DNA of 64,000 nt, taken from contig NZ_AP022620.1 of NCBI RefSeq assembly GCF_010731855.1, forward strand, positions 3,038,001-3,102,000, read 5' to 3'. Position numbers and translations under genes: made by a program. Source of the DNA: Mycolicibacterium anyangense (GTDB lineage Bacteria; Actinomycetota; Actinomycetes; Mycobacteriales; Mycobacteriaceae). The notes under the pieces are model-generated. The model was given only the letters and a program-made list of their open reading frames with translations. It was not told where the DNA came from and searched no databases. Below, in pieces: positions 1 to 64,000 of this stretch; position 1 is the stretch's first letter, and every line of letters begins with the position of its first letter.

Positions 1-407
1 GTGAACTCGCCGGCCGGGCCGGGGTGGCGATCTCGGCACTGCACTTCTACGAACGCGAAGGATTGATCCGCAGCCGCCGCACGTCGGGCAACCAGCGCCG
101 CTATACGCGCGAGACACTGCGCCGGGTCGCCTTCATCAGAATGTCTCAGCGCCTTGGTATTCCACTGGCCCGGGTGCGCGAGGCACTGGCCACGCTGCCC
201 ACCGACCGCGCACCGAGCAGCCGGGACTGGGCGCGCCTGTCGGCCGGCTGGCGAGTAGACCTCGACGAGCGGATCGAGCACCTGCAGCGATTGCGGGACA
301 ACCTGGCCGACTGCATCGGATGCGGCTGCCTGAGCCTGCGCAGTTGCGCCCTGTCCAACCCGGCGGACGTGCTGGCCGCCGAGGGCCCGGGAGCGGCCAA
401 GCTCTAG
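1..407 (+). CDS. soxR: SoxR-type MerR-family [2Fe-2S] regulator (5' end outside window)
   Basis: Redox-sensing MerR-family transcription regulator, cut by the window edge. The reading frame is open from base 3 and enters mid-domain, just before the helix-turn-helix wing (SALHFYEREGL). Near the C-terminus is C-x2-C-x-C-x5-C (CIGCGCLSLRSC), the four cysteines that hold the [2Fe-2S] cluster of SoxR. A MerR dimerisation helix lies between. SoxR proteins activate target genes when their cluster is oxidised by redox-cycling compounds. A GTG at 24 is internal to the family, so the true start is upstream of the window. An AlkB-type repair dioxygenase follows 34 bases downstream on the same strand, which would fit a stress-response pairing, but co-transcription is only inferred. 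Confidence 0.88.
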   Translation, partial: ELAGRAGVAISALHFYEREGLIRSRRTSGNQRRYTRETLRRVAFIRMSQRLGIPLARVREALATLPTDRAPSSRDWARLSAGWRVDLDERIEHLQRLRDNLADCIGCGCLSLRSCALSNPADVLAAEGPGAAKL

Positions 408-441
408 CCGATTCGAACAGACGTGCGATATTCTCGGGAGC

Positions 442-1035
442 GTGTCTGTGTCTGTTCAGGGCGCCTTGTTCGAGCACAGTCAGCGCCGTGACCTCGGTGC
501 CGGCGCGTGGCTCGATGTCCGCTCGTCGTGGGTGGACGACGACATGCTGTTCTCCGAGCTGCTGGCCGCGGTGCCGTGGCGAGCCGAGCGCAGGCAGATG
601 TATGACCGTGTCCTCGACGTTCCCCGCCTGTGCAGTTTCCACGATCTGACCGCTGGGCCCGCGCCGCATCCGGCGCTGACCCGGTTACGCCGCCGGCTCA
701 ACGACATCTACGCCGGAGAGCTGGGCGAACCGTTCACCTCAGCGGGCCTGTGCCTGTACCGGGACGGGTCCGACAGCGTGGCCTGGCATGGCGACACCGT
801 GGGGCGCAGCAGCACGGAGGACACCATGGTGGCCATCGTCAGCCTCGGCGCCACCCGGGTGTTCGCACTGCGGCCGCGCGGCGGCGGACCGTCGTTGCGG
901 CTGCCGCAGCATCACGGCGACCTGTTGGTGATGGGCGGCTCCTGCCAGCGCACCTGGGAGCATGCCGTCCCCAAGACCGCGCTGCCGAAAGGGCCGCGGA
1001 TCAGCATCCAGTTCCGGCCGCGCGACGTGCGTTGA
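442..1035 (+). CDS. AlkB-family alpha-ketoglutarate-dependent dioxygenase
   Basis: Predicted Fe(II)/2-oxoglutarate dioxygenase of the AlkB superfamily, which repairs alkylated nucleic acid bases by oxidative dealkylation. The 197-residue protein has the HxD iron motif (WHGD, about residue 113), the distal histidine (WEHAVPK) and the 2-oxoglutarate-binding arginines in the final segment (GPRISIQFRPR). The order H-D, H, R is right for the fold. The start is GTG 442 with a GGGAG-like ribosome site just upstream. GTG 448 is a second in-frame option. It follows soxR by 34 bases and ends 2 bases before the convergent gene at 1038. The substrate (DNA, RNA or protein) cannot be told from sequence. 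Confidence 0.85.
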   Translation: MSVSVQGALFEHSQRRDLGAGAWLDVRSSWVDDDMLFSELLAAVPWRAERRQMYDRVLDVPRLCSFHDLTAGPAPHPALTRLRRRLNDIYAGELGEPFTSAGLCLYRDGSDSVAWHGDTVGRSSTEDTMVAIVSLGATRVFALRPRGGGPSLRLPQHHGDLLVMGGSCQRTWEHAVPKTALPKGPRISIQFRPRDVR

Positions 1036-1037
1036 GG

Positions 1038-2492
1038 CTACGGGGCCGGCGGCTGGTAGTACGGCGTACTCGGCTCGGGGATGTCGCCGAAATGCTGGTC
1101 CTCGCCCTGGCGGTCGGGGCGGACGCTGTCGACGACGTCCTTGATCGGCGGCAGGGTGACGGGCTGATCCGTCACCGGTGGTACGGCGGGCACGTTCACC
1201 GGCTGCGTGGCGCCGTCGACGGCGGGGCCCGCGATGGCCTGGGCCACCTGCAGGGCGGCGGCGCTGAGCGCGGGATCGTTGAGCGGGGGCAGGTTGCCCT
1301 GCCCGGCCTGGTTGATCGCCGCCAGCTGCGGACCGGCCAGTGTGGCCAGCACCTGGAGCGGGTTGGGCGGGCCGGGTGCAGCCGGGGGCGAAGGCGCGGC
1401 CGCGGGAGCGGGCGCGGCAGCGGGCGCGGGTGGGGGTTGGCTCGCCGGCTGCTCGGCAGGTGGCGGCGCCGCAGGCGGGCCGTTCACCGGGGCCGCCGAG
1501 GCGGCCGAGAGCTCCAACGCACCGGTGTGCGGGCTGGCGTGTGCAGTGTCACGCCCGCCGAACAGCTCGCCGCCGAGCAGCATGGAGATCGACGAGATGA
1601 ACACCGCCGCGCCGCCGGCGACCACCAGCGTCAGCCGCCGCGCCGACCGGGACGCCGGCTTGCGGTGCGCACCGCCGGCGCCGCGGGGAATCTCCACCGG
1701 AATGTCCATCAGCTTGGCGGTCCGCGGGACGAAGACCAGAGGGGCAGGCGGCCGGGCCACGGCGTCGTCGGGGTCGGCGTCGAGCACAATGGCCTCGCCG
1801 AGCCGCAGAGCGGTTCGGCAGGCGGCCAGGGCCGCCCCGCGCGCGAAGGCGAAGCCGGCGTCCCTGGGGATGACCACCGGCGCGGCGAGCAACGAATTGA
1901 GCTGCGCGGCAAGCTGTCCCACCACCTCACCTGAGCCGGCTGCGACCACCGCCAGGTCGGCGCCGTCGAACTCCGCGCACGCCCCGTGCACCGACAGCGC
2001 CAGCTGGTGAAGATCGTCGGCGGGCACGGTGCGGCTACGCGTACGGCGGATGCCGTCGGCATTGTGGACACAGGCGATCAACGCCGTCGGCGCCCGGCGG
2101 CCCTCCACCAGACAGACGGCCACACTGTCGCGTTGGTCCTGGGTGCACAACAGCGCCGCGAAACTCTCCACCGCGTCGCAGCCCGTCACCGGGGCCACGC
2201 CGGGCAGCCCCACCTCATCGAGCGCGTCGAGCAGCAGGCCGGCCTCGACGGCCGCCGAGTCGGTCCAGGTGACCGCGACTTTCCGGATGGTTCTGCCGTT
2301 GGCTGTCGCCACCGCGTAGGTGCCCAGGACGGCGTTCACGACGTGCTCCACCACGCTGGCGCGCTCGATGCCGCCGCGCCGATCGACGTAGAAGGAGTCC
2401 TGCCCGACGAGGTCGCCGTCGCCGTGCCGTCCGCTCACCAGGACGAACCGCACACTATCGGCAGTCAGCGCTACGCCAAGGACGATGTCCAT
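1038..2492 (-). CDS. mycobacterial DUF7159-like protein with one membrane helix and Pro/Ala-rich tail
   Basis: Conserved actinobacterial protein of unknown function, 484 residues. The N-terminal 280 residues (MDIVLGVALT start) form an ASKHA- or type VII-like globular domain that I recognise as a mycobacterial family but cannot assign a reaction. A single hydrophobic helix lies near residues 285-305. After it comes a long low-complexity region rich in Pro and Ala (about 320-440), then a short acidic end. This suggests an inner-membrane anchored protein with a cytoplasmic N-domain and a Pro-rich arm reaching into the cell wall. The start ATG 2492 is chosen because the family begins at MDIVLG and a GGTAGGA site precedes it. 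An upstream in-frame extension to 2672 lacks family-like sequence. Confidence 0.72.
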   Translation of the reverse strand: MDIVLGVALTADSVRFVLVSGRHGDGDLVGQDSFYVDRRGGIERASVVEHVVNAVLGTYAVATANGRTIRKVAVTWTDSAAVEAGLLLDALDEVGLPGVAPVTGCDAVESFAALLCTQDQRDSVAVCLVEGRRAPTALIACVHNADGIRRTRSRTVPADDLHQLALSVHGACAEFDGADLAVVAAGSGEVVGQLAAQLNSLLAAPVVIPRDAGFAFARGAALAACRTALRLGEAIVLDADPDDAVARPPAPLVFVPRTAKLMDIPVEIPRGAGGAHRKPASRSARRLTLVVAGGAAVFISSISMLLGGELFGGRDTAHASPHTGALELSAASAAPVNGPPAAPPPAEQPASQPPPAPAAAPAPAAAPSPPAAPGPPNPLQVLATLAGPQLAAINQAGQGNLPPLNDPALSAAALQVAQAIAGPAVDGATQPVNVPAVPPVTDQPVTLPPIKDVVDSVRPDRQGEDQHFGDIPEPSTPYYQPPAP

Positions 2493-2566
2493 CCGCTCAG
2501 TTCCTACCTCGATCGTCCGCCGGTGCCGTCGGGCCGAAAGCTTAGCCAGTGAAACTGTTAGAACCC

Positions 2567-2598
2567 GGCACGCTTGCTCAGCGTTTGTTAAGCGTGCC
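2567..2598. promoter_or_regulatory. perfect 9-bp inverted repeat upstream of the DUF7159-like gene
   Basis: GGCACGCTT at 2567-2575 is matched by AAGCGTGCC at 2590-2598 with a 14-base loop. It lies 75 bases upstream of the start at 2492 and downstream of the lipoprotein gene on the same strand. It may be an operator for the downstream gene or a transcript stem-loop. No T-tract follows, so a terminator is less likely. Confidence 0.45.
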
Positions 2599-2690
2599 TG
2601 TGCGCGAGATAAGGGAATTATCAACACGTTCCGCAAATGCCGACGTCTCGGCCAGCACACCGGCAGTGGCACCCACCAAGGTGAGCTACG

Positions 2691-3359
2691 TCACGACTGC
2701 GCTGAGTTGCGGATGGCCTTGACCCCGGCGACCAGAAGATCGCCGGCCCGCTTGGTGTCGACCGGAGCCACCGGCTTGTCCGGTAGCACCAGCGGATTGG
2801 CGGTGACGATCACCTGGTAATCGCCGAAGTGGGCCGAGTAGTTGTACACCTCGCCGGTGCGGGCCTGGTTGTTGATCACGGTCTGCAACACCCGGTGCAC
2901 ACCGAGCGTCTGCACGCCGTCGATCGCGGGGGCGTCGACGGCCTCGACCGTGCCGCGCAGCGCACCTCCGCTGAACGACACCTTCTTGCAGTCGGCGCCG
3001 GGCTCGGTGACCGGCACCGGCGTGTTGGTCTCGACGGCGATGACGATGAAGCGGTTGCCCTGGCCTTCGGCGGAGATGGCCGCCATGTTGCCCTGGGTAC
3101 CCGGCGGCACCAACTGGCCGGTGGCGAATTTCGCACACGACTCCGGGTCGAACTTCAGGCCGTCAGGCAGCTTCTGACCGGTGAGCAGCTTGGGATCGAT
3201 CCCGGTCTTGGCCACCTCGGTGACTTTGAACTCCGGACCGAAGCTCGATTTCAGCGTGGACACCTTGGAGATGTCGGCGCCCTGCGGGCCGGAACCCGTT
3301 GCGCAGGCGGTCAACAAGGCAGCGCACAACACGGCGACCACAGTTCTCGGGTTCGACAT
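2691..3359 (-). CDS. secreted lipoprotein, DUF5642-like
   Basis: Predicted lipoprotein of about 222 residues. The N-terminus has a basic start, a hydrophobic core and lipobox LTAC, so the mature protein would begin at the Cys and be anchored on the outer face of the membrane. The mature part (FGPEFKVTEV, then Cys-containing segments PESCAKF and ADCKKV) resembles the fold of the gene just downstream at 3390. The two look like diverged paralogues of a mycobacterial DUF5642-type family of unknown function. ATG 3359 is preferred over ATG 3368 because it leaves a compact signal peptide, but both fit. Confidence 0.75.
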   Translation of the reverse strand: MSNPRTVVAVLCAALLTACATGSGPQGADISKVSTLKSSFGPEFKVTEVAKTGIDPKLLTGQKLPDGLKFDPESCAKFATGQLVPPGTQGNMAAISAEGQGNRFIVIAVETNTPVPVTEPGADCKKVSFSGGALRGTVEAVDAPAIDGVQTLGVHRVLQTVINNQARTGEVYNYSAHFGDYQVIVTANPLVLPDKPVAPVDTKRAGDLLVAGVKAIRNSAQS

Positions 3360-3389
3360 CGCCGCCAAATGTACCCAACGGTGCGGCGC

Positions 3390-4073
3390 TCAGCCGCGCA
3401 AGGCGGCCACCGACCTGTTGAGCAGATCGTCGACGAACACGGCGTCCAGCGGCGGGTGTGCCGATCCGGGATCGGTGACGAGCGTGACGGCGACGACGTG
3501 CCCGTCGAGGTAGGCCTGCGCGGTGGCGGCCTGGCCGTTGGTTTCCGAACCGGATTCGACGACGGTGCGGGTGGTGACCGTCATCGCGACGGTGGCGGCA
3601 CCGTCGACCGGCGGCGGGTCGGCGAGGACGACCGTGCCGGTGGTGTGGCCGAAGGCCATGCTCCACTGGCCACAGTCGCCGAGCAGTCCGGCACCGGGGG
3701 CATCGGCCGCGGCGACGACGACGTAGATCGTTCCGCCCCGGCCGGAGGCCGAATAGCCGCTGGCGTGCGGATCGGCGGGAGCCGGGTCGGCCAAGGGCCC
3801 GCACGATGGCGGGTCGGCAGTCCAGCCCGCCCCGAATCCCCACTGCCCGGCAATACTGACCGGCCCGACGACGTCGGCGATCTCGTAGTCGGGCGGCAAC
3901 AGGGGCCGAATCCGCTTGATAGCGGCCGGATTGATGACCGCCGATGCCGAAGGAGCCGGGGATGCGGGCGATGCCGACGGCGTGGGGCTGCCCGCACACG
4001 CGGCCAGCCCGGGCACCGACAACAGAAGGACGGTGAGCCGCCTCAGGACACCTTGGCCCGCAAGGCAATTCAC
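3390..4073 (-). CDS. secreted lipoprotein, DUF5642-like
   Basis: Predicted lipoprotein, 227 residues from GTG 4073. The signal peptide ends in the lipobox LAAC, followed by a Ser/Pro/Ala linker. The mature domain carries LPPDYEIADV and two cysteines (PPSCGPLA, LLGDCGQW) that may form a disulfide, as in mycobacterial DUF5642 or sensor-type lipoprotein domains. It lies 8 bases after the tspO stop and 21 bases before the paralogous lipoprotein at 2691, so tspO and the two lipoproteins could form one transcript. The annotated reading frame extends further upstream, but those residues overlap tspO and do not look like signal peptide. Function unknown. Confidence 0.7.
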   Translation of the reverse strand: MNCLAGQGVLRRLTVLLLSVPGLAACAGSPTPSASPASPAPSASAVINPAAIKRIRPLLPPDYEIADVVGPVSIAGQWGFGAGWTADPPSCGPLADPAPADPHASGYSASGRGGTIYVVVAAADAPGAGLLGDCGQWSMAFGHTTGTVVLADPPPVDGAATVAMTVTTRTVVESGSETNGQAATAQAYLDGHVVAVTLVTDPGSAHPPLDAVFVDDLLNRSVAALRG

Positions 4074-4080
4074 AATGGGC

Positions 4081-4557
4081 CTAGCGGTTGCGCCGCCAGA
4101 TCTCGCTGGACAGCAGCGTGGCGAACGAGCACCACAGCGGATAGGGGGCCAGCGCGACACCGAGCTTCGGGTCGGCGCCACCGGCCCGGCGGGCCAGGTC
4201 GGCGCTGCTGATGGCCAGTGCACCGGCTCCGAGAACCGAGGCGCCGACCTTCTTCTTGCCGAAGAACAGCCAGCTCCAGCCGGCGTTGAGCACCAAGTTG
4301 GTACCCAGTGCGGCGATGTAGGCGTTGGCCTTCGAGTCCTGACCGTCGGCGCGGTACCGGTCGATGGCGGCCGCCGAGGTCACGGCGATATCGGCGTACA
4401 ACGTGGTCCAGGCGATCGGGAACGCCGCGTTCGGCGGATTGAACGGCGGCTTCTTCAGGGTCGGATACCAGGTTTCCACGTTCTTCCGACTCGACACACT
4501 GCCAACGACTGCTGCCGCGGCGGTGGCCAACGCTGTTCCCACGATCGTCTTCCGCAT
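4081..4557 (-). CDS. TspO/MBR family membrane protein
   Basis: Tryptophan-rich sensory protein of the TspO/translocator family, 158 residues. Members are five-helix membrane proteins that bind porphyrins or related ligands and are linked to stress responses. The diagnostic stretch WYPTLKKPPFNPPN is present after the first helix, followed by WTTLY and the NAGWSWLFF segment in the middle helices. ATG 4557 (MRKTIV) gives the usual length. An in-frame GTG/ATG further out at 4590 would add 11 residues. It is the first gene of a probable three-gene unit with two lipoproteins downstream. Confidence 0.85.
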   Translation of the reverse strand: MRKTIVGTALATAAAAVVGSVSSRKNVETWYPTLKKPPFNPPNAAFPIAWTTLYADIAVTSAAAIDRYRADGQDSKANAYIAALGTNLVLNAGWSWLFFGKKKVGASVLGAGALAISSADLARRAGGADPKLGVALAPYPLWCSFATLLSSEIWRRNR

Positions 4558-4633
4558 GCCGCCAACGTACCCGAGCAGCCTGCGGCCCAATCCCGACCGG
4601 GCGGCGCGTCACAGTGATGTCAGTTCCGCGTCG

Positions 4634-6040
4634 TCAGTTCCGCGCCCGATGGCCACCGACAGTGCGGTGCGGCGCGGGATCCGACGTCGGAGCCGTCGCC
4701 TTGGTGCGCTGTGCGGCGGCACGGGGCTTGGCCTTGCCCACCCCGGCCGGCCGGGCCGACTGCTGGTGCGGTGCCGGCGGCGCAGCGGCGCCCGGTGGAG
4801 CAGCAGGCGCTACCGGGCCGCCGACACCGAAGATCCCGGCGCGGGTGGTGCCGAACGGGCGGCCGAGCCCGGCTTCCTGGAGCCCGTCGTCGAGACCGGT
4901 GGGGATGGCGGCGAGCAGGTTTCGCACGCCGGTGGCCAGGTCGGGTAGCACGGCGGGTTGCATCGCCGTGGGTGTCCCGGGATTGATGGCCCGGTCGTAG
5001 GCCCATTCGACGATCACGCGTAACGGCGCATCCAGTGCGGCCAGGATCGGGGCCGGAACGCCGATCTGCTGCAACGGCATGAGTAGCGGCAGCCGTTCGG
5101 TGGGCACCAGGTAGTAGGTGGTGTCGCCCATGGTGCCCTGGTACATGGCGGCGGTGACGGGCGAGTCGTAGAAGTAGTGCAGGTAGGCGATGCCCAGCAG
5201 CGCGTTGAGGTCGGCGACCAGGTTGAGCTGGCGGACCGGAGCATCCGCCCAGCCGTCGTATTGGCGGGCGATGTCGGCGGTCGGGAATCGGCAGTTTCCG
5301 CCGTCGGCATCACAGGAGTCGGTGGGCGTGGCGCCGTCGAAGCTGATGCCCAGCACCGGGATGTAGGAGCCGTTGAAGCGTTGCAGGAAGCCACCATTGG
5401 GCCGGTTCGGGTTGCCGATGACGACGAATGACACGTCCAACGGGGTGCCGTTGGAGTCGACGAGCGGCCGCCAACTGCCGTCGGCGTTGCGGTACTGGTC
5501 GATGAGGTTGCGTTTGGCGATGCTGGCGACGACGGCGCTCTGCGAATACCCGAAGGCGACGTAGTCGGAGGTCAATTCGGGGGCGCTGTCGAAGTAGTGG
5601 CCCTTGCACGACAGCCTGCCCTGCAGGCAGTTGGACAGATTGGCCACCCCGGCCGCCACCGACGCGTCGAAACCCAGCGTGCCGTAGAGCGGCCAGAATT
5701 CCTCCGGTGTCTGCAGGGCGACCACGTTGTACTGGTCGGTGCCGGCCGCGCCACCCCGGCCGGCGCCGGTTGGTCCGACGAAGTAGTCCATGGCCTGGTT
5801 GACGATGGTCGCGACCACGGAAGGCGCTTCGGCGAGCGGATAGGAGGCCAATTGACCGGCCGGATTCTGCGACAAACCACCGAGGGTGCCGCGCACCAGC
5901 GGGTGCATGGTGCCACCCATTATGAGCGCGGTGGTTGCCGTCAATTGAACGCCGATTTCCCACGGCCACAACGAAAGGTAGCCGGCTATTACCAACGTCG
6001 CCGCGAGCACCATCCGGAGTCGACGAAGTCCAGAACGCAC
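4634..6040 (-). CDS. PE-PPE domain serine hydrolase, secreted or membrane-anchored
   Basis: 468-residue protein with an N-terminal hydrophobic signal/anchor (residues 8-30) and a PE-PPE (PF08237-type) alpha/beta-hydrolase domain spanning about residues 70-330. The serine nucleophile elbow is visible as FGYSQSA (G-x-S-x-S-type), and the domain shows the family features NPNRPNGGF and DGWAD. Known PE-PPE hydrolases act as esterases or acyltransferases on mycolyl or trehalose lipids. No PE or PPE leader is present here, so secretion would rely on the N-terminal helix. The C-terminus is a Pro/Ala-rich basic tail of about 70 residues, likely disordered and wall-associated. Confidence 0.82.
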   Translation of the reverse strand: MRSGLRRLRMVLAATLVIAGYLSLWPWEIGVQLTATTALIMGGTMHPLVRGTLGGLSQNPAGQLASYPLAEAPSVVATIVNQAMDYFVGPTGAGRGGAAGTDQYNVVALQTPEEFWPLYGTLGFDASVAAGVANLSNCLQGRLSCKGHYFDSAPELTSDYVAFGYSQSAVVASIAKRNLIDQYRNADGSWRPLVDSNGTPLDVSFVVIGNPNRPNGGFLQRFNGSYIPVLGISFDGATPTDSCDADGGNCRFPTADIARQYDGWADAPVRQLNLVADLNALLGIAYLHYFYDSPVTAAMYQGTMGDTTYYLVPTERLPLLMPLQQIGVPAPILAALDAPLRVIVEWAYDRAINPGTPTAMQPAVLPDLATGVRNLLAAIPTGLDDGLQEAGLGRPFGTTRAGIFGVGGPVAPAAPPGAAAPPAPHQQSARPAGVGKAKPRAAAQRTKATAPTSDPAPHRTVGGHRARN

Positions 6041-6338
6041 AGCGCTCCTTTGCCCTATGCGTAACGCCTGATGGTGGCTTCGCCCGACCCACCGCCGCGA
6101 GATGCGCTACGTCTGCGTCTTCGCAGTCCACCTGCATGGTGCACCCGCACAACGGCCGGGCGGGCAACATCGGCGGTATTAACCAGCCGCGTGTCGCATA
6201 GGCCAGGGTTGGCTAAGCGCACTGCCCGCTTTCATTCACAGGAATTCGTTCGCGGATCCATTTTCAGCACTAAGCTCGATAAGCGAATTTGGCAGGCCGG
6301 CGACGGTCGGCCACCATCAATAAGGAGAAGTTCGTTCG

Positions 6339-7037
6339 ATGCAGAAAATCACGGCGGTTGCGACGGCAGGCCTGGCCGCCATTTCGCTGAGTGTCGCGCT
6401 CGTTGGCTGCGGTTCGAAGACCGAGACCAAGACGACGACGTCCACCACGACGTCAACCTCGACGACCACGTCGACCAGTGCCGCGGCATCGGCGAGCCCG
6501 AGCGAGTCCAAGGGACCCAACGAGACCATTCAGGATTACCTGAAGCAGAACAACATCCAGGAGACGGCGATCAAGCGCGGCGATGCGGGTGCGCCGAACA
6601 TCGACCTGCCCTTCCCGCCGGACTGGTCGGATGCCGGGCCGCAGACTCCGGACTGGGCCTACGGTGCGATCGTCTACGACAAGCCCGAGACGCCGAACGA
6701 TCCGCCGAGCATCATCGCGATCGTGTCCAAGCTGACCGGCAATGTAGACCCGGCCAAGATTCTGGAACTGGCCCCCGGCGAGTTGAAGAACCTGCCCCAG
6801 TACCAGCCGCTCGGCGACGACAACAAGAGCACGCTGAGCGGATTCGACGCGGTGCAGCTGGGCGGCAACTACGTCAAGGACGGCAAGAAACGCATCATCG
6901 CGCAGAAGACCGTCGTGATCCCGACGAACGACGGCCTCTACGTACTGCAGCTCAACGCCGACGCGCTCGACGGGCAGGAGGGCGCCCTGATGGAGGCCAC
7001 CAGCGTGATCGACGAGAAGACCACGATCACGCCATGA
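6339..7037 (+). CDS. LpqN/LpqT-family lipoprotein
   Basis: 232-residue lipoprotein. It has a signal peptide with lipobox (ALVGC), then a Thr/Ser-rich linker of some 25 residues, then a globular domain matching the mycobacterial LpqN/LpqT type (NETIQDYLKQNNIQET, FPPDWSDAG, YVLQLNADA). A strong AAGGAG ribosome site lies 12 bases upstream of ATG 6339. Family members are surface lipoproteins linked to cell-envelope lipid handling, but their biochemical role is not settled. The 298-base gap before it (6041-6338) shows no other gene. The next gene starts 10 bases after its stop. Confidence 0.87.
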   Translation: MQKITAVATAGLAAISLSVALVGCGSKTETKTTTSTTTSTSTTTSTSAAASASPSESKGPNETIQDYLKQNNIQETAIKRGDAGAPNIDLPFPPDWSDAGPQTPDWAYGAIVYDKPETPNDPPSIIAIVSKLTGNVDPAKILELAPGELKNLPQYQPLGDDNKSTLSGFDAVQLGGNYVKDGKKRIIAQKTVVIPTNDGLYVLQLNADALDGQEGALMEATSVIDEKTTITP

Positions 7038-7047
7038 TCGACGGCCT

Positions 7048-7863
7048 GTGGCTGCCGGCGCGTTGACACCCGACGCGCCGGCACTCGGGGTGAGCGTGAC
7101 GCCTGCCGTCGTCGTCCCCCGCCAGACCGTCACCGCGCTGGTCACCGGATCCGCCGGCCAGGTGCGTTCGGCCAAGCTCGACTGGGGCTACACCAACTTC
7201 TTCTGTTGTCCGGACGGCGAATCCGACGACTGGGTCAGTGTCGTGGTGGCCGACGTACCGATCGCTGACGGCGAATTGAGTAGTGGCCCTTACGATTTCC
7301 GGATCCCGTCGTGGGCGCCGCCGTCGTCGACGGAAATCGCCCGGTGGTCCTGCCGGTTGACGGTGGACCGGGACGGACGCGATGAACAGGCCCGCGGCGA
7401 CTTCACCGTCGTCGCGCGCCCGCAGGATGCCTACGCCGGCGACGAACCCGTTGAACGGTACGACGGGGCCGGCCGGACCGTCATCGACATCGCACTGCCC
7501 TCACCGGTCTATGCCGCGGGCCAGGCGGTGACCGGACAGATCACCCTGGCGCCGGCAACTGACCTGCCCGACGGCGAACTCTCGGTTCGCTGGCAGTCCC
7601 ATCGCGAATCGCATCCGCTGGCCCGCACGCCGTGCGAGACGGCACCGGTCGACGGCCCGAACATCGCGCTGGGCAAGGGAATTCCATTGCGGGTGGGCAA
7701 ATCGGTCACGGTGCCATTCGAGGTGGTGCTGCCCGACGGTGCCGCGCCGACGGCTGCGGCCGTGCACTCGTCGATGTCGTGGGCGATCACCGCGGAGCTG
7801 CGCTACGCCGGCACCGCCGAGCGGGTGCGCAAGCCCGTCGTCGTGGTGAACGCACCGAGTTGA
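7048..7863 (+). CDS. arrestin-like beta-sandwich protein of unknown function
   Basis: 271-residue soluble protein that begins with GTG 7048, ten bases after the lpqN-type stop, suggesting co-transcription. I see two similar beta-rich halves, each starting with a VSVTPAVVVPRQTVTALVTG / DIALPSPVYAAGQAVTGQI pattern, separated by a short linker near residue 135. This is the arrangement of arrestin-like or Spo0M-type proteins, which bind partners rather than catalyse reactions. No signal peptide is seen. The segment FFCCPDGESDDW has adjacent cysteines and acidic residues that could bind metal. The function is not known, and the fold call is by pattern only. Confidence 0.6.
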   Translation: MAAGALTPDAPALGVSVTPAVVVPRQTVTALVTGSAGQVRSAKLDWGYTNFFCCPDGESDDWVSVVVADVPIADGELSSGPYDFRIPSWAPPSSTEIARWSCRLTVDRDGRDEQARGDFTVVARPQDAYAGDEPVERYDGAGRTVIDIALPSPVYAAGQAVTGQITLAPATDLPDGELSVRWQSHRESHPLARTPCETAPVDGPNIALGKGIPLRVGKSVTVPFEVVLPDGAAPTAAAVHSSMSWAITAELRYAGTAERVRKPVVVVNAPS

Positions 7864-7888
7864 TCCACAGTCCCGGGTTGATGCACAG
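7860..7888. repeat. imperfect tandem repeat TTGATsCACAG
   Basis: TTGATCCACAG (7860-7870) and TTGATGCACAG (7878-7888) repeat with an 18-base period, one mismatch, followed by TTGACG at 7895. They sit in the short leader of the 13E12-type gene. Role unknown. They could be remnants of the repeated element or a regulator site. Confidence 0.4.
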
Positions 7889-7933
7889 CGTGGGTTGACG
7901 GGGCGGCGCCTGTCGGTGCCCCGGCGTAGCGTT

Positions 7934-7949
7934 TCGAACATGGTTGCGA
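7934..7949. promoter_or_regulatory. LexA (SOS)-box-like site over the start codon
   Basis: TCGAAC-ATGG-TTGCGA matches the mycobacterial LexA box TCGAAC-N4-GTTCGA perfectly in the left half and in 4 of 6 bases in the right. The N4 contains the ATG of the 13E12-type gene. Some M. tuberculosis 13E12 genes are reported to have LexA boxes, which supports DNA-damage control here. Confidence 0.45.
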
Positions 7950-9268
7950 TTGTCGAGGCGTTGGATGCGCTCGATGCCGCGGTCGAACAGTTGGGCGCGG
8001 CCGATATCGCCGAGCTGCCCGCCCGACACCGGTTCGCCGTGCTGGAGCGGTTGGAAACCCTGATGCGCCGCCAGGTCGCGATCTCGGCCGAGCAGCTCAC
8101 CCACCTCGAGCCCTACGAGGGCTGCCCACCGATCCCGATCGTGCTCGCCGACGTCCTGCGGATCAGCCGCAGCGCGGCCAAACGCCGCCTGCGCGACGCC
8201 GAACAGCTGGCCCCCCGGCTGGCGCTGACCGGCCAGCCATTGCAGCCGGTGTTGCCGGCCACCGCCAAAGCCTGGGACGCCGGCCTGCTCGATGGTGAGC
8301 ACATCCGAGTCATCCAGAAGTTCTTCCGCGACCTGCCCGACCACGTGCCCCCGGCCGAGCAGGCCCGCGCCGAACGCTCACTGGCCGAACACGCCCAGCA
8401 CCTACGCCCCGACCAGCTGGAGAAAGTCGCCGCCCGGCTGGCCACCTACCTCAACCCCGACGGGGTGTTCTCCGACGCCGACCGCGCCCGCCAACGCGGC
8501 TTCACCTGGTGCGGCGGACAACGCCCTGACGGGATGAGCGTCGGGAAACTCACCGCCACCCCCGAGCTACGCGCGATGATCGAGGCGTTGTTCGCCAAAC
8601 TCGCCGCCCCAGGACAGTGCCACACCGACGGTGCCGGAGCAGACGCCGACGCCCGCGGGCTCGGGCAACGCCAGCACGACGCACTGGCCGAACTGGCCCG
8701 CCGGCATCTCGGGGATCCAAAACTGGGCAAACACAACGGTCTTCCGGTCACTGTCATCGTCACGACCACCCTGCAGGATCTGGCCGCCCAAGCCGGCTAC
8801 GGGCTCACCGCCGGGGGCACGATGGTGCCAATGACCGACCTGATCCGGATGGCCGCCCCGGCCTACCACTATTTGGCGGTGTTCGACGGCGTCACCGGCC
8901 GCTCCCTGTGGCTGGGCCGCACCAAACGCCTGGCCTCCGCCGATCAACGCATCATGCTGCTGGCCAAAGACCGCGGCTGCACCGCCCCCGGCTGCAGCGT
9001 GCCGGGCTATCACACCCAAGTCCACCACGCCACCGCCGACTGGAAACACGGCGGCACCACCAACATCGACGACCTCACCCTGGCCTGCAAACGCGACAAC
9101 CTACACGCCGAAAACGACGGCTGGAACACCCACAAACTCCCCAACGGCGACACCGAATGGACACCCCCACCCAACGTCCCCCTCATCGGCGGCACCAACA
9201 CCTACCACCACCCCGAACGCCTCCTACGCGACGACGAGGAAGACGATGACCTCGAAGACGACCCGTGA
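7940..9268 (+). CDS. 13E12-repeat family protein, DUF222 + HNH endonuclease signature
   Basis: 442-residue member of the mycobacterial 13E12 repeat family. The N-terminal DUF222 domain fills about residues 30-300. A C-terminal HNH motif follows, with two zinc-binding cysteine pairs and the catalytic histidines (CTAPGCSVPGYHTQVHH ... LACKRDNLH). HNH folds cut DNA, and this family is multi-copy in mycobacterial genomes and serves as an integration target for phiRv1-type prophages in M. tuberculosis. The ATG at 7940 sits inside an SOS-box-like sequence. Upstream in-frame codons (to 7895) would run through that site. The gene looks intact, with a strongly acidic C-terminal end. Confidence 0.85.
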   Translation: MVAIVEALDALDAAVEQLGAADIAELPARHRFAVLERLETLMRRQVAISAEQLTHLEPYEGCPPIPIVLADVLRISRSAAKRRLRDAEQLAPRLALTGQPLQPVLPATAKAWDAGLLDGEHIRVIQKFFRDLPDHVPPAEQARAERSLAEHAQHLRPDQLEKVAARLATYLNPDGVFSDADRARQRGFTWCGGQRPDGMSVGKLTATPELRAMIEALFAKLAAPGQCHTDGAGADADARGLGQRQHDALAELARRHLGDPKLGKHNGLPVTVIVTTTLQDLAAQAGYGLTAGGTMVPMTDLIRMAAPAYHYLAVFDGVTGRSLWLGRTKRLASADQRIMLLAKDRGCTAPGCSVPGYHTQVHHATADWKHGGTTNIDDLTLACKRDNLHAENDGWNTHKLPNGDTEWTPPPNVPLIGGTNTYHHPERLLRDDEEDDDLEDDP

Positions 9269-9277
9269 GGACCGTGA

Positions 9278-10099
9278 CTAGGCGCGGCTGAACGCCGACG
9301 CCGCCGCCACCTGCTCGGCGGTCGGGCGCACCCCGGTGTAGCGCTCGAACTGTTCGGCGGCCTGCAGCGCGATCACCTCGGCACCGGTGATCACCTGCTT
9401 ACCCGCAGCCCGCGCCGCCATGATGAGCGGGGTCTCCGACGGCAACGCGACGACGTCGAAAATCGTTCGCGCCGAAGCGATCACGTCGTCATCAAAAGCC
9501 GGCTCGCGCATCTCCGGCCCGCCCGCCATCCCGATCGGCGTGACGTTGACCACCACCGGTGCCCGCAGATCACCCACCTCGGCCTGCCAGCCGTAGCCGA
9601 GCCGGTCGGCGAGTTGCCTGCCCGTCTCGGCATTACGGGCCACGATCGTGCCGGCACCGAATCCGTGGTCACGGAATGCGGTTGCCACCGCACTGGCCAT
9701 CCCGCCGCTACCGCGGATCACCACATGCTGCGCGGCATCAAGCCCATAGGACGCGATCAGCCGCTGCACCGCGATGTAATCGGTGTTGGATGCAGTCAGC
9801 ACCCCGCCGTCGTTGACGATCGTGTTGACCGCGGTGATGGCGCGCGCCGACTCCTCGACGTGGTCGACAAGAGCCAGGACATCCTGCTTGAACGGCATCG
9901 ACACCGAGCATCCCCGGATCCCCAGCGCCCGAACGCCACCGATCGCGGCCGCGATATCCGTTGTGGTGAAGGCCTTGTAGAGGAAATCCAGACCGAGTTC
10001 GTCGTACAGGTAGTTGTGGAACCGGGTGCCGATATTGCTGGGCCGGGCGGCCAGCGAGATGCACAGCGTGGTGTCCTTGGTGAGCGGCGGTCTGGCCAT
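9278..10099 (-). CDS. shikimate 5-dehydrogenase-like (AroE family) protein
   Basis: 273-residue NAD(P)-binding protein of the shikimate/quinate dehydrogenase fold. The N-terminal substrate domain has GCSVSMPFKQDV, in which the family lysine (catalytic K) is kept. AVNTIVN is the substrate-binding Asn segment, and the nucleotide domain has IRGSGGMASAV in place of the usual GxGGxxxA. The end motif ITGAEVIALQAAEQFERYTG matches AroE. Canonical AroE makes shikimate from 3-dehydroshikimate, but mycobacteria carry a separate chromosomal aroE near the pentafunctional pathway genes, so this may be a paralogue acting on a related substrate. It is one base from pat on the same strand, and they are probably co-transcribed. 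Confidence 0.82.
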   Translation of the reverse strand: MARPPLTKDTTLCISLAARPSNIGTRFHNYLYDELGLDFLYKAFTTTDIAAAIGGVRALGIRGCSVSMPFKQDVLALVDHVEESARAITAVNTIVNDGGVLTASNTDYIAVQRLIASYGLDAAQHVVIRGSGGMASAVATAFRDHGFGAGTIVARNAETGRQLADRLGYGWQAEVGDLRAPVVVNVTPIGMAGGPEMREPAFDDDVIASARTIFDVVALPSETPLIMAARAAGKQVITGAEVIALQAAEQFERYTGVRPTAEQVAAASAFSRA

Positions 10100-10100
10100 G

Positions 10101-12796
<2,696 letters not shown>

Positions 12797-12797
12797 G

Positions 12798-13631
12798 TTA
12801 CAGGTGGGTGGAACGGTTCACGAAGCGCCCGGCGCGCGGCGAAAAGAACCATCCGCCACCGGCTTTCGTCCCACCGTCGACGGGGATGTTGTGGCCGGTG
12901 ACGAACGCCGACTGGTCGGCGGCCAGGAACAGCGCCACCCGGGCCTGATCCTGCGGCCGGCCCACCCGTCCCGCCGGCGCCCAGGACTGCCACAGATGCT
13001 CGACATCCTCGTACCCGGTCAGGTAATCCACCTGGGGCGTCTGGGTCAGATCGGTGCCGATGCCGTTGACCCGCACACCGTAGCGGCCGACGTCGACGGC
13101 CAGACAGGTCGTGAAATGTGCGACAGCGGCTTTCATCGCTCCGTAGACCGGATCGCGGGGGAATCCGCGCATGCCCTCCACCGAGTGGATGTTGACGATG
13201 CTGCCGGCGTGCGCGTCGATCATCGCCGGCAGGAAGGCTCGGGTCACCGCGAAGACGTGGCGCAGGTTGATGTCGTACATCCGCTGCCAGCTGTCCGGCG
13301 TGGATTCCTCGAAGGCCACCAGCGGCCGGTAGTCCCCGACGTTGTTGACCAGCACGTCGATCCGGCCGTGCTCACCGAGCACGGCACCGGCCAGGCGGGC
13401 GACGGCATGGTCGTCGGTGACGTCGACGACGTGGCTGCGGATCCCGTCCGCCGCGATCCCGGCGGCCCGCTGCGGGTCGATCTCGGCGACCTCCACCACC
13501 GCACCGTGCTCGGCGAACAAGGTGGCAACCGCGGCGCCGATCCCGGCCCCGCCGCCGGTGACCACCGCAACGCGGCCGTCCAGCAAGCGATTCCAGTCCG
13601 TGATGGGTGGAACACCGGGCATCTGGCTCAT
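12798..13631 (-). CDS. SDR family NAD(P)-dependent oxidoreductase
   Basis: 277-residue short-chain dehydrogenase. It has the cofactor motif TGGGAGIG, NNVG in beta-4 (usually NNAG), the active-site serine in NIHSVEGM and Y-x3-K in YGAMK, and ends in the PVDGGTKAGGG segment typical of the family. Substrates could be a ketone or alcohol. The ATG at 13631 lies 20 bases downstream of the FAD oxidoreductase stop in the type III PKS cluster, so it may be the last gene of that operon and act on its product. That link is inferred from position only. The longer reading frame upstream overlaps the FAD gene and has no family sequence. Confidence 0.85.
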   Translation of the reverse strand: MSQMPGVPPITDWNRLLDGRVAVVTGGGAGIGAAVATLFAEHGAVVEVAEIDPQRAAGIAADGIRSHVVDVTDDHAVARLAGAVLGEHGRIDVLVNNVGDYRPLVAFEESTPDSWQRMYDINLRHVFAVTRAFLPAMIDAHAGSIVNIHSVEGMRGFPRDPVYGAMKAAVAHFTTCLAVDVGRYGVRVNGIGTDLTQTPQVDYLTGYEDVEHLWQSWAPAGRVGRPQDQARVALFLAADQSAFVTGHNIPVDGGTKAGGGWFFSPRAGRFVNRSTHL

Positions 13632-13651
13632 AGCGGCGCAGCCTACGCCGG

Positions 13652-14668
13652 TCAGTACGCCAGTTGGTTCACAATCCCGCTGAACACCGACGGCAGCGCG
13701 ACCGCGGCGGGCACGATCGCCGAACGTACCGGCTTCAACTGGCTGGCATGCAGCAGGCCGGCGGTCAGCATCCGGTAGCGGCGCGACATGTGCCGCCACT
13801 GGCGGTCATAGTCGCCGGGCCGGCCGGCCACCACAGCGTCGACCAGCAACTCGGCGCCGCCGAACGCAATGCCCAGGCCTTCACCGGTCAACGCGTCGAC
13901 ATAGCCGGCCGCATCGCCGACCAGCATGACCCGGCCGCGGCTGCGGGACGAAACCCGTTGCTGCAGTGGGCCTGCTGCGCGGTCTCGACCGTGACCGAGG
14001 CTACCCACCCGGTCCTTCAAGGCCGGGAACTCCGCCAGGTGGTGATCGAAGGAGCCCTGCTGCGAGGTCAGGATCGCCACCCCCACACAGTCGTCGGCCA
14101 CCGGCGTGACATAGGCCTCCGCACTCTGGCCCCAGTACACCTCGACGGTGTCGCTCCAGGGCGCGGTGTGGAAATGCCGCCGCACCCCCCACCGCCGCGG
14201 ACCGCGGCTGGGCCGGGACAACCCCAGCGAGCGTCGGATCGGTGAGTGCAGGCCGTCGGCCGCTGCCAGGTAGCGGGCCCGGAATTCGCCGCAGTACACC
14301 GCATCGTGGTCCTGGCTGACCGCGCCGATGTCGGCGGTGACCACGTGCACCCCTGCCGCGGCGACCGCCTCGCGCAGCGCGGTGTGCAGTGCGGTGCGCC
14401 GCACCCCCAGTCCTGCTCCGGAGCGGAACGGCGCCTCGATCCGGCGGCGCGAATCCAGGTAGGCGATACCCCGAAATGGCTTGCCGCGCAATGTCACACC
14501 GAGCTTGTCCAGTTGGCCGACGGTGTGCGGCATCAGACCCTCACCGCAGGCTTTGTCGATGGCGCCGGGACGGCGTTCCACGACGGTGACCTGCAGGCCG
14601 GCCCGCGCCGCATACAGGGCGGTGGCCAGTCCGGCCGGACCGCCCCCGGCGACCAGCAGATCGATCAT
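13652..14668 (-). CDS. FAD-dependent oxidoreductase (SrsC/geranylgeranyl-reductase-like) of type III PKS cluster
   Basis: 338-residue flavoprotein. The N-terminus has the Rossmann motif GGGPAGLATA, a mid-protein ADGLHS and the second FAD motif VMLVGDAAGY-DALTGEGLG. These mark the p-hydroxybenzoate hydroxylase/geranylgeranyl reductase class. The start codon ATG overlaps the TGA of the upstream ICMT gene (ATGA), so the two are translationally coupled. In Streptomyces the srsA-srsB-srsC operon has the same order (type III PKS, methyltransferase, flavin hydroxylase) and the flavoprotein hydroxylates an alkylresorcinol to a quinol. I infer the same kind of reaction here: ring oxidation of a long-chain phenolic lipid to a quinone. 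Confidence 0.85.
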   Translation of the reverse strand: MIDLLVAGGGPAGLATALYAARAGLQVTVVERRPGAIDKACGEGLMPHTVGQLDKLGVTLRGKPFRGIAYLDSRRRIEAPFRSGAGLGVRRTALHTALREAVAAAGVHVVTADIGAVSQDHDAVYCGEFRARYLAAADGLHSPIRRSLGLSRPSRGPRRWGVRRHFHTAPWSDTVEVYWGQSAEAYVTPVADDCVGVAILTSQQGSFDHHLAEFPALKDRVGSLGHGRDRAAGPLQQRVSSRSRGRVMLVGDAAGYVDALTGEGLGIAFGGAELLVDAVVAGRPGDYDRQWRHMSRRYRMLTAGLLHASQLKPVRSAIVPAAVALPSVFSGIVNQLAY

Positions 14669-15174
14669 GTCAGGCTCGCCAGCGCCGCGTTCTCGGTGTG
14701 GATGCGGGTGCGCAGCAGCGCGGCGTTGAGAACGGTGAACACCAGCGCGGTGATCCAGGCGCTGTGCACCAGCGGCAGGGCGATCCCCTCGGCGATCACC
14801 GCCACGTAGTTCGGGTGCGAGAAGTACCGGTACGGGCCGCCGGTGATCCGGGGCGCCCCGGGAACCACCACCACCCGGGTGTTCCACTGCCGCCCCAGGG
14901 TGCTGATGCACCACCACCGAAGCCCTTGGGCGGCAAGCACAACAGCCAGCATCGGCCAGCCCAGCGCGGGCACGAACGGGCGGTGCAGGGCGAGTACCTC
15001 GACCAGACAGCCGATGAGCAGGCCGGTGTGCAGCACCACCATCACCGGATAGTGGCCGGCCCCGAACTCCACCCCGCCGCGCTCCCTGCTCCACGCCAGG
15101 TTGCGGCGCGCGACCACCAGTTCGGCGAGCCGCTCGAGGGCGACCGCGACGAGCAGGACCACGTAGAAAAGCAT
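14665..15174 (-). CDS. isoprenylcysteine carboxyl methyltransferase (ICMT)-family membrane methyltransferase
   Basis: 169-residue integral membrane protein with four or five hydrophobic helices. Its C-terminal half has the SAM-binding signature GPYRYFSHPNYVAVIAEGIALPL of the ICMT/PEMT superfamily. These enzymes methylate lipidic substrates at the membrane surface. In type III PKS operons of actinobacteria the gene in this position (SrsB-type) methylates the phenolic lipid. It starts 10 bases after the PKS stop (15185) and overlaps the FAD oxidoreductase by ATGA. The N-terminal MLFYVVLLVAVALERLAELV is the first helix. Confidence 0.87.
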   Translation of the reverse strand: MLFYVVLLVAVALERLAELVVARRNLAWSRERGGVEFGAGHYPVMVVLHTGLLIGCLVEVLALHRPFVPALGWPMLAVVLAAQGLRWWCISTLGRQWNTRVVVVPGAPRITGGPYRYFSHPNYVAVIAEGIALPLVHSAWITALVFTVLNAALLRTRIHTENAALASLT

Positions 15175-15184
15175 CAGTGCCAGT

Positions 15185-16294
15185 TCAGTGCCAGTTCAGC
15201 AACAACAGCTCGGAGCAGAACCCCGGGCCCATCGCCATCATCACGCCGGGGCTGCCACTCGGCGGGCGTTTGGCGATGGTGTCACGCAGCACGTGCAGCA
15301 CCGACGACGACGAGATGTTGCCGATCTCGGCCAGCGAGCGCCACGTCAGCTCCAGCGCATCGTCGGGCAGGTCCAGGCTGGCCACGATGGCTTCGATGAT
15401 CTTCGGGCCACCGGGGTGGCTGACCCAGGCACCGATATCGTCCATCGTGAGACCATGGGCGCCAAGGAATTCGGTGACGTCGTCGCGCAGGTAGCGTTCG
15501 ATCGTGGCGGGCAGGTCCGCCGAGAGCACCAGCTCCAGGCCCGACCCGCCGACGTCCCAGCCCATCGTCCGCAGCGAGTCCGGGTAGAGGTGGCTGCGGG
15601 AGTCCAGCACGTCGGGACCCGAGGCACCGATCTTCTCGGCCCGGCGCTCGCCGACGGCGACCACCGCGGCCGCACCGTCGGCGAACAGTGCGCTGCCCAC
15701 CAGGCTGGCGATCGCCGGCTTGGCGCCCGGGAAGGTCAGTGAGCACAGCTCCACCGATACCAGCACCGCTACCCCGTCCGGGGCACCGCGCAGGTAGTCG
15801 TGCAGCCGGGCCACTCCGGCGGCACCGGCCACACACCCGAGGCCGAAGATCGGCACCCGGCGAACGTCGGGCCGCATGCCGAGCCGCCCGGCGATCCTGG
15901 CGTCCAGCGAAGGCACGGCGATGCCGGTGACCGTGGTCGACACGATCAGGTCGACATCCTCGGGACGCAGACCGGCTTCCTCGAGCGCGCCGGATACTGC
16001 CGCGCAGCCGAGTTCGACGGCGTGCTCGATGAACAGGGTGTTGGCTTCACCGAAGTCGGTGAGCGACGAGTAGCGCTCGAGCGGCAACACGAAGTGCCGA
16101 TTGTTGACCTTGGCGCTGCGGTGCAGGCTTCGGACGATCTCGTCGAACTCGCCGTAGCCGGGAAGCGCGAGGAAGGCCTCGGTGATCTCGGCCTGGCTGT
16201 AGCGGAGCGGCGGGAGTTCACCGCGCACTCCGGCGATCACGGATTTGGGGGACATATCCGGATCACGATCCCGGGAGTCGGGTGGTTCAGTCAT
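15185..16294 (-). CDS. type III polyketide synthase (chalcone synthase-like)
   Basis: 369-residue type III PKS. The catalytic triad is visible: Cys in [11 protein letters not shown], His in VSHPGGPK and Asn in EIGNISSSS. It ends with the GPGF-type loop [16 protein letters not shown]. Such enzymes extend fatty acyl-CoA starters with malonyl units to alkylpyrones or alkylresorcinols. ATG 16294 lies inside the end of the MMPL gene (8-base overlap ATGACTGA), so translation is probably coupled. ATG 16255 is a second choice that would drop 13 residues. With the ICMT and FAD genes behind it, it matches the srsABC layout and the mycobacterial locus that makes polyketide quinones. Confidence 0.93.
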
Positions 16295-18581
16295 CGGGTG
16301 TGGGGACCGGTTGTTCGACACTCTGCCCAGTATCCTGCGCCGCTGGAGTCTTTGCTGCGCGCGGGACGGCCCCGTCATGTATCTGTAAGCGCTGATGCAC
16401 CGTGACCAGTGGTCTCGGCGCCCACCAGTTCCATCTACCCATCACGTGCATGAAGGCGGGCACCAGGATCAGCCGCACCAGGGTGGCATCGGCGAGCACC
16501 GCCAGGGTCAGACCCAAGCCGAACATCCGCATGAACGACACTTGCGCGGCGATCAGCGCGGCGAACGAGATGGCCATGATCAGTGCGGCCGCGGTGATCA
16601 CCCGGCCGGTGTGCGCGACGCCGAGTGCGACGCTCTCGTCGTTGTCGGCAGCGGTCTTGGGTGACTGCAACCAGAACTCGCGGATCCGGGAGACCAGGAA
16701 CACCTCGTAGTCCATGGACAACCCGAAGGCGATACAGAACAGCAGCACCGGCATGTTGGCCACCAGGGTCCCGGTGGACGTGGTGCCGAACGCCCCGAGG
16801 TTGCCGTCCTGGAAGATCCAGACCATCGCGCCGAACGCGGCCGACAGCGACAGGACGTTGAGCAGCAGCGCCTTCACCGGCAGCACCACGCTGCCTGTCA
16901 GCAGGAACAACAGCAGCAGCATGATCAGCGCGATCAGGCCGAGGACCAGCGGTAGCCGGGAGGTGATGGCGTCCACACTGTCGCGGTTGGTCTGTGCGAC
17001 ACCGGTGAACTCCACGGCGCGCCCGCCCGGGGTGGCCACCGCGTGCAACGCGTCGAGCTGGCGCTCGGAGCGATCGGAGAACAACGGGGCGCTGCTGTCC
17101 ACGGTCAGCAGCGTGCTGCCCTTGGCCTGAGCGGTCGCCGAGGTCGGCGGGCCCACCACCCTGCCGCCGACGAAGGCCCCGGCCGGAGACGACACCGACA
17201 CCACGTCGGGCACCGTGGACAGCTCGGCCGCGTAGCGGGCGACCTCGCCGTCGGGCAGGCCGCCGGAATCCAGGATCACCACGGGCACGGCGGTTTCGAA
17301 GTTGGTGGCGAAATCACGCCGCAGCTGATCGCCGACCTGATGGGCCGACGCCGACTGTGGCAGCACGCGGTCGTCCGGGAAACCCGGCCGCACCCCCAGG
17401 AACGGGGTGCCGAGCAGCACCAGCACCGCCACCCCGGCCACGCCGATCGGCAAAGCTCGCTTCATCACGAATGTCGTTGAGCGGTACCAGAACTGCTCCT
17501 GTACCGGGGTGGCCACCGGCTCGGGGCGCCGCACGATCCGGCGCAGGCCCCGGCGCACGTCGAGGGCGTCGATCCGGTCACCGAGCACCATGATGGCCGC
17601 GGGGGTGACGACGATCGCCGCCAGCGCCGCGAACGCCACGGTGGCCACCCCGGCGTAGGCGAACGAGCGTAGGAAGTTCATCGGGAACAGCACCATGACG
17701 GCCATCGACAGCGCCACCGTGGTCGCCGAGAACAGCACCGTGCGGCCCGCCGACTGCATGGTCCGGGTGAGCGCCAGCTCTCGGGCCGCCCCGTCGGCCA
17801 GTTCGTCGCGGTAGCGGCTGATCATCAGCAGCGTGTAGTCGATGGCCAGCGCGAGCCCCATCGCGGTGGTGAGGTTGAGCGCGAAGATCGAGACGTCGGT
17901 GAAGAACGTCGTCACCCGCAGCACGCCCAGCGCACCGAGGATGGCCATCAACCCCACGCCGACGGGCAGTGCCGCGGCGAACAGCCCGCCGAACACCCAC
18001 ACCAGCACCAGGAAGCTCAGCGGAACGACGATCGACTCCATGAGCAGCAGATCGTGCTGGGATTGTTCGGTGATCTGCAGGTTGACCATCGCGGTGCCGC
18101 CGGAATGCACGACGATGCCGTCGGAGTCCCTGGCGATATCGGCGGCCAGCGTCTTGGTGTAGCTCTGCAGCTTGTCCTCGGGGCCGACCACGCCGGTGAC
18201 GATCAGGCCGGATTTCTTGTCGGTACTGATCAGCCCGGCGGCCACCGGAGGTGGCGAGGTCCACGGCGAGCTGATGGTGGCCACCCGACCCGAGCGTTGC
18301 AGGCGGTCGATGACGTCGGTGGCCGCGGCGCGGGCCTGCGGGCTGTCGAAGCGGTCAGGCGCCGTCAGTACGACGAGCAGCTGGACGTCGCCCTGGCCGA
18401 ACTTCTCGGTGAGCAGTGTGGCCGCCCGGGCCGACTCGGCATGGGGATCGGAGAAACCGCCCGGGGACAGGTGGGTGGCCACCGGGACCCCGAAGATACC
18501 GATGACCACCATGGCCAGGACGGCGCCGACGATCACCCGCCGCGGCGCCGCGATGGCCAGCCGGGCGATTGCTGACAGCAA
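16287..18581 (-). CDS. MMPL/RND-family lipid transporter
   Basis: 764-residue MMPL transporter with twelve predicted membrane helices in two halves and two periplasmic porter loops (residues 40-175 and 385-540). Each half carries the Asp-Tyr proton-relay pair ([10 protein letters not shown] and [10 protein letters not shown]) that MMPL proteins need for proton-driven export of lipids. The start appears to be a TTG at 18581 with AAGGATGAG upstream. Its last codons overlap the PKS III start by 8 bases. I infer that it exports or positions the cluster's lipid product in the envelope. It lacks the long soluble C-terminal domain of MmpL3, ending after about 50 hydrophilic residues. Confidence 0.92.
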
Positions 18582-18662
18582 TATCTCATCCTTCGGTGAT
18601 CGGCGACCTCTGATGCGGATACGTACATCATGGCGCTGCGGTTCATCAGGGCTAGCGGTTCA

Positions 18663-19406
18663 TCACGGCTTGCGGGGCCACGGCAGCCAATACGGCACGG
18701 TGCGGGCGTAGTCGTCGAACGCCGGACCGTGCAGCTGGCGCAACCGCGCCTCTTTGAACCGCGGCGCTATCAGACAGTAGGCGGTGAGGGTCAGTGCAAC
18801 GGCCAGCTGGTCGGGAGTCCAGGTCGGGACGGTCCATAGCGTCAGGGTGAAGGCCAGGTAGATCGGCTGGCGGGTGAGCCGGAACAACCCGGTGGTCGGC
18901 ATCGGCGGGTAGGCCGGCGGGCGTCCGCGCAGCAGTGCGGTCCAGCCGAGGCTGCCGGTCTGCAGCGCCAGGCCGGCGTCGGCCATCGACTTGCCCAACA
19001 GCAGCCAGGCGGCGACGTACAGTCCGGTCATCGCCACCAGCGCCGCGCCGCGGGCCTGCCACCACACCGTGGCACTGGGCGACCAGAACGCGAAGAGCGC
19101 GAACACCTGCATCGCCGAGATCGCGGCGAAGGTGGTGGTGGCCAATGTGGTGCCGGTGCCGCGCGGGGCGAGGCGGGCCAGCAGCTTTCGGCCCGAACCG
19201 GTGAGCAGCAGCGAGTGCGAGACCGGGAACTGCAGCAGCAGTGCGGCGTTGGCGATCGGGCTCCACGGCGCGGCCAGCGTGCCCAGCGACCGGCTCATGC
19301 CGAAGAACATCGCCACCATCATGGTGCCCACACCGATGGCGAAGAACGTGTGGCAGCTGATGCCGTAACTCAGCGCCACGGCTGTCCGGCCGCCGCTTAC
19401 CTGCAC
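18663..19406 (-). CDS. NnrU/ICMT-like integral membrane methyltransferase
   Basis: 247-residue multi-helix membrane protein. It has six or more hydrophobic segments, and near the C-terminus a TGLFRLTRQPIYLAF segment analogous to the SAM-methyltransferase GPY-R-xHP-Y motif of the ICMT/NnrU group, then RFKEARLRQLHGPAFDDYARTVPYWLP, a typical end. GTG 19406 has GGAGG four bases upstream. TTG 19436 and GTG 19379 are alternatives. It would be the first gene of the type III PKS operon, 81 bases before MMPL, and is divergent from the O-methyltransferase at 19451. The substrate is unknown. Methylation of a phenolic lipid or a thiol (methanethiol S-methyltransferase class) is possible. Confidence 0.72.
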   Translation of the reverse strand: MQVSGGRTAVALSYGISCHTFFAIGVGTMMVAMFFGMSRSLGTLAAPWSPIANAALLLQFPVSHSLLLTGSGRKLLARLAPRGTGTTLATTTFAAISAMQVFALFAFWSPSATVWWQARGAALVAMTGLYVAAWLLLGKSMADAGLALQTGSLGWTALLRGRPPAYPPMPTTGLFRLTRQPIYLAFTLTLWTVPTWTPDQLAVALTLTAYCLIAPRFKEARLRQLHGPAFDDYARTVPYWLPWPRKP

Positions 19407-19438
19407 AAAACCTCCGCGTGACCCCCGTGGGCACAACG

Positions 19439-19444
19439 TAGCGT
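19439..19444 (+). promoter_or_regulatory. candidate -10 box TAGCGT for a leaderless O-methyltransferase transcript
   Basis: TAGCGT fits the mycobacterial SigA -10 pattern TANNNT and ends 6 bases before ATG 19451, so the transcript would begin at or next to the start codon. No clear ribosome site lies in the gap. Leaderless mRNAs are common in mycobacteria. Confidence 0.4.
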
Positions 19445-19450
19445 GAGGGC

Positions 19451-20203
19451 ATGAATCTTCGCAGGCGTCTGCCGTTGTTGCGGTGGTCGGTGGTGCGGAC
19501 CGGGATCGGGCTGCGCAATTTCACCAGGACCGGGCAGATCGGCGACGGCCGGGAGGCGGCGGCCGCCGACTACGTCGAGTCCAACGCCCGGCGCGGCGAC
19601 GTCGACCACGTGCTGGCCACCCTCGACGAGTACGCCTACGCCAAGTCGTTCCTGGTGAACGTCGGCGACGAGAAGGGCGAGCTGCTCGACGCGGCGGTAC
19701 GGCGGGTGGCGCCCCGGCGGGTGCTGGAACTGGGCACCTACTGCGGGTACAGCGCGCTGCGGATCGCCCGCGCCGCCCCGCAGGCGCAGGTGTTCTCGGT
19801 GGAGCTCGCCCACGCCAATGCCGATGTGGCCCGGCGTATTTGGGAACACGCCGGGGTCGCCGACCGGATCACGTGCGTCGTCGGGACGATCGGCGACAAC
19901 GGCAACACCCTCGACCGGCTGCGCGACGAGTACGGGTTCGGCCCGGGCAGCGTCGACTTCCTGTTCATCGACCACGACAAGAACGCCTACCTGGCCGATC
20001 TGCTCGCCGTCGCCGGGCGGGGCTGGCTGCATCCCGGCACAGTGGCCGTCGCTGACAACGTCGGTTTCCCAGGCTCGCCGAAGTACCGCGCCTACATGAC
20101 CGAACAGCAGGGCCGGTCGTGGACGACGGTGGAGCACCGTGCGCACATGGAGTACCAGAAGCTGGTACCCGACCTGGTGCTGGAATCGGAGTACCTCGGC
20201 TGA
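19451..20203 (+). CDS. catechol-type O-methyltransferase (class I SAM)
   Basis: 250-residue SAM-dependent methyltransferase. The SAM motif VLELGTYCGYSAL is followed by FLFIDHDKNAYL and AVADNVGFPGSP. The Asp-Asp-Asn set in these last two is the Mg2+ and catechol-binding set of COMT-type enzymes. No signal peptide, so it is cytosolic. It is divergent from the type III PKS operon with only 44 bases between starts, so a shared control region is likely. I infer a role in methylating a hydroxylated ring intermediate (an o-diphenol would be the preferred substrate). A strong terminator follows at 20207. Confidence 0.85.
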   Translation: MNLRRRLPLLRWSVVRTGIGLRNFTRTGQIGDGREAAAADYVESNARRGDVDHVLATLDEYAYAKSFLVNVGDEKGELLDAAVRRVAPRRVLELGTYCGYSALRIARAAPQAQVFSVELAHANADVARRIWEHAGVADRITCVVGTIGDNGNTLDRLRDEYGFGPGSVDFLFIDHDKNAYLADLLAVAGRGWLHPGTVAVADNVGFPGSPKYRAYMTEQQGRSWTTVEHRAHMEYQKLVPDLVLESEYLG

Positions 20204-20206
20204 CGC

Positions 20207-20247
20207 GACGACTCGGCCCCCTCCGGTGTGCCGGGGGCCGAGTCGTC
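20207..20247. terminator. bidirectional hairpin terminator
   Basis: A perfect 15-bp stem, GACGACTCGGCCCCC paired with GGGGGCCGAGTCGTC, closes an 11-base loop. It sits between the stops of the convergent O-methyltransferase (20203) and histidine phosphatase (20268), so it can end both. No long U-tract is present, as is usual for mycobacteria. Confidence 0.8.
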
Positions 20248-20267
20248 AGCGGTGGATCAGGCCGGGA

Positions 20268-21566
20268 TCAGGCAGCAGCCTTCTGGCTGGACCGCTTGCT
20301 GCCGCCGGTGGACTTCGCGGCGGAGCCGCCGGAATCACCGGCCGACGCCGAGCTGCCGTCTGCCTTGTCCGACGCCGACTGCACCGACGTGGTATGTCGG
20401 GCCGAGCCGGACTTGCCCGGCTCGACCTTGTTACCGTCGCTGAGATCGGTTGCGCCGTTGCCACTTTCGGTGCTGTCGGGGGTGTCCTTCACCGGCTGCT
20501 TGACCGGCTCGGTGCCGGGCTCGGTGCCCGCCACCAGCGAGGTGGTCGCCGCACCGGCAGCCTTGACCGCCGTAGCCTTGGTCGCTGCGGCACTGGCCTG
20601 CGCCCCGCCTGGCAGTGCGCCGACAATGGCGTTGACGATGTCGCCGACCGACTTGGTGACGAACTGGACACCGGCCTTCGCGACGTCGACGACACCGGTG
20701 GCGATCGCGTTGACGATGGTTGACAGGTTCAGTGTCTTGACGGCCTGCACGACGTTGTAGATCGCGGTCTGCGGGGCCACCGCCAGGTCACGGAAGTTCA
20801 CGAACAGCTGGGTGGCCAGCCCCGGGTTGGGGTTGACCGCGATACCGGCGTAGCTCACCAGCGTCCAGCCGTCTTCCTGGTTGCCCTTGATGACGACCTG
20901 CTCGGTGTTGCCGAGCGGGTGGCTGAGCAGCAGGCCGATGTCGGGGTTGTCGACGTTCATCATCGTCCAGATCATGATCGTCGCGCCGTGCGAGAAGATC
21001 ACCGGATCGCTGCCGCCGGTGGCGAGGGCCGAGTCGAGCGCTCCGTTGACCCGGGCCTCGAACTCGTTGCCGCCCTCCCCGAGCGGGATGGGGAGCGAGC
21101 GCAGGCCCAGCGTCCAGGTGAGCGGAATCAGGAAGTAGAAGACGCGCCCGATACCGCTGTCGATGGGATCGCCCTCGAAGATGCCGGCGCTGATCTCGTT
21201 GAAGCCGGCATTCGCAGTGGCCGTCTGCCCGTTGATGGCCAGCATCGGCGCCGCGGTCTGCCCGGTTCGCACCATCGTCGAGGTGAAGACCTTGGAGTAG
21301 TTGTTTGCCGCCAGGGTGGGAGCGATCTGGGCGGCCTGCTGGACACCAAGCGGGGTGAGGCTCGGGCCGGGCACCTGGGTGTCGATGCCGGCGCCGGGGA
21401 TGTTGCCCTCGGACTGCGCATGCCGGACGAACGTCACCGTGACCGAGTCGGCCGCCCAAGCCGGCAGCGCCGACGTGATGAACAAGGCGACGGCCGCCAG
21501 CATCGTCATGACCGCCTTGAAGGCTCGCCTGCCCATCAGCCGGGCCCGAACCGTGTGATCTCGCAT
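20268..21566 (-). CDS. secreted histidine phosphatase family protein with disordered tail
   Basis: 432-residue secreted protein. It has a signal peptide ending near ALPAWA (residue 39), then a histidine phosphatase (phosphoglycerate mutase-like) domain. The catalytic RHG motif reads VRHAQSEG (RHA). The second His is in FSHGATI, and Arg in TMVRTGQT. These residues are all kept, so catalysis is plausible. Residues 260-320 are hydrophobic or amphipathic helices. The last 110 residues are Ala/Ser/Thr/Gly-rich, like the tails of 11279 and 56280. ATG 21566 has GGAG five bases upstream, better than the longer form at 21611. The substrate is unknown. Confidence 0.82.
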   Translation of the reverse strand: MRDHTVRARLMGRRAFKAVMTMLAAVALFITSALPAWAADSVTVTFVRHAQSEGNIPGAGIDTQVPGPSLTPLGVQQAAQIAPTLAANNYSKVFTSTMVRTGQTAAPMLAINGQTATANAGFNEISAGIFEGDPIDSGIGRVFYFLIPLTWTLGLRSLPIPLGEGGNEFEARVNGALDSALATGGSDPVIFSHGATIMIWTMMNVDNPDIGLLLSHPLGNTEQVVIKGNQEDGWTLVSYAGIAVNPNPGLATQLFVNFRDLAVAPQTAIYNVVQAVKTLNLSTIVNAIATGVVDVAKAGVQFVTKSVGDIVNAIVGALPGGAQASAAATKATAVKAAGAATTSLVAGTEPGTEPVKQPVKDTPDSTESGNGATDLSDGNKVEPGKSGSARHTTSVQSASDKADGSSASAGDSGGSAAKSTGGSKRSSQKAAA

Positions 21567-21659
21567 CCAAACTCCATCCGTGACCCCCACTGTGCTGTTG
21601 CTCACAACCAAGGACGACTGTGCGCTCCGACACTGTACAAGATCCGAAATCTGTTCACG

Positions 21660-21691
21660 CCGATACGGCGCAGCGGTCCGCCCGGTATCGG
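21660..21691. promoter_or_regulatory. 7-bp inverted repeat in the divergent promoter region
   Basis: CCGATAC (21660-21666) and GTATCGG (21685-21691) are exact complements with an 18-base spacer, placed between the histidine phosphatase start (21566) and the secreted protein start (21767). A dimeric regulator could bind here. No named family is supported. Confidence 0.35.
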
Positions 21692-21766
21692 GACACTAAC
21701 GATCTCGTACTTTCTCGGCATCGACGGTCGCACCCGGCCCGGGCCCATGGTGTCGTGGATCAAGTG

Positions 21767-22354
21767 ATGTCTCGGATATGGATCCGTACCGCCCGACTGG
21801 CAGCGGTCGCGGCAGGCGCGACGATGTTTGTCACCGCGCTGCCGACGGCAGCTGCCGCACCTGCCTACGACGCACAGGGGTATGTCGATTCGACGGCACG
21901 CTGCGCGGCCTCGGATACCGCGGTGCTCTTCGGCAGTACCGATACCTCGCGGGTGGCGATCTGCAAGGACTCCGGCGGTCAGTACGAGTACCGCGGTGTC
22001 CGCCTGCGCGACGGCGCCAAGCTGATCCTGTCGGCCTCGGCCTACGGCAACGGTGCCTATGACGCCGAGAACGACGGCATCACTTATCTGGTCGACGCCA
22101 AGTCCCTGACGGTGAATTCCGGTGGCAAGACCATCCGCAGCGAATCGTGGGTGGACTTCCACGGACCGCAGTCCCCCGCGTCGGGCGCGTCATCGTCGAG
22201 CAAGCCCTCGACCGGTTCGTCGACCAGTTCGGCACCGAGCACCTCGGGCACGGCGACCGCGACGACCTCGGCAGCGCCGGCTCCGACCACACCCACGTCG
22301 ACCACACCGTTACCGCCGCCACTGCCCGCTGAGGTGGGCGGCAGCCGCTCCTAG
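21767..22354 (+). CDS. secreted Ser/Thr/Pro-rich protein of unknown function
   Basis: 195-residue exported protein. The signal peptide (MSRIWIRTARLAAVAAGA, cut near AAAAPAY) is followed by a 100-residue globular part with two cysteines in TARCAA and AICKDSGG that may form a disulfide, then a low-complexity Ser/Thr/Pro tail of 55 residues. The globular part (QYEYRGVRLRDGAKLILSA) is a mycobacterial serine/threonine-kinase-like or Mpt64-like exported style, but I do not recognise a family. The start at 21767 is the first ATG in front of the signal peptide. It is divergent from the histidine phosphatase. Codon use is like that of its neighbours. Confidence 0.72.
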   Translation: MSRIWIRTARLAAVAAGATMFVTALPTAAAAPAYDAQGYVDSTARCAASDTAVLFGSTDTSRVAICKDSGGQYEYRGVRLRDGAKLILSASAYGNGAYDAENDGITYLVDAKSLTVNSGGKTIRSESWVDFHGPQSPASGASSSSKPSTGSSTSSAPSTSGTATATTSAAPAPTTPTSTTPLPPPLPAEVGGSRS

Positions 22355-22451
22355 GTCTCCTTTCGGGTGACCGCCAAGGCCGCCCGCGACTCAGGGGTGT
22401 GCAGATATTCTTCGGGCACAGCGTGAGTCCACGGCACGCCTGAGGAGCGAT

Positions 22452-22817
22452 ATGTCACCCCTAGTGCACTCGATGCGGCGAGCGGTCACGGTCGGACTCG
22501 GCGCGGGCGCGGTGCTGCTCGGTGCCGCCGGGCCTGCCGCAGCCGATCCCCCGGCCAACTGCACCTCAGCCGACCTGGCCGGTGTCATGTCGGGTGTCGG
22601 GTTCACCCTGTCGGGCTACCTGTTCACCCACCCCGACGTAAACCAGTTCTTCACCAGCCTCAAAGACCTGCCGATGGAGCAGAAGCGCGCCCAGGCGAAG
22701 GCGTACCTGGACGCCAATCCGCAGGTCAAGGCCGACCTGCAGAACATTCGGCAGCCGACGCAGGATTTCCGTGCCCGCTGCGACGTCGCGGTGCCCGACG
22801 TCACGCCAGGCCAGTAG
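22452..22817 (+). CDS. haem-binding (haemophore-type) secreted protein
   Basis: 121-residue exported protein with a signal peptide (cut near AAADPP) and a small helical domain of the mycobacterial haemophore family (Rv0203-like). Its pair of cysteines (ANCTSADL and RARCDVA) is placed as in the family to form the single disulfide. The segment GYLFTHPDVNQFFTSL is the typical helix-1/2 region. Family members bind haem, scavenge host haem or shuttle it to membrane receptors. It ends two bases before the convergent multicopper oxidase stop, so both meet tail to tail. Confidence 0.8.
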   Translation: MSPLVHSMRRAVTVGLGAGAVLLGAAGPAAADPPANCTSADLAGVMSGVGFTLSGYLFTHPDVNQFFTSLKDLPMEQKRAQAKAYLDANPQVKADLQNIRQPTQDFRARCDVAVPDVTPGQ

Positions 22818-22818
22818 C

Positions 22819-24315
22819 TCAGTTGCCGTAATCCAGCATCGTCATCATCCCGGCGTCCATGTGATAGCCGTTGTGGCAGTGCATCATCCACACCCCTGGG
22901 TTGTCGGCGAGCAGCCGGACCGCCACGGTCTGCATGGGCTTGACGATGACGGTGTCCTTGCGCGGCCCGAGGCTGCCATCGGGCCTGATCACCTCGAAGG
23001 TGTGGCCATGCAGGTGCATCGGGTGCCACATCATGGTGTCGTTGACGAACTCGAGGGTGGCGCGTTGACCCTGCCGGATGGTCAGCGGAACAGTCTGGTC
23101 GAACGGTCGGCCGTTGATCATCCAGTCGTAGCGCATCATCCCGCCGGACAACCGGGCCTGGAGTCGGACATCGCCGCCCGGGGGTAGTTCGACATCCGGT
23201 GTGGCGCGCAGGAGTTCGGCCACGGCGACCCGGCCGGCGAGCTCGGGCGGCCGAAAGGATGCTTCGGGCGCCGACCCCGAGCCGGTGGACAGCAGCGCGC
23301 GGGCGACGCCCTTCTTGCCCTCGGCCGCGGCCACCAAGGGGAACACGCCATCGCCGGCGGTCACCACCATGTCGTAGCGCTCCCCCATGCCGAGCAGAAC
23401 CGCATCCACCTCGACCGGCTGGACGGGGAACCCGTCGGTGTGGGTGACCGTCATCCGGTGACCGGCCAGAGCGACGCGGAAGGCGGTGTCCGCACCCGCA
23501 TTGATGATGCGCAGCCTGATCCGCTGCCCCGGCTTGGCGCTGAATGTGGTTGCTGCAGAAGGTATTCGACCATTGACGAGGTAGTACGGATAGCTGACGT
23601 CGCCGCCGTCCCCGCCGAGCAGGCCGCCGCCGGGCCCCATGCTCCCCATGCCCGGCATGTTGCCCATTGCACCCATGCCGCCCATTCCCGACGAGCGCAG
23701 GCCGTCGAAGATCTCCTTCGGGCTGCGCCCGACGCCGGAGGTCCAGTCGTCGAGGACGACGATCCATTCCGCGTCGTAACGCCCCGGTTCAGCCGGGTCA
23801 TCGATGATCACCGGCACGTACAGGCCGTAATCAGTGTCCAGCCCGGTGTGCGGGTGGGCCCAGTAGGTGCCGGGGTAGGGCGAGGTGAATCGGTAGGTGA
23901 AGCTCGCGCCGACGGCAATGGGAGAGGTGGCCGGCGACGCGCCGTCCATGTCGTTGCGCAGGGCGATGCCATGCCAGTGCACCGAAGTCGGGTGATCGAG
24001 CCCGTTGTCGACGGTGATCGCCAGTTCGTCACCGACCCCAGCCCTGATCACCGGTCCCGGCAGCCGGCTGTTGTAGGCGAAGGTGCGCACTGTGATGCCG
24101 CCCAGGTCGACCTCGGCGGGCCCGGCGGACAACCGTGCGCTGACCGTCTTGCCGGTATGCGGCCGGGCGGCCTCGGCGGCCGTGATCGCACCCGACAGAT
24201 CCGGTCCGGCAGCGGTCCAGTCGGCAAGCCGGCCGCAGCCGGCCAATACCGCCCCGCCCAGCAGCCCAGCGACGAGGAATCCCCGCCGGGTCATGCCCGG
24301 CACTGGCCTGTTCAC
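22819..24315 (-). CDS. mmcO: MmcO-like multicopper oxidase, TAT-exported lipoprotein
   Basis: 498-residue multicopper oxidase. The N-terminus has twin arginines (TRRGFL) followed by lipobox LAGC, so it is folded before Tat export and lipid-anchored. The four copper-binding motifs are HWHG, HPH, HPMHLHGH and HCHNGYHMDAGM. The axial Met lies in the last. Between cupredoxin domains 1 and 2 is a Met/Gly-rich loop (GMGGMGAMGNMPGMGSMG) typical of cuprous oxidases. M. tuberculosis MmcO (Rv0846c, 504 residues) oxidises Cu(I) and protects against copper. GTG 24315 has an AGGAGG six bases upstream and is preferred to ATG 24294. Confidence 0.92.
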   Translation of the reverse strand: MNRPVPGMTRRGFLVAGLLGGAVLAGCGRLADWTAAGPDLSGAITAAEAARPHTGKTVSARLSAGPAEVDLGGITVRTFAYNSRLPGPVIRAGVGDELAITVDNGLDHPTSVHWHGIALRNDMDGASPATSPIAVGASFTYRFTSPYPGTYWAHPHTGLDTDYGLYVPVIIDDPAEPGRYDAEWIVVLDDWTSGVGRSPKEIFDGLRSSGMGGMGAMGNMPGMGSMGPGGGLLGGDGGDVSYPYYLVNGRIPSAATTFSAKPGQRIRLRIINAGADTAFRVALAGHRMTVTHTDGFPVQPVEVDAVLLGMGERYDMVVTAGDGVFPLVAAAEGKKGVARALLSTGSGSAPEASFRPPELAGRVAVAELLRATPDVELPPGGDVRLQARLSGGMMRYDWMINGRPFDQTVPLTIRQGQRATLEFVNDTMMWHPMHLHGHTFEVIRPDGSLGPRKDTVIVKPMQTVAVRLLADNPGVWMMHCHNGYHMDAGMMTMLDYGN

Positions 24316-24483
24316 CGCTACCTCCTCGGCCCATCAATCTGTTGGGTGACCTGCATCTACCAGGGTTCCGTGGCTCGATACGGCTCTGCTAGTCGTTCGG
24401 TGAAGATTCGATGAAGGTGATGCCGGCGGGCCCGACTATGGCAGTCCTTTGCCAGTACCGGGTCTGTCGGAGATGCTTGTGGC

Positions 24484-25218
24484 ATGACGACCAGAGAATC
24501 CGACGACGTCTCGGCGGCCGACACCACGGTCGAACCCAGGGCGGTCTTCGCGAACCTGGCCGACATCGTCTACCAGGGCTCCGGCCTCGACGAGGTCCAT
24601 CCCGCCATCTGCATCGCAGCCACCATGATCGTCCCCGGTTGCGACCACGCCAGCATCCTGCTCAAGCGCAAGGGTGAATACGTGACCGTCGCCGCCACCG
24701 ATGCCGTCGCGCAGCGGGTGGACGACTTCGAGCGGGAGATCCGCGAAGGCCCCTGCGTGGATGCCATCGAAGAAGAATCCGCCCAGATCGAACCCGACCT
24801 CGGCACCTTCAGTCAGTGGCCGACCCTGGCCAAGCGGCTGCTGGCCGAGACACCGGTGCGCGGCATGATGGCGTTCCGATTGATGGTCGACCAGCACAAG
24901 GTCGGGGCCCTGAACCTGTTCTCCGACACTCCGGGCGCCTTCGACACCGATGCGGCCGGGCGGGCGATCATCATGGCGTCGTTCGCCAGCGTCGCCGCCG
25001 CGGCGGCCTCCCGCGGGGAGGACGCACTCGGGCTACGGTCGGCGTTGCAGAGCAACCGCGAGATCGGTAAGGCCGTCGGCATGCTGATGGTGCTCAACGA
25101 CATCGACGAAGAGCGGGCGTTCGAGGTGTTGCGGCGCAGTTCGCAGGACTTCAACATCAAGCTCACCGATGTGGCCAAGGCCGTGATCGCAAGCCGCGGG
25201 AAACACCCGACGCTCTGA
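24484..25218 (+). CDS. GAF-ANTAR domain RNA-binding antiterminator regulator
   Basis: 244-residue cytosolic regulator. Residues 20-165 form a GAF sensory domain (FSQWPTLAKRL, GALNLFSDTPGAF). Residues 180-235 form an ANTAR domain with the three-helix pattern (LQSNREIGKAVGMLM, AFEVLRRSSQDFNIKLTDVAKAVI) that binds two-hairpin antiterminators in mRNA. It therefore probably acts on transcript elongation of a nearby or distant operon. It is divergent from the MmcO-like gene and convergent with the His-rich membrane protein. The ligand of the GAF domain is unknown. Confidence 0.9.
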   Translation: MTTRESDDVSAADTTVEPRAVFANLADIVYQGSGLDEVHPAICIAATMIVPGCDHASILLKRKGEYVTVAATDAVAQRVDDFEREIREGPCVDAIEEESAQIEPDLGTFSQWPTLAKRLLAETPVRGMMAFRLMVDQHKVGALNLFSDTPGAFDTDAAGRAIIMASFASVAAAAASRGEDALGLRSALQSNREIGKAVGMLMVLNDIDEERAFEVLRRSSQDFNIKLTDVAKAVIASRGKHPTL

Positions 25219-25220
25219 GC

Positions 25221-25829
25221 TCAGGGGTGGTCGTGGTGGGCGCCGGTGTGCAGACCCATGGTGGTCACCGGTTGCGCCTGCTCAGCGTCCTCCTGCGTGG
25301 CCGGCACCCCCGGGATGGCCAGCGACTCGGGGTGATGACGGTGGCCCTGCAGGCCCGATGCCAGGCCGACCGTCACCGCCACGGCCATCACCGCATTGGC
25401 GCCGAGCAGGACCAGCACGCGCCCCTTACCGGAAACCTGCTGCGCCCGTGAGCTTTTCAGCCAGGTCCAGGTCGCTCCCATGATCACGTAACACTGCAGC
25501 AGCAGTACACATATCCCGGCGGCCTCCACCGCTTCCGGCTGACCGGCATTGGGGCCCAGCGGTAGTCCGACGGTGCGGGAGACGATCCACAGCCCGACCA
25601 GGGCGGCGTTGGCCGCGACTCCGGCGCTGAGCACCATCGCCGTCGGGCGCGACCAGGCCAGGAATCCCCACACGAGCTGGAACACCGCGATCGCGGCGAA
25701 GAACACCCCCGAGGGTGCCCAATCCCGCCAATGCACCGGCGCGACGCCGATGTGGATGACAGCTGCACCGATCGACGCGACCGCTGCACAGCGCGCGGAC
25801 AGGCGGTTGTCGATCCGCATCGGGTCCAT
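25221..25829 (-). CDS. five-helix membrane protein with His-rich C-terminus
   Basis: 202-residue integral membrane protein with about five hydrophobic helices (residues 15-165). The ends are notable: HIGVAPVHWRDW lies after the first helix, and the C-terminus has two histidine clusters (QGHRHHPES and GLHTGAHHDHP), which could bind copper, zinc or nickel. I do not recognise a named family. ATG 25829 is preferred over 25838. It is convergent with the GAF-ANTAR gene by 2 bases, and the MmcO-like copper oxidase is 0.9 kb away, so a metal role is possible but not shown. Confidence 0.65.
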   Translation of the reverse strand: MDPMRIDNRLSARCAAVASIGAAVIHIGVAPVHWRDWAPSGVFFAAIAVFQLVWGFLAWSRPTAMVLSAGVAANAALVGLWIVSRTVGLPLGPNAGQPEAVEAAGICVLLLQCYVIMGATWTWLKSSRAQQVSGKGRVLVLLGANAVMAVAVTVGLASGLQGHRHHPESLAIPGVPATQEDAEQAQPVTTMGLHTGAHHDHP

Positions 25830-25945
25830 GAAAGCCACGGCATAGACCTTGACACGGCCGGATCACCGCAACGAGCAGAAAGTCATAACGTTCGGGTGCC
25901 AGAACGACAACGCGCGCAGAGATGTTGGCGGGATGTTGGCGAGCA

Positions 25946-26542
25946 TCAATCCGCGCGATGACGGCGATAGTGCCGGGCCACCCGGGTCCGGTTGGCGCAG
26001 ATGTTCTGGGTGCAGAACTTGCGGCGCGCATCCGTGGCGACGAACAGCATGCTGCACACCGGGTTCTGGCATTGGCGAAGACGATCGGCGGCGGGGCTGA
26101 CCAGCAGGTCGGCCAGGCTGTCCGCCACCGCGGCGAGGGCGAGGTCATAGGGGCGCTCAGCGGATGCATGCCGGGAGGTCACGATCGACCACCCTGAGGC
26201 GGCGTGGACCAGCTGACGCGTCGAGGGCACCCGCGCCAGGATCTGGTTGACCTGGTCCACGGCAGCATCCCCGGGCGGCACCCCGGCCAGGCGGGCATCG
26301 AGAATGCCCCGGATCGCGGCGCGCACCGCGATCGTGGCGTCCAGCGGCGGTGCCGGCGCTCCCGGCGGCAGCCGATCGGCCTGCAGCTCCCACCACAGCC
26401 GGCAGGTCTGCTCGTCGGCCAAGAGGTCGGTGGGCGGGCTGTGGACGGTGATCAATGTATCCGCGAGATCCACCGCGAGCGGCTCCCCTGCGACGACGAA
26501 GCCGGCGGCCTGGGCGTCGTGGAGCCGGGACTCGGGATTCAC
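25946..26542 (-). CDS. CGNR zinc finger domain protein
   Basis: 198-residue protein of the CGNR zinc-finger family (PF11706-type C-terminus). The N-terminal 150 residues are helical (ABATE-like). The C-terminus carries C-x4-C and C-x4-C cysteine pairs (CQNPVCSMLF and KFCTQNICANRTRVARHYRRHR), the zinc site, followed by a basic DNA-binding-like end. Members are thought to be transcription regulators. The start is GTG 26542, whose ribosome-site region coincides with a TTCTAACG half-site, so self-regulation is likely. It is divergent from the gene at 26645. Confidence 0.82.
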   Translation of the reverse strand: MNPESRLHDAQAAGFVVAGEPLAVDLADTLITVHSPPTDLLADEQTCRLWWELQADRLPPGAPAPPLDATIAVRAAIRGILDARLAGVPPGDAAVDQVNQILARVPSTRQLVHAASGWSIVTSRHASAERPYDLALAAVADSLADLLVSPAADRLRQCQNPVCSMLFVATDARRKFCTQNICANRTRVARHYRRHRAD

Positions 26543-26544
26543 CG

Positions 26545-26625
26545 TTCTAACGATAGCAGGAACTTGACAACGTTAGAAGAATGTGCGCATGATGCCTAAC
26601 GTCAAATCGCTGTAATAAGCGTTAG
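26545..26625. promoter_or_regulatory. twin palindromes with 18-base spacers in the CGNR / TIGR03086 divergent promoter
   Basis: TTCTAACG (26545-26552) pairs with CGTTAGAA (26571-26578), and CTAACG (26596-26601) pairs with CGTTAG (26620-26625). Both have exactly 18 bases between arms. TTGACA at 26564-26569 (a -35 for the rightward gene) overlaps the second arm. The most probable ligand is the CGNR protein encoded next door. Confidence 0.65.
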
Positions 26626-26644
26626 CCACTCGAAAGGATCCGCC

Positions 26645-27214
26645 ATGCCCGCCCTCGACGTCCTGTCCAGCGCCGATCAGCGCCTCATCGCCCTCACCGC
26701 CGCCCTGACCGCCGCGGAGCTTGACCTGCCCAGCCCCTGCGCCGGGTGGAACGTCCGATCACTGCTGAGCCATACCGTGGCCTCGATCGACGCCTTCGCC
26801 GCCGGCATCGACGGTCAGCCCGGTCCGACCGAGGAGGACCTGTTCGGCGGTGCCGACATCCTGGGAGCGGCACCGCTGGCGGTGGTGCAGCGCGCGGTGG
26901 AACGTTCGCATCGCGCGTGGTCCTCGGTCACCGACTGGCAGGCCCCGATCTCGACGGTGCTCCGCGAGATGCCCGCCGAGCAGGCCCTCGGGATCGTCAC
27001 CTACTCGACGCTGGTGCACAGCTGGGATCTCGCGATCGCGGTGAACCGGCCCGTCGAATTCGACGCCGCCGAGGCCGCGGTGGCCGAGGCCGTCGGTGCG
27101 CAACTCGTCCCGGCCCTGCGGCCGCAGAATCTCTTCGGCCCGGAGATCGTCACCACCGCAACCGCAACGCCGACCCAGCGGGTGGTCGCCTTCGCCGGCA
27201 GGCACCCACTGTGA
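26645..27214 (+). CDS. TIGR03086-family (DinB-like, mycothiol-dependent) metal-binding protein
   Basis: 189-residue protein of the TIGR03086/maleylpyruvate-isomerase-N superfamily. It has the family N-terminus (PSPCAGWNVRSLLSHTV) with the metal His in LLSHTV and two more in LVHSWDLAIAV. These helical-bundle proteins bind a divalent metal and often use mycothiol as a cofactor. The substrate is unknown. The start ATG 26645 has GAAAGGA nine bases upstream. Its stop (TGA 27212-27214) overlaps the start of the PPOX gene, indicating one transcript. It is divergent from the CGNR gene and downstream of the twin palindromes. Confidence 0.85.
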   Translation: MPALDVLSSADQRLIALTAALTAAELDLPSPCAGWNVRSLLSHTVASIDAFAAGIDGQPGPTEEDLFGGADILGAAPLAVVQRAVERSHRAWSSVTDWQAPISTVLREMPAEQALGIVTYSTLVHSWDLAIAVNRPVEFDAAEAAVAEAVGAQLVPALRPQNLFGPEIVTTATATPTQRVVAFAGRHPL

Positions 27215-28086
27215 TGATGGCCGACCGGCACGGGGACGCCGCTGTGGGATTTCACAGCGGCGAACTCGCCGTACAGGACCGGGCCGGAGTCAGTGGGCAG
27301 GCCGGGCGACTGTCCGGCATGGTGGCACGCGGCCAGCTCCGCTCCGCGACCGCCGACTTCCTGTCGAGCGCCCGGCTGGCCGTCGTCACGGCACGCGACG
27401 CCGCGGGCCGGCTGTGGACCTCGCCGCTGTTCGGCGAACCCGGTTTCCTCACCGCCGCGGACGCCACGACCTTGCGCCTCGACAGCCCGCTGCCGGAAGC
27501 CGACCCCCTCTACGCCATGCCGAACCATCAGCCCGCGGGTGCGATCGTGATCGACTTCGCCACCCGGCGGCGCTGGCGCATCAACGGCATGCTGACCACG
27601 GAGCCCGCGGGCAACCTGGTGATCGAGGTCGACCAGTCCTACGGGAACTGCCCGAAGTACATCCAGACGTCGAACAGCCCGGCCGGTGCCAGCGCGGCGG
27701 ACCGCGAGCTGGTCTTCACCGGGGATCGGCTCCGCGCCGAGGACCGCCGCCTGATTCAGCACGCCGACACCTTCTTCCTGGGGACGACGCATCCCGCGTC
27801 GGGAGCCGACGCGTCACACCGGGGCGGGTCGCCGGGTTTCGTCCTCACCGCCCATGACCGGGTGTGGTTCCCCGACTATCCCGGCAACAACCTGTTCAAC
27901 AGCCTGGGCAATATCGCCGTCGACCCGAGCGCCGCCCTGCTCTTCGTCGACTTCACCACGGGCACAACGCTTCAACTCTCCGGGCGGGCGGCCCTCACTT
28001 GGGACGATCAGCCGGCCGACGATGGCTACACCGGTCGCGGCGTGGGCTTCACGGCGGAACGGGTGGTGGTCACCCGGACACCTTGA
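27214..28086 (+). CDS. pyridoxamine 5'-phosphate oxidase (PPOX)-family flavin-binding protein
   Basis: 290-residue protein of the flavin-binding PPOX split-barrel fold. Visible elements include LWTSPLFGEPGFL, the end motif DYPGNNLFNSLGNIAVDPSAALLF and FSGRAAL-type LQLSGRAALTW. It likely binds FMN or F420. Mycobacterial members act in redox of unknown substrates. GTG 27211, ATG 27214 and ATG 27217 are tandem start options, and I take 27214, whose ATG shares bases with the upstream TGA. It overlaps the TIGR03086 gene and precedes a P450 by 63 bases, so all three may be co-regulated. Confidence 0.8.
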   Translation: MMADRHGDAAVGFHSGELAVQDRAGVSGQAGRLSGMVARGQLRSATADFLSSARLAVVTARDAAGRLWTSPLFGEPGFLTAADATTLRLDSPLPEADPLYAMPNHQPAGAIVIDFATRRRWRINGMLTTEPAGNLVIEVDQSYGNCPKYIQTSNSPAGASAADRELVFTGDRLRAEDRRLIQHADTFFLGTTHPASGADASHRGGSPGFVLTAHDRVWFPDYPGNNLFNSLGNIAVDPSAALLFVDFTTGTTLQLSGRAALTWDDQPADDGYTGRGVGFTAERVVVTRTP

Positions 28087-28105
28087 CTGAGGATTACATC
28101 GTGTG

Positions 28106-28119
28106 TGACGATTTCGTCA
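28106..28119. promoter_or_regulatory. 14-bp perfect palindrome upstream of P450
   Basis: TGACGA-TT-TCGTCA lies in the 63-base gap before GTG 28150. A TTGACT at 28083-28088 could be the -35 of a promoter whose -10 region (TGACGAT) is this palindrome, so a bound regulator would block it. The regulator is unidentified. Confidence 0.45.
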
Positions 28120-28149
28120 TTAGAGGTCCGGCGTCGAGGAGGTCACACG

Positions 28150-29355
28150 GTGAGAACGCGTCTGTCGCCGGCGAGCCGCGCTCCCGGTACCCCCACCTAT
28201 GGTGCGGACCTCTACCGCACCGAGGCCATCCTCGATCCCTATCCGCACTACGCCAGGCTCCGGCAGCTGGGCCCCGTCGTGTGGCTTGCACGGCACAAGG
28301 TCCATGCACTCCCGCGCTTCACCGAATGCAAAGCCGTCCTTCGTGACGACGCCACCTTCGCCTCGGCCAACGGCGTCGCGCTCAATGCCGTCAGCAACCG
28401 GTTGTCCACCGGAACCACGATCGCCAGTGACGGGGAGGAGCACTCCCGCCGCCGTAAGCTGGTGGCACATCGGATGTTTCCCCGCGCGCTCAATGCGCTG
28501 AACGACCAGGTGCAGACGTTGGCCACCGAGGTGATCGACACCGCCGTGCGACGAGGGCGAGTCGACGGCGCTGCGCTCGCCGAGGCGTTGCCCTTCGCCC
28601 TGGTCCCGGACTTGGTGGGCTGGCCGGTCGAGCACCGCGGCCACCTGATGGACTGGGCCGCAGCGACATTCGATTGTCTGGGCCCGCTCAATGGGCGGTC
28701 GGTTCGAGCCGCGCCCCGCACTGTGCAGATGCTGTTGTTCGCCCGGCGGATCGTCCGTGAGGGCAACGTACTGCCCGGCAGCATGGCGGCCGAACTGCTC
28801 GACGCGGCGGAGAAGGGCGAGATCGACCGAAGTGACTGCCCGGCGCTGCTGGTCGACTACCTCGGCCCTGCGCTGGACACCACCATCAGTGCCATCTCCA
28901 ACGCGCTCAGCCTGTTCGCGGCGCACCCGGACCAATGGCAGCTGCTACGTGAGGAACCCGACCGGCTGCCCAACGCCGTCAACGAGATCGTGCGCTTCGA
29001 GTCACCGATCCGCGCGTTCGCCCGCCGCGTCGCGGTCGATACCGACATCGCGGGCACACCCCTACGGGCCGGTTCCCAGGTCCTGGTCATGTACGCCTCG
29101 GCGAACCGGGACGAACGGGAGTGGGAAGCCCCGGACACCTTCGACATCACCCGCGACGCCGGGCGTCATCTCGGCTTCGGGCAGGGCGCGCACGCGTGTG
29201 CCGGCCAGGCGCTGGCCCGGCTGGAGGCCACGGCGTTCCTCCGCGCCCTGATGGCACGGGTGAAGCGCCTGGAGCCGGCGGGCGCCCCGACGTGGATCCA
29301 CAACAACATCATTCGACGCCACGAGCACCTGCCGATTCGGCTCGTCGCGGCCTAG
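28150..29355 (+). CDS. cytochrome P450
   Basis: 401-residue soluble P450. The haem-binding loop is FGQGAHACAGQ with the thiolate Cys, and the ExxR of the K-helix is in NEIVRFESP. The I-helix reads GPALDTT, keeping the acid-threonine pair but with Pro-Ala where Ala-Gly is usual. Such enzymes insert oxygen into small hydrophobic substrates. GTG 28150 has a GAGGAGG ribosome site eight bases upstream, so I choose it over GTG 28105. The 3' end overlaps the convergent TetR gene by 47 bases. The substrate is not known. Confidence 0.9.
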   Translation: MRTRLSPASRAPGTPTYGADLYRTEAILDPYPHYARLRQLGPVVWLARHKVHALPRFTECKAVLRDDATFASANGVALNAVSNRLSTGTTIASDGEEHSRRRKLVAHRMFPRALNALNDQVQTLATEVIDTAVRRGRVDGAALAEALPFALVPDLVGWPVEHRGHLMDWAAATFDCLGPLNGRSVRAAPRTVQMLLFARRIVREGNVLPGSMAAELLDAAEKGEIDRSDCPALLVDYLGPALDTTISAISNALSLFAAHPDQWQLLREEPDRLPNAVNEIVRFESPIRAFARRVAVDTDIAGTPLRAGSQVLVMYASANRDEREWEAPDTFDITRDAGRHLGFGQGAHACAGQALARLEATAFLRALMARVKRLEPAGAPTWIHNNIIRRHEHLPIRLVAA

Positions 29356-29983
29356 TCTTCGCCGCAATGCCAGACAGCGTCGCCCAGCGCGGGTAGACGA
29401 TGGCCGGACCGAGCCAGCGCGCGACGAAGCCGCGCAGCGCAGTTCCGGTGCGCGGCGCCGGTCCCGGATCGGTCAACATGGATTGCACTGTGCGCGTGGT
29501 GATCTCGGCGAGATCACGAAGGCCGTCCTCGTCGAAACCGTGCAGGCCCCAATCGACGTCGAGGCGGCGGAACACCGACAAGCAGAACGTCATGGCGGTG
29601 TCGGAGGTCAGCGATGCGACGGCGTCGCCGTCGTCCCGGCGGGTCAGCAACTTCTCCAGCTGCGGATCACCGGACAGATTCTCGATGCCGAACGACACGA
29701 TCTCGACGACCGCGACGGCGGGGTCCTTGACGCCGGCGACATGGTCGAGGAGTTGGTCGATGAATCCGTTGACCGCTCGCATCGCGCTGGCGATGAGCAG
29801 AGCGTCGGCGTTGGGAAAGTAGCGGTACACGGTCTGGCGGGTGACGCCCAGCCTGCGCGCGACATCGGCGAGGCGGATGGCCGCGCCGTGCTCGGCAACC
29901 TCCTCGTCCACCGCGGTCAGGATCCGCGCGATGGCGTCCTCGTCCGACGACGGCGTCGAACCCGCCCAGCCACGGCTACGCAT
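29309..29983 (-). CDS. TetR/AcrR-family transcription regulator
   Basis: 224-residue TetR repressor. The N-terminal helix-turn-helix (AIRLADVARRLGVTRQTVYRYFPNADAL) is followed by a ligand-binding domain of about 150 residues. Its ATG overlaps the stop of the P450 at 29976 by 8 bases (ATGCGTAG), so both are translated from one message. The likely operator is the inverted repeat at 31292-31311 in the P450 promoter. The 3' end overlaps the other P450 tail to tail by 47 bases, so antisense interference is possible. The inducer is presumably the substrate of the P450. Confidence 0.9.
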   Translation of the reverse strand: MRSRGWAGSTPSSDEDAIARILTAVDEEVAEHGAAIRLADVARRLGVTRQTVYRYFPNADALLIASAMRAVNGFIDQLLDHVAGVKDPAVAVVEIVSFGIENLSGDPQLEKLLTRRDDGDAVASLTSDTAMTFCLSVFRRLDVDWGLHGFDEDGLRDLAEITTRTVQSMLTDPGPAPRTGTALRGFVARWLGPAIVYPRWATLSGIAAKTRPRRAESAGARGVE

Positions 29984-31229
29984 CCGTCGTCACCAGGCTC
30001 TCACTGGTGAACTCGATCGGAAGCGTTGTGGGACCGGTCATTCCGAGTAGGGACTTCCAGGGGGCCGGCCCGGCGCGGTGCGGGGCGGCAAGGCGGCGGG
30101 TGAGGACCACGAGCGCCTCGGCGAGTTCGCGCCGCGCCAGGTTGGCCCCGAGGCAGTAGTGCGCCCCACCGCCGAAGGTCAGAATGGGTGGAACGTCCTT
30201 GCGTGAGATGTCGAACCGGTCGGCATCGTCGTAGATGGCCGGATCCCGGTTCGCGGCAAAGGTGTTGACCAGGACGAAGGTTCCGGCCGGGAAGAGATAG
30301 CCGCCGAACTCGGCGTCCTCGATCGCGGCCCTCGGCACGATGCAGGCCGCGGGTGAGTGACGCATGGTTTCCTCGACCGCCTGCATCGCCATGTCCGGAT
30401 GGTCGCGCAGGGCCGCCCACTGGTCGGGATGCTCGCAGAGCACCTGGACCGACGCTGCCAGCTGATTGCGCGTGGTATCGGTGCCGGCCATCAGGAAGCC
30501 GGCGGCCAGGCTGCGCAGTTCGTCGAGATCGAGCCGGTCTCCGTCGCTTTCGGCGCGGATCAGCTCGGAGAGCAGGTCATCGGTGAGGGTGGCGCGGCGG
30601 GCTGCCACCATGTCGTCGACGTAGTCGTCGAGTTCACCCCATGCCCGCAGGATCTCCGACTCGTCGAAGGTGGCGTCGGGCTGGAAGTTGAAGGCCTTGA
30701 AGACCTGTTCGGTCCAGTCGGAGAACAGCTGCCAGTCTTCGCTCGGGGCGCCCAGCAGCGCGCAGATGATCGGGGTGGGATACGGGCGCGCGATATCGGT
30801 GACGACGTCACACCGGCCGGCGTCGGGCAGCCGGTCGATGAGGCCGTTGACCACCTCGTGGATGGTGTCGTGCAGACGTGCGGTGGCGCGGGGGGTGAAC
30901 GCCTTGGAGACCAGCTTGCGCAGCCGTATGTGCGGTGCGCCGTCGAGCCCCAGCAGGCTGCTCATCAGCTTGTCGTAGAGCGGACCGGAGGTGATGCCTT
31001 GAGCCGCCAGCGTGATTCCCGGCGGCATGCGGAACCTGTTGTCCCGCAGCATCTCCCGCGCCAGTTCGTAGGACAGGATTTCCGGGCCCAGTGGCCCGAT
31101 GGCGATCGGCGCCTGCGACTGGGCCAGCCGGAGATCGTCGATCACGTCGTGCGGGGTGGCGTCGAGGCCGTAGCTGAACGTGGGCAGCCCGGCGTCAAAA
31201 ATATTCCGGGCGGCGCTGGTGATCGTCAT
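29976..31229 (-). CDS. cytochrome P450
   Basis: 417-residue soluble P450. The I-helix has the canonical FLMAGTDTTRNQL, the ExxR is in VEETMRHSP, and the haem ligand is in FGGGAHYCLGANLAR. It has the features of a class I bacterial enzyme that needs a ferredoxin and reductase, none of which is in this window. It is followed by and overlaps a TetR regulator, and its promoter carries an inverted repeat. ATG 31229 starts at the conserved MTITSAARNI. The substrate is not known. Confidence 0.93.
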   Translation of the reverse strand: MTITSAARNIFDAGLPTFSYGLDATPHDVIDDLRLAQSQAPIAIGPLGPEILSYELAREMLRDNRFRMPPGITLAAQGITSGPLYDKLMSSLLGLDGAPHIRLRKLVSKAFTPRATARLHDTIHEVVNGLIDRLPDAGRCDVVTDIARPYPTPIICALLGAPSEDWQLFSDWTEQVFKAFNFQPDATFDESEILRAWGELDDYVDDMVAARRATLTDDLLSELIRAESDGDRLDLDELRSLAAGFLMAGTDTTRNQLAASVQVLCEHPDQWAALRDHPDMAMQAVEETMRHSPAACIVPRAAIEDAEFGGYLFPAGTFVLVNTFAANRDPAIYDDADRFDISRKDVPPILTFGGGAHYCLGANLARRELAEALVVLTRRLAAPHRAGPAPWKSLLGMTGPTTLPIEFTSESLVTTDA

Positions 31230-31279
31230 CGGCTTGTCCTCTCGGATGGACTGAATCCGCGGTTAGACGTCTATGCACC

Positions 31280-31311
31280 GAGCGTATGACCATTGATCGC
31301 CATCGGTCAAT
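31280..31311 (-). promoter_or_regulatory. SigA-type promoter overlapped by a palindromic TetR-operator candidate
   Basis: ATTGATCG-CCAT-CGGTCAAT (31292-31311) is a near-perfect palindrome (7 of 8 arms). On the minus strand TTGACC is a -35 element, with TACGCT 18 bases later as a -10 (TANNNT), placed 50 to 80 bases upstream of the P450 start. A bound repressor would cover the -35 box. Confidence 0.55.
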
Positions 31312-31639
31312 ATGTCTCGCTGGAAGCATGTCGTGGTCATACAAATTGAGGAGAAGCGTAAACACTGGCTGGCTCCTCCGACCGAAAGCTGGCCGAGTCC
31401 ATGCCGGCCCCTTACACCGGGCCTCCCGCTTGCGCATTCCTGGGAATCTCTTGAGAATGCTGCTTACGGGTTCGACAATATCGCGGTATTGCCCGCGTCG
31501 GCTAACGCCCTGAAGTGCACCAATGGTCATTGAGCAGGCATGAAACGAGAGGCAGCTCATTGTTGTCAGTAGGATCCCGCATCCTCCCACCGTGTGTTCG
31601 CGTCCCCGAAGTAGCACGCCGGATGGGCGGTCTGCGGAC
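31312..31639. other. intergenic region upstream of the zinc-ribbon protein
   Basis: Some 330 bases between the P450 operator and ATG 31640. Two short overlapping open frames on the plus strand (about 75 codons) have no family-like sequence and no convincing start, and I do not call them. I see no other element. Confidence 0.5.
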
Positions 31640-32098
31640 ATGAGCTGGAGTTTCGCGGTCATCGTCTGGATCGTGTGCGCTGGCATCGGCGCAGCAATCT
31701 GCCATTCGAAGAACCGCAACGTTGGTGAGGGGTTGGCACTGGGCGGCCTGCTGGGGATCATCGGTCTTGTCATCACAGTGTGCCTGCCCAGCGAGCTGCC
31801 CAAAGCCCCGCCCGGGATGATCGCCCTGCAATGCCCACGCTGTAACGCAGTACAAAATGTGTCGGCGGGGCAACCGCGATACCAGTGCTGGCAGTGCCAC
31901 ATCACCAACGCGGCGCCCGGGTTCGAACCGGCGTTTCAGGCGCTAGCACAGTGGGAGGCGCAGCCTGCGGCGCCCATGACGACAAGCACCCGAAAAGTCC
32001 GGTGCTTCAACTGCCGAGAAGTCCAGGTTGTGCCCGATGTCCCCAGCATGGAGTGCAGCTACTGCGGAGTGAGGATGAAACTTGCGAAGAACAGCTAG
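31640..32098 (+). CDS. membrane protein with two zinc-ribbon motifs
   Basis: 152-residue protein. The N-terminus is a hydrophobic helix (SFAVIVWIVCAGIGAAI), a short basic loop and a second helix (LGGLLGIIGLVITVC), giving a hairpin in the membrane. The cytosolic C-terminus has two CxxC-CxxC zinc-ribbons: CPRC ... CWQC, then CFNC ... CSYC. Such zinc ribbons usually bind partner proteins or nucleic acid. I do not recognise a named family. ATG 31640 is taken because residues before it look untranslated. The next gene starts 36 bases downstream. Base composition here is a little lower in GC than around it. Confidence 0.65.
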   Translation: MSWSFAVIVWIVCAGIGAAICHSKNRNVGEGLALGGLLGIIGLVITVCLPSELPKAPPGMIALQCPRCNAVQNVSAGQPRYQCWQCHITNAAPGFEPAFQALAQWEAQPAAPMTTSTRKVRCFNCREVQVVPDVPSMECSYCGVRMKLAKNS

Positions 32099-32133
32099 GT
32101 GGCGCGCACGTTCTTCGGTCCCGAGGAATCGAC

Positions 32134-32616
32134 ATGGACATCACTGAAGGACCTCGTCCAGCGGCACGACCGTCGCGGCCACAGCCCACTCTGATCCTGC
32201 TCGCAAGCGCCGGCCTGCTGTGCATTGCCGCCACGGTCGGGTCGCTGGCCGCGAGTGGTCACCTGACCACCGAGTCCGCGATCACCGGCATGCCGACCGC
32301 AAATCCGAACGCTGTTGCCGCCGCTGCGGCCGACCGCAAAGCCGCCGAAGAAGCTGCCAACCTCGCGGACCTCGAAATCCAAGTGCAAAGGTCGATGCAG
32401 GACTTCTTCGACGATCCCGCCAACCACAGGGTCGATCTGGGCATCAAGGTGCTCAAAGTCGGGCTGGTGAAAAGCGCCGAGAACCAGTACGAAGGCATGG
32501 CGACCATGACTGCCAATGGTGGGGATCCTCAAGAGATCACGGTCCATGTCAAGGCCGACGACCGCACGATGATGTGGGAGACAGATCCCGGCGCACTGAT
32601 CCCGCTGTTCCGGTGA
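32134..32616 (+). CDS. small single-helix membrane protein of unknown function
   Basis: 160-residue protein. The sequence is a short polar N-terminus, one membrane helix (LILLASAGLLCIAATVGSL, about residues 18-38), an Ala/Lys-rich helical linker that looks coiled-coil (AAADRKAAEEAANLADLEIQ), and a compact mixed domain ending near DPGALIPLFR. Such proteins are anchored with the domain outside the membrane. It has a GAGGA ribosome site and follows the zinc-ribbon protein closely, so the pair is probably one operon. Family and function are unknown. Confidence 0.65.
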   Translation: MDITEGPRPAARPSRPQPTLILLASAGLLCIAATVGSLAASGHLTTESAITGMPTANPNAVAAAAADRKAAEEAANLADLEIQVQRSMQDFFDDPANHRVDLGIKVLKVGLVKSAENQYEGMATMTANGGDPQEITVHVKADDRTMMWETDPGALIPLFR

Positions 32617-32663
32617 ACGCACGCGCGTTCACTGGTCAACCGGTGTTCACCGGTCAAACTGAG

Positions 32664-32736
32664 TGGAGCTAAGGGGAATCGAACCCCTGACCTTCTCGAT
32701 GCGAACGAGACGCGCTACCAACTGCGCTATAGCCCC
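32664..32736 (-). tRNA. tRNA-Ala (anticodon CGC)
   Basis: On the minus strand the 73-base sequence folds as a tRNA: acceptor arm GGGGCTA/TAGCTCC (one G-T pair), D arm GCGCAGTTGGTAGCGC, anticodon stem TCTCG/CGAGA with loop TTCGCAT giving anticodon CGC (reads GCG, alanine), T arm AGGGG-TTCGATT-CCCCT and discriminator A. CCA is not encoded. It marks one edge of the accessory block 11.3-32.6 kb. Confidence 0.97.
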
Positions 32737-32788
32737 TTGGTCGCTAGCAGGTTATCAGTCGAACGCCCGCTGGCTGAAACCGCCCGCT

Positions 32789-33916
32789 CTACTGCCCCGC
32801 CGCGCGCGGCAGGTCGTAGTGCCGCGCGAAGGGCACCTCGTCGAGGTGCTCGAAGACCGGGTCCTCGTCGTCGATATCCAGCACTGCCGCACCGGGCCGG
32901 CGCAACCGCGAGGGCACCACGTCGAATTCGTGGTCCTCGGTGTTTTCCACGCCAAGTCGCGACCGCGCCATGCGCTGCTGTCGACGACGGCGCACCTGCT
33001 CCTCGATGCGGGTCTGACGGCGCAGGTAACCCAGGTAGAGGATGGTCACCACCGCGGTGCTGGCGCACACCCACCACAGGTCGCGGCTGACCGTGAAGGC
33101 CAGCAGGGCGGTCAGGATCATGATCGCCGACATCGCGGTCAGCATGCGCTTGCGGAACCGGTACTTGCGTGCCGTTACCGCCGCGGCGGTGCTGGACTCC
33201 AGCCGGCGCGAACGCATCGCCCGCGGCGTCGCCGAGGTGGCCGGCTCGCCTTCGGCCTCCAGGCCGGAGGTGTCATCGACGTACTCGTACTCGTCGGCGG
33301 TGCCGTCCTGCGGGTCGTCCTGCTCGTCGGCGACGGCGTCGAACTCCTGGGTGGCGTCGAGCTCGGCCACCGGCTCGGGCTCGGGCGCAGGGGCCACTTC
33401 CGGCGCGGGCTCGGCCTTGGCCGCCGGCTTGGCCGCCTCAGCGGGCTGCGCCACCGGCTCGGCGGTGTCGTCGAACAACGTCGGCTGGGCGGTGTCGGCA
33501 CGCAGCGTGCCACCACCGACGGGCAGGGCTCCGGAATCCTCGTCCACGACGTCGACGTCGAGGTAGTCCGGCTCGGGCCGGATCTCCTCGGTGACAGCGG
33601 CCATCACGACCATCGTGCGGGCACGGACCGGCTCGGCGACAGCCTCGGAATCCTCGTCGAACTCGTCGGACTCGTCGTAGTCGTCGAACTCGTCGTCGGC
33701 GCGCTGCCAGTCGGGATCGTGGTGGTGACCGGCCGCCGGGCGGCCCTTGCGCCGGAGCAGACGCGACTTGTCCTCGCCATTGAGCACGCGGGTGGCCAGT
33801 GCGACGTCACTCGTGCGGCGCACGGCGTCGCGTTTGCTGATCAACATCGGCACCAACACGAACAACCAGAGCACCACGAGTGAGATCCAGAGCAATGACT
33901 GGGGGATGCTGGGCAT
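32789..33916 (-). CDS. glpR: GlpR, membrane receptor for the gephyrin-like protein Glp (Rv0996-like)
   Basis: 375-residue membrane protein. The N-terminus has one helix (SLLWISLVVLWLFVLVPMLI) and the region around residues 240-290 holds two more (KRMLTAMSAIMILTALLAFTV and WVCASTAVVTILYLGY). In between is a long acidic, Asp/Glu/Pro-rich segment (residues 75-225), likely disordered. This is the architecture of the Rv0996/GlpR family. In Corynebacterium the gephyrin-like protein Glp binds this receptor and FtsZ to link division and polar growth. The glp gene is 0.8 kb upstream (34721), separated by rimJ. The palindrome at 33986 sits just before its start. Confidence 0.8.
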   Translation of the reverse strand: MPSIPQSLLWISLVVLWLFVLVPMLISKRDAVRRTSDVALATRVLNGEDKSRLLRRKGRPAAGHHHDPDWQRADDEFDDYDESDEFDEDSEAVAEPVRARTMVVMAAVTEEIRPEPDYLDVDVVDEDSGALPVGGGTLRADTAQPTLFDDTAEPVAQPAEAAKPAAKAEPAPEVAPAPEPEPVAELDATQEFDAVADEQDDPQDGTADEYEYVDDTSGLEAEGEPATSATPRAMRSRRLESSTAAAVTARKYRFRKRMLTAMSAIMILTALLAFTVSRDLWWVCASTAVVTILYLGYLRRQTRIEEQVRRRRQQRMARSRLGVENTEDHEFDVVPSRLRRPGAAVLDIDDEDPVFEHLDEVPFARHYDLPRAAGQ

Positions 33917-33985
33917 GGTGGCCTGCTCCTTTCCCGTCCAGGCTAGGTCCGTGACCTACGCAACCCGCGACGGCGCGCCGGACTC

Positions 33986-34003
33986 AATTACACACGTGTA
34001 ATT
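33986..34003. promoter_or_regulatory. 18-bp palindrome AATTACAC-AC-GTGTAATT
   Basis: Perfect 8-bp arms around AC, in an AT-rich patch of a GC-rich region, 70 bases upstream of glpR and after rimJ. It is a likely operator for a dimeric regulator. A tandem GTCACA / GTAACA pair at 34034-34048 lies just beyond it. Confidence 0.5.
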
Positions 34004-34061
34004 AGGCCATGACAAGCACCAACAGCCACAAATGTCACATTAGTAACAGGCGACCCGGCAA

Positions 34062-34715
34062 TTAGCTCCAGCGGGCGAGTCCCCGGTCGACCAATCGGGC
34101 CGCCACCGAGCCCTCGACCTCCTCGACCGTCATCGCCACCAACAGGTGATCGCGCCACGCCCCGTCGACATCGAGGTAGCGCCTCAGCAGCCCCTCCTCG
34201 CGGAACCCGGCCTTGGCCAGCACCGCCCGGCTGGCCAGGTTCTCCGGCCGTACGGTGGCCTCCACCCGATGCAGGGTCACCGGCCCGAAGCAATGATCGA
34301 GTCCCAGCGCCAGGGCCCCCGTCGCGATCCCCCCGCCGGTCACCGTACTGGACACCCAGTAGCCGATCCAGGCCGAGCGCAGGGCACCGTGCGTCACGTT
34401 GCCGATGGTCAGCTGACCGCAGAAATTGCCGTCGAGCTCGATCACGTAGGGCAGCATCCGACCCTTGCGTGCCTCGGCCCGCAGCCCCGAACACACCGGC
34501 GGCCAGGATGAAACTGCATGGCGCACAGTCCAATCCACCTCAGCGGTGGGTTCCCATGGTTCGAGCTTGGCCTGGTCGGCCAGTCTGATCCGGCTCCACG
34601 TGGCGGCGTCGCGCATCCGCACCGGCCGCAGCCGGACCAGACCGGCGGGCACCCGAAGCGGGCCGACGGGGGTCGGCCAGCCCGGATGCAGCGAACTGCT
34701 GCGCCACAGGTTCAC
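34062..34715 (-). CDS. rimJ: GNAT N-acetyltransferase, RimJ-like
   Basis: 217-residue GNAT enzyme of the RimJ/RimL group that acetylates protein N-termini (ribosomal S5 in E. coli). Visible parts include the substrate loop LRSAWIGYWV, the acetyl-CoA strand GGIATGALALGL and the family end PENLASRAVLAKAGFREEG. The start is a GTG (34715) 6 bases after the glp stop (34721). In M. tuberculosis the same gene, Rv0995, stands between moeA1 and Rv0996, as it does here. It is therefore in the middle of the Glp/GlpR cluster and may be co-transcribed. Confidence 0.88.
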   Translation of the reverse strand: MNLWRSSSLHPGWPTPVGPLRVPAGLVRLRPVRMRDAATWSRIRLADQAKLEPWEPTAEVDWTVRHAVSSWPPVCSGLRAEARKGRMLPYVIELDGNFCGQLTIGNVTHGALRSAWIGYWVSSTVTGGGIATGALALGLDHCFGPVTLHRVEATVRPENLASRAVLAKAGFREEGLLRRYLDVDGAWRDHLLVAMTVEEVEGSVAARLVDRGLARWS

Positions 34716-34720
34716 CGCGC

Positions 34721-35968
34721 TCAGCCGCGCTGAGCCAGGAAGGCGACGTCGACGAGCTCACCGGTGCGCACCTGCTCCACCTCGGTGGGGACCACCACCA
34801 GGCAGTTGGCCTCGGCCAGCGTGGCCAGCAGATGGCTGGAAGCGCCCGGCGCACCACCGAGGGCCTGCACCAGGTAGTCGCCGGTGTCCTGGTCGCGCAT
34901 CAGCTGCCCGCGCAGGAATCCCGTGCGCCCGGCGACCGAGGTGATCGGGGACAACGCCCGAGCCTGCACGACACGCCGCATCGGCTGCCGTTTACCCAGC
35001 GAGAGCCGGATCAGCGGGCGCACCATCACCTCGAACACCACCAGCGCACTCACCGGGTTGGCCGGCAGCAGGAACGTCGGCACCGCGTCGCGGCCAAGCT
35101 GGCCGAAGCCCTGCACCGAGCCGGGGTGCATGGCGATGCGGCTGACTTCCATGTCACCGAGCTGGGACAGCACCGTGCGCACGCCCTCGGCGGCCGCGCC
35201 ACCGACCGCACCGGCGATCACCACCACCTCGGCCCGGCTCAGCTGGCCCTCCACCACCTCGCGCAGTTCCTTGGGCTCGGTGGTGACGATGCCGATCCGG
35301 TTGACCTCGGCACCGGCGTCACGGGCGGCCGCCGCCAGGGCGTAGGAGTTGACGTCATAGACCTGACCGTTGCCCGGGGTGCGGTTGATGTCGACGAGTT
35401 CACCGCCCACGCTGATGATCGTCACGCGCGGCCGCGGGTGCACCAGCACCCGTTCGCGCCCCACCGCGGCCAGCAGACCGACCTGCGCGGCACCGATGAT
35501 CGCGCCCGCCCGCACCGCTACGTCACCGGGCTGCACGTCGTCACCGGCATGCCGGACGTAGGCGCCGGAGCGGACCCCGCGCAGGACCCGGACCCGGTTC
35601 TGGCCCCCGTCGGTCCACCGCAGCGGCAGCACCGCGTCGGCCAGCGTGGGCATCGGCGCCCCGGTCTGCACCCGCGCGGCCTGCTTGGGCTGCAGCCGGC
35701 TCGGGGTGCGGGTGCCCGCCTCGATGACACCCATCACCGGGAGGCTGATCTCGCCACCCTGCTCGTCGTCGTCGCCGACGGCCAGCACGTCGACGCTGCG
35801 CACCGCGTATCCATCGATGGCGGCCTGGTCGAAGCCGGGAAGCGGATGTTCGGTGATGACCTCCTCGGCGCACATCAACCCCTGCGCCTCGGCGATGGCG
35901 ACCCGAACCGGGCGTGGCGCCACCGCGGCAGCCGCCACTTTGGCCTGCTGTTCTTCTACCGAACGCAC
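34721..35968 (-). CDS. glp: Glp, MoeA/gephyrin-like molybdotransferase (MoeA1)
   Basis: 415-residue MoeA/gephyrin-like protein. Domain landmarks are the MoeA-type PLPGFDQAAIDGYAV in domain 1, the VYDVNSYALAAAARDAGAE and GAVGGAAAEG motifs of the MPT-binding domain (TTGG-type sequence replaced by VIAGAVGGAA), and LPANPVSALVVFEVMVRP. In place of the canonical signature GGVSxGxxDxxxxxL it reads IAGAVGGAAAEGVRTVL, so true molybdenum insertion may be lost. That fits Glp, a structural paralogue that binds GlpR and FtsZ. The start GTG 35968 has GAAAGG upstream. It lies between galU and rimJ. Confidence 0.85.
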   Translation of the reverse strand: MRSVEEQQAKVAAAAVAPRPVRVAIAEAQGLMCAEEVITEHPLPGFDQAAIDGYAVRSVDVLAVGDDDEQGGEISLPVMGVIEAGTRTPSRLQPKQAARVQTGAPMPTLADAVLPLRWTDGGQNRVRVLRGVRSGAYVRHAGDDVQPGDVAVRAGAIIGAAQVGLLAAVGRERVLVHPRPRVTIISVGGELVDINRTPGNGQVYDVNSYALAAAARDAGAEVNRIGIVTTEPKELREVVEGQLSRAEVVVIAGAVGGAAAEGVRTVLSQLGDMEVSRIAMHPGSVQGFGQLGRDAVPTFLLPANPVSALVVFEVMVRPLIRLSLGKRQPMRRVVQARALSPITSVAGRTGFLRGQLMRDQDTGDYLVQALGGAPGASSHLLATLAEANCLVVVPTEVEQVRTGELVDVAFLAQRG

Positions 35969-36015
35969 AGCGCGCCTTTCTGCCTCGAGCCCCGATCGCG
36001 GGCCCGCCGCAGCTC

Positions 36016-36939
36016 CTACTGTTCGGTCTTCTCGGTCAGGCCCAGCCGCGCGACCAACCATCGCCGCAAGTCCGGGCCATAGTCGTCACGATCCAACGCA
36101 AAGTCAACCGCAGCCTTGAGGTAGCCGCCGGGATTTCCCAAGTCGTGTCGAGACCCTCGGTGCACCACGACATGCACCGGATGGCCTTCTTTGATCAACA
36201 GCTCGATGGCGTCGGTGAGCTGAATCTCGCCACCCACCCCACGATCGACCCGGCGCAACGCATCGAAAATCGCCCGATCCAACAGGTAGCGGCCGGCCGC
36301 GGCAAACAGCGACGGCGCATCCTCGGCTTTGGGCTTCTCCACCATCCCCTTGACGCGCAACACATTCGGATTGACCGCATCAGGAACCGTCTCGACGTCG
36401 AAGACACCGTAGGAACTGACCTCGTCGGGCCCGACCTCGATCGCGCACAACACCGTGCCGCCCCGCTTGGCCCGCACCTTGGCCATCGTCTCGAGCACAC
36501 CGGTGGGCAACACCAGGTCGTCGGGCAACAGCACCGACACCGCGTCCTCGTCGGCCGAGAGCACCGGCTCCACACACGAGACCGCATGCCCGAGCCCGAG
36601 CGGCTCGTGCTGGATCACCGACTCGACCTTGATCAGCGCCGGGGCACGGCGCACCTTCTCCAGCATCGCCTTCTTGCCGCGGGCCTCCAGGGTGCCCTCC
36701 AGGACCAGGTCCTCCACGAAGTGCGCGACCACCCCGTCCTTGCCCTCGGACGTCACGATCACCAGCCGCTCGGCACCAGCCTCGGCAGCCTCTTCGGCCA
36801 CCAGCTCGATGCCGGGGGTATCGACCACCGGCAGCAACTCCTTGGGCACCGTCTTGGTCGCCGGCAAAAAACGCGTCCCCAAACCCGCCGCCGGCACAAT
36901 GGCCGTGCGGGGAATCGGGATCTCAGGCGGCGTCGTCAT
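36016..36939 (-). CDS. galU: UTP-glucose-1-phosphate uridylyltransferase
   Basis: 307-residue GalU. It makes UDP-glucose from UTP and glucose-1-phosphate, feeding arabinogalactan precursors (via UDP-galactose), trehalose and glycogen. The nucleotide-binding start PAAGLGTRFLPATK is followed by the catalytic EPLGLGHAV and the KPKAEDAPSLFAAAGRYLL motif of the family. It is cytosolic. It is separated by 47 bases from glp (start 35968), in the order galU-glp-rimJ-glpR, as in M. tuberculosis, and is divergent from the FTHF cyclo-ligase. Confidence 0.95.
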   Translation of the reverse strand: MTTPPEIPIPRTAIVPAAGLGTRFLPATKTVPKELLPVVDTPGIELVAEEAAEAGAERLVIVTSEGKDGVVAHFVEDLVLEGTLEARGKKAMLEKVRRAPALIKVESVIQHEPLGLGHAVSCVEPVLSADEDAVSVLLPDDLVLPTGVLETMAKVRAKRGGTVLCAIEVGPDEVSSYGVFDVETVPDAVNPNVLRVKGMVEKPKAEDAPSLFAAAGRYLLDRAIFDALRRVDRGVGGEIQLTDAIELLIKEGHPVHVVVHRGSRHDLGNPGGYLKAAVDFALDRDDYGPDLRRWLVARLGLTEKTEQ

Positions 36940-37001
36940 CGTTCACACCCTATCCGCACGTGGTGGCCCTTCCCTATGGCGCAATGGCTGCGCCCACTGT
37001 C

Positions 37002-37598
37002 ATGGTGGACGTCGTGCTCGCCGGAACGAAAGCTGAACACAGGGCCGCGTTGTCGGCCGCGCGCCGCGCCGCCGACCCTGCGGTGCGCGCCGCCGAGGCC
37101 CGCGCGCTGTGCAGCCACCTCGCCGCGGTGGCCGGACCCGGTGACACGGTGTGTGCGTACGTCCCGGTGGGTCCCGAGCCCGGCACCCCAGAGCTCGTCG
37201 ACCGGCTGCGTGACCTGGGCGCGCGGGTTCTGCTGCCGGTGACCCGCCCCGGTGATCCGGCGGCGCTGCTGTGGGGCGAGTACCGGCCCGGGGCGCTGGT
37301 CGACGGCCGGTTCGGCCTGCTCGAGCCGGCCGGGCCGTGGCTCGACGCCGAGGCGATAGCCCAGGCTGCAGTGGTGTTGGTGCCCGCGCTGGCGGTCGAC
37401 CGGCGCGGCGTGCGACTGGGTCGTGGCGGCGGGTATTACGACCGCTCGCTGCCGCTGCGCGCGCCGGGCGCGCGGCTGGTGGCGGTGGTCCGCGACGAGG
37501 AATTGGTCGACGAGTTGCCCAGCGAACCCCACGACGTGCGGATGACGCACGCGCTCACGCCGCGGGGCGGCCTGGTCACCCTTGCCGCAGGGTCCTGA
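37002..37598 (+). CDS. 5-formyltetrahydrofolate cyclo-ligase
   Basis: 198-residue ATP-dependent enzyme that converts 5-formyl-THF to 5,10-methenyl-THF, recycling a folate store. The hallmark LGRGGGYYDRSLP binds ATP/Mg and folate, and the final ELPSEPHDVRMTHALTP segment is typical. ATG 37002 puts the conserved start (KAEHRAALSAARR) about 8 residues in, as in the family. ATG 36984 is also in frame. It is divergent from galU and upstream of the Ruc homologue, as Rv0992c and Rv0991c are in M. tuberculosis. Confidence 0.9.
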   Translation: MVDVVLAGTKAEHRAALSAARRAADPAVRAAEARALCSHLAAVAGPGDTVCAYVPVGPEPGTPELVDRLRDLGARVLLPVTRPGDPAALLWGEYRPGALVDGRFGLLEPAGPWLDAEAIAQAAVVLVPALAVDRRGVRLGRGGGYYDRSLPLRAPGARLVAVVRDEELVDELPSEPHDVRMTHALTPRGGLVTLAAGS

Positions 37599-37713
37599 CA
37601 CCACGCACATACCTTGCACCGGTGGGCTCCCCCCTGGACCGCTTTCGCGGCATTTCACCACGTCCACTCCCCGTGCGCGGCGTGAGGGGAATGATACCCA
37701 CCGGATGGCGGTT

Positions 37714-37740
37714 CTAGCACTTGGCACGGTAGAGTGCTAA
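37714..37740 (+). promoter_or_regulatory. CIRCE-like HrcA operator upstream of ruc
   Basis: CTAGCACTT-N9-GAGTGCTAA matches the CIRCE consensus TTAGCACTC-N9-GAGTGCTAA with 7 of 9 bases in the left arm and 9 of 9 in the right. It ends 30 bases before GTG 37770. In M. tuberculosis Rv0991c is in the HrcA heat-shock regulon, so this is the expected site. Confidence 0.8.
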
Positions 37741-37769
37741 CAGGCTTTGGTTACTTCCCGGAGGTTCAT

Positions 37770-38096
37770 GTGCCGACCTACAGCTATGCGTGCACCGAGT
37801 GCGACAACCGCTTCGATGCTGTGCAGGCCTTTACGGACGATGCGCTGACCACCTGCCCCAAGTGCTCCGGTCGGTTGCGCAAACTGTTCAACTCGGTCGG
37901 CGTGGTCTTCAAGGGCAGCGGGTTCTACCGCACCGACAGCCGCGACTCCTCCTCGAAGAGCTCGGGCAAGTCCGACTCGTCGTCTTCGTCGTCCTCGTCG
38001 TCGAGTTCGGAGAAGTCCTCGAGCAGCAGCAGCGAGTCGTCCAGCTCGAGTTCGAGCTCCAGCTCGTCGACACCTGCCGCGGCAGCGTCGAGCTAG
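37770..38096 (+). CDS. ruc: Ruc (Rv0991c-like) redox-regulated chaperone, FmdB-type zinc ribbon
   Basis: 108-residue protein. The N-terminal FmdB-type zinc ribbon has two cysteine pairs (YACTECD and CPKCSG), and residues 60-108 are a disordered tail of nearly pure serine with some Lys, Asp and Glu. Its M. tuberculosis homologue Rv0991c (Ruc) loses zinc and unfolds on oxidation, then holds unfolded proteins and hands them to DnaK. The GTG 37770 has GGAGG six bases upstream and follows a CIRCE element, so heat-shock induction is expected. The TCG/AGC codon runs in the tail could slip in replication. It ends at 38096, overlapping the last codon of the EAL gene. Confidence 0.85.
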   Translation: MPTYSYACTECDNRFDAVQAFTDDALTTCPKCSGRLRKLFNSVGVVFKGSGFYRTDSRDSSSKSSGKSDSSSSSSSSSSSEKSSSSSSESSSSSSSSSSSTPAAAASS

Positions 38097-39289
38097 TTGC
38101 GCGGAACAGCCACCACCGGGGCCGGGTCACCATACTCGACGGTGTAGCCCAGCAGCTCGCCGCTGGAATCCTTGACCGGCCGGATCACCACCGGGGTGAC
38201 GTCGCCGTTCCCGTTCGACTCTTCGAACACCGAAAAGGCTTGGCCGAGTAGGTCAGTCGCGCGGATCTCGGCGAAGGTCTCCGGCGTGAAGCCGACGAGT
38301 TCGCCGATGTGCCGTCCGGTCGCCTGTCCCGCCGGGATCGCCAGCGCCCGGTCGAACAAGGCGCTCGACGCCACCACCGTGCCCGCCGGATCAATGAAGG
38401 CGATCGCGACCTCCTGGGCACACCCCTCGGCGCGCCAAGCCGACAGCGACTCCGTGAGCCGGGGCACTGACCCAGTGAAGTCCGCCATCGCCTGCGGCTG
38501 TCCAGCCAACACGGCCGGCACCGCACCGGCGGGAGTGGGCCGGCCGAACAGGAAGCCCTGGGCAAGGTTGCAGCCCATCACCCGAAGCGCGTCGACCTGC
38601 TCGGCGGTCTCGACACCTTCAGCCACGACCGCCAGTCCCAGACTGTGCCCCAACCCGACCACAGCCGCGACGATCTTGCGGCTCTGCCGATGCCGGACCA
38701 TCTCCGAGACGAAGCTGGCGTCGATCTTCAGCTTGGAGAAGGGCAGCGTGCTCAGCCAGGTCAAGCTCGAGTAGCCCGTGCCGAAATCGTCCATCGAGAT
38801 CATGCAGCCGAGGTTCATCAACCGCTCCAGCGTGCGCCGGGGCTGGTCCAGATCGTCGATGAACCCGTTCTCGGTGACCTCGATGTGGACCCTGCTCAGC
38901 GGGAACGACGAATCCGTCGCCGCGGCGGCCACCCGGGTCGCCAGATCGTCGTCGCGCAGTTGACTCGGTGACACGTTGAACCCGAGGAAAATCGTGTGCG
39001 GCCACTCGACGGCGGCCACGAACGCCGAGCGCATCAGCTGATCCAGCAGCCGGTCGAGCAGACCGAACCGGTCGGCGACCGGGATGAACTGCTCCGGGCT
39101 GATGTGGCCGCGAACCGGGTCGAACCACCGGGCCAAGACTTCAAAGCCCACGATGCGGCCGTCCGTCAGCGACACGATCGGCTGGAAGAACGGCTCCACG
39201 TGACCGACGGTGAGGGCGGTCGACAGCTGCTCCGCGAGCAGTTTGTCAGCGGTCACAGCACCCCCCTCCGGCATCGCGGGACTGTCCAT
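38093..39289 (-). CDS. EAL-domain c-di-GMP phosphodiesterase with C-terminal sensor-like domain
   Basis: 398-residue protein. The EAL domain (residues 15-260) keeps the catalytic set: the signature ExLxRW as FEVLARW, the metal/base residues in NVSPSQL, VTENGF, MDDFGTGYSSL, KIDASFV and AEGVETAEQ, so it should hydrolyse c-di-GMP. A PAS-like or GAF-like domain follows (FIDPAGTVVASSALFDRAL ... EIRATDLLGQAFSV), placed after rather than before the EAL. No GGDEF is present. ATG 39289 is chosen from the MDSPAMPEGG start. GTG and ATG variants further in exist. Its stop overlaps that of the ruc gene by 4 bases, tail to tail. Confidence 0.85.
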   Translation of the reverse strand: MDSPAMPEGGAVTADKLLAEQLSTALTVGHVEPFFQPIVSLTDGRIVGFEVLARWFDPVRGHISPEQFIPVADRFGLLDRLLDQLMRSAFVAAVEWPHTIFLGFNVSPSQLRDDDLATRVAAAATDSSFPLSRVHIEVTENGFIDDLDQPRRTLERLMNLGCMISMDDFGTGYSSLTWLSTLPFSKLKIDASFVSEMVRHRQSRKIVAAVVGLGHSLGLAVVAEGVETAEQVDALRVMGCNLAQGFLFGRPTPAGAVPAVLAGQPQAMADFTGSVPRLTESLSAWRAEGCAQEVAIAFIDPAGTVVASSALFDRALAIPAGQATGRHIGELVGFTPETFAEIRATDLLGQAFSVFEESNGNGDVTPVVIRPVKDSSGELLGYTVEYGDPAPVVAVPRN

Positions 39290-39436
39290 AAGCCCGCTTA
39301 TCCTGGCTTCAACGTACCCTCCGGGATGCGGGGGTAGCCATGAAACGAACAAAAATGTCATCACTGTCAGCGAGTTATCCACAGCGCCGGCTGGTGCTGA
39401 GCCCACGGCCGCGCGCGTTGCACCTACCGTGACGGC

Positions 39437-40090
39437 ATGGGCGAGTCGCTCAATCCGACACTGCTGGACCGTCTTTCCCGCGCGCTGCGACCCGACTTCG
39501 CGCGCACCGTCCTGGCCCGCCGCATTGCCGCCGCGGTGCTGGTAGTGCTGGCGGGCGTGGCAGCCCTGCGGCCCGACCCTGGTCGGGCCCACACCGACGT
39601 GCTCGTCGCGGCCCATGACCTCAGCCCCGGCATCACCCTGACCGCCGATGACATGAGGGTCGAAAGCCGTTCTGCGGCATCACTTCCCGACGGCTATCAG
39701 CGGGCCATGACCGAGTTGGTCGGCTCCACACTGGCCGGCCCGGTCCGTCGGGGCGAGGTTCTCACCGATGTGCGGGTGCTGGGGTCGCGACTGGCCGGGT
39801 TGACGGCCGGACCTGAGGCCAGGGTGGTCCCCCTGCACCTGGCCGACGCGGCGGTCCTGGACCTGATCCGGCCCGGCGATGTGGTCGACGTACTCGGTGC
39901 GGTGTCGGCAGAACCGGACTCCCAGCCACGGATGGTCGCCGCCGGCGCCATCGTGGTGCTGGTGTCCCCGAAACCGAAGGGTGTGGGTTCGGCTGACGAC
40001 CGGGTGGTCTTGGTGGCGCTACCGGCCCCGGCGGCCACCGCGCTGGCCGGTGCGACGCTGGTGCAGGCCGTCACACTGACGATCCACTAG
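39437..40090 (+). CDS. SAF-domain (CpaB-like) membrane protein
   Basis: 217-residue protein with an N-terminal membrane helix (RRIAAAVLVVLAGVAALR, residues 28-46) and a SAF domain (VLVAAHDLSPGITLTADDMRV), as in the pilus assembly protein CpaB/RcpC. The C-terminal RcpC-like part holds LIRPGDVVDVLGAVS. In pilus systems CpaB acts in the periplasm. No pilus genes are in this window. Such orphan SAF proteins are common next to mycobacterial mscL. It is convergent by 1 base with the small secreted protein. Confidence 0.78.
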   Translation: MGESLNPTLLDRLSRALRPDFARTVLARRIAAAVLVVLAGVAALRPDPGRAHTDVLVAAHDLSPGITLTADDMRVESRSAASLPDGYQRAMTELVGSTLAGPVRRGEVLTDVRVLGSRLAGLTAGPEARVVPLHLADAAVLDLIRPGDVVDVLGAVSAEPDSQPRMVAAGAIVVLVSPKPKGVGSADDRVVLVALPAPAATALAGATLVQAVTLTIH

Positions 40091-40303
40091 TCAGCCCGGC
40101 GGCGCGGGCACCGGTGTGGTGCTCGGGGCGCCCGAGCGGGCGATCGCACCCATCACCATGTCGGTGATCTCGTCGGTGCTCGACGTTGCAGGCGGACCGG
40201 GTGCCGGTGCCGGCGTGGGTGCGGCGTGCGCTGCGCCGGCGAGCCCGAGCACGACGGCGGCCGAGCCGGCGACCAGACCGGCCTGACGGCACCAGCTGCG
40301 CAT
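40091..40303 (-). CDS. small secreted Pro/Ala-rich protein
   Basis: 70-residue exported protein. A clear signal peptide (AGLVAGSAAVVLGLAGAAHA, cut near AHA-AP) leaves only about 40 residues: a Pro/Ala stretch, a helix DEITDMVMGAIARSG and a Pro-rich end. No cysteine. The family is not recognised. It is so short that coding is uncertain, but the clean signal peptide and codon use support it. Its stop abuts the SAF gene and its start faces mscL, 105 bases away. Confidence 0.55.
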   Translation of the reverse strand: MRSWCRQAGLVAGSAAVVLGLAGAAHAAPTPAPAPGPPATSSTDEITDMVMGAIARSGAPSTTPVPAPPG

Positions 40304-40408
40304 GGAAAACCTCCGCTGAACTCGGCTATTGGTCTGCTGCGGCCAAGCTAGCAGGTACTACCCTTCGAGGTCTCGTCGAAAACCCTCGCCACCAGAAAGG
40401 CAACGCTC

Positions 40409-40864
40409 ATGTTGAAAGGCTTCAAGGAGTTCCTCGCCCGCGGCAACATCGTGGACCTGTCGGTCGCGGTGGTGATCGGTACCGCGTTCACCGCGCTGGT
40501 CACCAAGTTCACCGACAGCATCCTGCAGCCGCTCATCAATCGGATCGGGGCGGACAAGAACACCGAGTACGGCATTCTGCAGATTGGGATCGGCGGCGGT
40601 CAGACGATCGACCTCAACGTCGTGCTGTCGGCGGCCATCAACTTCGTGCTCGTCGCCGCCGTCGTGTACTTCCTCGTCGTGGTGCCCTACAACCGGCTGC
40701 GCAAGAAGGGCGAGGTCGAACAGGCCGACGATACCCAGCTCAGCCTGCTGACCGAGATCCGCGATCTGCTCGCCGACGCCAACGGCGCCACCAAGAAGGT
40801 CACCGGCCCCGGCACCGGCCCGAGCCCCGATACCGCTACCCACACCAGCGCCGACCGGGACTGA
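40409..40864 (+). CDS. mscL: large-conductance mechanosensitive channel MscL
   Basis: 151-residue MscL. It forms a pentameric pore that opens on membrane tension to release solutes after osmotic downshock. The two membrane helices are [26 protein letters not shown] (pore-lining) and [18 protein letters not shown], joined by a loop. The C-terminal cytoplasmic helix bundle contains [11 protein letters not shown], followed by a hydrophilic tail of about 20 residues. The start ATG has GAAAGGCAACG upstream. It is followed by a terminator at 40894. Confidence 0.97.
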
Positions 40865-40893
40865 CGCACCGGAACACCCTCTCCACACATGCA

Positions 40894-40925
40894 CAATGGC
40901 CCCCGGCTAGCGCCGGGGGCCATTG
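40894..40925. terminator. bidirectional hairpin terminator
   Basis: A perfect 14-bp stem, CAATGGCCCCCGGC and GCCGGGGGCCATTG, with loop TAGC. It lies between mscL (stop 40864) and the porin gene (stop 40945) and can serve both. The stem is GC-rich and followed by a TGTTG stretch rather than a T-tract. Confidence 0.85.
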
Positions 40926-40944
40926 TGTTGACGTGCTCAGGGAG

Positions 40945-41583
40945 TCAGTTCATGTTCCAGGGTTCGCCGTAGGTGGTGACGGAGTCACCGGCCTTGGAGA
41001 TCAGGCGGGCGAACGGACGCAGCAGCACACCGCCGGCCGCACCGGTCACGGTGCCGTGGGCGTTGGCCACGGCGACCGAGCCGTTGGGGCCCGAGACGTC
41101 CACCGAGAAGGTGGCCACTTCCTGGATGCCGGGGCCGTTGCCCAGGTCAGCGCTGATCGACACACCCGGGAACAGGTTCGGGGTGATGATCGAGCCCAGC
41201 GGGTTGAAGCCCGTCGGGGAGATGTTGGCGTCGTCGAGCAGGATGTTGGGGGTGGTGTAGCTGAAGTTGATGCCCACACCGAGGGACCACGGGAAGCCGA
41301 CCTGGTAGCCCAGCTCCAAGGTGCCCGCGAACTCGTCGGCGCCGGGGCCGACGACGCTGTAGACAGCCTTGCCGGAGTGGAACCACTCCCGGGTCAGCCG
41401 GTTGCGGTCCAGGGGGAACACGCCGTCCAGGAAGGTGTCCCACTGCTGAACCGTCAACGTGCGGCCACCGCCGTCGACCAGACTCAGCTGATTGTCCAAA
41501 CCTGCGTGAGAGGTACCTGTCCCGACGAACATCGCCGCGACGGCGGCGACGAGGGCCACCAGTACCCGACCGATTACCTTCAT
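40945..41583 (-). CDS. mspA: MspA-family outer membrane porin
   Basis: 212-residue porin close to M. smegmatis MspA, which forms an octameric goblet pore in the mycobacterial outer membrane for water-soluble nutrients. A signal peptide (cut before GLDN) is followed by DGGGRTLTVQQWDTF, VFPLDRNRLTREWF, FPWSLGVGINFSYTTPNILL, NLFPGVSISADLGNGPGI, and ends with the family C-terminus YGEPWNMN. The pore constriction in MspA is D90-D91-D93; here the mature residues read D90-D91-A92-N93, so one carboxylate is replaced by Asn. A 680-base region lies upstream with a CRP-like palindrome at 42132. The terminator at 40894 closes it. Confidence 0.95.
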   Translation of the reverse strand: MKVIGRVLVALVAAVAAMFVGTGTSHAGLDNQLSLVDGGGRTLTVQQWDTFLDGVFPLDRNRLTREWFHSGKAVYSVVGPGADEFAGTLELGYQVGFPWSLGVGINFSYTTPNILLDDANISPTGFNPLGSIITPNLFPGVSISADLGNGPGIQEVATFSVDVSGPNGSVAVANAHGTVTGAAGGVLLRPFARLISKAGDSVTTYGEPWNMN

Positions 41584-42264
41584 GTTCTCCCTAGCTATGT
41601 CGTCGATGACCCCGGAGAAGGATCACCGAATGTGTGGTCCGTGCGCGGGGTCACAACATGCTGACACCGGACACTGCGTGGAGCAGATCAAATGAGAGTC
41701 CTCACACTCTGCTCTTACGCTTTGCTCATCGTTGACACGAGGAACATAACGGCACCGCATCGAGGCGGCAACGCATAGAAGCGCGGTGCGTCGAATGCCG
41801 ATCCGCGAGACAAAGTTTGCTGGACGCCGGGGTTCATACCGTCGGAATCCGCAGGGGTGCCGATCCACCCCCACCATCCACACCAAGACCTGATGAGCGG
41901 CGCCCGCGACCCCGAGTGCAGCTGGAAGCAATGAGCTCCCGTGTTACCACCGGCAAGCCGTCACTGATGATGCGGCGGAACGTTGTCCCGAAGCCATTGA
42001 TCGCGGTCCGAGTCGTCCCGCCGGTCGTTCGGATCCCGTTCGTCAGAAGACTCCTGCGGGAGTTCGGTACCGAAGATCTTGTTAACTGTGTCGCGGTCGC
42101 GGCGTCCGGCACCCATCACAGCCCGCAAGATTTGTGATTAAGATCACAATCGGCCCATTTGCGCAGTTCACAGACTTGTAACACAAGAGCTCCCAGCGGA
42201 TTGGAACAACCTTAAGAAACGGTACGCCGAACGAGCGGCAACCGTGGAATGGCCAAACGGCGCG
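41584..42264. other. 680-base non-coding region upstream of the MspA-type gene
   Basis: Between moaB2 (stop 42265) and the porin start (41583). A long upstream region and distant promoter are known for mspA in M. smegmatis. Two open frames (41817-42137 plus, 41834-42112 minus) lack family-like sequence and ribosome sites, and I reject them as genes. The CRP-like palindrome lies near its distal end, and CTTGT-AAC-ACAAG (42175-42187) is a second small inverted repeat. Confidence 0.55.
42132..42149. promoter_or_regulatory. CRP-type palindrome TTGTGA-N6-TCACAA
   Basis: TTGTGATTAAGATCACAA is a perfect match to the TGTGA-N6-TCACA recognition sequence of cAMP receptor proteins, including mycobacterial Crp. 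It lies 549 bases upstream of the porin start and 116 bases from the moaB2 stop, so the porin is the only gene it can drive on the minus strand. Confidence 0.6.
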
Positions 42265-42762
42265 TCAGATCTCCAGGCTGGACAGCTGGCCGATGACATG
42301 GGCGGCCAGCGGGTTGAGCGTCGCCATGCCATCGCGGACGGCGTAGCGGGACCCAGCGATGTTGACCACCAGGGTGCTGCCCGAGATGCCCGCCAGCCCG
42401 CGGGACAGGCCGGCGTCGGTGATGCCCGCCGACAGCCCGGAGGCCCGCAGCGCCTCGGCAATCCCGAGGAGTTCGCGGTCCAGGATGGTGCGGGTGGCCT
42501 CCGGAGTGACGTCGCGGGGGGTCACCCCCGTGCCGCCGACCGACACCACGAGGTCAACACCCCCGATGACGGCGGTGTTGAGGGCGTTGCGGATCTCCAC
42601 CTCGTCGGCCGCGACCACCACGACACCGTCGACCACGAAGCCCGCCTCAGCGAGCAGCTCGGTGACCAACGGTCCGCTGTGGTCCTCCTCATCGCCGTGC
42701 GCGGTGCGGTCGTCGACCACGACGACGAGGGCACGGCCCACCAGCTCCCCTGGCTGTTCCAT
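42265..42762 (-). CDS. moaB2: MogA/MoaB-type molybdenum cofactor biosynthesis protein (MoaB2)
   Basis: 165-residue MogA/MoaB-fold protein. It binds molybdopterin for adenylylation in cofactor synthesis, and the family motifs are VVSVGGTGVTPRDVTPEATR (the GGTG loop) and GISGSTLVVNIAGS. The M. tuberculosis homologue Rv0984 lies after pepD in the same order. ATG 42762 has GGTGAG upstream. However, the same frame is open to GTG 42846, where GTG overlaps the pepD TGA (GTGA), adding 28 residues of plausible sequence, so a longer form is possible. It is likely co-transcribed with pepD. Confidence 0.85.
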   Translation of the reverse strand: MEQPGELVGRALVVVVDDRTAHGDEEDHSGPLVTELLAEAGFVVDGVVVVAADEVEIRNALNTAVIGGVDLVVSVGGTGVTPRDVTPEATRTILDRELLGIAEALRASGLSAGITDAGLSRGLAGISGSTLVVNIAGSRYAVRDGMATLNPLAAHVIGQLSSLEI

Positions 42763-42842
42763 GGAACTCACCGTATATCCGGCGGCCGACATCGCGGCAC
42801 CCGCATCGGCCAGCGTCATCGGAAGTTCACCCACGACGCGGA

Positions 42843-44342
42843 TCACTGGGTCGCCTTGCCCAGGGTGACCTGCACCGTCTTGTCACCGCCGGACGGCGCG
42901 GTGTAGGTCAGGGTGACCTTGTCGCCGGGCGCCCGCGATCGGACGGCAGCCACCAGGGCGTCCGCACTACCGATGATGCGGTCGTTGACCTTGGTGACGA
43001 TCACTCCGCTGGGCAGACCGGCGGTGTCGGCCGCCCCGCCCTTGGTGACGTCGACGATCTTGGCCCCGTGGGTGGTGGCGTCGTTGCTCACCTGCACGCC
43101 CAGCGAGGCATGGGAGGCCTTACCGGTGCTGATCAGTTCGTCGGCGATGCGCTTGGCCTGATCCACCGGGATGGCAAAGCCGAGCCCGATCGAACCGCTC
43201 TGGGCATCCGGTGAGTCGCCGCCGATGGTGGCGATCGCCGAGTTCACGCCGACGAGTTCACCGGCCATGTTGACCAACGCACCACCGGAGTTTCCGGGGT
43301 TGATCGCGGCGTCGGTCTGGATGGCGTCGAGCACGGTGTTCTGGTTCTTAACGTCGCCGCCGGTGGCCACCGGACGGTTGAGCGCGCTGACGATGCCGGT
43401 GGTGACGGTGCCTTCCAGACCCAACGGCGACCCGACGGCGACCACGTCCTGGCCGACCCGCAGGTTCGCCGAGGAGCCCAGGGTGATCGGGGTCAGACCG
43501 GAGATGCCCTGCACCCGCACGACCGCGATATCGCTGGCGGGATCGGTGCCCACCACGGTGAACGGTGCGGTACGTCCGTCGGCGAAGGTGACCGTGGTGG
43601 TCGGGGCACCGCCCGCACCAGCGGGCCCTCCCGGACCGCCGGGGCCACCCGAACCGCCGGGGGCTCCCGGCATACCGGGGTCACCGGGGGCGCCGGGCGC
43701 ACCCGGCAGGCCGGGGATGACCGGCGGGGCGGCGGGGGCGCCGCCCTGGCCCTTGTCGGCGGCCGCTGCCACAACGTGGTTGTTGGTCAGGATCAGGCCG
43801 TCGGAGGACAGGATGATGCCGGAGCCCTCCTCGGACTGACGGCCGAACTCCGTCTCCAGCTTCACCACGCTGGGCACCACCTTGGCGGCGACCTGTTCGA
43901 CGGAACCGGCAGGCAGGTTGGCGGCGGGGACGTTGGCCGGGCCATTGGGTCCAGCGTTGGTGATGCTGGTGACCGGCTGGTGGTCCGGGTGGGCCAGCAG
44001 CACCACGGTGCCGCCGATTCCGGCCGACACCACGGCGATCGCCAGTGCACCGGCGGTCAGGGCACCTGCCCGCGACCGCTGACGTGGCGGGGGCGGCGGA
44101 ATGAGCACCGGGCCACCGGCCGGGTTTCCAGCCAGGTTTCCAGCCGGGTTTCCTTGGCGCGCAGCGGCATACGGGTCATAGGGCTGGCGGTACTGCGGGT
44201 GCGACTGCTGCGTCGCGTAACGCCAGTCGTAGGGCTGCTGGTAACCGGCCTGGGGTGCCTGGGAATACCCAGGGGCCGCATGCGGATTCGGCGTCGTGTG
44301 GCCGGGCTGCTGCTGCGGCGTGTACCTCGAGGGGTCGGTCAT
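42843..44342 (-). CDS. pepD: PepD, membrane-anchored HtrA-type serine protease
   Basis: 499-residue HtrA/DegP-type protease. A long Pro/Gln/Tyr-rich cytosolic segment (residues 1-80) leads to a membrane helix near 88-115. The protease domain holds the triad His (TNNHVV), Asp (SDIAVVRV) and Ser (GNSGGALV), and a PDZ domain closes the protein. Unusually, residues 209-245 form a collagen-like run of Gly-X-Y triplets between the His and Asp. M. tuberculosis PepD (Rv0983) degrades misfolded wall proteins and is controlled by MprAB and SigE. A CTGAGA direct repeat lies 66 to 82 bases upstream, inside the mprB end. The 3' end meets moaB2. Confidence 0.93.
   Translation of the reverse strand: MTDPSRYTPQQQPGHTTPNPHAAPGYSQAPQAGYQQPYDWRYATQQSHPQYRQPYDPYAAARQGNPAGNLAGNPAGGPVLIPPPPPRQRSRAGALTAGALAIAVVSAGIGGTVVLLAHPDHQPVTSITNAGPNGPANVPAANLPAGSVEQVAAKVVPSVVKLETEFGRQSEEGSGIILSSDGLILTNNHVVAAAADKGQGGAPAAPPVIPGLPGAPGAPGDPGMPGAPGGSGGPGGPGGPAGAGGAPTTTVTFADGRTAPFTVVGTDPASDIAVVRVQGISGLTPITLGSSANLRVGQDVVAVGSPLGLEGTVTTGIVSALNRPVATGGDVKNQNTVLDAIQTDAAINPGNSGGALVNMAGELVGVNSAIATIGGDSPDAQSGSIGLGFAIPVDQAKRIADELISTGKASHASLGVQVSNDATTHGAKIVDVTKGGAADTAGLPSGVIVTKVNDRIIGSADALVAAVRSRAPGDKVTLTYTAPSGGDKTVQVTLGKATQ
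43609..43716 (-). repeat. collagen-like Gly-X-Y tract inside pepD
   Basis: About twelve Gly-X-Y triplets rich in Pro, Ala and Gly (GLPGAPGAPGDPGMPGAP and following) encoded by GC-rich near-repeats of 9 bases. It sits between the catalytic His and Asp, within a surface loop of the protease domain. The repeated DNA is prone to length change. Confidence 0.75.
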
Positions 44343-44404
44343 GATGTCAGGTCGCTCTTTCTCTTCACGAGACGCACAAAACGTTGTTCTCAGCTTGCCT
44401 TGTA

Positions 44405-45946
44405 CTACTGAGAATCGACTGAGATAACACTCGGCACAGTCGAGGGTTTTTTCTCCGATGCGCCCATGTGGCCGTTCGGATTCGGTATCCGGCTGGTGAT
44501 TTCGCTCTCAGCGGAGTCCGGGTACGTCGACGGGGCGATCGGCTGGCCGGGCAGCAGCACGAAGAACGAGGTACCCGGTGGCTGTCCGCCCGGGACGGTA
44601 TCGGCGATCCGGATCATGCCGCCGTGTTTGACCACGACCTGCTTCACGATCGCCAGTCCCAGCCCTGAACCGGGCATCGCACGCGCCGAGGCCGAACGGT
44701 AGAACCGCTCGAACACCAGCCCCCGCTCCTGGGGCGGAATCCCAGGACCCTGGTCGGAGACCACGAGTTCGGCATGCGCGGCGTCGACCTGACGCAGCCG
44801 CACCCCCACACGCCCGCCCGACGGACTCCACTTGGCGGCGTTGTCGAGCAGGTTGAGCACGGCACGGGACAGCCCGGCGACGTCGCCGAATACCTGCCAA
44901 CCGATCACGTCGACGTCGAACTGGACATCGTTGCGCCGCCTGCGGGCCCGCTCCAGGCTGCGGTCGATGACCTCGCTCATGTCGATCGCCTCGTGGACAA
45001 CGCCGCCGGCATCATCACGGGTGAGATCCACCAGATCGCCTACCAGAGTGGACAATTCCTCGATCTGAGCGATGACGTCGGTACGCAGATCGGTCATCTC
45101 GTTGTCCGGCAACTGCGGGGCGCCCGGCGTCGACGACGCGATCAGGAGCTCGACATTGGTCCGTAGTGACGTCAATGGCGTGCGCAGCTCGTGGCCGGCG
45201 TCGGCGACCAGACGGGCTTGGCGCTCCCGGGACTCGGCCAGCGCGCGCAGCATCGTGTTGAACGTCTCGGTGAGCCGGGCCAGCTCATCGCTACCGAACA
45301 CCGGGATGGGCCGGAGGTCGTCGGTGCGGGCCACCCGCTCGGCGGCCTCGGTGAGCCGCCCGACCGGTCTCAGCCCGGTCCGGGCCACCATGCCACCGGC
45401 GATCGCGGCCACCACCACGCCGATCCCGCCGACGGCGAGCAGCACCCATTTCAGTTTGGTCATCACCGCGTTGGTGGGCGCCAGGCTCTTGGAGATCAGC
45501 AGTGAGCTGCCGTTGGGCAGATGGACCGCGAGCACCCGCTGGTTGGAGACCGTGCGCCGCGACATGAACAACTCACCGCGGATCACCGCCTTCTCCGGCT
45601 GTCCGACGGGCAGGGTCTGGCCCTGCTGATTGGCGGTGTAGATCGACCGGCCGGGATTGACCAGCATGGCGTTGACGTCGGAGTAGGCGGTGCCCTCGAT
45701 GGCCTTGCCAGGATCGGCGGCCAGCGACCCGCTGGCAATCAGCAGCTGGGCGCGGCTCTGCAGCTGGTTGTCGATATCGGTGTAGAGCGCGGCGGAGACC
45801 ACCGCATACACCGCTACCGCCATCAGCACCACGACCATGGCCACCATCGACATGGCCAGCAACATCACCCGCCATCGCAGCGACAGCGATGTGGACGTTT
45901 CTTCGGGCGCCCGCGCTTTCCGCGAGCGCCGCCTCAGCGGCGACAT
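44405..45946 (-). CDS. mprB: MprB sensor histidine kinase
   Basis: 513-residue histidine kinase of the MprAB envelope-stress system. Two membrane helices (residues 26-54 and 163-190) flank an extracytoplasmic domain. A HAMP linker (GGMVARTGLRPVGRL) is followed by the His-box DAGHELRTPLTSLRTN, with the phospho-acceptor His near residue 251, then N-box LLDNAAKWS, G1 DQGPGIP, and G2 GSGLGLAIVKQVV, all intact. In M. tuberculosis the extracytoplasmic part binds DnaK and senses misfolded proteins. The mprA stop (TGA) shares the A of the mprB ATG (TGATG). The 3' end contains the CTGAGA repeat for pepD. Confidence 0.95.
   Translation of the reverse strand: MSPLRRRSRKARAPEETSTSLSLRWRVMLLAMSMVAMVVVLMAVAVYAVVSAALYTDIDNQLQSRAQLLIASGSLAADPGKAIEGTAYSDVNAMLVNPGRSIYTANQQGQTLPVGQPEKAVIRGELFMSRRTVSNQRVLAVHLPNGSSLLISKSLAPTNAVMTKLKWVLLAVGGIGVVVAAIAGGMVARTGLRPVGRLTEAAERVARTDDLRPIPVFGSDELARLTETFNTMLRALAESRERQARLVADAGHELRTPLTSLRTNVELLIASSTPGAPQLPDNEMTDLRTDVIAQIEELSTLVGDLVDLTRDDAGGVVHEAIDMSEVIDRSLERARRRRNDVQFDVDVIGWQVFGDVAGLSRAVLNLLDNAAKWSPSGGRVGVRLRQVDAAHAELVVSDQGPGIPPQERGLVFERFYRSASARAMPGSGLGLAIVKQVVVKHGGMIRIADTVPGGQPPGTSFFVLLPGQPIAPSTYPDSAESEITSRIPNPNGHMGASEKKPSTVPSVISVDSQ
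44408..44424. promoter_or_regulatory. MprA-type CTGAGA direct repeat upstream of pepD
   Basis: CTGAGA (44408-44413) and CTGAGA (44419-44424) with a 5-base spacer, an 11-base period, located at the 3' end of mprB just upstream of pepD. The same pair with the same period occurs in front of mprA. A third half-site in the opposite orientation (TTCTCAG, 44387-44393) is nearer to pepD. Confidence 0.65.
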
Positions 45947-46638
45947 CAGGGCGGTGTCTCACGCAGCACGTAACCCACACCTCGCACGGTGTGGATCAGC
46001 CGCGGTTCTCCTTCTGCTTCGGTCTTTCGACGTAGATAGCCGACGTACACCTCGAGCGCGTTGCCCGAGGTCGGGAAGTCGAAACCCCACACCTCTTCCA
46101 AGATACGGCTGCGGGTGAGCACCCTGCGCGGGTTGGCGATGAGCATCTCGAGCAGAGCGAACTCGGTCCGGGTCAGGCTGATCGCACGCTTACCGCGATG
46201 CACCTCACGCGTCACCGGATCCAGGGTCAGGTCGGAGAACGTCATCACCGCCGAGTCGGACTGGTCGTCGGGGGTGGTGCGGCGCAGCAGCGCGCGCATC
46301 CGGGCCAGCAGTTCCTCGAGGGCGAACGGCTTGGGCAGATAGTCGTCGGCACCTGCGTCCAGTCCGGCCACCCGCTCGGACACCGAGTCACGGGCGGTGA
46401 GCACCAGGATCGGCAGATCGTCGCCGGTGCTGCGGAGTTGGCGGCACACCTCCAGGCCGTCCAGCCGGGGCATCATCACGTCGAGGACGACGGCATCGGG
46501 ACGCTCGTTGGCGATCGCATCGAGAGCCTCGACCCCGTCCTGGGCAAGATCCACGGAATAACCGTTGAAGGACAGGGACCGGCGCAACGATTCGCGCACG
46601 GCACGATCGTCGTCAACGACAAGAATTCGCACGGCCAC
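45946..46638 (-). CDS. mprA: MprA OmpR-type response regulator
   Basis: 230-residue OmpR/PhoB-type regulator, the partner of MprB. The receiver domain ([16 protein letters not shown], phospho-acceptor Asp in [11 protein letters not shown], Lys in [12 protein letters not shown]) is followed by a winged helix ([34 protein letters not shown]). It regulates pepD, sigE and itself in M. tuberculosis and is needed for persistence. The GTG 46638 gives the 230-residue length of the family. The first base of the mprB start overlaps its TGA. A CTGAGA direct repeat precedes it. Confidence 0.95.
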
Positions 46639-46655
46639 TAGTGTCAACCCAACTT

Positions 46656-46672
46656 CTGAGATTGGGCTGAGA
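46656..46672. promoter_or_regulatory. MprA-type CTGAGA direct repeat upstream of mprA
   Basis: CTGAGA (46656-46661) and CTGAGA (46667-46672) with a 5-base spacer, identical in period to the pepD site. On the coding strand this reads TCTCAG-N5-TCTCAG 18 bases upstream of GTG 46638, so MprA probably controls its own gene. Confidence 0.7.
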
Positions 46673-46714
46673 GGCACGCCGTGCTAGCAGGCAATTCGCT
46701 GCTGGCGAACGGTG

Positions 46715-46888
46715 TCAGCGCTTGTCGAGATCGACGAGGCCGAGACGGGCCGCCTTGAGCAGCCGACGCGGCACCTTGTGCTGACGGCCCGCAACGGACA
46801 CGTTGACCAAGCCGGTGGCTTCGGTCTTCCACTGCGAACGCCGACTGCGGGTGTTCGAGCGCGACATTCTGCGCTTGGGCACAGCCAT
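46715..46888 (-). CDS. rpmF: 50S ribosomal protein L32
   Basis: 57-residue ribosomal protein L32. The N-terminus [22 protein letters not shown] is that of the family. No cysteines are present, so this is the zinc-free form, which keeps the ribosome working when zinc is short. ATG 46888 has GAGGAG eight bases upstream. In M. tuberculosis rpmF is next to mprA in the same order. Confidence 0.95.
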
Positions 46889-47127
46889 GACGTACATCTC
46901 CTCGATCAGGGGTGTCGCCGCGCAAGGGCATGGATGCCGGCGGCCAACAGTTGCGTCTCAGGATAGCGGCTCACTCCGACGGGGTCCAAAACGAGCACCG
47001 CACGGGCCGCCGAGATCCGCGACGAGACGCGGCACCAGCCGGAAATGTGATCGGCACCACCCCTTGACGGGCGGCTGCTACCGCCGAGTAACCTACCGGT
47101 TGGTTGGGCCGTCGAGGGAGACAACGC

Positions 47128-48825
47128 GTGGTGGATGCGGTACGGATCGGCAATTGCTCCGGCTTCTACGGTGACCGCATCGCCGCCATGCACGAGATGC
47201 TCACCGGCGGTGAGCTGGACTACCTGACCGGGGACTACCTGGCCGAGCTGACCATGCTGATCCTCGGCCGCGACCGCATGAAAAGCCCCGACCGCGGCTA
47301 CGCCAAGACATTTCTGACCCAGCTCGAACAATGCCTCGGCGTGGCCCACGAGCGCGGGGTGCGCATCGTCGCCAACGCCGGCGGGCTCAATCCCGCCGGG
47401 CTGGCCACCGCGGTGCGCGGCCTGGCCGAACGGCTCGGGATCGGAGTGACGGTCGCCCACGTCGAGGGTGACGACCTGCTGCCCCGGGCGGCAGTGCTGG
47501 GGTTGGGCGAGCCGCTGACGGCGAATGCCTACCTGGGGGCCTGGGGCATCGTCGACTGCCTGAACGCCGGCGCCGACATCGTCATCACCGGCCGGGTGAC
47601 CGACGCCTCGGTGGTGGTCGGGCCGGCCGCCGCCCACTTCGGCTGGGCGCGCGACGACTACGACCGGCTGGCCGGTGCGGTGGTCGCCGGTCACGTCATC
47701 GAATGCGGCACCCAGGCCACCGGCGGCAACTACGCGTTCTTCACCGAGATCGCCGACCTCGGACACGCCGGCTTCCCGCTGGCCGAGGTCCATGCCGACG
47801 GTTCATCGGTGATCACCAAGCACCCGGGCACCGGCGGCCAGGTCAGCATCGGGACGGTCACCGCCCAACTGCTCTACGAGATCAGCGGCGCCCGCTACGC
47901 CAATCCTGACACGACCGCGCGCTTCGACACCATCGGACTCAGCGAGGACGGCCCCGATCGGGTACGGATCAGCGGGGTACGCGGCGAGCCACCGCCGCCG
48001 GCGGTGAAGGTGTCACTCAACAGCATCGGCGGGTTCCGCAATGCGGTGACGTTCATCCTGACCGGTCTGGACATCGAGCAGAAAGCCACCCTGGTGCGCA
48101 GCCAGTTGGAGTCCGCGCTCACGGCGACACCGGCCGAGATCGTGTGGACGCTGGCCCGCACCGACCGGCCCGACGCCGACACCGAGCAGACCGCCAGCGC
48201 ACTGCTCACGTGCGTGGTGCGCGACCCCGATCCGAACACCGTCGGCCGCCGATTCTCCTCGGCCGCAGTCGAACTGGCCCTCGCAAGCTATCCCGGATTC
48301 ACCTCCACTGCACCGCCCGGCGAGGCCCAGGTATACGGCGTTTTCACTGCCGGGTACGTACCGGCAGACGAGATCGAACACCTGGCCGTTCACCCGGACG
48401 GCAGCCGAACCCGGATCGAGGCACCGGCGCGGACCCTCGAACTGGGCGAGGTGGTGGCCCCGGAACTACCGGAGCCACTGGCGCCGGGGCCCACCCGACG
48501 ACTCCCCCTCGGCGCGGTCGCCGGAGCCCGCAGCGGTGACAAGGGCGGCGCCGCCAACATCGGTGTCTGGGTTCGTACCGACGAGCAGTGGCGCTGGCTG
48601 GCACACACTCTCACCACGGATCTGCTACGCGAATTGCTACCGGAGACACAGGGTTTGCCGATCACCCGGCATCTGCTGCCCGGTTTGCGGGCGGTGAATT
48701 TCGACATCGACGGCATCCTCGGCAAGGGCGTCGCCTACAACGCCCGCTTCGACCCGCAGGCCAAAGGCCTCGGCGAGTGGCTACGCAGCCGCCACGTCGA
48801 CATCCCGGAGGAGATTCTGCTGTGA
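47128..48825 (+). CDS. AtuA-family (DUF1446) acyclic terpene utilisation-type protein
   Basis: 565-residue protein of the AtuA/DUF1446 family (Rv0976c-like). The N-terminal part (DAVRIGNCSGFYGDRIAAM, then IVANAGGLNPAGL) and the middle ECGTQATGGNYAF are hallmarks. The C-terminal 120 residues form the AtuA-like ferredoxin-fold domain (GARSGDKGGAANIGVW). In Pseudomonas the atu operon degrades citronellol and geraniol and includes a geranyl-CoA carboxylase. The start GTG 47128 has GAGGGAG upstream. Its stop overlaps fadE13 by GTGA, opening a six-gene operon. The substrate is not determined here. Confidence 0.87.
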   Translation: MVDAVRIGNCSGFYGDRIAAMHEMLTGGELDYLTGDYLAELTMLILGRDRMKSPDRGYAKTFLTQLEQCLGVAHERGVRIVANAGGLNPAGLATAVRGLAERLGIGVTVAHVEGDDLLPRAAVLGLGEPLTANAYLGAWGIVDCLNAGADIVITGRVTDASVVVGPAAAHFGWARDDYDRLAGAVVAGHVIECGTQATGGNYAFFTEIADLGHAGFPLAEVHADGSSVITKHPGTGGQVSIGTVTAQLLYEISGARYANPDTTARFDTIGLSEDGPDRVRISGVRGEPPPPAVKVSLNSIGGFRNAVTFILTGLDIEQKATLVRSQLESALTATPAEIVWTLARTDRPDADTEQTASALLTCVVRDPDPNTVGRRFSSAAVELALASYPGFTSTAPPGEAQVYGVFTAGYVPADEIEHLAVHPDGSRTRIEAPARTLELGEVVAPELPEPLAPGPTRRLPLGAVAGARSGDKGGAANIGVWVRTDEQWRWLAHTLTTDLLRELLPETQGLPITRHLLPGLRAVNFDIDGILGKGVAYNARFDPQAKGLGEWLRSRHVDIPEEILL

Positions 48826-49970
48826 GCATCTGGACCACCCCGCAGCGTCAGCAACTGCGCACAACCGTGCGCAGCTTCGCCGAGCGCGAGATCCTGCCGC
48901 ACGCCGATGACTGGGAGCGCGCCGGCGAGCTACCCCGCGACCTGCACCGTCGGGCCGCCGAGATCGGCCTGCTGGGCACTGAACTGCCGGAGACGGTCGG
49001 CGGCGGGGGTGGCGATGCCGTCGACTCGGTGATCGTCTGCGAGGAGTTGCACCAATCCGGTGTTCCCGGTGGGGTTTTCGCGTCGTTGTTCACCTGCGGG
49101 ATCGCGGTACCGCACATGGCGGCCTCCGGTGATGAGTACCTGATCGAGAAGTTCGTGCGGCCCACACTGGCCGGCGAGCTGATCGGATCGCTGGCCATCA
49201 CCGAACCGGGCGGCGGCTCGGACGTGGGGCATCTGCGCACTACCGCTGTCCGGGACGGCGACCACTACGTCGTCAACGGCGCCAAGACCTACATCACGTC
49301 CGGGGTGCGGGCCGATTTCGTGGTCACCGCGGTGCGCACCGGTGGACCCGGCGCAGCCGGGGTGTCACTGCTGGTGGTGGAGAAAGGCACCCCTGGCTTC
49401 GAGGTGTCGCGCAAGCTGGACAAGATGGGCTGGCGGTCCTCCGACACCGCTGAGCTGTCCTACACCGATGTCCGAGTGCCCGTCGAGAACCTCGTCGGCG
49501 CCGAGAACTCGGGCTTTCTCCAGATCGCCGGGGCGTTCGTCTCCGAGCGCATCGGGCTTGCCGCACAGGCCTATTCGTCAGCCCAGCGTTGCCTGGACCT
49601 GACGGTGCAGTGGTGCCGAGACCGAGAGACGTTCGGCCGCCCGCTGATCTCGCGGCAGGCGGTGCAGAACACCCTGACCGAGATGGCCCGGCGAATCGAC
49701 GTCGCCAGGGTGTATTCGCGGCATGTCGTGGAACGCCAACTAGCAGGTGAGAAAAATCTGATCGCCGAAGTCTGCTTCGCCAAGAACACCGCGGTCGAAG
49801 CCGGCGAATGGGTGGCCCACCAGGCGGTGCAGCTGTTCGGCGGAATGGGGTACATGACCGAATCGGAAGTCGAACGCCAATACCGCGACATGCGGATCAT
49901 CGGGATCGGCGGCGGCACCACCGAGATCCTCACCGGCCTGGCCGCCAAGACGTTGGGATACCAGTCATGA
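48822..49970 (+). CDS. fadE13: acyl-CoA dehydrogenase (FadE13-like)
   Basis: 382-residue FAD-dependent acyl-CoA dehydrogenase. Visible elements are the FAD-binding ITEPGGGSDVGHLRT, the VNGAKTYITSG strand, and the C-terminal VQLFGGMGYMTESEVERQYRD and GGTTEI. It oxidises an acyl-CoA to the enoyl-CoA. The start GTG 48822 overlaps the AtuA stop (GTGA), and its stop overlaps accD2 (ATGA). In M. tuberculosis it is Rv0975c, in the same order. Confidence 0.92.
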   Translation: MSIWTTPQRQQLRTTVRSFAEREILPHADDWERAGELPRDLHRRAAEIGLLGTELPETVGGGGGDAVDSVIVCEELHQSGVPGGVFASLFTCGIAVPHMAASGDEYLIEKFVRPTLAGELIGSLAITEPGGGSDVGHLRTTAVRDGDHYVVNGAKTYITSGVRADFVVTAVRTGGPGAAGVSLLVVEKGTPGFEVSRKLDKMGWRSSDTAELSYTDVRVPVENLVGAENSGFLQIAGAFVSERIGLAAQAYSSAQRCLDLTVQWCRDRETFGRPLISRQAVQNTLTEMARRIDVARVYSRHVVERQLAGEKNLIAEVCFAKNTAVEAGEWVAHQAVQLFGGMGYMTESEVERQYRDMRIIGIGGGTTEILTGLAAKTLGYQS

Positions 49971-51562
49971 CCGCACTGCGTAGCCTGGTCGACCCGACGG
50001 CACCGGCCTACACCGAGGCGGCCGAGGTGATGTCGGCCAAGCTGGCCGAGATCGACACCGAGCTGGCCAAGGCTCTCGGCGGCGGCGGACCCAAATACGT
50101 GCAGCGCCACCACGCCCGCGGCAAGCTCACCGCGCGCGAACGCATCGAGCTGCTGCTCGACGCCGACGCGCCGTTCCTCGAACTGTGCCCGCTTGCCGCC
50201 TACGGGACCGACTTTCAGGTCGGCGCCAGCGTGGTCACCGGTATCGGGGTGGTCGAAGGCGTCGAGTGCATGCTGGTGGCCAACGACCCGACGGTCAAGG
50301 GCGGCACCAGCAACCCGTGGACCCTCAAGAAGATCCTGCGCGCCAACCAGATCGCGTTGGAGAACCGGCTGCCGGTCATCTCCCTGGTGGAATCGGGCGG
50401 CGCCGATCTGCCCACGCAGAAGGACATCTTCATCCCCGGCGGCCGGATGTTCCGCGACCTCACCCGGCTGTCGGCCGCCGGCATCCCGACCATCGCCCTG
50501 GTGTTCGGCAACTCCACCGCCGGTGGCGCCTACATCCCGGGCATGTCCGACCACGTGGTCATGATCAAGGAACGCTCCAAGGTGTTCCTCGCCGGGCCGC
50601 CCCTGGTCAAGATGGCCACCGGCGAGGAGTCGGACGACGAATCCCTCGGCGGGGCCGAAATGCACGCCCGCATTTCGGGTTTGGCCGACTACTTCGCCGT
50701 CGACGAACTCGACGCACTTCGGATCGGACGACGCATCGTGGCCCGACTGAACTGGGGCAAGCAAGGTCCACCGCCCAAGGCCGTCGTCCCGCCGCTGGCC
50801 GATCCCGATGAATTGCTCGGCATCGTCTCGGCTGACCTGCGGATCCCGTTCGACCCCCGCGAGATCATCGCCCGCATCTCCGACGGCTCGGATTTCGACG
50901 AGTTCAAACCGCTGTACGGCTCGTCACTGGTGACCGGCTGGGCCACCGTGCACGGCTACCCGCTGGGCATCCTGGCCAACGCCCGAGGCGTGCTGTTCAG
51001 CGAGGAATCCCAGAAGGCCACCCAGTTCATCCAACTGGCCAACCGATCCAACACGCCGTTGTTGTTCCTGCACAACACGACCGGCTACATGGTCGGCAAG
51101 GCCTACGAGGCAGGCGGGATGGTCAAACACGGTTCGATGATGATCAACGCCGTCTCGAACTCCACGGTGCCGCACATCTCGCTGCTCATCGGCGCCTCCT
51201 ACGGCGCCGGCCACTACGGCATGTGCGGGCGCGCCTTTGACCCACGCTTCCTGTTCGCCTGGCCCAGCGCCAAATCGGCGGTGATGGGCGGCACCCAGCT
51301 GGCCGGCGTTCTGTCGATCGTCAACCGCGCCGCCACCGAGGCCCGCGGCGGCACGGTCGACGAGGATGCCGACGCGGCGCTGCGGGCGGCCGTCGAGGCC
51401 CAGATCGAGGCCGAGTCACTGCCGATGTTCTTGTCCGGCCGACTCTACGACGACGGGGTGATCGACCCGCGGGATACCCGCACCGTTCTGGGAATCTGCC
51501 TGTCCGCCATTGCCAATGGCCCGATCGAGGGGACGTCGAACTTCGGCGTCTTCCGGATGTGA
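49967..51562 (+). CDS. accD2: acyl-CoA carboxylase beta subunit (AccD2-like carboxyltransferase)
   Basis: 531-residue carboxyltransferase. It transfers the carboxyl from carboxybiotin to an acyl-CoA. N-terminal and C-terminal halves each carry a crotonase-fold domain; visible are KGGTSNPWTLKKI, the oxyanion pair FGNSTAGGAYIPGMSD and IGASYGAGHYGMCGRAF, and FAWPSAKSAVMGGTQLAGVL. This is the size and pattern of methylcrotonyl/geranyl-CoA-type subunits rather than propionyl-type. ATG 49967 overlaps the fadE13 stop. It is followed after 40 bases by accA2, its probable partner. Confidence 0.92.
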   Translation: MTALRSLVDPTAPAYTEAAEVMSAKLAEIDTELAKALGGGGPKYVQRHHARGKLTARERIELLLDADAPFLELCPLAAYGTDFQVGASVVTGIGVVEGVECMLVANDPTVKGGTSNPWTLKKILRANQIALENRLPVISLVESGGADLPTQKDIFIPGGRMFRDLTRLSAAGIPTIALVFGNSTAGGAYIPGMSDHVVMIKERSKVFLAGPPLVKMATGEESDDESLGGAEMHARISGLADYFAVDELDALRIGRRIVARLNWGKQGPPPKAVVPPLADPDELLGIVSADLRIPFDPREIIARISDGSDFDEFKPLYGSSLVTGWATVHGYPLGILANARGVLFSEESQKATQFIQLANRSNTPLLFLHNTTGYMVGKAYEAGGMVKHGSMMINAVSNSTVPHISLLIGASYGAGHYGMCGRAFDPRFLFAWPSAKSAVMGGTQLAGVLSIVNRAATEARGGTVDEDADAALRAAVEAQIEAESLPMFLSGRLYDDGVIDPRDTRTVLGICLSAIANGPIEGTSNFGVFRM

Positions 51563-51602
51563 GCGTGGCGATGAGCGCTCGCGCGAAGAGCAGAGGACAA
51601 CA

Positions 51603-53594
51603 GTGATTACACGCGTGCTTGTCGCCAATCGGGGCGAGATCGCCCGCCGGGTGTTCGCCACCTGCCGCCGGCTCGGCATCGCCACCGTCGCCGTCTACAC
51701 CGACCCCGATGCGCACTCCCCGCACGTCGGTGAGGCCGACACCCGGGTCCGGCTCGACGGGGTGAGCGGCTACCTCGATGCCGCACAGCTGATCGCCGCG
51801 GCCACCGCCTCCGGCGCCGACGCGGTGCATCCCGGCTACGGATTCCTCTCGGAGAACGCCGATTTCGCGGCCGCAGTCGTCGCCGCGGGGTTGACCTGGA
51901 TCGGTCCGCCGGTGGCGGCCGTGCAGGCCATGGGTTCCAAGATCGAGGCCAAGAAGATGATGGCTGCCGCCGGAGTGCCGGTGCTGGCCGAACTCGATCC
52001 CGATACCGTCACCGAAACCCAGCTGCCGGTCCTGATCAAGGCGTCGGCCGGCGGGGGCGGCCGCGGGATGCGGGTGGTGACCGCACTGGCCGACCTGCCC
52101 GTCCAGGTGGCCGCCGCGCAGCGAGAAGCCCAGTCGGCCTTTGGCGATCCGACCGTCTTCTGCGAGCGCTACCTGCCCACCGGTCACCATGTCGAGGTGC
52201 AGGTGATGGCCGACCAGCACGGCACCGTATGGGCGGTCGGCGAGCGGGAATGCTCGATCCAGCGCCGTCACCAGAAGATCATCGAAGAGGCACCGTCACC
52301 GCTGGTGCAGCGGGTCCCCGGGATGCGCGAGCGCCTGTTCGAGGCGGCCCGGCTGGCCGCGGGCGCGATCGGCTACACCGGCGCAGGCACCGTCGAGTTC
52401 CTGGCCGACGACTCACCAGATCGGGCTGGCGAGTTCTTCTTCCTGGAGATGAACACCCGGCTGCAGGTCGAGCATCCGGTCACCGAACTCACCACCGGGA
52501 CCGACCTGGTGGAATTGCAGCTGCTGGCCGCCGACGGCGAGCCGCTGCCCGGCCAGCCACCGACCGCCCGGGGGCATTCGATCGAGGCGCGCATCTACGC
52601 CGAGGACCCGGCGCAGAACTGGCAGCCGCAGGCCGGTCCGATCCATCATGTCGAAGTGCCCGGTGTAGCAACACAATTCGGCCGCATCCACGGTACCGGT
52701 GTGCGGCTCGACTCGGGCGTGGTCGACGGCACCACCGTGTCGATCCACTACGACCCGATGCTGGCCAAGGTCATCTCGTATGCCCCGACCCGGGCCCGCG
52801 CGGCGCACATCCTGGCCGACGCACTGGCCCGTACCCGGCTGCACGGCGTCCGTACCAACCGCGACCTGCTGGTGAACGTATTGCGGCACAGCGCCTTCCT
52901 GGCCGGCGCCACCGACACCGCGTTCTTCGACACCCACGGTCTGGCAGAGCTGGCACGGCCGCTGGCCGATCACCGGGCCGTCCGGTGGTCGGCTGTCGCC
53001 GCCGCCCTAGCCGACGCCGCGCACAACCGCGCCACCGCGCGCGTACTAGCCGGGATCCCCAGCGGCTGGCGCAATCTGGTCTCCGGAGACCAGCACAAGA
53101 GCTACCGCGGTACCGGCGGCGACGAGTTCCACGTGACCTACCGGTTCACCCGCGACGGTGTGCTGCTGCCCGAGGACGAGGACCTGCGCGTTCTCTCGGT
53201 CGCCCCGGACGAGGTGGTGCTGGCTGACGCCCACGGTGTGGCCACCGCACTGCGGGTGAGCAGCTACGGCGCCGACGTGTACGTCGACTCACCGCTGGGC
53301 GCGGTCACCTTCGCCGCGGTCCCACGATTTCCTGAGCCAGGTTCCGTGGTCGCCAAGGGCTCACTACTGGCACCCATGCCCGGCTCGGTGATCCGGCTGG
53401 GCGCGAGCCTGGGCGACACCGTGACACTCGGCCAGCCGCTGGTGTGGCTGGAGGCGATGAAGATGGAACACACCATCAGCGCTCCAGCCGACGGCGTCCT
53501 CACCCAGCTCGATGTCACCGTCGGCCAACAGGTCGACGTGGGAACTGTTCTGGCCCGGGTCCAGAGCCCGGTATCCGACGAAGGAGAAGCATGA
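51603..53594 (+). CDS. accA2: acyl-CoA carboxylase alpha subunit (AccA2-like biotin carboxylase/BCCP)
   Basis: 663-residue biotin carboxylase with fused BCCP. The order is N-terminal domain (LVANRGEIARRVF), ATP-grasp (GGGGRGMRVV, EREC-SIQRRHQK, EMNTRLQVEHPVTE), a linker BT domain and a C-terminal biotinyl domain with the attachment Lys in EAMKMEH. It carboxylates biotin with ATP and bicarbonate for AccD2. GTG 51603 is the first start in frame before VLVANRGE. The stop overlaps fadE12 by ATGA. It is the Rv0973c equivalent. Confidence 0.94.
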   Translation: MITRVLVANRGEIARRVFATCRRLGIATVAVYTDPDAHSPHVGEADTRVRLDGVSGYLDAAQLIAAATASGADAVHPGYGFLSENADFAAAVVAAGLTWIGPPVAAVQAMGSKIEAKKMMAAAGVPVLAELDPDTVTETQLPVLIKASAGGGGRGMRVVTALADLPVQVAAAQREAQSAFGDPTVFCERYLPTGHHVEVQVMADQHGTVWAVGERECSIQRRHQKIIEEAPSPLVQRVPGMRERLFEAARLAAGAIGYTGAGTVEFLADDSPDRAGEFFFLEMNTRLQVEHPVTELTTGTDLVELQLLAADGEPLPGQPPTARGHSIEARIYAEDPAQNWQPQAGPIHHVEVPGVATQFGRIHGTGVRLDSGVVDGTTVSIHYDPMLAKVISYAPTRARAAHILADALARTRLHGVRTNRDLLVNVLRHSAFLAGATDTAFFDTHGLAELARPLADHRAVRWSAVAAALADAAHNRATARVLAGIPSGWRNLVSGDQHKSYRGTGGDEFHVTYRFTRDGVLLPEDEDLRVLSVAPDEVVLADAHGVATALRVSSYGADVYVDSPLGAVTFAAVPRFPEPGSVVAKGSLLAPMPGSVIRLGASLGDTVTLGQPLVWLEAMKMEHTISAPADGVLTQLDVTVGQQVDVGTVLARVQSPVSDEGEA

Positions 53595-54757
53595 CCGACA
53601 CCAGCTTCATCGAAAGCGACGAGCGCCAGGCGCTGCGCAAGGCCGTCGCCGCACTCGGGGCGAACTACGGCGCCGACTACTACCTGGAGCGCGCCCGGGC
53701 CGGCGGCCACACCGACGAATTGTGGCGGGAGGCAGGCCAACTCGGCTTCATCGGGGTAAACCTGCCCGAGGAGTACGGTGGCGGCGGCGCAGGCATGTAC
53801 GAGTTGTCGCTGGTGATGGAGGAACTCTCGGCGGCGGGCTGCCCGCTGCTGATGATGGTGGTCTCCCCTGCGATCAACGGCACCATCATCGCCAAGTTCG
53901 GCACCGACGAACAGAAGAAGCGCTGGGTGCCGGGGATCGCCGACGGCTCGATCACCATGGCATTCGCCATCACCGAGCCCGACGCCGGGTCCAACTCGCA
54001 CCGCATCACCACCACCGCCCGCCGCGACGGCAGCGACTGGATTCTGTCCGGTCAGAAGGTGTGGATCTCCGGGGTGGATCAGGCCCAGGCGCTACTGATC
54101 GTCGGCCGCACCGAAGAAGCGAAAACCGGCAACCTGCGGCCCGCGCTGTTCGTCGTCCCGACCGACACACCGGGCCTGAGCTACACCAGGATCCCGATGG
54201 AATTGGTCATGCCGGAAAGCCAGTTCCAGGTGTTCCTCGACGAGGTGCGCCTGCCCGCCGACGCCCTGGTCGGATCCGAGGACGCGGCGATCGCGCAGTT
54301 GTTCGCCGGGCTGAACCCGGAGCGGATCATGGGAGCGGCCAGCGCGGTCGGCATGGGCCGGCTGGCATTGACCAAGGCAGCCGACTACGTCAAGACACGG
54401 CAGGTGTGGAAGACCCCGATCGGCGCGCACCAGGGCATCGCACATCCGTTGGCGCAGGCCCACATCGAACTCGAACTGGCCAGGCTGATGATGCAGAAGG
54501 CCGCCACGCTGTACGACGCGGGGGACGACGCCGGAGCCGCCGAAGCCGCGAACATGGCGAAGTACGCCGCCGGCGAGTCGTCCACCCGCGCTGTGGACCA
54601 GGCCGTCCAGTCCCACGGCGGTAACGGCCTGAGCCAGGAGTACGGAATCGCCGCGATGCTCACCGCATCCCGGCTGTCGCGCATCGCGCCGGTCAGCCGC
54701 GAGATGATCCTCAACTTCGTCGCGCAGACCTCGCTGGGCCTGCCGCGGTCGTACTGA
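53591..54757 (+). CDS. fadE12: acyl-CoA dehydrogenase (FadE12-like)
   Basis: 388-residue acyl-CoA dehydrogenase. It has the FAD strand ITEPDAGSNSHRITTTARR, the VWISGVDQA loop and the C-terminal QSHGGNGLSQEYGIAAML. ATG 53591 has AAGGAG upstream and overlaps the accA2 stop. Two dehydrogenases (FadE13 and FadE12) in one operon suggest successive or alternative oxidation of a branched acyl-CoA. Confidence 0.92.
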   Translation: MTDTSFIESDERQALRKAVAALGANYGADYYLERARAGGHTDELWREAGQLGFIGVNLPEEYGGGGAGMYELSLVMEELSAAGCPLLMMVVSPAINGTIIAKFGTDEQKKRWVPGIADGSITMAFAITEPDAGSNSHRITTTARRDGSDWILSGQKVWISGVDQAQALLIVGRTEEAKTGNLRPALFVVPTDTPGLSYTRIPMELVMPESQFQVFLDEVRLPADALVGSEDAAIAQLFAGLNPERIMGAASAVGMGRLALTKAADYVKTRQVWKTPIGAHQGIAHPLAQAHIELELARLMMQKAATLYDAGDDAGAAEAANMAKYAAGESSTRAVDQAVQSHGGNGLSQEYGIAAMLTASRLSRIAPVSREMILNFVAQTSLGLPRSY

Positions 54758-54782
54758 GAGCGGCGGGCAGGAGCGCAGCGAC

Positions 54783-55562
54783 ATGGGGACTGAGAGGGAC
54801 AGGCTGGTCTCGTATGCGGTGGACGGACACGTCGCCCGGCTGACCCTGGACTCCCCGCATAACCGCAACGCACTGTCGACGCGCCTGGTCGAGCAGCTGC
54901 ACGACGGGCTGCGCCGAGCCGCCGACGACCCCGCGGTGCGGGTGGTGGTGCTCGGCCACACCGGCGGGACGTTCTGCGCCGGCGCCGACCTCAGTGAGGC
55001 CTCCGGCGGCGACCCGGTCGAGACCACCGCGGCGCGGGCGCGCGAATTGGCCGACGTGCTGCGGGCGATCGTCGCGTCGCCACGACCGGTGGTGGCCGCC
55101 GTCGACGGGCACGTCCGCGCCGGTGGCATGGGCTTGGTCGGGGCGTGCGACCTGGCCGTCGCCGGCCCGCGCAGCACGTTCGCCCTCACCGAGGCGCGGA
55201 TCGGGGTGGCCCCGGCGATCATCTCGCTGACCCTGCTGCCGAAGTTGTCGGCCCGGGCGGCTGCCCGCTACTACCTCACCGGCGAGACGTTCAGCTCCGC
55301 GCAGGCCGCTGCGATCGGACTCATCACCGTGGCCGCCGACGATGTGGCGGCCACGGTGGCCGAGTTGGCCGCGGAGCTGGTCAAGGGTTCACCCCAGGGA
55401 CTGGCGGCGTCAAAGGCGTTGACCACCGCGGAGGTCCTGGCCGGTTTCGACCGGGACGCTGAGCGGTTGGCAACCGAATCGGCGCGGTTGTTCGTCTCTG
55501 AGGAAGCCCGGGAGGGGATGCTGGCGTTCCTGCAGAAGCGCCCACCCAGCTGGCTGCAATAG
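54783..55562 (+). CDS. echA7: enoyl-CoA hydratase/isomerase (EchA7-like)
   Basis: 259-residue crotonase-fold enzyme, the Rv0971c equivalent. The oxyanion-hole loops GGTFCAGADLSE and HVRAGGMGLVGACDL are present, and EARIGVAP follows. It hydrates an enoyl-CoA or opens a carboxylated enoyl-CoA (3-methylglutaconyl-type). It follows fadE12 by 25 bases and closes the six-gene operon. Confidence 0.92.
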   Translation: MGTERDRLVSYAVDGHVARLTLDSPHNRNALSTRLVEQLHDGLRRAADDPAVRVVVLGHTGGTFCAGADLSEASGGDPVETTAARARELADVLRAIVASPRPVVAAVDGHVRAGGMGLVGACDLAVAGPRSTFALTEARIGVAPAIISLTLLPKLSARAAARYYLTGETFSSAQAAAIGLITVAADDVAATVAELAAELVKGSPQGLAASKALTTAEVLAGFDRDAERLATESARLFVSEEAREGMLAFLQKRPPSWLQ

Positions 55563-55628
55563 AACGCTCATGTGACAGATCAGCGAACACTATTGCGGTT
55601 GCGAGGCAGAGCCGTACCCTCGTATGCG

Positions 55629-56219
55629 ATGAGCAACTTGACTCCCCGGGACGCGTCGATGCGGGTCGCCGATGCCGACCGCATCCAGGTCGCACAGTTG
55701 CTCGGCGAAGCGGCCGCTCAAGGTCGGCTCGACGTCAGCGAGTACGAGCGCCGACTGTCCGCGGCGTATGCCGCCACCACGTACGAGGAACTCGAACGGC
55801 TCACCGATGATCTGCCCGGTGCTCCGGAGACCCCACGCCGGCGCGGCTCTGGCAGGCCTGCGCCGTCGACGCTGCTGCTGGCCATCCTCAGCGGATTCGA
55901 GCGGCGCGGCCGCTGGAACGTACCGGGCCGGATGACCACGTTCACCCTGTTCGGTGGCGGCGTCGTCGATCTGCGCTACGCCGACTTCACCTCGACCGAT
56001 GTCGAGATCCACGCATACTCGATCATGGGTGGCCAGACGATCCTGCTGCCGCCGGAGGTCAATGTCGAGGTCCACGGTGTCGCGGTGATGGGCGGGTTCG
56101 ACCACGCCGTCGATGGTCAGGGCACACCCGGGGCCCCCACGGTCACCATCCGCGGCTTCTCGCTGTGGGGCGGGGTCAGCATCAAACGCAAGAACCGCAA
56201 GAGCGGCCCGACGGCTTAA
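55629..56219 (+). CDS. DUF1707 protein with cell-wall-active-response C-terminus (Rv0966c-like)
   Basis: 196-residue protein. The N-terminal DUF1707 domain (MRVADADRIQVAQLLGEAAAQGRLDVSEYERRL cut to its pattern of a short SHOCT-like helix pair) binds partners. The C-terminus (YSIMGGQTILLPPEVNVEVHGVAVMGGFDH) is the beta-helical repeat of LiaF/YvqF-type proteins that sense envelope stress. M. tuberculosis has Rv0966c with the same layout. ATG 55629 (MSNLTPRDASMRV) is chosen. An in-frame GTG 55572 adds 19 residues without family sequence. A terminator follows. Confidence 0.83.
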   Translation: MSNLTPRDASMRVADADRIQVAQLLGEAAAQGRLDVSEYERRLSAAYAATTYEELERLTDDLPGAPETPRRRGSGRPAPSTLLLAILSGFERRGRWNVPGRMTTFTLFGGGVVDLRYADFTSTDVEIHAYSIMGGQTILLPPEVNVEVHGVAVMGGFDHAVDGQGTPGAPTVTIRGFSLWGGVSIKRKNRKSGPTA

Positions 56220-56226
56220 CCCGCAC

Positions 56227-56268
56227 AACAACATCGGCCCCTTCCGAGTGGAAGGGGCCGATGTTGTT
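56227..56268. terminator. bidirectional hairpin terminator
   Basis: A perfect 19-bp stem (AACAACATCGGCCCCTTCC with GGAAGGGGCCGATGTTGTT) closes a four-base loop GAGT. It sits between the convergent DUF1707 gene (stop 56219) and the secreted protein (stop 56280) and can stop both transcripts. Confidence 0.88.
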
Positions 56269-56279
56269 CATGGCTGTGA

Positions 56280-57467
56280 TCAGCCCTTGGCGCTGCCGCC
56301 CGACGCGCCGGAGCCGCCGCTACCGGCGTCGCTCGACGAGCCGGAGTCCGACTTGTCAGCCTTCTTGCCCGAGATCGCATCGGAGATCTTCTGGCCGATC
56401 TTGGCCAGCGGGTTCTCCGACTTGGCGGTCTTCGGAGCCTTGACGGTCGGGGTCGCCTTGGGCAGGGTGCCGGTGCTGGCATCCGTGCTGTCGGCCGAGG
56501 TGGTTTCGGTCGACTTGGTGTCGGTCGAGGTGGTGTCGGTGGAGGGGGCCGACTCGGTGCTGGCGGCCGGGGTGACGGTCGCGTCGCTCGAGGTGGTGAC
56601 CACGGTGTCCTTCTTGAAGCCACCGGTAGCCTTCGGAGCGGCCTCAGTGGTGGTGGTGGTGTCGGCCGCGGTGGTGGTGTCCGCCGGCTTGGTCTCACCG
56701 GTGGTGGCGGTCTCCGTGGTGGCCGCCAGCGTCGCGGTCTTGGCAGCGGCCGCCGCCGAAGAGTTGGCGTTGGCGTTGGCCGACGGCAGCGCGTCGCTGA
56801 TCGAGGTGACGATGTAGCTCAGCACTGCGGACAAGCCGGGAGTTCCGTAGTTGAATTTGCCGTCCGGGGTCTGGCCGTAGAAGAACAGGCCGGCCAGGAT
56901 GCCGCCACCGATGGTGATCGGGCCGAGCGTGATCTTGGGCAGCGCCTGAGCCGCCGAGTACAGCAGGGCGTTGACGGTGCTGGTCACGCCGTACTTGAAG
57001 ACGGTGTCGGCGACCAGGGCGGGAACCGAGCCCTCACCGAAGATCTGGTTGACGGCCACGTCGATGACCGCCGGAACGCCGCCGGCCTCGAAGAAGTAGT
57101 TGTCCAGGGTCAGGCCGCTGCTGCCCTCCGAGCTGGTGCAGGTGTTGGAGGTGGCGCAGTCGATGATGTAGTAGGCGACACCGGACAGTCCGCTGACGTA
57201 GATCGGCGAGCTGGTCTGGTAATACGGCGTGTTCTCGTTGAGGAACCCGCCCCAGCCGAACCAGAAGGCGTCGTTGATGCCCTGCGTGGTGATCTCGCTG
57301 ATCGAGGTCAGCTCGTACTTCGCGGTCGACAACGCGAGCGGGGCGAGTGAGGACGATGCCACCGTGACATCGCTGGTAGGAACGACTGCCGGCACAGCGG
57401 CGACAACGGCAGCAGCGCTGGCGAGCGCGACTCCTGTCATGACGATTGGCCGAGTTCGTGACGCCAT
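56280..57467 (-). CDS. secreted Thr/Ser/Ala-rich protein
   Basis: 395-residue exported protein. The signal peptide (TGVALASAAAVVAAVPA) is followed by a 190-residue domain with hydrophobic or amphipathic helices and one disulfide candidate (DCATSNTCTSSE). Next comes a long Thr/Ala/Ser tail (about 180 residues) with basic clusters and the end SGASGGSAKG. The N-domain (ELTSISEITTQGINDAFWFGWGGFL) is a mycobacterial exported type I cannot name. The tail resembles those at 11279 and 20268. The upstream 374 bases (57468-57841) hold no other gene. Confidence 0.72.
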   Translation of the reverse strand: MASRTRPIVMTGVALASAAAVVAAVPAVVPTSDVTVASSSLAPLALSTAKYELTSISEITTQGINDAFWFGWGGFLNENTPYYQTSSPIYVSGLSGVAYYIIDCATSNTCTSSEGSSGLTLDNYFFEAGGVPAVIDVAVNQIFGEGSVPALVADTVFKYGVTSTVNALLYSAAQALPKITLGPITIGGGILAGLFFYGQTPDGKFNYGTPGLSAVLSYIVTSISDALPSANANANSSAAAAAKTATLAATTETATTGETKPADTTTAADTTTTTEAAPKATGGFKKDTVVTTSSDATVTPAASTESAPSTDTTSTDTKSTETTSADSTDASTGTLPKATPTVKAPKTAKSENPLAKIGQKISDAISGKKADKSDSGSSSDAGSGGSGASGGSAKG

Positions 57468-57841
57468 TGCTGATTCCCCTTGCTGGTGCGGGTTCGCCCA
57501 GGTTGTGACGAACTCGATGCTTTGCTGATACGAATCTTAGAAGATCCTGATGAATACTAAGGGGCTGTTTGCCGTCTAGCAAGCGGTACGAGGGAAATCG
57601 GCAGCCAGCAAGTTTCTCAATCGTCACAGCTCTTACATAGCTTCGGCACTCTGCGCGTTGCCGGGCGCTCCGACTGGTACCGTCCGTCGACCAGCGCCTA
57701 GCACGTGTTCGCTAACATTGCACGCCGTAGAACGATGGCGTTAATAACCCTGTTGTTTGCCACGCTCTCAGGTGTCAATATTGCGCCGGCGAAACACGGT
57801 GAAACATTCCCAGTGTTTGCTGCGCGGTATTGGCCGGCGGT
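57468..57841. other. non-coding gap between the secreted protein and the VWA gene
   Basis: 374 bases, AT-richer than the surroundings near 57700-57800, likely containing the promoter of the gene at 57467. I see no clear inverted repeat, tRNA or small gene. One plus-strand open frame (57757-57954) runs into the VWA gene and is not a gene. Confidence 0.5.
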
Positions 57842-59833
57842 TCAGCGCCGACGTCTACGCGACCGAAGATAATCGCCGACGACGGCGGCACCCAGTCCGT
57901 CGAGATCCGGCTCCACCACCCTGCCCTCGACCCGGCGAGCAACCTGATCGATGAATCGCGCCAGCCCCGGATCGTCCCCCAGCCGGAAGATCGTCACCTG
58001 GGCGCCGAGGCGGGCCACCTCGTCGAAGCCGCGGACGGTGTGGGCGATGGTCCGCGGGTGCGGCGGGTAATCAAAAAACACCGACGAGCCGCGGCCGTCG
58101 AAGTCTTCGAGGTGGGCGGTGGGCTCACCGTCGGTGACGACCAGGACTACCGGTTGTGCGTTCGGATGCCTACGCAGATGCCGTACCGCCAGGGCCAGCG
58201 CGTGGTGCAGGTTGGTGCCCTGCTCGTAGACGCCTTCCAGCCCGGTGAGCTCGGCGGCGGTGACGGTCCTGGCGTAGCGGCCGAAGGCGACGATCTGCAA
58301 CGCGTCGGACCGGAACCGGGTGCTCACCAGATGATTCAGGGCCAGCGCGGTCTGCTTCATCGGCAGCCAGCGGTTCTCCATCACCATCGAGAACGAGGTG
58401 TCGACCAGCAGCGCCACCGCCGCCTGGGTGCGGGTCTCGGTCTCGGAGACCTCGACGTCGTCGACGGCGATCCGCAACGGACCTTCCGTATCCTTGGTTC
58501 CGGCCCGCCGCAGCACCGCATTGGTCAGCGTGCGGGTGACGTTCCACGGCTCGGTGTCGCCGAACGCCCACGGACGGGTGGCACCGGTGAGTTCGCCGGC
58601 CGCACCGGCCCGTCGGGTGGCCCGTTCACCGTGTCGACCCGACAGCTGCTGGGCGACATCGCGTAGCGCGGCCTGCCCGAGCTGACGCATGGCCTTCGGC
58701 GACAGCCGCCACTGCCCGTCGGATCCACGGTCCAGGAAGCCCTGGTTCATCAGGGCGCGTTCGAGTTCGGCCAGCGTGCGGGCGTCGATCGCGGCCTGGT
58801 CGCCGAGTTGGCGGGCCAGCGCGTCGAGGTCGACGTCGTCCATGGAGGCCCCGGCATAGCTCTGCGACAGCTGCTCGGCGAGCTGCTCGAGTTCGGCGAT
58901 ATCCGACAGGGCTTGGGCGCCCTCCCCCATCCCGAGCGGGTTGTCGCCGGAGAACTCCGAGGAGCCGTTCCAGTCCTCACCCGGGCGGGCGGCCTGCAAG
59001 TGCGCGTCGAGCCGGTTCAGTGCGTTCATCAACTGCGGCGAGCCGAACGCCTGCTGCGCCAGGGCATCGAGCTCGGCGCGCTGATCCGGGGTCAGGCTGT
59101 TGCGGAACCGCTGCGCCGCCGCGGCCCGCTTGGCCAGCGAGTCCAGCAGTTCCTCGACGTTGCGCGGATTCTCCGGGAAGTACTGGCCGTGCTTGGCCAT
59201 GAAGTTCTCGAAGTCCTCCTGGGAGTCCTCGCCGCGAGAGTGCTTGTCCAGCAGGTCGTTCAGGTCGTCGAGCATCTCGTTGACAGCCTGGCGGTCTTCG
59301 TCGGTGGCGTTCTCCAGGGCCTGCTTCATTCCGGCAAAGCGCTGGTCGAGCATCTCCCGACCCATCAGATCCTTGATCTGCTCGTACTTCTGCCGCGCCT
59401 CGGGGCTGCGCCAGTCGTAGTCGGACAGTTCCTGGACGGCCTTGGCCGGCGACGGGGAGAGCGCCTCGATCTGCAACTCGGAGAACCGGGCGTCGTCGTC
59501 GAGGGCGCGGGCCAACTCCTTGCGTTCGGCCAGCACCGCCTCGTCGAGCAGCTTCTTGATCTCCTGCAGGGTGCCGTCAAGGTTGTTGCGGCTCAACAAC
59601 TCTCGGCGGCGGCGGTTCACCTCGGCGGCCAGCCGGTCGGCACCGCGCATATTGGGCGTGCCGCGGCGCAGCAGCTCGGACAGGGCGCGGCGCGGTGAGG
59701 TGCCCGCCATGACGTCCTGGCCGATCTGCTCGAGCGCCTCACGAAGGTCCACCGGCGGGGCCAGTGGATCGGGTCCTCCGGTATAGGCGGAGTAGCGGGA
59801 ATCGTGCCCGTGTCCCCGATTGGGTTTAGCCAT
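57842..59833 (-). CDS. VWA-domain protein (Rv0959-like) partner of MoxR/magnesium-chelatase-type ATPase
   Basis: 663-residue protein. The N-terminal 430 residues are mostly helical. The C-terminal VWA domain has the metal-ion-dependent adhesion site (DTSFSM, then the conserved Thr and VVTDGEPT). VWA proteins of this kind work with the AAA+ ATPase encoded upstream, here overlapping by 8 bases (ATGGCTAA). M. tuberculosis has the pair as Rv0958 and Rv0959. The client is not known. Chelatase-type metal insertion or complex remodelling is possible. Confidence 0.88.
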   Translation of the reverse strand: MAKPNRGHGHDSRYSAYTGGPDPLAPPVDLREALEQIGQDVMAGTSPRRALSELLRRGTPNMRGADRLAAEVNRRRRELLSRNNLDGTLQEIKKLLDEAVLAERKELARALDDDARFSELQIEALSPSPAKAVQELSDYDWRSPEARQKYEQIKDLMGREMLDQRFAGMKQALENATDEDRQAVNEMLDDLNDLLDKHSRGEDSQEDFENFMAKHGQYFPENPRNVEELLDSLAKRAAAAQRFRNSLTPDQRAELDALAQQAFGSPQLMNALNRLDAHLQAARPGEDWNGSSEFSGDNPLGMGEGAQALSDIAELEQLAEQLSQSYAGASMDDVDLDALARQLGDQAAIDARTLAELERALMNQGFLDRGSDGQWRLSPKAMRQLGQAALRDVAQQLSGRHGERATRRAGAAGELTGATRPWAFGDTEPWNVTRTLTNAVLRRAGTKDTEGPLRIAVDDVEVSETETRTQAAVALLVDTSFSMVMENRWLPMKQTALALNHLVSTRFRSDALQIVAFGRYARTVTAAELTGLEGVYEQGTNLHHALALAVRHLRRHPNAQPVVLVVTDGEPTAHLEDFDGRGSSVFFDYPPHPRTIAHTVRGFDEVARLGAQVTIFRLGDDPGLARFIDQVARRVEGRVVEPDLDGLGAAVVGDYLRSRRRRR

Positions 59834-61208
59834 AGACGGTTTCGCCCTCGCCGGTCACCTTGTCGATGCGCTTGGCCAGATACAGCGCCTCCAGCGCCAA
59901 CTCCAGTGCGGCGGCGCGCTGCCCGTCAGACTGCGCATCGAGCCGATCGGCGATCGCGTCGATGACCGGCAGGTCGGGCAGCGCGGCCAGCACATCCTTG
60001 GCCGAGACCTGTTCACCGGTGGTCACCGCCGATCCACCCTCGACAGCAGCCACCAGCGGCCCGACGTCGATCCCGCCGAGCACCCGCTGGGCGGTGTCGG
60101 CGGTGGCCCGGCGCAGCAGGTGTTCGAGCACCGCCTGTTCGCGGCCTTCCTCACCGGATTCGAATTCGAGCTTGCCGCGCAGCACGTCGACGATCGTGCC
60201 CAGATCGACCACCCGGGCCACCGGCTCGTCCTCACCGAGCACCGCGCCGCGGTGGCGAGCCGAGGCGGCGACGGTCTCGGCGGCCGCGATGGCGAAGCGG
60301 GCCGACACCCCGGAGCGCTGGTCGACGGAGTTGGACTCGCGAAGGTAGCGGGCGAAGCGGGCAATGATCTGCATCAGGTAGATCGGAACCTGTGCGGACA
60401 GGTGCGCTTCCTGGCTGATGACGCCGACTTCGGCGTCCAGTTCGCGCGGATAGTGGGTACGGATCTCGGCGCCGAAGCGGTCCTTGAGCGGGGTGATGAT
60501 GCGGCCGCGATTGGTGTAGTCCTCCGGGTTGGCGCTGGCGACGACCAGCACGTCCAGCGGCAGCCGCAGGGTGTAGCCGCGGACCTGGATGTCGCGCTCC
60601 TCCATCACGTTGAGCATCGAGACCTGGATCCGCTCGGCGAGGTCGGGCAGCTCGTTGACGGCGACGATGCCGCGGTGCGCCCGCGGGATCAGGCCGTAGG
60701 CGATGGTCTCCGGGTCACCGAGGCTGCGGCCCTCGGCCACCTTGATCGGGTCGATGTCGCCGACCAGGTCGGCCACGCTGGTATCCGGGGTGGCCAGCTT
60801 CTCGGTGTACCGCTCGCTGCGGTGCCGCCAGCTGATGGGCAGGTCGTCACCGGACTCCGCAACGCGGCGGATCGACTGCGGCGTGATCGGCGAGTACGGG
60901 TGCTCGCCGAGTTCGGCTCCCTCGATCACCGGGGTCCACTCGTCGAGCAGGTTGGCCAGTGAGCGCAGGATGCGGGTCTTACCCTGGCCGCGTTCACCGA
61001 GCAGGACGAAATCGTGGCCGGCGATCAGGGCCCGCTCCAGCTGCGGGATCACGGTGTCCTCGAAGCCGAAGATGCCTGGCCAGACGTCATCGCCTTCGGC
61101 CAGCGCGGAGAGCAGGTTCTCCCGGAGCTCCTCCTTGACGGTGCGCTCCCGATGCCCGGAGGCACGCAGTTCGCCGAGGGTGCGGGGAAGGTTGTCAGGT
61201 GACGTCAC
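59826..61208 (-). CDS. magnesium-chelatase/MoxR-type AAA+ ATPase (Rv0958-like)
   Basis: 460-residue AAA+ ATPase. It has the Walker A GERGQGKT, a Walker B-like IVAVNELPD (the usual Asp-Glu is Asn-Glu), and sensor 1 VVASANPED followed by RIITPLKDRFGAEI (Arg finger region). It is the motor for the VWA protein downstream, which overlaps its 3' end by 8 bases. The Asn in the Walker B position may slow hydrolysis or reflect the ChlI/BchI-type subfamily. ATG 61208 is taken from the MTSPDNLPRTLGEL start. Confidence 0.88.
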   Translation of the reverse strand: MTSPDNLPRTLGELRASGHRERTVKEELRENLLSALAEGDDVWPGIFGFEDTVIPQLERALIAGHDFVLLGERGQGKTRILRSLANLLDEWTPVIEGAELGEHPYSPITPQSIRRVAESGDDLPISWRHRSERYTEKLATPDTSVADLVGDIDPIKVAEGRSLGDPETIAYGLIPRAHRGIVAVNELPDLAERIQVSMLNVMEERDIQVRGYTLRLPLDVLVVASANPEDYTNRGRIITPLKDRFGAEIRTHYPRELDAEVGVISQEAHLSAQVPIYLMQIIARFARYLRESNSVDQRSGVSARFAIAAAETVAASARHRGAVLGEDEPVARVVDLGTIVDVLRGKLEFESGEEGREQAVLEHLLRRATADTAQRVLGGIDVGPLVAAVEGGSAVTTGEQVSAKDVLAALPDLPVIDAIADRLDAQSDGQRAAALELALEALYLAKRIDKVTGEGETVYG

Positions 61209-61280
61209 TCCTCCACGCTACGACTGCCGTCGCGCACCGGCACCCGCTACCTCCTTACCCGTGCGTGACGGTGTGCCGAC

Positions 61281-61919
61281 TCAGGCCGGGGAGAGCATCT
61301 GGAATCCGGTCAGAATGGCCTCCGCGTCCCGCTGGAAGGTGGGGTTGTCGGGGTCGGCGCTCTGCACCGTGACCGTCATCGCGTAGGTGCGGGCCCCGCT
61401 CTGCAGCACCGCGCACAGCACCCGGGCCGGATGCGGCGGTAAACCGCCGACCGACGGCATCTGATAGTCGATGGTTGCAGCGGGCAGCCCGCACAGCGTG
61501 GTGTTGGCGGTCTGCATGTCCTTGGCCCCGAGGCCGGACCGAAGGCCCTGGCGCTGGGCCTCGAAGACGTCGTCGGGCTCGGTCAGGCCGGGCCTGCTCT
61601 CCAGCGTCACCACCGCGGTCGGCGCGAACCCCGCGGTGGCCAGTCCGGTATTGCGCATGGTGTAGCGGATGAGCTCGGAATCCATCATCGTCACCCGCTC
61701 CCAGCCGGCGGGTTGCGGGATCTTCAGCACCGGCTCACCGGGGCCGCGGGGCGGAATCGCGGTCAGCGGGGCGTCGACGGTGGTGCAGTCGGTCGCGGTG
61801 CCACCCGAGGTGCCGAGGTTGGGGGCGGCCACCCCGCGGGCGTCGTCGATGACCCGGGTGCAGGATGTGACCAGCACCAGGGTCGCCGCTGCGACCATCA
61901 CCACCCGCGGGGTCCTCAT
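61281..61919 (-). CDS. LpqN/LpqT-like lipoprotein
   Basis: 212-residue lipoprotein. A signal peptide ends in the lipobox VTSC, and the mature part (KIPQPAGWERVTMMDSELIRYTMRN ... FAPTAVVTLESRPG ... TYAMTVTVQSADPDNPTFQRDAEAILTGFQ) has the mycobacterial LpqN-type pattern. It starts 8 bases after the purH stop, so it may be the last gene of a purN-purH-lipoprotein transcript. The function is unknown. Confidence 0.82.
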   Translation of the reverse strand: MRTPRVVMVAAATLVLVTSCTRVIDDARGVAAPNLGTSGGTATDCTTVDAPLTAIPPRGPGEPVLKIPQPAGWERVTMMDSELIRYTMRNTGLATAGFAPTAVVTLESRPGLTEPDDVFEAQRQGLRSGLGAKDMQTANTTLCGLPAATIDYQMPSVGGLPPHPARVLCAVLQSGARTYAMTVTVQSADPDNPTFQRDAEAILTGFQMLSPA

Positions 61920-61927
61920 CGCCGGCC

Positions 61928-63511
61928 TCAGTGCGCGAAGTGCCGGGCGCCGGTGAGGTACAACGTGATTCCCGCCTTGGCGGCGGCCTCGGTGACGAGC
62001 TCGTCGCGCAGCGATCCACCGGGGTGGACGATCGCCTTCACGCCCGCGGCGGTCAGTGTCTCCAGCCCGTCGGGGAACGGGAAGAAGGCGTCGCTGGCGG
62101 CGACGGCGCCGCGCACCCGGTCCCCACCACGCTCGACGGCCAGTCGGGCGGCGTCGACCCGGTTGACCTGACCCATACCCACTCCAACGGTGGCACCGTC
62201 GGCGGCGACGACGATCGCGTTGGACTTCACCGCCCGGCAAGTGCGCCAGGCGAAGGCCAGGTCGGCCAGGGTGGCCGGGTCGGCGGGCTCGCCGGTGGCC
62301 AGCGTCCAGTTGGCCGGGTCGTCACCGGGGGCGTTGATGCTGTCGCGTTCCTGCATGAGCAGACCGCCGCTGATCTGGCGGATCTCCACCCCGTCGACCG
62401 GCGGCTCGGCGGCCACCAGCACGCGAATGTTCTTCTTACGGGCCAGGATCTCGACCGCGCCCGGCTCATAGGCCGGGGCGATGATGACCTCGGTGAAGAT
62501 CTCCGAGACGAACTCGGCCATTTCCACGGTCACCTCGGTGTTGGCGGCGATCACGCCACCGAACGCCGACAGCGGATCGCACTCATGGGCCTTGCGATGC
62601 GCGTCGGCCACCGACACCGAGGAGATCGCGATACCGCAGGGGTTGGCGTGCTTGATGATCGCCACGCAGATCTGCTCGTGGTCGAACGCGGCCCGCCAGG
62701 CGGCGTCGGCATCGGTGAAGTTGTTGTAGGACATCTCTTTTCCGTGCAGCTGCTGCGCCTGCGCCAGGCCCGGCCAGCCCACGTCGTCGCTGTAGAGCGC
62801 GGCCTGCTGATGCGGGTTCTCGCCATAGCGCAGCAGCGAGGTGCGCCGCCAGGTGCGGCCGAACCACGGCGGCAGGAACCCCGGCGCCTCGCCCTCTTCG
62901 GGGGCCAGGGTGAAGCCCATCCAGCTCGCCACCGCGACGTCGTATTCGGCGGTGTGCCGGAAGGCCAGCGACGCCAGCTTCTTGCGCTCATCGAAGGTGA
63001 ATCCGCCGGCCCGGACCGCGGCGAGCACCCCGTCGTAGCCCAGCGGGTCCACCACGACGGCGACACTGGCATGGTTCTTGGCCGCGGCGCGCACCATCGA
63101 CGGGCCGCCGATGTCGATCTGCTCGACGCACTCGTCGATCTCGGCGCCGGAGTCCACCGTCTCGCTGAACGGGTAGAGGTTGACCACCACGAGGTCGAAC
63201 GGCTCGATGTTGAGCTTCTCCAGCGCAGCGACGTGCTCGGGGTTGCGGGTGTCGGCGAGCAGCCCGGCGTGGATGTGCGGATGCAGGGTCTTGACCCGGC
63301 CGTCGAGCACCTCGGGAAAACCGGTCACCGTTTCCACCGGGGTCACCGGAATGCCCTTGCTGGCAATGGTTTTGGCGGTCGAACCGGTGGAGACAATGTC
63401 AACCCCGGCGTCATGCAGGCCCTGCGCGAGTGGGATCAGGCCACTCTTGTCGTACACGCTGATCAGTGCCCGCCGGATCGGCCTCTTGCCGATCAATGTC
63501 CCCGACGTCAT
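61928..63511 (-). CDS. purH: bifunctional AICAR formyltransferase/IMP cyclohydrolase
   Basis: 527-residue PurH, which catalyses the last two steps of IMP synthesis: formylation of AICAR with 10-formyl-THF, then cyclisation. The N-terminal MGS-like IMP cyclohydrolase domain starts [16 protein letters not shown] and contains [10 protein letters not shown]. The AICARFT domain has [22 protein letters not shown] (catalytic Lys and His), and [11 protein letters not shown] near the end, then [23 protein letters not shown] 63511 overlaps the purN stop (ATGA). Confidence 0.97.
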
Positions 63512-64000
63512 CCTATGGTCGCCTTTCTGCCACTCCAGGTCACACCGCGCGTTGCCACCGCGGCCAGCACGTCCACCAGCAGTCGCCGTTCGACGACCTT
63601 GATGCGCTCGTGCAATGTGTCTTCATCATCGCCGTCGAGGACCTCGACGGCCTGTTGGGCCAGGATCGGCCCGGTGTCCATCCCGGCGTCGACCAGGTGA
63701 ACAGTGCATCCGGTGACCCTGACACCGTAATTCAGCGCGTCGGGCACCGCGTGCGCGCCGGGGAAGGCGGGCAGCAACGCCGGATGGGTGTTGACCACCC
63801 TGCCGATGAAACGCGAAAGGAACTCGGGGCCAAGGATTTTCATGAAACCTGCCGAGACGATCAGGTCAGGCTGATGGGCTGCGGTGGCATCGGCGATCGC
63901 GGTATCCCAGGCGGCCCGGTCAGGGTGGTCGCCCAGCCGTACGCAGTAGGACGGAATGCCCGCGTCCTGTGCGATCTGCACGGCCTTGCAGTCACGGTCC
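63508..64000 (-). CDS. purN: phosphoribosylglycinamide formyltransferase (5' end outside window)
   Basis: Partial PurN, which formylates GAR in purine synthesis using 10-formyl-THF. The visible part starts mid-protein ([16 protein letters not shown]) and contains the family signature [16 protein letters not shown], the catalytic NTHPALLP with the His, and [16 protein letters not shown]. The remaining N-terminus lies beyond 64000. The stop overlaps the purH start by ATGA, so they are coupled. Confidence 0.95.

Follow-up and report, generated by a model that had tools for sequence, protein, structure and literature searches.

An extended pkq-type gene cluster in Mycolicibacterium anyangense that probably joins a PkQ core to genes for transport and extra methylation

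The DNA examined is a 64,000-nt stretch of Mycolicibacterium anyangense (NZ_AP022620.1, assembly GCF_010731855.1; 3,038,001-3,102,000, forward strand), referred to as the window, and all positions below are those of this window. The locus holds the following genes:

19451-20203, plus strand: COMT-type enzyme, cluster-specific paralogue; 250 aa; Methyltransf_3
18663-19406, minus strand: MddA/NnrU-like membrane protein, probable methyltransferase; 247 aa from a GTG start, other starts possible
16287-18581, minus strand: MMPL (RND) transporter; 764 aa; TTG start
15185-16294, minus strand: type III PKS, probably of the pkqA lineage; 369 aa; Cys154-His293-Asn326 and Trp246
14665-15174, minus strand: ICMT-type membrane methyltransferase in the pkqB position; 169 aa; PF04140, 99.9 bits
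13652-14668, minus strand: FAD monooxygenase in the pkqC position; 338 aa; GGGPAG, ADG and GD motifs
12798-13631, minus strand: SDR oxidoreductase (adh_short), a doubtful member; neighbor in one arrangement only

The COMT-type and MddA-like genes diverge across 44 bp, and the latter is followed after 81 bp, a gap missing from the original prediction, by the MMPL gene, whose reading frame shares 8 bp (ATGACTGA) with that of the PKS. The ICMT-type gene begins 10 bp beyond the PKS and shares 4 bp (ATGA) with the FAD gene; the SDR gene lies 20 bp further on. The gene order, both overlaps and the gaps given in that prediction were reproduced. Pfam cut-offs are passed for the PKS, ICMT, FAD_binding_3, adh_short, MMPL and Methyltransf_3.

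The PkQ operon pkqA-C is known from M. smegmatis, and its founding study is said to be that of Anand et al. (2015, Mol Cell). Judged by the PKS, ICMT and FAD families, their residues and the PKS tree, the core of the cluster is of this pkqA-C or srs kind, as originally predicted. M. smegmatis has one type III PKS, located in a three-gene operon (available text of PMC5916927) and given as MSMEG_0808 (available text of PMC8730385). As in pkqA-C, the PKS, methyltransferase and FAD oxidoreductase genes form one operon, with the ICMT and FAD genes directly 3' of the PKS. The window PKS falls in a clade, class A, together with PKS11 of M. tuberculosis and the sole PKS match of an M. smegmatis-group genome (G077), whose MmpL3 shares 98% identity over 280 residues with its M. 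smegmatis counterpart and whose locus reads PKS-ICMT-FAD. The core is complete in 85 of the 86 class A loci with sufficient upstream sequence, and a start codon yielding the ATGA-type ICMT/FAD junction is present in 90 of 95 clusters. By gene order the core also resembles srsA-B-C of Streptomyces griseus and the PkQ operon of Streptomyces sp. MNU77, where methyltransferase and hydroxylase or oxidoreductase genes follow the PKS (PMC9927152, in its available part). PKS10/PKS11 of M. tuberculosis and MMAR_2470/2474 are alike in that PKS11 lies within the class A tree; however, nine loci assigned to this type by tree position show no ICMT or FAD partner, one of them (L099) offering only 0.75 kb downstream.

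Loss of the PKS active site had been named beforehand as evidence against a quinone pathway, and Cys154, His293 and Asn326 are all in place. In an alignment of 351 residues, Trp246 falls opposite position 230 in the PKS11 chain, the site named in connection with Trp281 of ArsB and resorcinol cyclization (PMC5916927, available text). This Trp is found in all 113 core-linked PKS rows and is not confined to resorcinol makers; as PKS11, a named pyrone synthase, carries it as well, it cannot decide between resorcinol and pyrone. A second argument named against the pathway, that the closest relatives make alkylpyrones, stands insofar as PKS11, named an alpha-pyrone synthase, is the nearest solved structure, but is weakened by the available text of PMC5916927, which lists PKS11 and M. 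smegmatis PKS10 as resorcinol formers. DpgA was rejected as an identity for the PKS (NCBIfam equivalog cut-off missed, 170.9 vs 425 bits), as was the geranylgeranyl reductase family for the FAD enzyme (TIGR02032, 111.3 vs 158.8 bits). Among the first 50 structure matches of the FAD enzyme, most are flavin monooxygenases and halogenases and one is geranylgeranyl reductase-like (3oz2).

The MMPL protein has its MMPL domains and an Asp-Tyr pair in both halves (AIDYTLL at 246, SMDYEVF at 622). Across the genus, 58 of the 85 comparable class A clusters carry a full-length MMPL of one family 5' of the core and on its strand; three carry fragments only and 24 none. Like the ATGA-type ICMT/FAD junction, this recurrence goes beyond chance. 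At the 61 loci with a full-length MMPL (58) or fragments (3), the MMPL stop and PKS start are overlapping or at most 10 bp apart in 47, the spacing being exactly -4 in 21. The same family is found near diverged class B clusters (13/19), on the opposite strand. No MMPL is present at the G077 locus or in 17 of 25 rows of its PKS clade, and none was found within about 4.4 kb 5' of the PKS at ten of ten loci from other genera. Since these ten loci, and the class A clusters with fragments or none, lack an intact gene, the core route needs no adjoining MMPL. Unlinked relatives of the window MMPL are mostly 64-68% identical to it. Neighbor families of unlinked copies were assigned for the one in this genome (L233) and for a single gene of another locus (L240); the former adjoins SAM methyltransferase, Sir2 and GntR genes, an order that presumably resembles that around mmpL13 in M. 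tuberculosis. MmpL13-type proteins are relatives located away from pkq; the window has, in addition, a copy of its own beside the pkq operon.

The divergent COMT and MddA-like pair occurs at a minority of clusters and in two orders of the same genes, COMT-/MddA+/MMPL+ at 10 and MMPL+/COMT-/MddA+ at 5 of 94 class A PKS genes. M. rhodesiae is one relative that shares the gene order of the window. Paired COMTs group together in the tree (35/36 in one clade), and pairs away from any pkq PKS are seen in three genomes (L253, L255, L256). The Asp, Lys, Asp, Asn and Glu residues of COMT are present (FIDHDK at 172, ADN at 201, MEY at 233) and kept in at least 97% of 51 rows; their metal-binding and catalytic roles are presumed from animal COMT, which is also the closest solved structure. 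The MddA-like gene occurs in 24 of 198 genomes and adjoins a PKS in 21 of its 25 matches. Its protein matches no Pfam family at E 0.001, and its sole NCBIfam match at that threshold is the MddA model; a true MddA methanethiol S-methyltransferase was rejected, as the equivalog cut-off is missed (70 vs 270 bits). At E up to 1, PEMT is matched by 22 of 22 relatives (best 0.0014) and NnrU is not among the families.

Linkage of the MMPL, COMT and MddA-like genes to the core is real across species, which supports their proposal as possible extensions of the cluster. The SDR, also counted as a member at first, is doubtful, its linkage being limited to one arrangement. The M. smegmatis-group locus differs in lacking MMPL, COMT and MddA-like genes, and the available part of PMC9927152 mentions no exporter or extra methyltransferase for the srs and MNU77 operons, with "MMPL" occurring 0 times. 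No account describing the core, the MMPL and both extra methyltransferases together was found in the open-licence literature.

The families, catalytic residues, core lineage and kept linkage of MMPL, COMT and MddA-like are read from the DNA itself, and from these we infer substrates, product, transport and physiological role. The window probably holds an extended pkq cluster, with a PkQ core joined by transport and extra methylation. Its product is very probably a quinone lipid, formed along the known three-enzyme route, the intermediates of which are given in PMC9927152 (available part). The PkqA-type PKS would condense fatty acyl-CoA, malonyl-CoA and methylmalonyl-CoA into a 4-methyl-5-alkylresorcinol; the ICMT-type enzyme would O-methylate one resorcinol hydroxyl, and the FAD monooxygenase would hydroxylate para to the other, giving a 5-methoxy-2-methyl-3-alkyl-hydroquinone whose oxidation would yield PkQ. 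The MMPL may then take the quinone, or one of its precursors, from the inner leaflet in the direction of the outer membrane, and COMT and the MddA-like enzyme may carry out further methylations where their genes occur. The extra genes suggest that transport and modification of the product go beyond those in the species used to study the route. A profile search places MenD above cut-off in this genome. A search of the 64-kb window for a DosR-like box gave none, a result with no bearing on a low-oxygen role.

That the core makes PkQ while MMPL, COMT and MddA-like are neighbors with another job, such as MMPL transport of a different lipid, and are kept in place by common regulation or by the stability of the chromosomal site, would fit the core without these genes in the M. 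smegmatis group and at the ten other-genus loci. It would also fit the wide spread of the MMPL family (191/198 genomes) and of COMT orthologues (164/198, mostly away from pkq). We consider it unlikely in view of MMPL frames that overlap or nearly touch the PKS (47/61), the same family near class B clusters on the other strand (13/19), and a COMT and MddA-like pair that accompanies the core in either of two gene orders.

Methylated alkylpyrones or phenolic envelope lipids, with no respiratory quinone, appear improbable as the product. An exporter would suit an envelope lipid, the nearest solved relative carries the pyrone synthase name, and M. marinum MMAR_2474 forms pyrones, resorcinols and phloroglucinols (PMC5916927, available text); however, an FAD monooxygenase with its motifs and an ICMT partner accompany the PKS at 85 of 86 class A loci, in the gene order of the operon with PkQ chemistry (PMC9927152, available part). 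A special case of the extended pkq reading is that COMT and MddA-like produce a ubiquinone-like 2,3-dimethoxy-5-methyl head, exported by the MMPL. The PkQ hydroquinone is one methoxy short of the ubiquinone head and otherwise alike. COMT carries residues for catechol O-methylation, with animal COMT the nearest structure, and the reported hydroquinone is 5-methoxy-2-methyl-3-alkyl (PMC9927152, available part). The cluster has no second hydroxylase, however, so a second ring hydroxylation must come from the FAD enzyme or elsewhere, and this case is very unlikely. Equally speculative is its wider form, in which some environmental mycobacteria would have extended pkq to an exported, more methylated, ubiquinone-like quinone, its ring completed by COMT and MddA-like and a dedicated MMPL taking it to the outer membrane. 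The lipid would then be redox-active beyond the inner membrane, in bacteria whose quinone is otherwise menaquinone.

The species in which PkQ biology was established belongs to a clade where the transporter gene is mostly missing; this gene adjoins pkqA in about two thirds of the class A clusters sampled across the genus. If the MMPL moves PkQ, the quinone would be more than an inner-membrane carrier, and the MMPL family would gain a testable substrate. Quinones predicted from the clade-specific COMT and MddA-like genes may be searched for by mass.

All seven genes of the cluster on which the original prediction was based are present in the window, with the order, overlaps and gaps that it described:

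12798-13631, minus strand, SDR
13652-14668, minus strand, FAD protein (core gene 3)
14665-15174, minus strand, ICMT-type methyltransferase (core gene 2)
15185-16294, minus strand, type III PKS (core gene 1)
16287-18581, minus strand, MMPL transporter
18663-19406, minus strand, MddA-like protein
19451-20203, plus strand, COMT

The type III PKS family has a single match in the host genome, one contig of 5.70 Mb, and MenD is also found with a score above the cut-off. The nearest named locus is that of Mycobacterium sp. M26, with a PKS 96% identical. No description of the extended unit (core, MMPL, COMT and MddA-like) was found in the open-licence papers searched; the three-gene core is already known and is not new.

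The window PKS retains Cys154, His293 and Asn326, and its closest solved structure is PKS11 of M. tuberculosis, in which chain residue 230, a position linked to resorcinol formation in PMC5916927, aligns with Trp246. The second core product is a membrane methyltransferase of the ICMT family, and the third carries FAD monooxygenase motifs whose key residues do not vary across 34 aligned sequences. The predicted model of the FAD protein (pLDDT 89.2) matches flavin monooxygenases and halogenases in a structure search, including UbiH and hydroxybenzoate hydroxylases, with a geranylgeranyl reductase-like protein also among the matches. As judged from sequence, the three central genes are best read as a route to polyketide quinones (PkQs). 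PMC5916927 describes a single type III PKS in M. smegmatis, in a three-gene operon whose products lead to PkQs, and PMC9927152 gives the intermediates as 4-methyl-5-alkylresorcinol, 5-methoxy-2-methyl-3-alkylphenol and then the 1,4-diol. In two sampled genomes, G077 and G344, MmpL3 matches that of M. smegmatis at 98% identity across 280 residues, and each has one match to the window-type PKS; they are close relatives of M. smegmatis. The G077 locus reads PKS-ICMT-FAD like the window core, with no MMPL match for some 9 kb upstream of FAD.

With the FAD protein as query, a search of the genus (198 genomes, E 1e-40) returned a match in 164. From these, 120 regions were fetched: 98 of class A (FAD protein at least 60% identical; all those listed except the window's own) and 22 of class B (50–53% identical; only part of the class B matches). 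PKS, ICMT and FAD occur in order in 85 of the 86 class A loci with at least 6.5 kb upstream; at least one of these 85 (L119) has decayed and its PKS is broken. A start codon permits an ATGA-type ICMT/FAD junction in 90/95. Classes A and B separate cleanly in a PKS tree of 130 rows, made by a quick method with SH-aLRT only and carrying a long-branch warning; PKS11 and solo PKS10/11-type loci fall within class A. Slow-grower PKS10/11-type genes placed inside the pkqA lineage but lacking ICMT and FAD partners are seen at L073, L075, L083, L087, L090-L093 and L099.

The window MMPL has an Asp-Tyr pair in each half. A full-length member of its family lies upstream on the same strand in 58/85 class A cores, in three of them on the far side of COMT and MddA-like; three further cores (L119, L134 and L143, all decaying copies) hold fragments only, and 24 have no MMPL upstream. 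Where no gene intervenes (61 loci, counting those with fragments), the MMPL stop overlaps the likeliest PKS start or lies no more than 10 bp before it in 47 cases; the spacing is exactly -4 in 21 and falls between -118 and +65 in 60. MMPL is absent in 17/25 rows of the PKS clade containing G077. Ten loci from other genera in the order all have a complete core, and none shows an MMPL in the 4.4 kb or so upstream of PKS. The family itself is present in 191/198 genomes (E 1e-150), and in 13/19 class B cores a member lies on the other strand, up to 9.5 kb upstream. A 91-row tree of MMPL places 16/18 unlinked and 7/8 class B rows in a single clade (support 94, not starred) and all 65 pkq-linked rows outside it; the remaining two unlinked rows (L246 and L248) are at contig ends, L248 adjoining a COMT. 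Twenty regions were taken for unlinked MMPL, one of which (L252) has a COMT without MMPL, and three were examined in full: SAM methyltransferase, Sir2 and GntR genes adjoin the host genome's second copy (L233), a SAM methyltransferase lies beside that of L240, and a class B-like PKS and ICMT beside that of L245. Such a second PKS with its own ICMT is also directly upstream of MMPL in L174, L176 and L191, where a full class A core follows as a tandem cluster; only PKS-ICMT-MMPL is seen in L245. As the MMPL gene looks like part of the core operon in most class A clusters sampled, transport of the core product or a precursor is the simplest inference.

The closest solved structure to the window COMT is mammalian catechol O-methyltransferase (E 7e-40); the 26 best solved matches of this bacterial enzyme are all titled catechol O-methyltransferase and are presumably animal proteins. 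Catalytic residues are conserved in 51 aligned rows. The MddA-like protein scores below every cut-off and is perhaps, on weak grounds, of the ICMT/5-alpha-reductase fold. Within the fetched regions, gene orders (strand relative to PKS) were scored for 94 class A PKS: COMT-/MddA+/MMPL+ in 10, MMPL+/COMT-/MddA+ in 5, MddA+/MMPL+ in 2, MMPL+ only in 42 and none detected in 35, short contigs and fragments included. Among 80 named loci, a set overlapping with the 94, the first two orders occur 13 and 10 times. The MddA-like gene is found in 24/198 genomes (25 matches, E 1e-40), beside a class A PKS in 21, beside COMT only in three and alone in one (L257); in the three with COMT only (L253, L255 and L256) the divergent COMT/MddA-like pair stands away from any pkq PKS. 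COMT orthologues occur in 164/198 genomes, and 35/36 MddA-like-paired COMTs fall into a single clade (100/99) that excludes 15 unlinked COMTs, the exception being L255; in genome G000 the cluster COMT is the sole COMT at E 1e-40. As both genes stay with the core despite the change in gene order, they probably act on its product.

Beyond the cluster, genes for a cNMP-binding and GNAT protein (10101-11342, minus strand) and a shikimate-dehydrogenase-like protein (9278-10099, minus strand) come after it, an order kept in relatives sharing the window's arrangement, and two cytochrome P450 genes flank a TetR regulator at 28105-31229. A multicopper oxidase (22819-24315, minus strand), 2.6 kb beyond COMT, could oxidize hydroquinones. 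The reported PkQ hydroquinone corresponds to the ubiquinone head minus one methoxy group. No second hydroxylase is seen in the cluster; provided that the ring receives one more hydroxylation, COMT could add the missing methoxy group.
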